A stretch of 32,112 nt of DNA from Chloroflexota bacterium. GTDB lineage: Bacteria > Chloroflexota > Anaerolineae > UBA4142 > SHND01. The notes beneath the pieces are model-generated. The model saw nothing but the letters and a program-made list of their open reading frames with translations. It was not told the DNA's origin and did no database searches. The stretch spans positions 1 through 32,112 of the forward strand of contig JAKOPZ010000105.1 of the NCBI GenBank assembly GCA_029778615.1, in the 5' to 3' direction. Shown one piece after another: positions 1-32,112 of this stretch. The position numbers and the translations under genes are program-made. Position 1 is the stretch's first letter. Each line of letters starts with the position of its first letter.

Positions 1-5
1 AAAAA

Positions 6-76
6 GCGGGAGACGGGATTCGGACCCGCGACCTTCTCCTTGGCAAGGAGACGTACTACCACTGTACTACTCCCGC
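6..76 (-). tRNA. tRNA-Gly (anticodon GCC)
   Basis: Read on the minus strand this 71-base segment folds as a complete tRNA. The acceptor arms GCGGGAG and CTCCCGC pair perfectly. The anticodon stem CTCCT/AGGAG encloses the loop TTGCCAA, giving anticodon GCC (glycine). The T arm contains GGTCCGAATC. The 3' CCA is not encoded. Five T residues follow on the minus strand at positions 5-1 and may begin a terminator cut by the window edge. A consensus promoter lies just upstream at 99-126. Confidence 0.97.
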
Positions 77-98
77 AGTACGCTTACTTTTGCAAGCA

Positions 99-126
99 AT
101 TATAAAGTTTTGGGCCCGTCTGTCAA
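99..126 (-). promoter_or_regulatory. Consensus sigma-70-type promoter of the tRNA-Gly gene
   Basis: On the minus strand a perfect TTGACA (126-121) and a perfect TATAAT (104-99) are separated by 16 bases. The expected start lies near position 92, about 16 bases before the tRNA 5' end. It sits only about 20 bases beyond the stop codon of the upstream hypothetical gene. A full match in both hexamers suits a stable-RNA gene. Confidence 0.85.
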
Positions 127-146
127 ATTACTCGACAGGCGCGATT

Positions 147-974
147 TTATTTCAGCGCCTTGCGCGCGGCGAGGCGTCCGAGTTTAATCGCAATGTTTGC
201 GCCGGGAACAAAGGTGCCGACAACATCCGAACCAATGTCGAACAAATCGTCGTTTTCCAAAACGTCGGTGAGTTGTTTTTTGATTTGTCCGGCTTCGGCA
301 CGCTGTTCGCCCGTTAACGCGTCGAATTCGATAACTTGATGTTTGTCGCGGCTCTGCCAAAAAAATTCAAACGCATACACGGGGCGTAAATACAAAATCA
401 CTTTTTCCACTTCAATGCGCTGTTCGTAAATGGTATCCGCCTGAATCGTTTTCATCAGCGCCTGCGTCAACTTGCCCACAAGAAAAGAACTCCGCACTTC
501 GGGAAAAACGACGAGCGTGTTCTCGGCGCGCAGCGCTTCCAGATTTTCCACTTGCTGCTCAGCAAAGGCGAGATATTTTTTGTAATCGCGCTCGTGACCG
601 TGTTGAGGTTCGAGCATCAGTTCTTGGGCAAGTTCTTCGGCACAGTGCTCGACCGCGTCGAGAGCAAACGCGCGTTTTTCGACGGCGTGTTCGTTTTCGT
701 AAACGGTGACTGCCTGCACTTCGGGCGCGACAGGCACCTGATAGCGATGCCGCCGGTCATATTTATAGAACGCGCGCGCCGAGCCGTACCAAAATGGTTC
801 ATACCGTTTCTGCGATTGTGTTATTTCGATTTCGTCGGGTTTGGGACGCTGCATAAAACGGACAAGTTGTCCAAACGCCTCGACGCGTTTCGCCGCCGCG
901 CGTTCGCGAATTTCATCCGCCGAAAACGGCGAGACGAGTTCGATGATTTTTTCTTCGCCAATCGTAATGTCCAT
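147..974 (-). CDS. Hypothetical protein, 275 aa
   Basis: I do not recognise a family. The protein is soluble and rich in charged residues, with no signal peptide or clear membrane segment. Its N-terminal half is helical and acidic. The second half has alternating hydrophobic stretches (around LVVFPEVRSSFLVGKL and KVILYLRPVYAFEFFW). A short Gly/Val/Ala-rich segment (DIGSDVVGTFVPGANIAIKLG) precedes a basic C-terminus. The ATG at 974 opens the frame but has no good Shine-Dalgarno sequence. It lies 36 bases after the secreted phosphoesterase gene on the same strand, so the two may be co-transcribed. Codon use matches its neighbours. Confidence 0.75.
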   Translation of the reverse strand: MDITIGEEKIIELVSPFSADEIRERAAAKRVEAFGQLVRFMQRPKPDEIEITQSQKRYEPFWYGSARAFYKYDRRHRYQVPVAPEVQAVTVYENEHAVEKRAFALDAVEHCAEELAQELMLEPQHGHERDYKKYLAFAEQQVENLEALRAENTLVVFPEVRSSFLVGKLTQALMKTIQADTIYEQRIEVEKVILYLRPVYAFEFFWQSRDKHQVIEFDALTGEQRAEAGQIKKQLTDVLENDDLFDIGSDVVGTFVPGANIAIKLGRLAARKALK

Positions 975-1010
975 ACGCGTACCATGTAACGTTCGCCGCG
1001 CGTTCTTGTT

Positions 1011-2621
1011 TTACGCGCGTTTTGCGCCGCGCCGCAACAAGATGAATCCGAGCGCAAACACGACGAGGATGCCGATGCCGATGCCAAGCAGCGCATCGCG
1101 TCGAATCAAAACGTTTTCGTTCGCGTTGGGTGACGCGAGGACCGCTGTGGGTTGGTCTTGCCCCAACGCGGAATTGGGTGCAGTGTCCGGCAGCGGCGTT
1201 TGCGTAAAGTCAAAGGCGTTCGCCAAATCATTCGTCGCCGCATCGCGTGTGGCAAGCGGTGCCAAATCCCAACGCGTCTCGATAAATTTCAAAAGCGATG
1301 TGGTGTCGTACTGTGTATGGTCCACGAATCCTTTTTTCGCCCACGGTGAAATCACGAGTAACGGCACGCGCGCACCCGGACCCCAGCGGTCAATTTTTGG
1401 CGGCGCCACATGGTCGTACCAGCCGCCGTAATCGTCATACGTGATAAAGATGACGCTGTCTGGCCAATATTTGCTGAGCTGCACTGCTTGAATCCACAAC
1501 AGCGCGTGTTGTTCCGCTTCTTCCACAATCGAATAGCCGGGATGTTCGTCAAAGGCGGGGTCGGGTTTGAGAATGGTGACCGCAGGCAGAGTCCCATTCA
1601 GCAAATCGGGGACAAAAAAATCCGAGTCGCGCAAGTGTTCGCGTCCGGGCATTCCCGGACCGTACGGTTTAAAGTACAGGTGCGAATTCAATGGCGGTTC
1701 GTCAACAAAGGGAATCGGCTGCTCGGCGCGTCCATCCACGTAATCTTGCCAGCCGCCGGTGTACTCGTACCACGAAATTCCTGCTGCGCTCAAGCGGTCG
1801 CCAATCGTCGGCAGGTCCACCGGCGGCAAGCGATGACTGTCCGGCAATTTACTGTGCGGTGGATAAAAGTTATCAATGTTCGTATTGATGGCATAGCCGT
1901 CGGGTGTGACCAATCCATCTTCGCCCGTGTCAATCCCAATCAAATTGCCCTGCGCGTCAAAAACGGGTTTCGCCACATATTCGGGGGGCGGATTTTCCCA
2001 ACGCGGCGTGCACGCGCATACGAGCCACATGTGATTGAGCCACGAGCCGCCGAACGCGGCAGTAAAAAAATTGTCCGCAAAGGTGTACTCTTTCGCGTAC
2101 GGATACAACGGCAACCGCGTCGTGTCGTAATAGCCCATCACTTGCGCGCCCACATCCGTCCACGCGACAAATTTATTCATCGCGCCGTTGTTCGCTTGCA
2201 ATTGATAGTGATAAAAGCGATGCAGCGGCGTGCCGAGCAAAACATTGTTCGGAATAATGTCGTCAATCAAAAACGGCTTGTTCGGCAAATCGTTTGGAAA
2301 GCGCGGGTCGGGCAGACCGGGCAAGGTATCAATCGGCGCGCCGAATCCCGCGTAACGAACGCTGACCTTTACGGGCGGCAGCGTTTCGTACGGCTGATTG
2401 TTTTGGTCGAGCTGCATAATCGCGGCGCCGGGCGAGTTAATGCCGTTCACGCCGGGCAAGCCGCTGTACAAATTGTCCACCGTGTGATTTTCGAGATAAA
2501 GAATGATGACGTGATTGATTTTTTCAAACTTGTTGCCTTGGGCGAGCGCGAGCGGCGCGGGTACGAACACAAAAAGGAAAAATAAAATCGTAAATGTGAT
2601 GACAAGCGTTGCGCGTTTCAT
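1011..2621 (-). CDS. Secreted, membrane-anchored phosphoesterase (phospholipase C / acid phosphatase AcpA-type, PF04185)
   Basis: A 536-residue enzyme predicted to hydrolyse phosphate esters outside the membrane. Residues 1-28 form a signal peptide (Lys/Arg, then a long hydrophobic run ending ALAQG). The family's N-terminal motif follows as NHVIILYLENHTVDN (36-50), whose Glu44, Asn45 and Thr47 are the expected metal and nucleophile positions. Further on come FITYDDYGGWYDHVAPP and GPGARVPLLVISPW, both typical of PF04185. The last ~30 residues are a hydrophobic helix followed by RRGAKRA, a C-terminal anchor. The ATG at 2621 is preferred over an upstream in-frame ATG at 2738 because AAGGAG precedes it and the signal peptide then starts correctly. 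The exact substrate is not predictable. Confidence 0.93.
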   Translation of the reverse strand: MKRATLVITFTILFFLFVFVPAPLALAQGNKFEKINHVIILYLENHTVDNLYSGLPGVNGINSPGAAIMQLDQNNQPYETLPPVKVSVRYAGFGAPIDTLPGLPDPRFPNDLPNKPFLIDDIIPNNVLLGTPLHRFYHYQLQANNGAMNKFVAWTDVGAQVMGYYDTTRLPLYPYAKEYTFADNFFTAAFGGSWLNHMWLVCACTPRWENPPPEYVAKPVFDAQGNLIGIDTGEDGLVTPDGYAINTNIDNFYPPHSKLPDSHRLPPVDLPTIGDRLSAAGISWYEYTGGWQDYVDGRAEQPIPFVDEPPLNSHLYFKPYGPGMPGREHLRDSDFFVPDLLNGTLPAVTILKPDPAFDEHPGYSIVEEAEQHALLWIQAVQLSKYWPDSVIFITYDDYGGWYDHVAPPKIDRWGPGARVPLLVISPWAKKGFVDHTQYDTTSLLKFIETRWDLAPLATRDAATNDLANAFDFTQTPLPDTAPNSALGQDQPTAVLASPNANENVLIRRDALLGIGIGILVVFALGFILLRRGAKRA

Positions 2622-2645
2622 GTATGCGATACTCCTTGGCGAAGG

Positions 2646-2674
2646 ATTGTAGCAGACGCAAGGGAGTGATGCAA
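2646..2674 (-). promoter_or_regulatory. Promoter of the secreted phosphoesterase gene
   Basis: On the minus strand TTGCAT (2674-2669) and TACAAT (2651-2646) are separated by exactly 17 bases. Transcription would start near 2639, giving a leader of about 18 bases that contains the AAGGAG ribosome-binding site before the ATG at 2621. Each hexamer has five of six consensus bases or nearly so. Confidence 0.6.
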
Positions 2675-2734
2675 ACGAGCGCTTGGACACAGGCAAAGTT
2701 GTGTTTCGAGGTGAGTTTTCCAAAAACGAAAATC

Positions 2735-2956
2735 TCAATCCTTTGCGAGTTTTTCCATTTCAGATGTTGTCGCGTCTTCTAACAGCGTTTGCACATCCAA
2801 CGCGCGTATCGCGTCCACCGCCAAGCCCCAGCGACCTGCTTCGCACAAGCCTGCGAGTCCGCCTTGCTCGTACGCGTCGAGCGCGGCGCACAAACACGCG
2901 TACCGTATGCGTTCTGCGAATGCGCGTTTTTCCTTCGCGTCCCACTCTGAATTCAT
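2735..2956 (-). CDS. Small hypothetical protein, 73 aa
   Basis: A short acidic helical protein starting MNSEWDAKEKRAFAERIRYACLC with a central EQGGLAGLCEAGRWGLAVDAI segment. I have an impression of similar small proteins in other bacteria but cannot name a function. The start is well supported: GGAGGT stands six bases before the ATG at 2956. A TATAAT box lies on the same strand at 3010-3005, 49 bases upstream. The gene is divergent from the double-UxaA gene and separated by about 120 bases. Confidence 0.75.
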   Translation of the reverse strand: MNSEWDAKEKRAFAERIRYACLCAALDAYEQGGLAGLCEAGRWGLAVDAIRALDVQTLLEDATTSEMEKLAKD

Positions 2957-3004
2957 CTCGTACCTCCACTATCCCGGCAACTTTCTGTTTGCAACAATGC
3001 AAAA

Positions 3005-3010
3005 ATTATA
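3005..3010 (-). promoter_or_regulatory. -10 box (TATAAT) for the small hypothetical gene
   Basis: A perfect TATAAT on the minus strand, 49 bases upstream of the ATG at 2956. No good -35 hexamer is visible at 16-18 bases. It lies back to back with the plus-strand promoter at 3043-3072, so the intergenic space would be a divergent promoter region. Confidence 0.45.
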
Positions 3011-3042
3011 TCATCAATAAACGCAGTGACGTGCTGCCTTGT

Positions 3043-3072
3043 TTGGACGACACGCCTATTTTTCTATACAAT
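3043..3072 (+). promoter_or_regulatory. Promoter of the double-UxaA gene, placed for a leaderless transcript
   Basis: TTGGAC (3043-3048) is followed by TATACAAT (3065-3072), read as TATACA with a 16-base spacer or TACAAT with 18. TACAAT ends seven bases before the ATG at 3080, the normal distance from a -10 box to a transcription start. The message would therefore begin at or next to the start codon. No Shine-Dalgarno sequence is present. Confidence 0.5.
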
Positions 3073-3079
3073 GCCCCGC

Positions 3080-5770
3080 ATGACGACGCTTCCTCTGCAA
3101 GAGCTGGCGCGGCTGCCCGCGCCCAACGACAATTGCGCGATTGTGACGCGCCGCGTCGAACGCGGCACACGCGTCCGCGCAAACGCTCTGGAATTCACCC
3201 TTTCGCACACGCTGCTCGAAGGACATCGCTTTGCGGTGCGCGAAATTGCGCGCGGTGAGGCACTCTTGTCGTGGGGCTTGCCGTTCGGTATGGCGACGCG
3301 CGCGCTTGGCGCGGGCGAATACGTTATCAACGCACAAACGCTCGACGCGCTGCGCGAACGCCGCGTGAATTTTGAATTGCCCGCACAGCCCAATTTCGAA
3401 AATTACGTCACACCGTACCATTTCGACGCGAGCGCGTTTGTGCCGGGGACACAGGTATTGAAATATGACGCACCGCGTCATTTTCTGGGTTATCGCCGTT
3501 CGCCTGCGCGCGGCGTGGGCACGCGCAACATGATTGTGGTGCTGGGACTTTCGTCGCGCGCCGCGAGTTTTGCGCGCGCGCTCGCACTGCGAATGCAGTC
3601 GGCGTGCGCGGATTTTGAAAACATTGACGGCATTGCGGCGGTGGCGCACACGGAAGGCAGCGGCAGTGACCCGCTCAACAATTTTCCCTTGCTTTTGCGT
3701 ACGCTGGCGGGACTGATGGTGCATCCGAACGTCGGCGCGGTGTTGGCAGTGGATGTGCCCGGCGACGGCGTCACACAGCGCGAGCTGCGCGCGTACCTGC
3801 ACGCGGAAAATTATCCGCTCGCCGATGTCACGCACGCGTGGTTCAGCTTGCGAGAGAATTTTGAAGAGGATTTGGCGCGCGGCGCGGAAATCGTGCGCGG
3901 TTGGCTCCCGCAAGTGAACACGGCGGCGCGCACCCCCGAACCCTTGACGCATTTGAAAATCGCGCTTCAATGCGGCGGCTCGGACGCGTTCTCCGGGATT
4001 TCCGGCAATCCCCTCGCGGGCGCGGTGGCACGCGAAATTGTGCGGCACGGCGGCTCGGCGAATCTCGCGGAAACGGACGAATTGATTGGCGCAGAAGAAT
4101 ATATTTTGCAAAACACGCGCGACCTGGCCACCGCGCGCGCGTTTCTGGAAACCATCGAGCAGTTCAAAACGCGTCTCACGTGGCACGGCGTTTCTGCCGA
4201 AGGCAATCCGTCGGGCGGGAATCGCTTTCGCGGTCTTTACAACATTGCGTTGAAATCGCTCGGCGCGGCGATGAAAAAAGACCCCGCGCTGCGGCTCGAC
4301 TATGTGATTGAATATGGCGAACGTATGACTAACGCGGGTTTCTATTTTATGGATTCACCGGGGAATGATTTGGAAAGTATCGCGGGACAAATCGCGGCGG
4401 GCTGCAATTTGATTTTTTTCATCACCGGCAACGGCTCGATTACCAATTTTCCGTTTGTGCCGACGCTGAAATTTGTCACCACGACGGGGCGCTATCATTT
4501 GCTCCAAAATGAAATGGACGTGAACGCGGGCGCGTATTTGGACGGCGCGTCGTTTGACGAATTGACGCGCGATACATTTGAACGCGCGCTCGCGGCGGCG
4601 AACGGCACGCGCACGCTCGGCGAACGCGCAGGACATTCGCAAATTTCGATTTGGCGCAATTGGCGCCAGACCGCGCTGCGCCCGAATGTGTTTTTGGAAA
4701 TGCCCGCGCCGTCCGGCGAACCGCTGCCTGTGCGCGCGCCGTCACATGCTTCACTGCAGCGTGTAATCACCATGCAGCGTGTGGGCGAACAGTACGCGCG
4801 CGAATTTGTTGGTTTGATTGTGCCCACAAGTTTGTGCGCGTCCGAAGTCGCGCGCGTGGCAGTGAATGAATTGAATCGCAAAGGTGTGATGCCGACTGCG
4901 CTCACGCGTTTTGTTACACTCAACCATACAGAGGGCTGCGGGGTGAGCGGCGACGCGTATTTGGCAATGCTCAAACGTACACTGCTCGATTACATGCAGC
5001 ATCCGATGGCGCGGGCGGGACTTTATCTGGAACACGGCTGTGAATTGACACACAACGATTCGATGCGGCATCGCCTCCAAGCCGAAGGGCGCGACCCGCG
5101 CGCATACGGTTGGGCAAGCATTCAACTCGACGGAGGCATGGAAAAGGTCCTGCAAAAAATTGAACAATGGTTTGCCACGCGTTTGGACGCGGCGGACGCG
5201 CCCGTGCGCGAACGCGTCGGTTTGGAAAAATTGCGTGTGGGCATGACCGCGCTCGCCGAGCCGCCCGCAGCGGTGAGCAAAGCATTCGCCCTGCTCGCGC
5301 GTGAGATTGCGCACGCGGGCGGGACCGTGATGCTGCCATCGAACGCGGCACTTTTGAAAATGCCCGCGTTCACAGAAACGTTGTTGCAAGATGCGCCGCG
5401 CGCGACAATGGCGTACGGACAATTTGCCGCGCGCAGTGGACTGCACATCATGGACGCGCCCTCTCAACATTGGGTGGAAACATTGAGCGGTCTCGGCGCA
5501 ACGGGCGCGCAGATTATTTTTGCCTATGACACGCGCGTAATGCAGGGACATCCGTTCATTCCCGTTGTGCGCGTCACATCACGCGTGTCGTGGGAACAGC
5601 CCGCGCTGCCGGATTTTGATGTCGTGTTAGACGGCGAGACGTCAAATGCGTACGCGGCGTTGTGGGACAGTTTGGAAAAAACGTTGCGGGGCGAAATTTC
5701 ACCGCGCGCGTTGTTGCGCGGCGATGTGGATTTTCAAATTACGCGCGGGTGGACCGGCGTTTCCGTTTAG
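3080..5770 (+). CDS. Double UxaA-family protein (tandem fusion of two altronate/galactarate dehydratase-like units)
   Basis: UxaA/GarD enzymes dehydrate sugar acids such as altronate and galactarate and are usually about 500 residues. This protein has 896. Residues 1-~95 form an SAF-like domain. Residues ~147-260 match the middle UxaA domain and ~292-540 the C-terminal one (QCGGSDAFSG from 297, MDSPGND at 424, TGNGS at 449). Residues ~575-690 repeat the middle domain (NHTEGCG at 615, EHGCE at 651). Residues ~717-870 repeat a shortened C-terminal domain (LHIMDAPSQHW at 788). The first middle domain has lost its cysteines (HTEGSG at 190, VPGDG near 226). The second has kept them but its C-terminal partner lacks the QCGGSD motif. 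The ATG at 3080 fits the promoter; 3071 and 3026 are in-frame alternatives. Family membership is secure; the substrate is not. Confidence 0.9.
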   Translation: MTTLPLQELARLPAPNDNCAIVTRRVERGTRVRANALEFTLSHTLLEGHRFAVREIARGEALLSWGLPFGMATRALGAGEYVINAQTLDALRERRVNFELPAQPNFENYVTPYHFDASAFVPGTQVLKYDAPRHFLGYRRSPARGVGTRNMIVVLGLSSRAASFARALALRMQSACADFENIDGIAAVAHTEGSGSDPLNNFPLLLRTLAGLMVHPNVGAVLAVDVPGDGVTQRELRAYLHAENYPLADVTHAWFSLRENFEEDLARGAEIVRGWLPQVNTAARTPEPLTHLKIALQCGGSDAFSGISGNPLAGAVAREIVRHGGSANLAETDELIGAEEYILQNTRDLATARAFLETIEQFKTRLTWHGVSAEGNPSGGNRFRGLYNIALKSLGAAMKKDPALRLDYVIEYGERMTNAGFYFMDSPGNDLESIAGQIAAGCNLIFFITGNGSITNFPFVPTLKFVTTTGRYHLLQNEMDVNAGAYLDGASFDELTRDTFERALAAANGTRTLGERAGHSQISIWRNWRQTALRPNVFLEMPAPSGEPLPVRAPSHASLQRVITMQRVGEQYAREFVGLIVPTSLCASEVARVAVNELNRKGVMPTALTRFVTLNHTEGCGVSGDAYLAMLKRTLLDYMQHPMARAGLYLEHGCELTHNDSMRHRLQAEGRDPRAYGWASIQLDGGMEKVLQKIEQWFATRLDAADAPVRERVGLEKLRVGMTALAEPPAAVSKAFALLAREIAHAGGTVMLPSNAALLKMPAFTETLLQDAPRATMAYGQFAARSGLHIMDAPSQHWVETLSGLGATGAQIIFAYDTRVMQGHPFIPVVRVTSRVSWEQPALPDFDVVLDGETSNAYAALWDSLEKTLRGEISPRALLRGDVDFQITRGWTGVSV

Positions 5771-6200
5771 AACGCGTTTGCATTTTGGCGAGTCGTTCCA
5801 GCGCGTCCTCTAACGTTTGAAAACGCGACGCGCCTTGTTTGTCCGAGACGACAATTTCGTCGTCAAGAATCGCTTGCCTGGTGCGAAGGCGCTGCGGCAA
5901 ATTTTTCAATTCGGGATAACGAAAGGTCATGTCCCGCTGACTGCGCGAAATGAAACGCGCTTGCCCATTCTCGATAAAACACAGTGCGCGCACACCATCC
6001 CATTTGGTTCCAAAAATCCACTCGGCGTCCACAAACGGTTTGTTTACCAATGTGGCAAGCATCGGTTGAATGGCACGCAGCATCGGCGCGCGTTCCGCGC
6101 CGCACACGATGATTGGTTTGCGATTCACGCTGACGCGCAGAGTATCCGGACCGCGCAGCGCGCCGTAATCGTCGTTCGGGTCATCCCAGTTGCGCGTCAT
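5739..6200 (-). pseudogene. Truncated LigD-type ATP-dependent DNA ligase remnant
   Basis: The 153-residue frame resembles the adenylation domain of LigD-type ligases used in non-homologous end joining. It contains AIQPMLATLV, then GTKWDGVRALCF with the motif I lysine (Lys66), SRSQRDMTFRYPEL and AILDDEIVVSDKQGASRFQTL. After about residue 130 the similarity stops. The frame ends in a basic tail (KRKRRSTRA) that runs 32 bases into the end of the double-UxaA gene on the other strand. All later ligase motifs and the OB domain are missing, since such ligases exceed 300 residues. The usual DGE motif reads DDE. No Shine-Dalgarno sequence precedes the likely ATG at 6200. It is almost certainly inactive. 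Confidence 0.75.
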
Positions 6201-6216
6201 AAGATTGCTTTTGTAA

Positions 6217-6248
6217 AGAGACCAAGTCACTGAATGGACTTGGTCTCT
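6217..6248 (-). terminator. Perfect 12-bp hairpin between the two pseudogenes
   Basis: AGAGACCAAGTC (6217-6228) and GACTTGGTCTCT (6237-6248) pair perfectly around an eight-base loop. On the minus strand it lies 15 bases after the stop of the frameshifted small gene and is followed by TTTACAAAAG, a poor T tract. It may be a terminator for the upstream minus-strand genes or a leftover structural element. The plus strand shows no T run. Confidence 0.5.
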
Positions 6249-6263
6249 GATCTCGTTTCTCAA

Positions 6264-6447
6264 TTACCTTTGCTGCGCTTTCGCTTCTTGGCGGGAAATC
6301 AATTTTGAAAAGCGGCTCGGTTCGCCGTCTTTTGTTTCTTCCTGATAGAGAAACACGAGGTCGGCTTCCTGAAACTTGTAAAGAATTCATCCCACGAGTC
6401 GTTTTGCTTTTCGTCGCAGCGCGGCGCACCGCTGCTTTGACCGCCAT
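6264..6447 (-). pseudogene. Frameshifted small gene (WDEFF...FLYQ family), near the ligase remnant
   Basis: The minus strand starts MAVKAAVRRAATKSKTTR in one frame, continues WDEFFT in a second and finishes KFQEADLVFLYQEETKDG...QEAKAQQR in a third, ending TAA at 6266-6264. Adding one base near 6394/6395 and one near 6377/6378 restores a single 61-codon frame. This matches small conserved proteins with a W-D-E-F-F core that I recall from other bacteria; their function is unknown to me. The reading is therefore a gene with two one-base deletions 17 bases apart. Sequencing error cannot be excluded, but it sits beside a truncated ligase, which suggests local decay. Confidence 0.65.
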
Positions 6448-6481
6448 AGTTACTCTTTGTTTTGAATTTGGAAGGTTTGGG

Positions 6482-6709
6482 TCAGCGGCTGCCGCCCTTG
6501 TGTCCGCCTTTGCGTGAGGACGCGTGACTTGCTTTTTTGCCGCGTCCCGAGCCGCTCTTTTTGCCGCCGCCGGTTTCTTTGTTCACCGTTGCCCATGCGC
6601 GCGATTTCGCTTCTTTTTTGGAAACCCCGCGTTTTTCGTACCCTTCCGCGATATGTTCCGCCTGACGTTTTTGTTTGCCCGTATAAGCGGATTTGTCTCC
6701 TCTTGGCAT
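6482..6709 (-). CDS. Small basic KGG-rich protein (often annotated plasmid stabilization protein)
   Basis: A 75-residue protein starting MPRGDKSAYTGKQKRQAEHI, with the conserved middle YEKRGVSKKEAKSRAWATVNKE and a Gly/Lys/Ser-rich tail ending KGGHKGGSR. Similar short proteins are widespread and often carry the label plasmid stabilization protein, without clear experimental support that I know of. The tail suggests nucleic-acid binding or disorder. The ATG at 6709 is preferred over 6772 because GAGGAGGA lies directly upstream. It is the first gene of a minus-strand series whose next two members are broken. Confidence 0.85.
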   Translation of the reverse strand: MPRGDKSAYTGKQKRQAEHIAEGYEKRGVSKKEAKSRAWATVNKETGGGKKSGSGRGKKASHASSRKGGHKGGSR

Positions 6710-6742
6710 AGTTCCTCCTCGATTGCCTATTGGTAAAGAGAA

Positions 6743-6772
6743 TTTATAACTCATGTTACGCAGAATTGTCAT
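6743..6772 (-). promoter_or_regulatory. Promoter of the small KGG protein, with -35 inside the palindromic element
   Basis: On the minus strand ATGACA (6772-6767) and TATAAA (6748-6743) stand 18 bases apart, each matching five of six consensus bases. The -35 hexamer belongs to the conserved outer arm of the palindromic element at 6756-6867. That element may therefore supply half of this promoter. Confidence 0.45.
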
Positions 6773-6867
6773 TTCGAGCGGTCTTGCGAGAAATCTCGGT
6801 GGAAAAAACCGAGATTTCTCACAGAGTTTACCCCGAAGGATTGAGGGGTTCGAAATGACATGCGTAA
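6756..6867. repeat. Palindromic REP/MITE-like element
   Basis: A 112-base imperfect inverted repeat. The outer arms start TTACGCA and end TGCGTAA, and both carry the segment TGTCATTTCGA or its complement. The inner arms GAGAAATCTCGGT (6788-6800) and ACCGAGATTTCTC (6808-6820) pair perfectly over 13 bases around GGAAAAA. Elements reading GTCATTTCGAGC...GAGAAATCTC occur as dispersed repeats in many bacterial genomes, as I recall. No protein is encoded. The flanks both contain GAATTTAT (6739-6746 and 6871-6878), but not at matching distances, so a target duplication is uncertain. Confidence 0.8.
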
Positions 6868-7036
6868 GGTGAATTTATCATTTTATGCTATTCCGATTCC
6901 GAAATATTTCTATGCATCGCGATACACATGCGAGATAGAGCTTGGGATACATTTGCAGGCGCGCCTGAAGAATTTGCTGATTGCAAAAACGCGAGTTTGT
7001 CGTTTAGTACTGCAAGACCGAAAAGGAGTTGCAGCT

Positions 7037-8056
7037 ATGTCAAAAACAAATCAAAAACCTTCGCGCAACGGACACAATCGTACCGCACCGGTTGAGTTGG
7101 GATACGCGCTTTCCAGCGAAGAACATCGTCCAAACGATTTGGTGCAGGATGCGCGGCGCGCGGAAGAAAGCGGTTTTTCATTCGCGCTCATTTCCGACCA
7201 TTTTCATCCGTGGACCACACAGCAAGGACAAAGTCCGTTTGTATGGAGTGTTCTCGGCGCGATTGCGCACAACACCGAACGCTTGCGAGTGGGTACCGGC
7301 GTCACATGCCCGACAACACGAATTCATCCCGCCATCATCGCGCAAGCAGCGGCGACCGTAGCCAGCATGATGCCGGGACGATTTTTTCTCGGTGTCGGCA
7401 CGGGCGAAAATTTGAACGAGCATATTCTCGGCGAAAAATGGCAACCGTATGACATTCGCCGTGAAATGTTGTCTGAAGCGATTGAGGTTATTCGTCGTTT
7501 GTGGCAAGGCGACTCGACCAGCTTTTATGGAATGTTTTATCAAGTGGAGAACGCGCAAATTTTCACCCTGCCCGATGAACTGCCGGAAATTTATGTCGCG
7601 GCGGCGGGAAGCGATTCTGCCAAACTCGCGGGCAACATTGGCGATGGACTGATTGCGACGTCACCCGACGCGAAATTAACTGAAACATTTTGCGGCGCGG
7701 GCGGCGATGGAAAACCGGCATATGGACAATTGACGGTGTGTTATGCGCGCACGGAACAAGAGGCGCAAGAGACCGCGCTCAAATGGTGGCCCAACGCGGC
7801 GCTGGAAGGCGAACTCTCTCAAGAGCTGTCGCTGCCTGCACATTTTGAACAAGCCACCAAAAATGTTACCGCCGAACAAGTGTGCCAATCTATCACGTGC
7901 GGTCCCGACCCCGAAAAACATTGGCAGGCAATTCAGAAATATCTTGATGCCGGTTTCACGCATGTCTATGTGCATCAAGTCGGACCCGACCAAACAGGTT
8001 TTTTCAAATTTTATGCGCAAGAAATTTTGCCACGCATCGAACATATATACGCGTAA
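7037..8056 (+). CDS. F420-dependent LLM-class oxidoreductase (TIGR03557 type)
   Basis: A 339-residue flavin/F420-fold enzyme of the luciferase-like monooxygenase superfamily, close to the F420-dependent glucose-6-phosphate dehydrogenase subgroup. The barrel is clear: VELGYALSSEEH at the start, then SDHFHPWTTQQGQSPFVWSV, RVGTGVTCPTTRIHPAIIAQ, LGVGTGENLNEHILGEKWQ and IYVAAAGSDSAKLAG. It ends with HVYVHQVGPDQTGFFKFYAQEILP. The ATG at 7037 has AGGAG eight bases upstream and is preferred to an in-frame ATG at 6860 inside the palindromic element. The substrate is not predictable, and no F420 biosynthesis gene is in view. Confidence 0.92.
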   Translation: MSKTNQKPSRNGHNRTAPVELGYALSSEEHRPNDLVQDARRAEESGFSFALISDHFHPWTTQQGQSPFVWSVLGAIAHNTERLRVGTGVTCPTTRIHPAIIAQAAATVASMMPGRFFLGVGTGENLNEHILGEKWQPYDIRREMLSEAIEVIRRLWQGDSTSFYGMFYQVENAQIFTLPDELPEIYVAAAGSDSAKLAGNIGDGLIATSPDAKLTETFCGAGGDGKPAYGQLTVCYARTEQEAQETALKWWPNAALEGELSQELSLPAHFEQATKNVTAEQVCQSITCGPDPEKHWQAIQKYLDAGFTHVYVHQVGPDQTGFFKFYAQEILPRIEHIYA

Positions 8057-8072
8057 CCTGAACACACCATGC

Positions 8073-8112
8073 AAAACTGCGCGAGGACTTGACGGCGCTC
8101 GCGCAGTTTTTT
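8073..8112. terminator. Bidirectional intrinsic terminator
   Basis: AAAACTGCGCGAG (8073-8085) and CTCGCGCAGTTTT (8098-8110) pair perfectly over 13 bases around a 12-base loop, with two further T residues. A runs on one side and T runs on the other let it work in both directions. It lies between the convergent ends of the oxidoreductase gene and the small hypothetical gene. Confidence 0.92.
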
Positions 8113-8146
8113 CTGCGCCGACGGCACGGTGCGCGCCGCCGGATTT

Positions 8147-8491
8147 TTATTCCCACTCGTGTTGCCGTGGGTCGGTTTCGTAAAAATCACCCGGCGTATT
8201 TTTACCGCGCGGGTCAACCGAATTTTTCGCGGACGGAAGGGGTTGTTCACTGCGCCAATCCGGTGCGGCGAGTCGTTCCACTTTTTCCCGGTCACGTTTA
8301 TCAGGACGCGCCGTACGCTCAATATCCACGCCGCGTTCCGTTCTCGATTTATTTTGTGCGGCGTTCAATCCCTGCCAATCCATCTCGTCCGTCGGCGGCT
8401 TGGTATGCACATCTTCCGCTTCCGGTTCATTTGTGTACGGATTGATTGGACGCCCGTTGTCGTCCAGTTTAGCGGTTTTTTCAATGCTCAT
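8147..8491 (-). CDS. Hypothetical hydrophilic protein, 114 aa
   Basis: The protein starts MSIEKTAKLDDNGRPINPYT and is almost wholly charged and polar, rich in Asp, Glu, Arg and Pro, with no hydrophobic core. It is probably disordered. I recognise no family. GGAGGG precedes the ATG at 8491, which is chosen over the longer frame from 8566. It converges on the oxidoreductase gene and shares its terminator. Confidence 0.75.
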   Translation of the reverse strand: MSIEKTAKLDDNGRPINPYTNEPEAEDVHTKPPTDEMDWQGLNAAQNKSRTERGVDIERTARPDKRDREKVERLAAPDWRSEQPLPSAKNSVDPRGKNTPGDFYETDPRQHEWE

Positions 8492-8632
8492 ATGACTACT
8501 CCCTCCAACGTTTTCATTGTCCTGTACAACGAGGCGCTCTGCGGTGCGTGACGCCGCGCGGTCCATTTATTCTGCATTCTTTTTACTCGCTGCAAGATAC
8601 GCGAAATGCGCTCGCGTTATGGAGCAATTCAT

Positions 8633-8661
8633 TTGGGCTGAACCCGCGCGTCTGCTATAAT
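8633..8661 (+). promoter_or_regulatory. Promoter of the first AlkP gene
   Basis: TTGGGC (8633-8638) and a perfect TATAAT (8656-8661) are separated by 17 bases. The start should lie near 8668, giving a leader of about 39 bases before the ATG at 8707. It probably drives the first genes of the long plus-strand series. Confidence 0.7.
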
Positions 8662-8706
8662 CGTTTCGTTCGGATAACGGCAAGCGCGTATCTGAACAAC
8701 GCAAAC

Positions 8707-10392
8707 ATGACAAGTGCTAAACCTCGCGTGCTCGTGCTCGGTCTTGACGGGGCAACGTGGACGCTGCTTGACCCCCTTCTCGCGCAACAGAAACTCCCGA
8801 CGCTGGGCAAGTTAATTCAAAACGGTTCGCGTTCCATTCTGCGTTCCTGCATTCAACCTTCGTCCGAACAAGCGTGGAGCGCCTTTGCCACCGGCAAGCA
8901 AAACGGCAAATTCGGGCTTTACGGTTTCTATCAACGCGCGAAAAATTCCTACGCGCTGGAATACATCAACGCGTCGCATCGTCGCGCGGCAACGCTCTGG
9001 CGCATCTTGAGTGAACGCGGCAAAAAATGTGTGGTCGTGAATGTCCCGCTCACGTGGCCCGTTGAAAAAATAAACGGCGCGCTCGTCAGTGGCTTGATGA
9101 CGCCGGGGCTTAACAGCGAGTTCACTTTTCCGCACGAATTGAAAAATGAATTGCTCAACGAATTGGGCGAATACATTATTGATGTGGACATTGAACGCGG
9201 GGAAACAGGCGGCGAATCGTTGGATGAACTCGCGGCGCGTGTAAAGCGCATGAGTGAATTGCAGACGCGCGCGTTCGAGTATTTGCTTGAAAAAAATTCC
9301 GATTGGGATTTTGGAATGTTGGTGCATCGCGCGCCGGATATTTTGTGTCACAAATTTTGGCGCTACCAAGACCCGTCTCATCCGTTGTACAACGAACGTG
9401 AAGCCGCGCAGTGGGGTAACGTTATCAACGATTGCTTTGAATATCTCGACGCGTTCAACGCGCGCTTGCTTGAAAAATTCGCGGACGAAAATACAACGGT
9501 GATTGTTTTGTCCGACCACGGTTTCGGTCCGCTCACGCACGCGGTCTATTTGAATCAATATTTCGCACAAAAAGGAATTCTGGCGTACAAAGAACAACAA
9601 GGCAACACCCTTTCATCCGCACTACGCGCGGGCGTGAAACGTTTGAACAATCCTCTCGTCGGCGCGGTCAAGGCGCGAGTATTTGAACTTTTCCCGAAAC
9701 TCAAATCGAATCTGCATTATTCAATGGCATACGGCAACATGGATTGGTCGCGGACAAAAGCGTACGCTGTAGGGACGATGGGAAATGTGTATTTGAATGT
9801 GCGCGGGCGTGAGCCCGAAGGGAGACTGGAGACTGGAGACTATGAAGCCGCGCGAGATGAGGTAATCTCTGTAATGCGCGAATTGCGCGACCCCGAAACG
9901 CAAAAACCCATTTTCGATTTTGTCTATCGCCGCGAAGAGATTTATCACGGCGACGCGTTGGAGGACGCACCCGATGTCGTTGGCTTGATTGATGGTCCGT
10001 ATCACATTGCAGCTGTGGACTGGCGCGGCGCGAACGGAAAAGAAAAAAGCATCGTCGAAAAAGTTGGCAATCAATTATTATTTGTCAGTGACACATCGGG
10101 ACAGCATCGGATGAATGGGATTTTAATTGCGAACGGTGCAGGAATTTCACCCAATCACCCAATCACCCAATCACCCAATTTAATTGACCTCGCGCCGACG
10201 ATTCTGCAAATATTCGGCGAAGCGATTCCAAATGATATGGATGGACGCGTGTTGAATGAATTGTTGTTGCATCAACGCCAAGCCGCTTATGCACCCGCGT
10301 CGAATTTTGAAAATCAAATGGATGGCGAGTATTCGGACGCGGAACGCCAAGCAATCGAGGAACGGTTGGCAGGGCTGGGGTATTTGGGGTAG
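8707..10392 (+). CDS. AlkP-superfamily phosphohydrolase (type I phosphodiesterase/nucleotide pyrophosphatase type), paralogue 1
   Basis: A 561-residue metal-dependent phosphohydrolase or phosphotransferase. The two-metal site can be followed: Asp14 in VLGLDGATW, a nucleophile region SSEQAWSAFATG with Ser53 where relatives have Thr, Asp211-x3-His215, Asp270-His271 in VLSDHGFG, and His467 in SGQHRMNG. No signal peptide is seen, so it is probably cytoplasmic. It is a paralogue of the gene at 12307. The ATG at 8707 lies after the promoter and gives the metal motif at its usual distance; no Shine-Dalgarno sequence is present. Two short tandem arrays lie in the frame, at residues 372-379 and 481-491. 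The substrate is unknown. Confidence 0.9.
   Translation: MTSAKPRVLVLGLDGATWTLLDPLLAQQKLPTLGKLIQNGSRSILRSCIQPSSEQAWSAFATGKQNGKFGLYGFYQRAKNSYALEYINASHRRAATLWRILSERGKKCVVVNVPLTWPVEKINGALVSGLMTPGLNSEFTFPHELKNELLNELGEYIIDVDIERGETGGESLDELAARVKRMSELQTRAFEYLLEKNSDWDFGMLVHRAPDILCHKFWRYQDPSHPLYNEREAAQWGNVINDCFEYLDAFNARLLEKFADENTTVIVLSDHGFGPLTHAVYLNQYFAQKGILAYKEQQGNTLSSALRAGVKRLNNPLVGAVKARVFELFPKLKSNLHYSMAYGNMDWSRTKAYAVGTMGNVYLNVRGREPEGRLETGDYEAARDEVISVMRELRDPETQKPIFDFVYRREEIYHGDALEDAPDVVGLIDGPYHIAAVDWRGANGKEKSIVEKVGNQLLFVSDTSGQHRMNGILIANGAGISPNHPITQSPNLIDLAPTILQIFGEAIPNDMDGRVLNELLLHQRQAAYAPASNFENQMDGEYSDAERQAIEERLAGLGYLG
9822..9842 (+). repeat. Heptamer array (GAGACTG x3) inside the first AlkP gene
   Basis: Three consecutive seven-base units: two exact GAGACTG and one GAGACTA. 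They encode part of RLETGDYE. The same core word occurs at 21696 (opposite strand) and 31826. Confidence 0.85.
10147..10178 (+). repeat. Octamer array (TCACCCAA x4) inside the first AlkP gene
   Basis: Four identical eight-base units in a row, still open in the gene's frame, encoding SPNHPITQSPN just before the conserved LIDLAPTIL segment. This is the only perfect array in the window. Confidence 0.95.
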
Positions 10393-10412
10393 GATAGCGC
10401 AAGAGGTGCAAG

Positions 10413-11018
10413 ATGTTAAAGCCCGATACAGATATTTCGCCCGAAGAATATCTCGCGCAAGAAGAAAAATCGCGCGACAAGCACGAGTATTGGTTTGGCG
10501 AAACGTACATGATGGCGGGAACGTCGCGCGACCACAATGTGATTGCGGGAAATGTGTACATGTCATTCCGTCAAAAACTTGCCGCAAGACCATGCGCCGT
10601 TTATCAATCTGACGTTCGTTTGCGCTCGCTCAAAGACGACGTTTATACCTATCCTGACGTCATGGTCATTTGCGGAAAAATCGAACTCGACCCGCGTCAA
10701 CAAGATACGGTGATGAATCCGCAAGTGATTGTCGAGGTGTGGTCAGATTCCACGCGCGATTATGACCGTGGTGAAAAATTCAAAATGTATCGCAACATTC
10801 CATCGCTGCGCGAATACGTGATGATTGACCAAGCCGCGCCGTACATTGAACACTATCGGCGCGACGGACATTTTTGGGTCTTGGAAGCGTTGGAAGGAAT
10901 GGAAGCTGGACTGCGCTTGCAGTCTTTGGATTGTGAAATTTCATTTGCAGAAATCTATCGGCAAATTGAATGGGTTGAACAAAAAACAAATCAACGAAAG
11001 AGAACAAAAAAGTTATGA
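10413..11018 (+). CDS. Uma2-family endonuclease (PF05685, formerly DUF820)
   Basis: A 201-residue protein of the PD-(D/E)xK-fold Uma2 family, numerous in Cyanobacteria and Chloroflexota and of unproven role. The start [22 protein letters not shown] and the core [10 protein letters not shown] (Asp82), [23 protein letters not shown] (Glu108, Lys122/Lys124) are typical. AGAGGTG precedes the ATG by five bases. The stop overlaps the sat start as ATGA (11015-11018), so the two are translationally linked despite unrelated functions. The last 15 residues are a basic tail. Confidence 0.93.
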
Positions 11019-12229
11019 GTCAATCATATACCGGCGAAATCGCCCCACACGGCGGTACGCTTATCAATCGCGTCGTCACGGGCGCACAGCGCGAAAAAAT
11101 TCTCGAACGCGCGGAACGCGCCAAAAGCGCGCATCACTATCGCACGCTTCATTCCGTGAACTTGAGCGACCTCGAAATGCTTGCCGTTGGCGCAATGAGT
11201 CCGCTTACCGGTTTCATGGGCAAAGCCGATTACGAAAATGTTGTCAACACCATGCGCCTCGCAAACGGACTCCCGTGGAGCATTCCGATTACGCTGCCCG
11301 TGTCGCGCGAGCTCGCAGACAACTTTGAAATCGGCAAGGACATTGCGCTTGTCGAATCGGACGGACATCTGGTCGGCTTGCTCGAACTCGCGGAAAAATT
11401 CGATTACGACCGCGTGCATGAAGCGAAAAATGTATATCGCACCGACGAAGAGAAACATCCCGGCGTCGCGCGCCTGTACGCGCAAGGCGATGTGTATCTC
11501 GCGGGCGATGTGTGGCTGCTCGACATGCCGTCACAAGCGAAAACGGAATTTCCCGAATTTCGTCATACGCCGCAGCAAACGCGCGAAATGTTTGCGCGCA
11601 ATGGCTGGCGCACCATCGTCGCGTTCCAAACGCGCAACCCGATTCATCGCGCGCACGAATACATTCAAAAGACCGCGCTCGAAATTGTGGATGGTTTGTT
11701 CCTGCATCCGCTCGTCGGTGAAACCAAAGCGGATGATATTCCTGCCGATGTGCGGATGGAATCGTATCAATCGCTTTTGCGCGATTATTATCCGCCCGAC
11801 CGCGTTTTGCTCGGCGTCTTTCCAGCCGCGATGCGCTATGCCGGTCCGCGCGAAGCCATTTTCCACGCGTTGTGCCGTAAAAATTACGGCTGCACGCACA
11901 TGATTATCGGACGCGACCACGCGGGCGTTGGGAATTATTACGGCACGTACGACGCGCAATTGTTGTTTAACGAGTTCACGTCTGCCGAAATCGGTATCAC
12001 GCCGATGAAGTTTGAACACACCTTTTACTGCAAAAAATGCGGCGGCATCGTTTCTTCCAAAACGTGTCCGCATCCGAAAGAAGACCACATCGTTTTGAGC
12101 GGCACGCAAGTGCGCCAGATGCTCGAACGCGGCGAAATGCTTCCGCCCGAATTTACGCGTCCCGAAGTCGCGCAAGTGTTGATTGACGGCATCGCTAAAA
12201 AAAAAGCGGGAGTAGCCAGTCAACAGTAG
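11015..12229 (+). CDS. sat: Sulfate adenylyltransferase (ATP sulfurylase)
   Basis: This 404-residue enzyme joins sulfate to ATP to form adenylyl sulfate (APS), the first step of sulfate activation. The active-site motif [10 protein letters not shown] is at 205-214, GRDHAGVG at 299-306 and [10 protein letters not shown] at 361-370. Cys339, Cys342, Cys351 and His353 look like the zinc site of bacterial homomeric ATP sulfurylases. Length matches the single-chain bacterial form, not CysDN. The start overlaps the Uma2 stop. APS kinase is encoded 3 kb downstream, so the pair can make PAPS. The last residues ([10 protein letters not shown]) run towards the mirrored heptamer array. Confidence 0.97.
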
Positions 12230-12239
12230 ACAGTCGTCA

Positions 12240-12302
12240 GACGAACGACGAAGGACGAACGACCAAGGAGCCGCCTTCGTCCCCCGTCGTTCGTCCTTCG
12301 TC
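12240..12302. repeat. Mirrored heptamer array (GACGAAC type), 4 + 1 + 4 units
   Basis: The 63 bases divide exactly into nine heptamers. Four GACGAAC-like units (12240-12267) are followed by a central GAGCCGC (12268-12274) and then four units in the opposite orientation (CTTCGTC, CCCCGTC, GTTCGTC, CTTCGTC). The halves can form a long hairpin with mismatches. It fills nearly the whole space between sat and the second AlkP gene and ends five bases before the latter's ATG, leaving no room for a Shine-Dalgarno sequence. Confidence 0.93.
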
Positions 12303-12306
12303 GAAA

Positions 12307-13722
12307 ATGCCCAATTTCCAATTCCCGCGCGGAAAAAAGAAACGCGTCCTCGTCATCGGTCTCGATTGCGCGGAACCATCGCTCGTTTTTGACCAATATC
12401 GCGCGGAACTGCCTAACCTCAATTACTTGATGACGAACGGCGTTTGGGGCGAACTCGAATCCGTTTTGCCGCCCATCACTGTTCCCGCGTGGATGTGTTC
12501 GCAAACATCAAAAGACCCCGGCACGCTCGGCATTTACGGCTTTCGCAATCGCGCCGATTATTCGTACGAAAAAATGACCATTGCGAATTCGCGTTCCGTG
12601 ATGGAACCCACCGTGTGGGACTATCTCGGACGCGTCGGCAAACAATCGTACATGGTCGGCGTGCCGCCCTCGTACCCGCCGAAACAAGTAAACGGCGGAA
12701 TGGTCGGCTGTTTTCTTTCGCCGAACGTCAACAGCAAATTCACGTATCCCGAAACACTGCGCGAAGAAATTCTACGCGTCGCGCCGAATTACGCCGTAGA
12801 CGCAGAAAATTTTCGTACCGAAAACAAACAGTGGCTTTTGGAAAAAATTTATGAAATGACCCAAGCGCGGTTCAAGGTCATCAATCACTTGATGAAAACG
12901 CGCGACTGGGATTATTTCATGTCCGTCGAAATCGGCGTGGACCGTTTGCATCACGGCTTTTGGAAATATCACGACCCGAAACACATCAAGCACGAACCGG
13001 GCAATCCCCTTTTGAATTCGATTCACGATTACTATGTGTGGCTCGACAAAGAAATCGGCAAGACGCTCGAATTGATTGACGATGAAACATCCGTGATTGT
13101 GATGAGTGACCACGGCGCGAAACGGATGGACGGCGGCATTTGCATCAACGAGTGGCTCATGCAAAACGGCTATCTCGTTCTCGACGAAAAACCCGAGGGT
13201 GTGATTCCGTTGTCGAAAGCGCAAATCAATTGGGACAAAACGCGCGTGTGGGGCGAAGGTGGTTACTATTCGCGCGTGTTTTTGAACGTACAAGGACGTG
13301 AACCAAACGGCATCATTCCGCAGACTGAGTACGAACAAGTGCGCGATGAACTCATTGCGAAATTTCATGCGCTGCCCGACCACGAAGGCAAGCCAATGAA
13401 AACGCACGCGTTCAAACCGACCGACGTATACAAAAAAGTGAATGGCGTCGCGCCCGACCTCATCGTCATTTGGGGCGATTTGTATTGGCGCGGCGTTGGT
13501 TCGCTCGGTTCAGGCGAAATCTATACGTTTGAAAATGATACGGGTCCCGACGACGCGAATCACGCGCAGCAAGGCATGTACATTTATTTTGACCCCAAGC
13601 GCAAACTGGGCGGACGCGAATTGAAAAATTCAAAGCTCGTTGACATTGCGCCGACAGTTTTGAATGAATTCAAAATGCCCATTCCGCAAGACATGATTGG
13701 AAAAATCATTCGCCACGAGTAA
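12307..13722 (+). CDS. AlkP-superfamily phosphohydrolase, paralogue 2
   Basis: A 471-residue relative of the gene at 8707. The same ligand pattern is visible: Asp20 in VIGLDCAEP, Thr58 in PPITVPAW as likely nucleophile, Asp212-x3-His216 in GVDRLHHGFW, Asp268-His269 in VMSDHGAK, and His419 in DANHAQQG. No signal peptide is seen. Its place between sat and cysC suggests a link with APS, PAPS or another phosphoester or sulfoester of that pathway, but this is inference. The ATG at 12307 directly follows the mirrored array and has no Shine-Dalgarno sequence. Confidence 0.92.
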   Translation: MPNFQFPRGKKKRVLVIGLDCAEPSLVFDQYRAELPNLNYLMTNGVWGELESVLPPITVPAWMCSQTSKDPGTLGIYGFRNRADYSYEKMTIANSRSVMEPTVWDYLGRVGKQSYMVGVPPSYPPKQVNGGMVGCFLSPNVNSKFTYPETLREEILRVAPNYAVDAENFRTENKQWLLEKIYEMTQARFKVINHLMKTRDWDYFMSVEIGVDRLHHGFWKYHDPKHIKHEPGNPLLNSIHDYYVWLDKEIGKTLELIDDETSVIVMSDHGAKRMDGGICINEWLMQNGYLVLDEKPEGVIPLSKAQINWDKTRVWGEGGYYSRVFLNVQGREPNGIIPQTEYEQVRDELIAKFHALPDHEGKPMKTHAFKPTDVYKKVNGVAPDLIVIWGDLYWRGVGSLGSGEIYTFENDTGPDDANHAQQGMYIYFDPKRKLGGRELKNSKLVDIAPTVLNEFKMPIPQDMIGKIIRHE

Positions 13723-13752
13723 CACGCTCGTTTGTCGAACTGAACAACGCGA

Positions 13753-15228
13753 ATGAATGTACTGCGCCGCCCGACAGTCCCCCGGATGTCTGCATGGGGA
13801 CTGTTTATCTTTGCCGCGTGCTGCGTGACATTGGCGGTCTGGGCGAGCTATGCGCGGATTCTCACATTCGGCTTTACCGGCTTTGATACGCTTGCCCATG
13901 TGCGCCAGGTGTACGAACTCAATACCGACACCCTGTATCGCATGTGGTTTGGTCCGCTCTTGCGCGGCGGGCATTACTACCGTCCTGCGACAATCGCGTC
14001 GTTTGCGCTCGACTTGCAATTCGGCGGGCTGAACGCAACTAACTTTAATCTCACGCACCTTACCATTCATTGGGCAAACAGTTTGTGCGTCATGTTACTC
14101 GGCATTGCGCTGGCGCGCCGCGTGGTGACGGGTCTGTTCGCGGGCGTCTTGTTCGCATTGCATCCGGCGCTGGTTGTCAATGTGACGAACTTGGCAAACC
14201 GTTTCGACTTGTTGATGACGTTGGGCATTTGTCTGACGGTTTTGTTTGTCCTGCGCGCGTACCGCGCCACAGGCAACGCGCGCAAGCTGGCGTTTGGCTT
14301 GGCGTGGGCATCTTTTGCTCTCGCGCTCGGCGCCAAAGAGCCGGGCATTATTGCTCTGCCGCTCGTCGTTGCCGTGAGCGTCCTTTACGGAGAACCGCAT
14401 CGTTCGCCGTCCGCGCGACGAACGCGTATCGCAGCAATTCTGAAATACAACGCGCCATTCATCGCCATCACCGTGTTGTATGTACTCTTGCATTGGTATG
14501 CGACGCGCTACGACTTGCGCCCGCTGCAATATTTTCGGAATATCAATTTCGCCTTGCCGCTGCAATATTTTGAATATCTGCTCGCCCTTGAACCGCTCTC
14601 GGCGGATTTTGGCGCGCCCGCAGTCATTCTGGTTGGCGCGGCAGGCGCGTTACTTTTTTTCATCGCGTGGCGCGAGGTGCGGGCGCGGCGCGCATTGCTT
14701 TTAATATTGGGATGGTTCATCCTGCCGATTGTGTTGTACATGATAGTCGGAAAAGCCTTGCAGGAACGCTTTGCGTATACGGTGAGCGTGCCGCTCGTGC
14801 TGTTTTGCAGCATGTTGTTGACGACGGTGCCGCGCCCCGCGTTTCCGGGGCGTGCGGCGGTATTGGGCGCGCAAGCTGTGTTTGCGGGACTGACTCTTTT
14901 TTGGTTTTTCAACGCGCCGCTCGTACAATTCCCGCGCGCGATGGTTGATGAAACCGAAACCGTGCGCGCGTACTTGACGCAATTTGACCGCGCGGTGCAA
15001 GCGCTGCCGGTGGGAACGCGGCTCGAGCTCAAACATGTTCCCCAACGTCTGGCGTACCGCAACAACATGCGCTATTGGCTGGAGATGCGTTGGGCGGACA
15101 AGCAGTTTGTTTTACAGAGAACGCGTTCGATTGCGCAAGAGAACGGGCAAGTGATTCTGCATTCGGAAGTTGGACAGAATCCGACGCGTATCATCTTGCG
15201 CGCAGAATATCAAACGCAAACCGAATAG
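13753..15228 (+). CDS. Multi-pass membrane protein, GT-C glycosyltransferase-like
   Basis: 491 residues with about ten hydrophobic segments. The first loop after helix 1 contains [14 protein letters not shown] and [16 protein letters not shown], then [14 protein letters not shown] and [21 protein letters not shown]. This pattern (acidic first outer loop, YRP, HWxN, HPxxV) is that of GT-C enzymes that use lipid-linked sugars. The C-terminal ~110 residues are soluble. It would act at the membrane on envelope glycans or proteins. It lies between the second AlkP gene and cysC on the same strand, 30 bases after the former. No Shine-Dalgarno sequence is visible. Acceptor and sugar are unknown. Confidence 0.8.
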
Positions 15229-15253
15229 CGCAATCGTTCGCGCACATTTGGAT

Positions 15254-15281
15254 TTGGCAATTCAAGCAGTAACCATATCAA
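15254..15281 (+). promoter_or_regulatory. Possible promoter of cysC
   Basis: TTGGCA (15254-15259) and TATCAA (15276-15281) are separated by 16 bases, 20 bases before the ATG at 15302. The -10 matches only four of six positions, so this is tentative. It would let cysC be expressed apart from sat. Confidence 0.35.
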
Positions 15282-15301
15282 ATTTTTTTCAGGTGAGGAG
15301 C

Positions 15302-15853
15302 ATGGAACATCAAGGATTCACCCTCTGGTTCACCGGACTTTCCGGCGCAGGTAAAACAACCGTCTCGCGCGTGATTGAACAAGAACTGCGCGCGCGCGGC
15401 ATGAAAGTCGAAGTGCTCGACGGCGACGTGGTGCGCGAAAATTTGTCGAAAGGTCTAGGATTCTCCAAAGAAGACCGCGACACCAACATCCGCCGCATCG
15501 GCTGGGTGTGCCAAGTCTTGTCGCGCAACGGCGTTGTCGCCATCGCCGCCGCGATTTCACCCTACCGCGAAATTCGTGACGAACTGCGCGGCAAAATCGA
15601 AAATTTTGTCGAAGTGTACGCCGAATGTCCGATTCCTGTTTTGGCAGAACGCGACGTGAAAGGGCTGTACAAAAAAGCGCTCGCAGGCGAAATCAAAAAT
15701 TTCACCGGCGTCAGCGACCCGTACGAGCCGCCGCTCAATCCCGAAGTGGTTTATCATTCGGATACAGAGACGGTGCAAGAATCGGCAGAGAAAATTTTGC
15801 GCAAGTTGGAAGAGATGGGATATATTCCGATAGAAGAGAAAGTACGAGTGTAA
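15302..15853 (+). CDS. cysC: Adenylyl-sulfate kinase (APS kinase)
   Basis: A 183-residue kinase that phosphorylates APS at the 3' position to give PAPS, the sulfate donor for sulfotransferases and, in many bacteria, the substrate for reduction. The P-loop GLSGAGKTT is at 12-20, followed by [29 protein letters not shown] and, near the end, [25 protein letters not shown]. Length and motifs are complete. The ATG at 15302 is preceded by AGGTGAGGAG; the longer frame from 15170 has no support. It works with sat. No PAPS reductase or sulfotransferase is in the window. Confidence 0.97.
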
Positions 15854-15865
15854 TTGGAGGTTCGT

Positions 15866-16162
15866 ATGGCGGCGAATCCAACCGTAGTTTTTGATGCGGA
15901 ATTGTGGGCGTCCATTACTAAGGCAGCAAACCGGCGGCGGAAAAAGCCGCAAAGCCTTGTTGAAGAGGTGATGCGGGACTATCTGGAACGTGAAGCCGAT
16001 TTTGCTTGGTGGCGTTCCGTTCAGCGCGAGTATCGCGGGCGTGAAATGAGTGATGCCGAAGCCGTAGAGTTTGTCCATAAATTGCGGCAGGAAAAGAGGC
16101 AACTCACAAATAACGGACCTAGCCAGCGTGTTTATAGGACCAAATCTGCCGCGCCACGATAA
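15866..16162 (+). CDS. Ribbon-helix-helix-like antitoxin candidate
   Basis: A 98-residue protein. Residues ~6-45 read TVVFDAELWASITKAANRRRKKP...EEVMRDYLE, a short beta strand and two helices as in RHH DNA-binding antitoxins. The C-terminal half is charged and could bind a toxin. GGAGG precedes the ATG at 15866; the stop of cysC is 12 bases upstream. The next gene encodes a PIN-domain protein, which supports a VapBC-like pair. The gap of 183 bases between them is unusual, because such pairs normally overlap. It could instead be a stand-alone regulator. Confidence 0.7.
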   Translation: MAANPTVVFDAELWASITKAANRRRKKPQSLVEEVMRDYLEREADFAWWRSVQREYRGREMSDAEAVEFVHKLRQEKRQLTNNGPSQRVYRTKSAAPR

Positions 16163-16345
16163 ATCGGACCCGCGATCGAGGGACACTGGAAATTGGTTTG
16201 TCAAAAAAAATTGCGTTTTGCGCTTTGTATGGAACAGGGCAATGCAGACCTATTCCATTAGCGGTCCGCAGAAGGAAATTAATCAAAGTGCGTACTTGGA
16301 ATGGACGGTGCAAAGCTGCCTTCTTGCAGTAGCGGAGGATTTCCA
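16163..16345. other. Non-coding gap between antitoxin and toxin candidates
   Basis: No convincing reading frame. It contains an imperfect hairpin (TGGAACAGG / CCTATTCCA, about 16231-16258) and, near its end, the GGAGG site of the PIN gene at 16334-16338. Confidence 0.5.
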
Positions 16346-16786
16346 ATGGCAAAACGCAAAGAACGATTTTTGGTCTTGTTGGACACAAGTGTCTTGGTGA
16401 ACGCGTGGGCAAATCCGCGCGGAAAATCTGCTAGCGCGCTCGTCTGGCAAATGTGGCTAGCGCGTGAAATTCAACTCGCTGTTTCGCCAATGGTGGTCGC
16501 AGAGTACGTTGAGGTACTTGAGCGTTTGAACTATTCCGCAAAACGAATTCAAGAATTTACGGAACGGTTGGCAACGCGCAGCACCGTGAGCTGGGTCAAT
16601 TTGGGGCGTCGCCTTGAATTTGAACGCGACCCTGACGATGAACCAATACTTTCAACAGCCCATTCAGCCGATGTCGAATATCTGGTTACTCTGGATCGCG
16701 ACATGTTGGAAATGACTACAGAACAACGTCGCCGTTTCAAATTCGAAATCGTAACACCTGCGCAATTTCTGGAACGCATTGCGTGA
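16346..16786 (+). CDS. PIN-domain toxin candidate (putative toxin-antitoxin component, PIN family)
   Basis: A 146-residue PIN nuclease-fold protein. The acidic metal ligands are in place: Asp13 in LLDTSVLVNA, Glu53 in VVAEYVEVL, Asp98/Asp99 in ERDPDDEPIL and Asp117/Asp119 in VTLDRDML. Such proteins are usually sequence-specific RNases neutralised by an antitoxin encoded just upstream. GGAGG lies seven bases before the ATG at 16346. A long hairpin with a T run follows at once. Toxicity is inferred from family and pairing with the RHH-like gene. Confidence 0.88.
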   Translation: MAKRKERFLVLLDTSVLVNAWANPRGKSASALVWQMWLAREIQLAVSPMVVAEYVEVLERLNYSAKRIQEFTERLATRSTVSWVNLGRRLEFERDPDDEPILSTAHSADVEYLVTLDRDMLEMTTEQRRRFKFEIVTPAQFLERIA

Positions 16787-16839
16787 TTTCCCTCATTTCC
16801 TTTCGACAGGGAGAAAAGGGAAATGAAGGAAATTTTTTT
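16786..16839 (+). terminator. Hairpin plus T tract between the PIN gene and the Gfo/Idh gene
   Basis: A left arm ATTTCCCTCATTTCCTTT (16786-16803) pairs with a right arm AAAGGGAAATGAAGGAAAT (16815-16833), with one mismatch and one bulge. A run of seven T follows (16833-16839). The ATG of the next gene begins directly after the T run. It reads as an intrinsic terminator for the PIN gene. Its near-heptameric make-up also resembles the mirrored arrays elsewhere in the window. Confidence 0.7.
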
Positions 16840-17847
16840 ATGGAACGTCTTCGTCTCGGTCTCGTCGGTTACGGTTATTGGGGTCCGAACCTCGCGCGCA
16901 ATTTTCATCAATTGCCGGAGGCGTGGCTCGTCGCGTGCGCGGACGCGGACAACGCGCGTTTGGCGGAAGCCGCGCGCTTGTATCCGCTTCAGCAAACGGC
17001 GAACGACGCGCGCGAACTCATTGAAAATCCAACTCTCGACGCGCTGGTGCTTGCCACACCGGCGCGTTCGCATTTTGAATTGGTGTCACAAGCGTTGAAC
17101 GCGGGCAAACATGTGTTGGTGGAAAAGCCGCTCGCGCTCACCAGCACCGATGCGCGCGCGTTGGTTGACCTCGCGCGAAAAAACAAACGCGTGTTGATGG
17201 TGGGACACACGTTCGAGTTCAATCCTGCCGTATGGAAGATTCAAGAATTGTTGGATGCGGGCGCGCTCGGAGAATTGTTTTACATCTATTCCAATCGCGT
17301 CAATCTCGGTCGCGTGCAAACGGACATTAACGCGTTGTGGAGCATCGCACCACACGATGTTTCCGTTTTGCTCGCACTATTGAAAAAGATGCCGCTTTCC
17401 GTTTCCGCGCACGGCGCGACGTATTTGCATCAAGGCGTTGAAGATGTGGTCTTTGCGCTGCTGAATTTTCCAAACAACATCGTCGGACACATTCATGCGT
17501 CATGGCTCGACCCGAGCAAGACGCGGCAAATGACATTTGTCGGTTCGGAAAAAATGATTGTCTATGACGACGTGGACCCCGAAGCGAAATTGAAAATTTA
17601 CGACAAGGGCGTGTACAAACGCGGCGACGCGTTCGGCGAATTTCAACTGCGTGTAAGAAGCGGCGATTTGTACATTCCGAAGATTGATTTGACCGAACCG
17701 CTCAAGTACGAATGCGCGCATTTCCTCGAATGTATTCGCGAAAACAAAACGCCGCGCACCGACGGCGAAAATGGTTTGCGCGTGGTGCGTGTGCTGGAAG
17801 CGGCGCAGCAATCGTTGAAGGAGAACGGCGCATTGGTTGCACTGTAG
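16840..17847 (+). CDS. Gfo/Idh/MocA-family oxidoreductase, WlbA/WbpB-like sugar-nucleotide dehydrogenase
   Basis: A 335-residue NAD(P)-dependent oxidoreductase. The Rossmann motif GYGYWGPN is at 10-17, the lysine motif EKPLAL at 95-100, GHTFEFNPAV at 122-131 and LWSIAPHDVSVLL at 167-179 with the likely catalytic His172. The APHD segment and the size are like WlbA/WbpB, which oxidises C3 of UDP-GlcNAc-uronate in 2,3-diamino-sugar synthesis. The matching acyltransferase and aminotransferase lie at 19172 and 21746. The ATG at 16840 directly follows a T tract and has no Shine-Dalgarno sequence at normal distance; GAAGG at 16825-16829 is the nearest. The specific substrate is inferred. Confidence 0.87.
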   Translation: MERLRLGLVGYGYWGPNLARNFHQLPEAWLVACADADNARLAEAARLYPLQQTANDARELIENPTLDALVLATPARSHFELVSQALNAGKHVLVEKPLALTSTDARALVDLARKNKRVLMVGHTFEFNPAVWKIQELLDAGALGELFYIYSNRVNLGRVQTDINALWSIAPHDVSVLLALLKKMPLSVSAHGATYLHQGVEDVVFALLNFPNNIVGHIHASWLDPSKTRQMTFVGSEKMIVYDDVDPEAKLKIYDKGVYKRGDAFGEFQLRVRSGDLYIPKIDLTEPLKYECAHFLECIRENKTPRTDGENGLRVVRVLEAAQQSLKENGALVAL

Positions 17848-17866
17848 TTTTTTTCGCGGGGGTTAT

Positions 17867-18397
17867 ATGGGACAAGCACTCGGCGCGCTGAATCCTTCCC
17901 TCTACATTGTGATTATTCTTGTTGTGCTTGGCATTTTGGCATTTTTTCTCATCCCATCTATTTTGGGGGGAAAGCGAACAGGCACCTTGCCAAACACGCC
18001 GTTAGCTGTAAAACCGCGACCTTTAATGACCGACGCAGAACGCGCTTTTTTTCACACGCTTCAAAACGCGTTAGGGACGCACTACGAGATTTTTCCGCAA
18101 ATGCCTTTTTCGAGTTTGGTCTCACAAACCGCCAAATTGCCGCCGCGTGTTTGGGGAATCGTGCAGAATAGTCACGCCGATTTTGTGATTGCTCATCCGA
18201 AATATCTTGGAGCCGTTGCAGTCATTGAGCTGGACGATTCCTCGCACGAGCAAGTGACGACACGAACAAAAGATGAAATCAAAAATCGGATTTGTGCCGA
18301 GGCAAAAATTCCATTGCTGCGCTTCCGCGTCGGAGAGAAATGGAATGCAAATGAAATTCGTTTGCAAGTGGAACAAGCAATCAATATGACCAAGTAG
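17867..18397 (+). CDS. DUF2726-domain protein with N-terminal membrane anchor
   Basis: A 176-residue protein. Residues ~10-32 are a single hydrophobic helix (YIVIILVVLGILAFFLIP). The soluble part begins RPLMTDAERAFFHTLQNALG and continues with IFPQMPFSSLV, AVIELDDSSHEQ and LLRFRVGEKWNANEI, the usual signature of DUF2726 (PF10881), which is thought to have a nuclease-like fold. No function is established. The ATG at 17867 follows GGGGGTT; a longer frame from 17837 overlaps the upstream gene. Three bases separate its stop from the metallophosphoesterase start. Confidence 0.87.
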   Translation: MGQALGALNPSLYIVIILVVLGILAFFLIPSILGGKRTGTLPNTPLAVKPRPLMTDAERAFFHTLQNALGTHYEIFPQMPFSSLVSQTAKLPPRVWGIVQNSHADFVIAHPKYLGAVAVIELDDSSHEQVTTRTKDEIKNRICAEAKIPLLRFRVGEKWNANEIRLQVEQAINMTK

Positions 18398-18400
18398 ATA

Positions 18401-19171
18401 ATGCGTATCGCCATCTTTTCTGACATTCACGGCAATTCCATCGCGCTCGACGCGGTGCTGCAAGATATTCAAGCGCGCGGCGGGGCAGATGCGTATTGGG
18501 TCTTGGGTGATTTGGCGGCGTTTGGACATGACCCTGTTGGTTGTTTGGAACGCGTGTATGCGTTGCCGAACGTCGTGGTCACACGCGGCAACACCGACCG
18601 TTTTCTTTTGAACACCGCCTGGACAATTCCCGCCGAATTTCCGCGCGATGACGGGTCGTTGAACCGATACCTCGAAACCAGCACAAGTCTTGCGTGGACG
18701 ATGGGCGCGCTGGCGTCTACTGATTGGCTTGACACACTTGCCGCGCTGCCGTTGGAGTATCGAACCGTGTTGCCCGATGGAACAAGCGTGTTGTGTGTCC
18801 ATGCATCACCCGGTACGGATGAAGGGCAAGGCGTAAATCCCGCGACGACACAAGACGAATTGAACGCGCGCTTTGCCGATTGTGATGCGGACGTGGTATT
18901 TGTCGGACACACGCACGAAGCGTTGGAACGCAATGTTGGCACGCTTCGGGTGTTCAATCCCGGCAGTGTCAGTTTGCCGCAACCGCCTGACCTGCGCGCG
19001 AAATACATTCTGCTCGACGCGGACGCGCACGGCTATCGCCTCAAACGCCATTTCGTCGAGTATGACCGCGCGGCGGTGATTGCTATTTTGGAAAAACAAA
19101 AACATCCCGGCGCGCATTTTATTTCACAACACCTGCGCGGCGAACGCAAACCGCCGTGGCAGCAAAATTAA
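18401..19171 (+). CDS. Calcineurin-like metallophosphoesterase (YfcE/MJ0936 type)
   Basis: A 256-residue phosphodiesterase-fold enzyme with the full two-metal set: Asp8 and His10 in FSDIHGN, Asp37 in VLGDLAAFG, Asn64 in TRGNTDR, a His in SVLCVHASPG and GHTHEA near the middle. The C-terminal part FNPGSVSLPQP is also typical. The substrate is unknown. The stop codon TAA (19169-19171) abuts the next ATG at 19172, so translation is probably coupled. Confidence 0.93.
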   Translation: MRIAIFSDIHGNSIALDAVLQDIQARGGADAYWVLGDLAAFGHDPVGCLERVYALPNVVVTRGNTDRFLLNTAWTIPAEFPRDDGSLNRYLETSTSLAWTMGALASTDWLDTLAALPLEYRTVLPDGTSVLCVHASPGTDEGQGVNPATTQDELNARFADCDADVVFVGHTHEALERNVGTLRVFNPGSVSLPQPPDLRAKYILLDADAHGYRLKRHFVEYDRAAVIAILEKQKHPGAHFISQHLRGERKPPWQQN

Positions 19172-19780
19172 ATGTCCGCAGAAATCCATTCCAACGTTTT
19201 CTTTGCCGATGAGCCCACGGTCGGCGCGTTCGTCATCATCGGCGAACCGCCGCGCGGAAAAAATGCGGGCGAACTCGAAACGCGCATTGGCGCGCGCGCC
19301 ATCATTCGTTCGCATACGGTGATTTACGCGGGCAATGTCATTGGCGATGATTTTCAAACGGGACACGGCGTTTTGATTCGTGAAGAAAATGAAATTGGAA
19401 ATCATGTGAGCATCGGTTCGCATACGATTGTGGAACATCATGTAAAAATCGGAAACAACGCGCGTTTGCACTCGAACGTATTCGTTCCCGAATTTTCCAT
19501 TCTCGAAGAAAACTGTTGGCTCGGACCGAACGTCGTCGTCACGAACGCGCGCTATCCGCAATCGCGCGGCGTCAAAGAAAATTTGCGCGGCGCGCACATC
19601 AAACGCGGCGCGAAAATCGGTGCGAACGCGACGTTGCTCCCCGGTGTTGTGATTGGCGAAAACGCGTTGGTCGGCGCGGGCGCGGTGGTCACGCGCGATG
19701 TTCCCGACGGCGCGGTGGTGGTCGGCAATCCCGCGCGCATAATCAAGACGATTGAGGCGATTGGGGAATACGACGAATGA
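19172..19780 (+). CDS. Left-handed beta-helix acyltransferase, WlbB/WbpD-like
   Basis: A 202-residue hexapeptide-repeat protein. Repeats such as [38 protein letters not shown] and [20 protein letters not shown] run through the chain, ending VGNPARIIK. It fits sugar-nucleotide N-acetyltransferases (WlbB/WbpD), which acetylate the 3-amino group made by a DegT aminotransferase; that gene is at 21746. The start abuts the metallophosphoesterase stop. The last four codons and the stop codon lie in the heptamer array at 19772, so its end (GEYDE) may have been reshaped by the repeat. An acyl group other than acetyl is possible. Confidence 0.88.
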
Positions 19781-19799
19781 CGAACGACAAATGACAAGC
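19772..19799 (+). repeat. Heptamer array (GACGAAC type x4) spanning a stop and a start codon
   Basis: Units GACGAAT, GACGAAC, GACAAAT and GACAAGC. The TGA stop of the acyltransferase (19778-19780) is formed where unit 1 meets unit 2. The ATG of pdxH (19791-19793) is formed where unit 3 meets unit 4. Confidence 0.92.
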
Positions 19800-20432
19800 T
19801 CTATTTCCGAACTCCGCATCCAGTACACACGCGGCACGCTGGACGAACGCGACGCCGACCCGAATCCCTTTGTCATGTTTCAAGAGTGGCTTGATGCCGC
19901 CATCGCGGAAAATTTGCCCGAACCGAACGCGATGATTGTGGCAACTGCCGCGCTCGACGCGAAACCTTCCGCGCGCGTCGTGTTATTGCGCGGCGTGGAT
20001 GAACGCGGTTTTGTTTTTTTTACAAATTATTCGAGCCGCAAAGGCAAAGAACTCAAAGACAATCCGTTCGCCGCGCTCGTTTTCTTTTGGCAGCCGCTGC
20101 ATCGGCAAATTCGCATCGAAGGACGCGTGGAACGCGTGAACGCGCAAGAATCGGATGCCTATTTCAATTCGCGTCCGCGCGGCGCGCAGTTGAGCGCGGC
20201 GGCATCTCCGCAAAGTCAGGTCATTCCCAACCGCGCATTTTTGGAAACGCGCACGGCAGAACTCGACGCGAAATTTCCAAATCATGTTTTGCGCCCCGCG
20301 CACTGGGGCGGCTATCGCGTGATTCCCGATGTGTTTGAATTTTGGCAGGGTCGCGAGAATCGAATGCACGATAGATTGCGTTATACGCGCGCGGTGAATA
20401 ACGCATGGAAAATTGAACGGCTTGCGCCGTGA
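19791..20432 (+). CDS. pdxH: Pyridoxamine/pyridoxine 5'-phosphate oxidase
   Basis: A 213-residue FMN enzyme that makes pyridoxal 5'-phosphate, the cofactor of the DegT aminotransferase encoded nearby. Characteristic stretches are SARVVLLRGVDERGFVFFTNYSSRKGKEL (FMN site), SRPRGAQLSAAASPQS and the C-terminal WGGYRVIPDVFEFWQGRENRMHDR. Length is usual. The ATG at 19791 comes from the heptamer array and gives MTSSISELRIQY, a normal N-terminus. An in-frame alternative at 19752 overlaps the upstream gene. No Shine-Dalgarno sequence is recognisable, so coupling to the upstream stop 10 bases away is likely. Confidence 0.96.
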   Translation: MTSSISELRIQYTRGTLDERDADPNPFVMFQEWLDAAIAENLPEPNAMIVATAALDAKPSARVVLLRGVDERGFVFFTNYSSRKGKELKDNPFAALVFFWQPLHRQIRIEGRVERVNAQESDAYFNSRPRGAQLSAAASPQSQVIPNRAFLETRTAELDAKFPNHVLRPAHWGGYRVIPDVFEFWQGRENRMHDRLRYTRAVNNAWKIERLAP

Positions 20433-20482
20433 GTGAGAGATGGCGAATCGAAAAACTGATTACCGCTTACTGCATCCCGTTC

Positions 20483-20530
20483 GCACTATCACACTATCGC
20501 ACTCTCGCACTATCGAACTATTCCACTCCT
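20483..20530 (+). repeat. Octamer array (GCACTATC type x6)
   Basis: Six eight-base units: GCACTATC, ACACTATC, GCACTCTC, GCACTATC, GAACTATT and CCACTCCT. The third to fifth positions ACT are constant. The array lies after pdxH and runs directly into the terminator stem at 20532. A related, inverted array follows the next gene (21662). Confidence 0.88.
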
Positions 20531-20531
20531 C

Positions 20532-20558
20532 CCGTCGTCTAACCAACGACGGTTTTTT
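20532..20558 (+). terminator. Intrinsic terminator after pdxH
   Basis: CCGTCGT (20532-20538) and ACGACGG (20546-20552) pair perfectly around CTAACCA and are followed by six T residues. It should end the transcript running through the acyltransferase and pdxH. Confidence 0.88.
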
Positions 20559-20579
20559 ATCTCGCGTTCTGTTCAATGT

Positions 20580-20585
20580 TACAAT
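20580..20585 (+). promoter_or_regulatory. -10 box (TACAAT) of the DUF2330 gene
   Basis: TACAAT lies 21 bases before the ATG at 20607 and directly after the pdxH terminator, where a new promoter is expected. The -35 region is poor (T-rich, overlapping the terminator's T run). Confidence 0.45.
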
Positions 20586-20606
20586 GCAGATGTTTGCGGA
20601 GGTGTT

Positions 20607-21665
20607 ATGCGCGTTGTGTTGAAAATTCTTGCCGTCGCGTTTCTGCTGTCGCTCGCGTTGGGCGCGTCCACCGCGTATGCGTGCGGCTGCGGCATTTACA
20701 TTCCACGCCAAGGCGATGGCATCGTTTCGCAAGAACGCGCGCTCGTGCGCTGGGACGGTGCACGCGAAGAGATTGTCATGTCGCTCGGCGTTTTGGGAAA
20801 ATCTCAAGAAGCCGCGATTATTTTGCCCATTCCTTCACGCGCCGATGTGAAACTCGCGCCGTCAAATTTGTTTGACGAACTCGCGGAAATGACAAAACCG
20901 CTCGTGCGTGATGAGGTGGAATGGACATTCGGATTTGGCGTTGGTTCGAGTGCGATGCCCGAAGCGGCGGGTGGCGCGCCATCGGGTGTGAGCGTTTTGT
21001 CACGTCAAAATGTCGGACCGTTTGATGTGGCAAATCTCGCGGCGACCGATAAAGACGCGCTGAAAAATTGGCTCGACGATAATAAATTCCAACTCGACGC
21101 ATCGGTGATTGATTTGATGCAGCCGTATGTGGACGAAAATTGGACGTTCGTCGCCGTGCGGATGCGTCCCGAAAACGCGGGGCAGGAATTGGGCGGCGAG
21201 TTGCAGCCGTTGTGGATTTCGTTCGCTTCCGACAAGTTGGTGTATCCGATGCGCGCGTCGGCGAACGCGGAAAATTCGCAGCAATTGTTTTTGTACATTC
21301 TCGCCGACCATCGCATCGAAAAACAAAACGCGTTCGGCGATTCGCGCGTTTCGTATGCGGATTGGATTGAACCGTCCGCGCTGGCTCCCAATTCCGCGCT
21401 CGCACCATTCGTTGCGCAATCTGCGCCGCGCAAATGGTTTCTCACAAAATTTACGGACACCGTAAATCCCGCGCAAGTGAATGACGATTTCAAGTTTTCC
21501 GTTGCGGCACAAGATACGACCTTCCGCGAAGTGACCATTCGACGCGTGCAGCAAGACGCGATGCCACTTGTTTTGCTCGCGTGTTTTGTGCTGATGATTC
21601 TCGGCATGGCGGTCTTTGTAATTTTGCTCGTGATGCTCACGCGACGGCGCGCAGTAGTACAATAG
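20607..21665 (+). CDS. DUF2330-domain envelope protein
   Basis: 352 residues. A signal peptide occupies ~1-25 (MRVVLKILAVAFLLSLALG...AYACGCG). The mature start CGCGIYIPRQGDGIVSQERALVRWDGAREEIVMSLGV and the following AAIILPIPSRADV are typical of DUF2330. The chain ends in one hydrophobic helix (PLVLLACFVLMILGMAVFVI) and RRR, so it should be anchored with the domain outside. The cysteines after the signal peptide may form a disulfide. GGAGGTG precedes the ATG at 20607. Function unknown. Octamer arrays lie on both sides of the gene, and its stop codon lies in the downstream one. Confidence 0.88.
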   Translation: MRVVLKILAVAFLLSLALGASTAYACGCGIYIPRQGDGIVSQERALVRWDGAREEIVMSLGVLGKSQEAAIILPIPSRADVKLAPSNLFDELAEMTKPLVRDEVEWTFGFGVGSSAMPEAAGGAPSGVSVLSRQNVGPFDVANLAATDKDALKNWLDDNKFQLDASVIDLMQPYVDENWTFVAVRMRPENAGQELGGELQPLWISFASDKLVYPMRASANAENSQQLFLYILADHRIEKQNAFGDSRVSYADWIEPSALAPNSALAPFVAQSAPRKWFLTKFTDTVNPAQVNDDFKFSVAAQDTTFREVTIRRVQQDAMPLVLLACFVLMILGMAVFVILLVMLTRRRAVVQ

Positions 21666-21685
21666 TGCAATCGTGTGCTGGTGCG
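21662..21685 (-). repeat. Degenerate octamer array, inverse of the one at 20483
   Basis: Units ATAGTGCA, ATCGTGTG and CTGGTGCG at an eight-base period. The complement of the first contains GCACTAT, the core of the 20483 array. The TAG stop of the DUF2330 gene (21663-21665) lies in the first unit. The match is partial. Confidence 0.55.
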
Positions 21686-21695
21686 ACTGTAAAAA

Positions 21696-21737
21696 GTCTC
21701 CAGTCTCCAGTCTCTAGTCTCCAATCTCTAATCTCCA
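21696..21737 (-). repeat. Heptamer array (GTCTCCA / TGGAGAC type x6) upstream of the aminotransferase
   Basis: Six units: GTCTCCA, GTCTCCA, GTCTCTA, GTCTCCA, ATCTCTA and ATCTCCA. All variation is between C and T or G and A. It is the complement of the GAGACTG core at 9822 and 31826. It ends where GAGG, the probable ribosome-binding site of the next gene, begins. Confidence 0.93.
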
Positions 21738-21745
21738 GAGGACAC

Positions 21746-22861
21746 ATGTCAAAAATTCCACTCGTAGATTTACACGCACAATACGAAACCATCAAACCCG
21801 AAATTGACGCGGCGATTCAGCGCACGATTGACCGCACCGCGTTTATTCTTGGACCCGAAGCGAAACAGTTTGAAGAAAACTTTGCAAAATTCTGCAACGT
21901 CAAACACGCCATCGGTCTCGATTCGGGAACTGCCGCGCTGCATCTTGCGATGATGGCGCTCGACATCGGCGCGGGCGATGAGGTGGTTACCACCGCACAC
22001 ACGTTCATCGCGACCGCCGAGCCGATTTCGCTTCTCGGCGCGCGTCCCGTGTTCGTTGATATTGACCCGCGCACATACAATCTCGACCCGAACAAATTGG
22101 AGGCGGCAATTACGCCGCGCACCAAAGCGATTATTCCCGTGCATTTGTACGGACAGCCCGCCGAGATGGACGCGATTTTGGACATCGCGCGCGCTCACCA
22201 CATTCCTGTTATCGAAGATGCCGCGCAAGCGCACGGCGCGCTGTACCGCGACCACAACGTCGGAACGTTCGGCTTGATGACCTGTTTCAGTTTTTATCCG
22301 GGAAAAAATCTCGGCGCGTATGGCGACGCGGGCGCGCTTGTGACAAACGACGACGAACTCGACCACAAAATTCGGATGCTGCGCGACCACGGACGCACGA
22401 CCAAATACGAACACGAAATTTCGGGGTACGGCTATCGGCTCGATGGAATTCAAGGCGCGATTCTCGATGTGAAATTAAAACATCTGCCCGAATGGAATTC
22501 CAAGCGTCGCGCACACGCGGACTATTACACCGAATTGTTATCGAACGTGGACGCTTCGATTGTGACGCCGTACGAACCAGCGCACGTAAAAGCGGTTTAT
22601 CATTTGTACGTGATTCGCACGCGCAAACGCGATGAGCTGCTGCAATACTTGAAAGAACACGACATTGAAGCGGGCATTCATTATCCCGTACCATTACACA
22701 TGCAGCCCGTGTACAAAAATCTCGGGTACGCGCCGGGTGCATTTCCCGAAACCGAACGCGCGGCGCAAGAAATTCTCTCGCTGCCGATTTATCCCGAACT
22801 CTCGCACGCACAGATGGAACGCGTGGTGGAGACCATGAGAGAGTTTTATAGAAATAATTGA
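21746..22861 (+). CDS. DegT/DnrJ/EryC1/StrS-family PLP aminotransferase, WlbC/WbpE-like
   Basis: A 371-residue PLP enzyme that transfers an amino group to a keto-sugar nucleotide. GLDSGTAALHLAM (57-69) and VVTTAHTFIATAEPI form the cofactor pocket. Asp158 lies in VIEDAAQAHGA, and Lys187 in FSFYPGKNLGAYGDAG is the Schiff-base lysine. The C-terminal YHLYVIRT, GIHYPVPLHMQP and LSLPIYPELS are typical. With the Gfo/Idh enzyme and the hexapeptide acyltransferase it would complete 3-acetamido-3-deoxy-sugar synthesis. The ATG at 21746 follows GAGG by four bases; the longer frame from 21581 overlaps DUF2330 and the array. Confidence 0.94.
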   Translation: MSKIPLVDLHAQYETIKPEIDAAIQRTIDRTAFILGPEAKQFEENFAKFCNVKHAIGLDSGTAALHLAMMALDIGAGDEVVTTAHTFIATAEPISLLGARPVFVDIDPRTYNLDPNKLEAAITPRTKAIIPVHLYGQPAEMDAILDIARAHHIPVIEDAAQAHGALYRDHNVGTFGLMTCFSFYPGKNLGAYGDAGALVTNDDELDHKIRMLRDHGRTTKYEHEISGYGYRLDGIQGAILDVKLKHLPEWNSKRRAHADYYTELLSNVDASIVTPYEPAHVKAVYHLYVIRTRKRDELLQYLKEHDIEAGIHYPVPLHMQPVYKNLGYAPGAFPETERAAQEILSLPIYPELSHAQMERVVETMREFYRNN

Positions 22862-22869
22862 CGCAACAA

Positions 22870-22934
22870 GTAGCAGGTAGCAAGTAGCAGGGATTCAACC
22901 TGCTACCCACTACCTACTACCTACTACTTGCTAC
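22870..22934. repeat. Mirrored heptamer array (GTAGCAG type), 3 + 5 units
   Basis: Three units (GTAGCAG, GTAGCAA, GTAGCAG), a nine-base spacer, then five in the opposite orientation (CTGCTAC, CCACTAC, CTACTAC, CTACTAC, TTGCTAC). The inner units pair as a hairpin. It fills the whole junction between the aminotransferase and the sulfurtransferase. Confidence 0.93.
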
Positions 22935-22942
22935 CTCCAACC

Positions 22943-23818
22943 ATGTCTCTCGTAACAACTCACTGGCTTGCCGAGCATCTGGACGACGCAAACATTCGCA
23001 TCGTGGACACGCGTTGGTATCTTTTGCAGCCGACCAAAGGCGAAACGGATTACCACAACGCGCACATCCCCAACGCAATATATTTGAGCGTGGACCGTCA
23101 TCTCGCCGCAATGCCCTTACCCGATGCAAAAACCGGACGTCATCCGCTGCCCGACGCGGAAGCATTTGCAGAAACCATGATGCGCGCAGGAATTTCAAAT
23201 TCGAATCATGTCGTCGCGTATGACGACGCGGGCGGCGCAAATGCCGCGCGCCTGTGGTGGCTGCTGCGCTACTTTGGAGACGAAAATGTTTCGCTGCTCG
23301 ACGGCGGATTGAATCAATGGCTCGCCGAAGGACGCCCCCTCGCGCGCGAGCTGCCAACGTTTCCGCGCGGCGAGTTTCACGCCCGCGCGAATTTGGGCAT
23401 GGTCGTAACCAAAACGGAAATGATGACGTTGACGCGTCATTCGCGCGTGTTGCTTTTGGATGTGCGCGCGCCCGAACGCTATCGCGGCGAGACGGAACCG
23501 ATTGACCCGCGCGCGGGGCACATTCCCGGCGCATACAACGCGCCCTTGGCAGGCAATCTCCGCGCCGCTGCGGAGGGCGGTGACCCGAACGATTTTCGTT
23601 TTCGCAATGCCCGAGAATTGCAAGCGCGCTTTGACGCATTGGGCGCCAACGGCGCCGACGAAATTGTCGCGTATTGCGGAAGCGGCATCAACGCGCCGGC
23701 AGATTTATTTGCGCTCCATCTCGCGGGGTATGACAACACCCGTTTGTACGCCGCTTCGTTCAGCGAATGGAGCCGCGACCCGAAACTGCCTGTGATTGCG
23801 GGAGCAACGCCGTACTGA
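22943..23818 (+). CDS. Two-domain sulfurtransferase (thiosulfate / 3-mercaptopyruvate type)
   Basis: A 291-residue tandem rhodanese. The N-terminal domain (~1-130) is catalytically silent, with Asp94 (AYDDAGG) where the active cysteine would be. The C-terminal domain carries the active loop YCGSGIN with Cys245. LLDVRAPERYRGETEPIDPRAGHIPGA (171-197) is the usual rhodanese signature. It would move sulfane sulfur from thiosulfate or mercaptopyruvate to a thiol acceptor or cyanide. The loop CGSG does not decide between the two donors. The ATG at 22943 follows the mirrored array by eight bases with no Shine-Dalgarno sequence. Confidence 0.93.
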   Translation: MSLVTTHWLAEHLDDANIRIVDTRWYLLQPTKGETDYHNAHIPNAIYLSVDRHLAAMPLPDAKTGRHPLPDAEAFAETMMRAGISNSNHVVAYDDAGGANAARLWWLLRYFGDENVSLLDGGLNQWLAEGRPLARELPTFPRGEFHARANLGMVVTKTEMMTLTRHSRVLLLDVRAPERYRGETEPIDPRAGHIPGAYNAPLAGNLRAAAEGGDPNDFRFRNARELQARFDALGANGADEIVAYCGSGINAPADLFALHLAGYDNTRLYAASFSEWSRDPKLPVIAGATPY

Positions 23819-23821
23819 TGC

Positions 23822-23827
23822 TATAAT
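23822..23827 (+). promoter_or_regulatory. -10 box (TATAAT) directly before the GT2 gene
   Basis: A perfect TATAAT, ending 15 bases before the ATG at 23843, so the leader would be about nine bases. The nearest -35-like TTGCGG (23796-23801) is 20 bases away, so the -35 is weak or absent. Confidence 0.5.
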
Positions 23828-23842
23828 TTTTACAGTGGAATA

Positions 23843-24850
23843 ATGCAACAGACAATCGCCAACCTTCAAGTCCCCGTCTCGATCTCTGCTCCAAATCCAT
23901 ATCTTTCGGTTTTTATTCCCGCGCGCAATGAAGCGGGGAACATCGCGCCGTTGATGGAAAAACTTGCGCGCACTTTTCGCGAACATGCGCTCGATGCCGA
24001 AGTGATTTTCGTGGATGATGGTTCCGCCGATGCGACGTGGCAAGAAGCAATGATTGCGGCAGAACAATATCCGTTTCTGCGCTTGCTGCGGCATCGCCGT
24101 TCATTCGGTCTCACCGAAGCAATGCGCACGGGCTTTCGGCATGTGCGCGGCGATGTGGTTATTTTTCTCCCTGCTGATTTGGAATCGGACCCGGAAGAGG
24201 ATATTCCAAAACTGTTGGCGAAATTAAACGAAGGATATGATGTGGTCGCGGGCTGGCGGCAGGGACGCAACGACGGCAAAGTGCTCGCGTCGCGGATTTA
24301 CAACGCGGTGTCGCGCGCGCTCTTTAACGTTCAAGCGCACGACATGAATTGGATTAAAGCGTTTCGCCGTGAGGTGCTGAACGATTTGCATCTGCGTTCG
24401 GATTGGCATCGCTTTATTCTGCACATTGCCTCCGAAAAAGGATACACGCTCGGCGAAGTCCCGGTAAATTTTTATCCGCGTCAAAAAGGCAAAAGCAATT
24501 TTGGGTTCGCGCGCATTCCCATTTCGTTTCTGGATGTGCTCGTCGTCAAATTTTTGATGACGTTTTCGCGCAAGCCAATGTTGTTTTTTGGCGGGCTCGG
24601 CGCGCTGGCGATTCTCGCGGCAGTTTTCATTTGGCTCTATCTGACCGTGTTGTATTTCAACACGCCGGGCAATATGCAGCAGCGTCCGCTGTTCACGTTC
24701 GCGGGTTTTATTTTTGTCGCGGGAATTTTATTGTTCATCGGCGGCTTTTTGGCAGAGCTTGTCGTTTCGCAAGGCGACCGGCTGGAAGATTTGGAGCAAG
24801 AATTGCGCGCACGCGAGAGCCCTCAACCTTATCACGGCGCGGCAGAGTAA
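23843..24850 (+). CDS. Family 2 glycosyltransferase with C-terminal membrane helices (DPM1/GtrB-like)
   Basis: A 335-residue enzyme that would move a sugar from a nucleotide donor to a lipid (polyprenyl phosphate) carrier on the inner face of the membrane. The GT-A domain starts LSVFIPARNEAGNI, with VIFVDDGSADAT and VVIFLPADLESDPEEDI as donor and metal sites. Two hydrophobic helices follow (GALAILAAVFIWLYLTVLYF and FAGFIFVAGILLFIGGFLAEL). A short cytoplasmic tail ends the chain. The gene starts a run of three glycosyltransferase genes, and the next one begins four bases after its stop. The donor sugar is unknown. Confidence 0.92.
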   Translation: MQQTIANLQVPVSISAPNPYLSVFIPARNEAGNIAPLMEKLARTFREHALDAEVIFVDDGSADATWQEAMIAAEQYPFLRLLRHRRSFGLTEAMRTGFRHVRGDVVIFLPADLESDPEEDIPKLLAKLNEGYDVVAGWRQGRNDGKVLASRIYNAVSRALFNVQAHDMNWIKAFRREVLNDLHLRSDWHRFILHIASEKGYTLGEVPVNFYPRQKGKSNFGFARIPISFLDVLVVKFLMTFSRKPMLFFGGLGALAILAAVFIWLYLTVLYFNTPGNMQQRPLFTFAGFIFVAGILLFIGGFLAELVVSQGDRLEDLEQELRARESPQPYHGAAE

Positions 24851-24854
24851 CGCA

Positions 24855-26054
24855 ATGCGCGTTGTCATGCTCACACACGTTTTTCCGCGCGCCGCGCCCG
24901 ATTCGCTCGGCGCGTTTTTGTTGCATTTCATGCAGCCCCTTGCCGCACGCATCCGGTTTCTGGTCGTTGCGCCGCACGCCGCCGGACTGCGCGAACAGGA
25001 AACCCTGGCGACCATTCCTCTCACGCGCTTTCGTTACGCCCCGGACGCACAAGAGACCCTGGCGTACACGGGTATCATGCACGAACACGTCGCGCGCGGC
25101 ATCGGCGGAAAAATTTTGTTTGCGCGTTTTGTATGGGCATATTTCCGCGCGGCGTGGACCGCTGCGAAAAATTTTCAAGCCGATGTGCTTCACGCGCATT
25201 GGTGGCTGCCCGGCGGATTTGTCGGCGCGCTCGTTTCCAAACTGACCCGCACACCGCTCATCATTACCACGCACGGCACGGATGTGGAACAATTACGCCG
25301 CGCGCGCTGGACGCGCCCACTCGCGGGTTTCACCTTCGGGCAGGCGCGTATGATTACCTGCGGTTCCGAGTACCTGCGCGCGCAGCTGCTCGCACTCGGC
25401 GTCGCGGAACCGACGCGCGTGCGCGTAATTCCAATGCCCGTGAATCCGCTTTTTACAGACGAACGACGAACGACGAACGACAAGCGACAAAGCCAAGACT
25501 CGCCTGCGCGATTTTCGATTTTGTCGGTTGCGCGTCTCACACGGCAAAAAAGTATTGACACGCTCCTTGACGCGCTGGCAATTTTGCGCGGACGCGGCAT
25601 GGACGCGTGTTTGAAAATCGTCGGCGAAGGGGACCGGCGCGCAGCGCTGGAAGCGCAGACGCGCGCCAAACATTTGGAGCCGTTTGTAGAATTTTTGGGC
25701 ATGCGCCCGCAAGATGAATTGCCGGACTTGTACGCACAGTGCGCTGTGTTCGTACTGCCTTCACTTCGCGAAGGCATGGGCTTGGTGCTGGCAGAAGCGT
25801 TACTGTGCGGCGCACCCGTGATTGCGGCGCAATCGGGCGGCGTCACCGATATTGTGCGCGACGGCGAGACAGGACTATTGTTCCCCGAACGCGATGCGCA
25901 AGCGCTCGCGAACGCATTGGAAAAAATCGCGCGCGACCCGCAGCTGGGCGCGCGGTTGGCGGAGCAAGGACGCGCGCGGGTACGCGAACGGTTTACGCCC
26001 GCACGCGTCGCGCAAGAATTTTTGAACGTGTATGAAGCAGCCAGTCGCTCCTAA
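24855..26054 (+). CDS. Family 4 glycosyltransferase
   Basis: A 399-residue GT-B enzyme. The N-terminal domain starts MRVVMLTHVFPRAAPDSLGAF and contains DVLHAHWWLPGG and ITTHGTDVEQL. The C-terminal Glycos_transf_1 domain begins FSILSVARLTRQKSIDTLLDAL and holds the donor site EGMGLVLAEALLCGAPVIA...GGVTDIVRDGETGLLFP. The five-unit heptamer array at 25458 encodes DERRTTNDKRQ at the boundary between the two domains (from residue 202), where an insert is tolerable. The ATG at 24855 is four bases after the GT2 stop. The stop overlaps the next gene by 23 bases, so the three are probably one transcript. Confidence 0.94.
   Translation: MRVVMLTHVFPRAAPDSLGAFLLHFMQPLAARIRFLVVAPHAAGLREQETLATIPLTRFRYAPDAQETLAYTGIMHEHVARGIGGKILFARFVWAYFRAAWTAAKNFQADVLHAHWWLPGGFVGALVSKLTRTPLIITTHGTDVEQLRRARWTRPLAGFTFGQARMITCGSEYLRAQLLALGVAEPTRVRVIPMPVNPLFTDERRTTNDKRQSQDSPARFSILSVARLTRQKSIDTLLDALAILRGRGMDACLKIVGEGDRRAALEAQTRAKHLEPFVEFLGMRPQDELPDLYAQCAVFVLPSLREGMGLVLAEALLCGAPVIAAQSGGVTDIVRDGETGLLFPERDAQALANALEKIARDPQLGARLAEQGRARVRERFTPARVAQEFLNVYEAASRS
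25458..25492 (+). repeat. Heptamer array (GACGAAC x5) inside the GT4 gene
   Basis: Three exact GACGAAC units followed by GACAAGC and GACAAAG. Same core word as the arrays at 12240 and 19772. It keeps the gene's frame open. Confidence 0.94.
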
Positions 26055-27918
26055 CGCAGCATCGGCGCGCGCGCCGGCATTTTTCCTCGCGCTCTTGTTG
26101 TTTAGCGTCTATTTGCTTTCGTTCAACGGCCGCATCACGTCCTCTGACGGGCTCGCCATGTTTGCGGTAACTGACAGTTTTGTAAAACGCGGCGAGGTTT
26201 CCACCAACCAGATGTACACCTTTTTTGGAACGAAAAGCGCGCCCGCACCCGATGGCGAGGTGTACAGCAAATACGGCTATGGCATTTCGTTGTTTGCCGC
26301 GCCGCTTTACATCCTCGCGTGGTATGTCCCCTTTAGCGGATTGATGCAAGTGACGCTGTTAGCGAGCGCCGTCGCCGTCGCCCTCACCGGCGCGCTGCTC
26401 TATCTCACCGCGCGCCGCCTGCATTTTTCAACACGCGTGGCGGTGGTTGTGGCATTGCTGTTCGGATTGGCGACGCCCGCGTGGGTGTACGCCAAAGAAT
26501 TTTGGAGTGAGCCGTTCGCCGCATGGATGCTGTGCGCGGCGTTTTATTTTTCATTGCGCTGGCGCGACGAGAGGCAAATGCGCGACGCGTTGTGCGCGGG
26601 AATTTGTTTGGGCTTGGCGCTTGCAGTGCGAACGACGAATGTGCTTGTTGTGCCGTTGTATCTCGCGTATGCGTTTGTCCCAAATGATTTGGACAGGCAC
26701 AGAGCGCTGTCACTACAGATTGCTTGGCGTTCGTTGGTGATATTTCTCGTTCCCATTTTTGTTTTCATTCTTTCCATCGCTCTTTACAATTTCATCCGCT
26801 TTCAAAATCCATTCACGACCGGTTATCGCGCCGACGAAACATTTAGCAATAACATTTTGCTGGGCGCGTACGGTTTGTTATTTTCACCGGGCAAAGGATT
26901 GTTTGTCTACACGCCGTTTCTCGCCGCGCTCCCGTTCGGCATTTGGCAGTTTTCAAAATCGCACCGCCGCGAATTGTTTTTTATTTTGGGGCTTGCGGCT
27001 GGCTGCCTGCTGCTCTTTTCCGCGTGGTATTACTGGTGGGGCGGCACAAATTGGGCAGCGCGTTTTCTTGTGCCAACGCTTCCGTTCCTCGTGTTGTTGT
27101 GCGCGCCGTTGGTAAAATTGTTGTTGGCGGAAGAGGGGCAAGCGCAAGGCGCTGCGCCGACGTTTCACATTTTGCGTTTCACATTTCTCATTCTCGTCCT
27201 CATCAGTTTTATCAACGAACTCGCGGGCGTCGCCGTCAATTCGCTCACGTATCGTTTGCGCCTGACCAATCTCTCGACCAATCCCGATTGGGATTCCATT
27301 TTCGTACCCGCGCTTTCGCCGCTCATCGGACATTGGCAAACGCTCAAGGCGACGAATTTCGATGTGGCGTGGATGCGCGCAACGCCCGATGCCATGCAGC
27401 TCGATTGGCTCGTGGTCACATTGACTCTGGCGTTTCTGGTTTTTTGCGCGTGGTTGTTGCGGCAAAGCGCGCGCGGAAAATTTATGACGCGGCGCGTCAT
27501 AATCGGAATGTTCGCCGCGCTCATTGCCTTGGCAATTTTTTCTTTGGCGCGGTACGCGGATGACCCGCGTGTGGGCGGCAACGCCGGCTATGCGGAATTG
27601 CTCCAAACGTTGGCGCGCCGCGCAAGTTCGGACGATGTGCTCATTCTTGGCGATGACGCGCAGGCGCGTTTCTTTATGAATGCAAATCGCACAACGCTGA
27701 AATGGTATGGCTTGAGTCGGGACCCCGCGCGCTGGGATGAAAAAACGCAGTCCGTTATCGCGCGGGCAGTCCGGACTCGGACGCGCACGTGGTTCGCGTA
27801 CGATGATGCGGTGGACGCGCCCAATCCGGTGCGCGCGTGGTTGGCAGCTAATCTGACTCGCGCGGAAGAGTTTCGGTTTGAAAATGGCGTTGTGCTGGCA
27901 CTGTACAAGATGCCTTGA
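26032..27918 (+). CDS. GT-C-type membrane glycosyltransferase (PMT/ArnT-like)
   Basis: 628 residues with about twelve hydrophobic segments and a soluble C-terminal part of ~120 residues. The first outer loop carries RITSSDGLAMFAVTDSF with an acidic residue after helix 1, then KYGYGISLFAAPLY. Later segments include PAWVYAKEFWSEPFAAW and WYYWWGGTNWAARFLVPTLPFL. These are features of enzymes that take sugars from polyprenyl phosphate donors and add them to proteins or lipids outside. It would fit the GT2 product made two genes upstream. Its start overlaps the GT4 gene by 23 bases. A heptamer array encodes part of a membrane segment near residue 378. Confidence 0.85.
   Translation: MKQPVAPNAASARAPAFFLALLLFSVYLLSFNGRITSSDGLAMFAVTDSFVKRGEVSTNQMYTFFGTKSAPAPDGEVYSKYGYGISLFAAPLYILAWYVPFSGLMQVTLLASAVAVALTGALLYLTARRLHFSTRVAVVVALLFGLATPAWVYAKEFWSEPFAAWMLCAAFYFSLRWRDERQMRDALCAGICLGLALAVRTTNVLVVPLYLAYAFVPNDLDRHRALSLQIAWRSLVIFLVPIFVFILSIALYNFIRFQNPFTTGYRADETFSNNILLGAYGLLFSPGKGLFVYTPFLAALPFGIWQFSKSHRRELFFILGLAAGCLLLFSAWYYWWGGTNWAARFLVPTLPFLVLLCAPLVKLLLAEEGQAQGAAPTFHILRFTFLILVLISFINELAGVAVNSLTYRLRLTNLSTNPDWDSIFVPALSPLIGHWQTLKATNFDVAWMRATPDAMQLDWLVVTLTLAFLVFCAWLLRQSARGKFMTRRVIIGMFAALIALAIFSLARYADDPRVGGNAGYAELLQTLARRASSDDVLILGDDAQARFFMNANRTTLKWYGLSRDPARWDEKTQSVIARAVRTRTRTWFAYDDAVDAPNPVRAWLAANLTRAEEFRFENGVVLALYKMP
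27163..27190 (+). repeat. Heptamer array (TTTCACA type x4) inside the GT-C gene
   Basis: Units TTTCACA, TTTTGCG, TTTCACA and TTTCTCA, followed by a partial TTCTCGT. It encodes the hydrophobic stretch FHILRFTFLI. Confidence 0.65.
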
Positions 27919-27946
27919 CCGGAGGCGGCTTCGTTTGTGAAAGATG

Positions 27947-27975
27947 TTGCAAATGAAATCCGCGCGTGGTATAAT
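27947..27975 (+). promoter_or_regulatory. Promoter of the RMD-like/gmd unit
   Basis: TTGCAA (27947-27952) and a perfect TATAAT (27970-27975) are separated by exactly 17 bases. Transcription would start near 27982, leaving an untranslated leader of about 86 bases before the GTG at 28068. The 149-base gap after the GT-C gene agrees with a new transcription unit. Confidence 0.75.
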
Positions 27976-28067
27976 CTCAAAAAGTGAGTTTTTTCACTAG
28001 ATTTTCGGTTGGATGAATTCTGCGCGCGGCGTGGGACCTCTCCACCGCGTTGTGAACAAGGAGCGGC
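27976..28067 (+). promoter_or_regulatory. Structured 5' leader of the RMD-like gene
   Basis: The leader holds a small hairpin (AGTGA / TCACT around 27985-27999) and a bulged GC-rich hairpin (CGCGGCGTGG / CCACCGCG, about 28025-28049) just upstream of the AAGGAG site at 28058-28063. It matches no riboswitch class I know. It may affect translation of the gene. Confidence 0.3.
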
Positions 28068-29036
28068 GTGCGGGTTTTAATTACAGGCGTTTCGGGCTTT
28101 GCGGGCAGTTTTCTCGCCGATTTTTTGTTGGCGCAGAAAAAAACGCAGAGTGATTTGGAAGTGTGGGGTGTTTCGCAAAGCAGTGAAACACAACACGATG
28201 CCAACGCGTCTCTGAATCTTTTGCGCGGTGACCTCACGGACCCGCGTTTCACCGCGAACGCTCTCTCGAAACTTGCGCCCGACCGTATTTATCATCTTGC
28301 CGCGCAGGCATTTGTGCCGGTTTCGTGGCAAGACCCCTGGGCGACGCTCGAAAATAATATTCGCGCGCAAACGAATTTGCTCCACGCGGCGGTATTGAAT
28401 CATTCCCGCGCGCGGATTCTGGTGGTCGCATCGCAAGAAGAATATGGGCGCGTCACGCCCGCCGATTTGCCGATTGACGAAGAAACGCCGCTGCGTCCGG
28501 ATTCACCGTACGGAGTGAGCAAAATCGCGCAAGACTATTTGGGCTTGCAATACTTTATCAGTCACAAACTGCACGTTGTCCGCGTGCGTCCGTTCAATCA
28601 CATTGGTCCGCGTCAGGACGAACGTTTTGTCGCGTCGAGTTTTGCCAAACAAGTTGCGGAAATCGAAGCCGGGATGCGCGCGCCAAAACTGTGTGTGGGC
28701 AATTTGGACGCCCAGCGCGATTTTACAGATGTGCGCGATATGGTGCGCGGGTACGTTCTCGCGTTGGAGCGCGGCATCGCGGGTGAGGTGTACAATCTCG
28801 GTTCGGGCAAACCGCGCGCGATTCGCGAATTGGTAGAAACGTATCAAAAACTTGCGCGCGTGCCGTTCGAGATTGAATTTGACCCGCAGCGCATGCGCCC
28901 TTCCGACACACCCGTTTCGTACTGCGATGTGACCAAATTTCACGCGGCGACGCATTGGGAGCCTCAAATCCCGTTCGAACAAACCCTACAAGACACGTTA
29001 GATTATTGGCGTGAACGAATTGCAAAAGCCAAGTAA
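28068..29036 (+). CDS. rmd: GDP-4-keto-6-deoxy-D-mannose reductase-like (RMD-type SDR)
   Basis: A 322-residue extended short-chain dehydrogenase that would reduce GDP-4-keto-6-deoxymannose, the Gmd product, to GDP-D-rhamnose. The NAD(P) motif GVSGFAG is at 7-13, with Ser122, Tyr148 and Lys152 (SQEEYG, YGVSK) as catalytic residues. VRPFNHIGPRQDERFVASSFAKQV and VGNLDAQRDFTDVRDMVRGY are strongly RMD-like. It starts with GTG at 28068 after AAGGAG with a short four-base spacing. gmd follows 38 bases later, which supports the assignment. Related epimerase/reductases (for example GDP-6-deoxy-talose synthase) remain possible. Confidence 0.85.
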   Translation: MRVLITGVSGFAGSFLADFLLAQKKTQSDLEVWGVSQSSETQHDANASLNLLRGDLTDPRFTANALSKLAPDRIYHLAAQAFVPVSWQDPWATLENNIRAQTNLLHAAVLNHSRARILVVASQEEYGRVTPADLPIDEETPLRPDSPYGVSKIAQDYLGLQYFISHKLHVVRVRPFNHIGPRQDERFVASSFAKQVAEIEAGMRAPKLCVGNLDAQRDFTDVRDMVRGYVLALERGIAGEVYNLGSGKPRAIRELVETYQKLARVPFEIEFDPQRMRPSDTPVSYCDVTKFHAATHWEPQIPFEQTLQDTLDYWRERIAKAK

Positions 29037-29074
29037 TGTTTCAGCGGTGGTTGAATTCTTTTATGGAGCAATGA

Positions 29075-30055
29075 ATGTCGAAAAAGATAGCCCTTGTCAC
29101 GGGTGTAACGGGGATGGACGGAAGCCATCTCGCCGACCTTTTGCTTGAAAAAGGTTATGATGTTGTGGGCATGGTGCGTCGCACGAGCACCATCAATTTT
29201 GAACGTATCGCCCACATTCAAGACAAGATTACGATTGCGCAAGCGGATTTGCTGGATGAAATTTCTCTGATTGATGTGCTGCGCGAATTTCGTCCGCGCG
29301 AAGTGTACAATCTCGCCGCGCAAAGTTTTGTGCCTACTTCCTTCAAGCAACCCGTTCTCACGGGCGAAGTGACCGCGCTAGGTGTAACGCGCATTTTGGA
29401 TGCGATTCGCATCGTGGACCCGACGATTCGTTTTTATCAGGCGTCGTCATCCGAAATGTTTGGCAAAGTGCAGCAGGTGCCGCAAACGGAAAGGACGCCG
29501 TTCTATCCGCGTTCGCCGTACGGTGTCGCCAAAGTGTATGGACATTGGCTCACGGTCAATTATCGCGAATCGTACAATTTGTTTGCATGTTCGGGCATAT
29601 TGTTCAATCACGAAGGACCGCGACGCGGTTTGGAATTTTCGACGCACAAAGTCACGTATGGCGCGGCGAAAATCGCGTTGGGGTTGGCAAAAGAATTGAA
29701 AATGGGCAACCTCGAAGCGAAACGCGATTGGGGTTACGCGCCCGATTACGTGCGCGCCCAGTGGATGATGTTGCAGCAAGACCAGCCCGACGATTACGTG
29801 ATTGCGACAGGCAAAGAACATTCGGTGCGCGAGTTGTGCAAAATCGCGTTCGAGTGTGTGGACTTGGATTACACACGTTATGTGATTGAAAACAATCCAC
29901 ACGATTTGCGTCCCGCCGAAGTGGACCATTTGTTGGGCGATGCGAGCAAAGCGCGCAAAATACTCGGCTGGGAACCGACCGTGACGTTTGAGCAAATGAT
30001 TCAAATCATGGTCGAGGCAGATTTGGCGACGTTGAAAAAGACGTATAACGTCTGA
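29075..30055 (+). CDS. gmd: GDP-mannose 4,6-dehydratase
   Basis: A 326-residue enzyme that converts GDP-mannose to GDP-4-keto-6-deoxymannose. The signature [17 protein letters not shown] is at 8-24, SSSEMFG at 124-130, and Tyr149 and Lys153 in YGVAK are catalytic. [20 protein letters not shown] and [19 protein letters not shown] are diagnostic for Gmd. GGAG precedes the ATG at 29075 by six bases; an overlapping ATG at 29071 is out of frame. With the preceding reductase it gives a two-step GDP-D-rhamnose route, and the downstream hexomutase could supply mannose-1-phosphate. Confidence 0.96.
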
Positions 30056-30064
30056 AAGTTCAGT

Positions 30065-30147
30065 GTGTCAGGTGTCAAGTATCAAGGTGTCACGCCGAGT
30101 CATGACACTCTGATTCATGACACTTGAAAACGTGAAACTGTGACACT
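30065..30147. repeat. Heptamer-type array in both orientations (GTGTCAA core) between gmd and the hexomutase gene
   Basis: GTGTCAG, GTGTCAA and GTATCAA (30065-30085) are followed by a GTGTCA...TGACAC palindrome. Inverted copies then appear (TCATGACACT twice, TGTGACACTT). The GTG start of the next gene lies in the last inverted copy. The middle units are less regular than in the other arrays. Confidence 0.7.
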
Positions 30148-31552
30148 TATCAAGTTTGGCACCGACGGCTGGCGCGGCGTTATCGCGGAAGATTACACCT
30201 TTGCGAACGTGCGGCGCGCGGCACAAGGGACGGCGCATTATTTCGCACAGCACGGCGCGCGCGAACGCGGCATCGTCGTCGGCTATGACAATCGGTTCGC
30301 GTCCGAACATTTCGCGGCGGCGGCGGCGCAAGTGTTGGCGGCGAATGGAATTCCTGTGTTGTTGACGGAAACGGGAACGCCGACGCCGGTCATTTCCTAC
30401 GCGATTTTGGCAAACAAAACGGCGGGCGCAATCAATATCACCGCATCGCACAATCCCGGCACCGACAACGGTTTCAAAGTTCGCAACGAATTTGGCGGCG
30501 CGGTGGACCCGAATGTGTTGCAAGAAATTGAAGCCGCGATTCCGAATGATGCGTCAGGTGTAAAGCGTGAAGCGTCAAACGTCAATGGGCTCGTGAAAAA
30601 ATTTGACGCGGCGCCCGCGTATCTCGCGCACTTGCCCGACCTGATTGATGTCGCGCCGTTGAAAAACGCGGGCTTGCATGTGGTGCATGACCCGATGTGG
30701 GGCGTGGGCAGCGGTTGGCTCAAGAAAATTTTGGACGGCGGCAAAACGACGGTCACGGAAATTCACAGCGGACGCAATCCGATTTTTCCTGATATGAAAC
30801 GTCCCGAACCGATTCCGCCGAACACGGCGCGTTTGCAAGAAACGGTTCCCGCATTAAAAGCGAGCGCGGGTTGTCTCACTGACGGCGACGCGGACCGCGT
30901 GGGCTTTGTCGCCGAGAACGGGCGCTTTGTGAATCAACTCGAAGTGTACGCGCTGCTTGCGTATTATCTTTTGGAAATTCGCGGCTGGCGCGGACCGATT
31001 GTCAAGACGATTTCGACAACTTCGATGTTGAACAAATTGGGAAAAATGTATAACGTTCCCGTGTACGAAACGGGCGTCGGTTTCAAATATATCGCGCCAA
31101 AAATGTTGGAAGTGAACGCGATGATTGGTGGCGAAGAGTCGGGCGGATTCGCGGTGCGCGGTCACATGCCCGAACGCGATGGAATTTTGATGTCGCTCTT
31201 TTTGCTCGACTTGATGGTGCAGATGAACAAAACGCCGCTGCAATTGCTCGACCATCTTTTCAGCATCGTCGGCGCGCACTATTACGATAGAGTTGACACG
31301 CCGTTTCCGCCCGAACGCAATGCCGAGGTGCGCGCGAAAATCGCGAGCGAAAAACCTTCGCAGCTCGCGGGTATTAAGGTTGTCAACATCAACACACTCG
31401 ACGGATTTCGCTACGAGATGGAGGACGGCGGCTGGATGTTGATTCGTTTTTCGGGAACGGAACCCATTATTCGCGTTTATACCGAAACAACGCATCGGGA
31501 TAAAGTGCAGGATATTTTGCAAGATGGGCTGCGTCTCGCGGGGTTAAAGTGA
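30140..31552 (+). CDS. Phosphoglucomutase/phosphomannomutase family hexomutase
   Basis: A 470-residue alpha-D-phosphohexomutase that interconverts 6- and 1-phosphates of glucose or mannose. All four motifs are present: the phosphoserine loop [11 protein letters not shown] with Ser103, the metal loop DGDADR, the sugar loop GGEESGGF and the phosphate site [12 protein letters not shown]. Next to gmd it would make mannose-1-phosphate for GDP-mannose, but a glucose role cannot be excluded, so no symbol is given. The likely start is GTG at 30140, inside the repeat, with no Shine-Dalgarno sequence; [13 protein letters not shown] is a normal N-terminus. A five-unit heptamer array lies in the frame at 30551. 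Confidence 0.93.
30551..30585 (+). repeat. Heptamer array (GCGTCAA type x5) inside the hexomutase gene
   Basis: Units GCGTCAG, GTGTAAA, GCGTGAA, GCGTCAA and ACGTCAA, close to the GTGTCAA core of the array at 30065. They encode part of [12 protein letters not shown], a surface-like segment after the phosphoserine domain core. Confidence 0.8.
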
Positions 31553-31568
31553 ACGTAGTAAGGATTAG

Positions 31569-31619
31569 GTAGCAGGTAGCACGTCTGCTACTTGATACCT
31601 GATACCTGATACTTGATAC
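31569..31619. repeat. Mirrored heptamer array (GTAGCAG then CTGATAC type), 2 + 5 units
   Basis: Two forward units (GTAGCAG, GTAGCAC), two spacer bases, then five inverted units (CTGCTAC, TTGATAC, CTGATAC, CTGATAC, TTGATAC). It joins the GTAGCAG core of the 22870 array to a related ATAC word. The last unit begins with the TTG start codon of tatD. Confidence 0.92.
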
Positions 31620-32112
31620 TTTTCGACAGTCATTGTCATTTAACAGCCGAACAATTTGACGCCGACCGTGACGCGGTGATTCAACGGGCGGTGGACGCGG
31701 GCGTGACGCGGATGTTGACGCTCGCGACCGATGTGGCATCAAGTCGCGCGGTGATTGCGCTCGCGGAAAAATTTGATGCGGTGTATTGCGCGATTGGAAT
31801 TCATCCCGAAAGTGTGAGTGAAGCAGAGACTGGAGACTGGAGACTGATTAAAGAGCTCGCGCAACATCCGAAAGTTGTAGCGATTGGCGAAATTGGTTTG
31901 GATTTTTATTGGGATAAAACGACGGCGGATTTACAGCAAAAATTTTTCGAGGCGCAATTGGAGCTCGCGGCGGATTTGAATTTGCCTGTGTGCATCCATG
32001 ACCGCGACGCGCACGAGGCGGTGATGGGAACGTTACGGCGAACGTTCCGTACTGCGGGGCATGATGTAGGGAACGCTCGCCGCAGCGTTCCACTTGTTCG
32101 CAGCGTTCCACT
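31613..32112 (+). CDS. tatD: TatD-family metal-dependent hydrolase, cut by the window edge
   Basis: At least 166 codons of a TatD deoxyribonuclease/hydrolase, open to the right edge. The frame reads (M)ILFDSHCHLTAEQFDAD, with the HCH metal motif. IGIHPESV, VVAIGEIGLDFYWDKT with the metal Glu, and LPVCIHDRDAHEAVM follow, all typical of TatD. The start must be TTG at 31613: two codons upstream is an in-frame TGA (31607-31609), and both lie in the heptamer array. After AHEAVMGTLRR the sequence (FRTAGHDVGNARRSVPLVRS) no longer looks like TatD and is made of repeats. The gene may be interrupted there. Confidence 0.85.
   Translation, partial: MILFDSHCHLTAEQFDADRDAVIQRAVDAGVTRMLTLATDVASSRAVIALAEKFDAVYCAIGIHPESVSEAETGDWRLIKELAQHPKVVAIGEIGLDFYWDKTTADLQQKFFEAQLELAADLNLPVCIHDRDAHEAVMGTLRRTFRTAGHDVGNARRSVPLVRSVP
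31826..31846 (+). repeat. Heptamer array (GAGACTG x3) inside tatD
   Basis: Three identical GAGACTG units encoding part of EAETGDWRL, in the variable stretch between IHPESV and the conserved VVAIGEIGLD. Same core as 9822 and, inverted, 21696. Confidence 0.92.
32081..32112 (+). repeat. Direct repeat CGCAGCGTTCCACT at the window edge
   Basis: CGCAGCGTTCCACT occurs at 32081-32094 and again at 32099-32112, where the window ends, an 18-base period. The preceding bases 32027-32076 also contain GAACGTT/GAACGCT words and their complements, which can fold. It lies in the tatD frame and may be a larger dispersed repeat that continues beyond the edge. Confidence 0.7.

Follow-up and report, generated by a model that had tools for sequence, protein, structure and literature searches.

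Gene and domain organization

The window, i.e. the whole 32,112-nucleotide stretch of DNA analysed here, is a 32 kb contig from a 6.0-Mb draft genome in 372 contigs. At 3080–5770 on the forward strand it carries an uninterrupted reading frame (ATG to stop) for a protein of 896 amino acids, which has full-length homologues and is referred to below as the double protein. An in-frame GTG at 3026 is a possible start; the homologues begin near 3080. The Pfam domains GD_AH_C (277 bits) and GD_AH_second (134 bits) are each found in two stretches and above the gathering score, which places the protein in the UxaA/GarD superfamily and bears out an earlier note on this DNA, in which two UxaA-like units were said to be fused. 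This is the sole gene in the source genome with a GD_AH_C domain.

The domains, all encoded on the forward strand, are arranged in the order SAF, middle domain 1, C-terminal domain 1 (C1), middle domain 2, and a shortened C-terminal domain 2 (C2); the first three constitute half 1 and the last two half 2. The SAF (beta-clip) domain (approximately residues 13–87; 3116–3340) has a weak Pfam match and resembles 3k3s_A (Z 14.4) and 3laz_A (Z 13.0). Middle domain 1 (GD_AH_second, residues 137–280; 3488–3919) was identified by Pfam and alignments and retains GTRN (residues 147–150; 3518–3529), which is found in half 1 only. It has lost all three Cys of the family and a Gln, and EGSG (192–195) and PGDG (227–230) lie where the earlier note had placed them as the remains of the Cys motifs. 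C1 (GD_AH_C, residues 290–528; 3947–4663) is intact, as had been claimed, with QCGGSDAFSG at residues 297–306 (3968–3997).

In half 2 the situation is reversed. Alignments and a model of this half show that middle domain 2 (residues ~561–708; 4760–5203) has lost GTRN and kept the three Cys and the Gln. These are Cys586 (in PTSLC; 4835–4837), Cys620 (in HTEGCG; 4937–4939), Cys654 (in EHGCE; 5039–5041) and Gln682 (in SIQLDGG; 5123–5125), the last of which is conserved in half 2 only. EGCG (618–621) and HGCE (652–655) had already been pointed out at these positions, whereas Cys586 was recognized here, as was the fact that Gln682 and Thr/Ser803 accompany the Cys set. C2 (residues 709–896; 5204–5767) has lost CGGSD as well as the stretch that bears NPSGGN in C1, in agreement with the claim that this domain is shortened and devoid of QCGGSD. 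Its C-terminal tail, FQITRGWTGVSV (residues 885–896; 5732–5767), aligns with the canonical C terminus and is not present in half 1; the tail motif FQxTRG is retained in half 2 alone. Since half 2 also has no SAF domain, the protein consists of one whole unit and one SAF-less, shortened unit.

Distribution of double proteins

Among 98 related genomes there are 4 full-length relatives and approximately 20 ordinary UxaA-like proteins. Scanning a single genome for each species with the patterns ALQCGGSD and ANL[AC]ETDE yielded 80 relatives, a few of which contain stops or are cut by a contig end. The double protein is spread over about ten phyla (Chloroflexota, Latescibacterota, Poribacteria, Verrucomicrobiota, Bacillota, Actinomycetota, Gemmatimonadota, Deinococcota, Bacteroidota, Pseudomonadota, SAR324). 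According to profile searches, the gene is present in 69 of 84 Poribacteria genomes, in 15 of 16 genomes from the phylum of the Latescibacterota locus L042, in 8 of 286 from one verrucomicrobial class, in 3 of 299 from Bacilli and, counting full-length matches, in 4 of 400 from Chloroflexota. Carriers include cultured isolates of Halalkalibacter, Alicyclobacillus, Aquibacillus and Kribbella, and complete replicons of Rubrobacter and Pantoea.

Widespread as it is, this fused protein is annotated merely as ‘UxaA family hydrolase’. Searches of open-access literature found no enzyme described as a double UxaA protein, which does not prove that such a description is lacking elsewhere. The altronate dehydratase LguB of Luteolibacter was considered as a characterized example, and the text of its report (PMC12632266), judged by description only, gives no sign of a double protein.

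Complementary loss of conserved residues

Four cysteines of D-arabinonate dehydratase (Cys134, Cys173, Cys208 and Cys276) are conserved across the superfamily, except in sulfolactate sulfo-lyase. They have been proposed to hold one ferric iron in a rubredoxin-like manner, an assignment that according to its authors needs more analysis (PMC6336799). Three of the family cysteines are placed in the middle domain and one, that of CGGSD, in the C-terminal domain. A Paracoccus relative (L217) has conserved Cys at 139, 175, 210 and 278, with the same spacing as in D-arabinonate dehydratase bar one small gap, and judging by this alignment these appear to be the same four residues.

In 127 non-redundant full-length double proteins, a set chosen in part by retained motifs, just four Cys columns reach a conservation of at least 95%, namely 298, 586, 620 and 654. 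The same four columns are all invariant in canonical single-unit proteins (n=25), which have no other invariant Cys columns. Thus, the double protein keeps one family set of four Cys, split 1 + 3: in all 127 sequences half 1 contains 298, which is the fourth Cys of the proposed iron site, while 586, 620 and 654 are in half 2. GTRN is likewise present in half 1 of 127/127. In none of the 127 is there a Cys at, or up to 3 residues away from, the corresponding middle-1 positions 160, 194 and 228. In at least 126 of them the residue of C2 that corresponds to Cys298 (position 724) is likewise something other than Cys, such as Ser, Thr or Ala. That the partitioned residues are those of the proposed four-Cys iron site explains why exactly these are divided. 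Because the set is complete only across both units, the protein is a variant of the known UxaA/GarD superfamily rather than a canonical member, and not a new kind of enzyme.

When proteins of approximately 900 residues with two UxaA domains were compared half by half, the retained motifs were the same in 79/79 homologues from the genome scan, where the C1 motif was partly fixed by the scan patterns and the middle-domain Cys were not. They were also the same in 58/58 full-length matches from the profile search, to which no motif filter was applied. The pattern is therefore not due to chance. A homologue with all motifs in both halves was found neither in these two sets nor among the 127 doubles. 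Eight residues that are invariant in canonical proteins are missing from both halves, including those at C-domain positions 384, 388, 391 and 451 of half 1.

A split version in haloarchaea

A tblastn search of plasmids revealed one haloarchaeal operon that is matched by both halves. Ten haloarchaeal loci (L113, L116–L124) contain a gene A (~397 aa), a SAF gene, and a gene C (~340–390 aa), the operon genes being annotated only as ‘UxaA family hydrolase’. In all ten, gene A retains ECGGSD but no longer has the three Cys or the Gln, and gene C retains VICSH, HGC, GLGCE and IQ..GG but no longer CGGSD. The conserved residues are therefore divided between two units as in the double protein (10/10); the differences are that the units are encoded by separate genes, that SAF is a gene of its own, and that GxRN is present in both units. 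In Halostagnicola larsenii (L113) the region before gene C (9509–9697) carries an annotation of its own, as a small hypothetical protein; the start of gene C is probably further upstream than annotated, as it is at the nine other loci.

Of 69 columns that are invariant in canonical proteins, the ones that survive in just one unit are distributed alike in both systems: 18 are confined to half 1 and to A, 5 (three Cys, Gln and a C-domain Thr) to half 2 and to C, and 0 are discordant (18:0 and 0:5; Fisher p 3.0e-5, a guide only since the columns are mutually dependent). The same partition in separate genes supports the reading of a composite site independently of the fusion.

In a tree without long branches, unit A falls within the canonical ECGGSD group (100/99) and not with half 1, which lies outside. 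A clade uniting half 1 with A was not rejected by the AU test (p 0.145, and p 0.059 for a smaller set), and the branches of half 2 and unit C are too long for placement. On this phylogenetic evidence we favour two origins for the bacterial fused and the archaeal split versions, which would then have arisen separately.

Predicted structure and covariation

An AlphaFold2 model of the whole protein, built with 68 relatives, has a pLDDT of 92.0 and a pTM of 0.92. Its residues 5–529 superimpose on chain D of E. coli galactarate dehydratase GarD (PDB 6u7l) with Z 45.2 and rmsd 2.8 over 441 of 452 residues. Half 2 modelled alone (pLDDT 93.0) matches GarD residues 108–523 with Z 26.4 and rmsd 3.6 over 298 residues, and the GarD fold is thus seen in both models. 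Each chain contains two GarD-like units, and residues near the site that are invariant in the family are mostly present in one unit only. In the model, Cys298, Cys586, Cys620, Cys654 and Gln682 are positioned at or just past the C-terminal ends of beta-strands (293–298, 577–582, 610–613, 644–651 and 677–680).

GarD is a homodimer. Its second domain reportedly forms the dimer interface, and its crystal structure is said to contain Ca2+ in the C domain. Such an interface fits a fused dimer in which middle domain 1 is packed against middle domain 2.

Covariation was estimated as corrected mutual information from the 127 sequences, which amount to ~53 effective ones and in which clades may contribute to the signal. 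Among the top 250 pairs, C1 with middle 2 ranked highest at 1.51 ± 0.42 times expectation, compared with C1–middle 1 at 0.91 ± 0.21 and C2–middle 2 at 0.86 ± 0.19; C1–middle 2 exceeded C1–middle 1 in 22 of 24 subsamples. This covariation weakly favours an arrangement in which C1 would face middle 2. Mean-field coupling analysis of the 127 doubles gave no usable signal, being dominated by variable columns of C2.

Comparison with characterized relatives

GarD shares with the double protein the order SAF, middle and C domain and the fold, but has 526 aa, a single unit per chain with all motifs, and 21–24% identity. The double protein scores 171.4 bits against the NCBIfam GarD equivalog TIGR03248, far below the cut-off of 730.85. 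Half 1 is nearest to UxaA-like QCGGSD proteins of 500 aa (33–37% identity), in keeping with the branch of UxaA and the D-arabinonate and D-idonate dehydratases (~500 aa; PMC6336799). These enzymes differ in having all four Cys on one unit and no second unit.

The (R)-sulfolactate sulfo-lyase SuyAB belongs to the same superfamily and has SAF as a separate gene. It is without the four Cys (PMC6336799; L126), whereas the double protein keeps all four across its halves. Of the two SuyAB genes, one encodes SAF and the other a complete unit, in place of a complementary pair. On a plasmid of Haloarcula litorea (L126, 1535–5072), a gene for SAF is accompanied by a UxaA unit whose middle domain lacks the conserved Cys, and a sulfate exporter and an Ldh-family oxidoreductase are encoded next to them; this pair is likely to be SuyAB in a haloarchaeon.

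A probable composite site and its alternatives

The earlier note had interpreted the protein as a fused homodimer, each half of which kept what a single composite active site needs. The residue partition, the split haloarchaeal version and the superposition of both halves on GarD support that interpretation. In our view the protein is probably a fused asymmetric dimer, an iron-dependent sugar-acid dehydratase of the UxaA/GarD type, with one 3 + 1 Cys site across the pseudo-dimer interface. Ordinary members would have their active site across the dimer interface, two per homodimer, with the middle domain of one subunit (three Cys and Gln) facing the C domain of its partner (CGGSD and the motifs that follow). 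The gene might have been duplicated and fused, after which one site was kept and its mirror image decayed. To the kept site half 2 would contribute Cys586, Cys620, Cys654, Gln682, Thr/Ser803 and the tail, and half 1 Cys298, the rest of C1 and GTRN. One iron on the 3 + 1 Cys could then serve one dehydration, in which the alpha proton is removed and the 3-hydroxyl lost to give a 2-keto-3-deoxy acid. What tells against this reading are the eight canonical-invariant residues gone from both halves, the Ca2+ in the C domain of GarD and the variable gene neighbourhood. By way of analogy only, ABC exporters with one degenerate nucleotide site also have composite sites at a dimer interface, of which one persisted and the other degenerated once the halves had diverged; these proteins are unrelated to the double protein.

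It is unlikely that half 1 by itself is the enzyme and half 2 a regulatory or metal-sensing part with a separate, non-catalytic Fe or Fe–S site. Half 1 does have the full GarD domain order (Z 45), and half 2 is more variable among relatives (33–49% identity to the window) than the whole protein (45–60%). However, half 1 is without three of the four family Cys that every canonical enzyme examined has kept, exactly those three are retained with Gln682 in half 2, and the haloarchaeal pair shows the same split.

Another proposal, that dehydration was abandoned and the metal site kept for a new reaction or for ligand binding, we consider distinctly improbable. The eight canonical-invariant residues gone from both halves would imply a changed substrate pocket, and SuyB is a precedent for a changed reaction, sulfo-lysis, on the same fold. 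Nevertheless, the four-Cys set and most residues of the CGGSD domain are kept without exception in the doubles, whereas SuyB-type proteins have lost the Cys (L126). A draft of 372 contigs might raise the suspicion that the protein is dispensable and decaying, or that a single metagenomic genome was misassembled; both are refuted by a strictly conserved layout in about ten phyla, in cultured isolates and on complete replicons.

It is conceivable, at somewhat less than even chances, that the whole superfamily has a 3 + 1 Cys iron site across the dimer interface, and that this arrangement decayed independently at least twice, in the bacterial fusion and the haloarchaeal two-gene heteromer, to a single composite site. 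This would predict that in GarD, UxaA and their relatives one iron is bound by Cys from two different subunits. The partition between halves offers a readout, from sequences alone, of which residues may cooperate in a poorly understood family of metalloenzymes, and would represent a natural case of a two-site homodimer turned into a one-site asymmetric enzyme, both fused and unfused.

Gene neighbourhood and possible substrates

From its family and some of its gene neighbours we infer that the double protein might dehydrate a sugar acid. In Pantoea soli it is found near a GntR regulator, a fumarylacetoacetase-type hydrolase and a 2-keto-3-deoxygluconate permease. Neighbours in other genomes include an HpcH/HpaI aldolase, an IlvD/Edd dehydratase, an aldehyde dehydrogenase, a 2-hydroxyacid dehydrogenase and Ldh_2, and fumarylacetoacetase-type, DHDPS-type and Gfo/Idh/MocA proteins are encoded beside the haloarchaeal operons. 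There is no constant neighbour or operon: 79 same-strand near neighbours fall into 69 Pfam families, each seen at most 4 times. Any substrate is thus a guess.

Nramp divalent-metal transporters are encoded on either side of the double gene in Rubrobacter indicoceani (L114, 7533–14356) and downstream of the split operon in Haladaptatus pallidirubidus (L123, 5456–6988), which would fit a need for iron or manganese. At about ten loci, many from Poribacteria, the gene immediately preceding the double gene, in most cases in the same orientation, is O-methyltransferase-like (e.g., L054, 7302–7913; L107, 7344–7922).

In the window the neighbours, which comprise a phosphoesterase, a DNA ligase fragment and a luciferase-like oxidoreductase, are uninformative on the substrate. 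Two closely spaced type I phosphodiesterase genes (8548–10392 and 12307–13722, forward strand) enclose an ATP-sulfurylase gene (11015–12229). The ATP-dependent DNA ligase fragment (5739–6263, reverse strand) converges on the double gene, and the ends of the two share 32 bases; the fragment contains only the first half of the Pfam domain followed by a stop, and looks like a truncated or dead gene.
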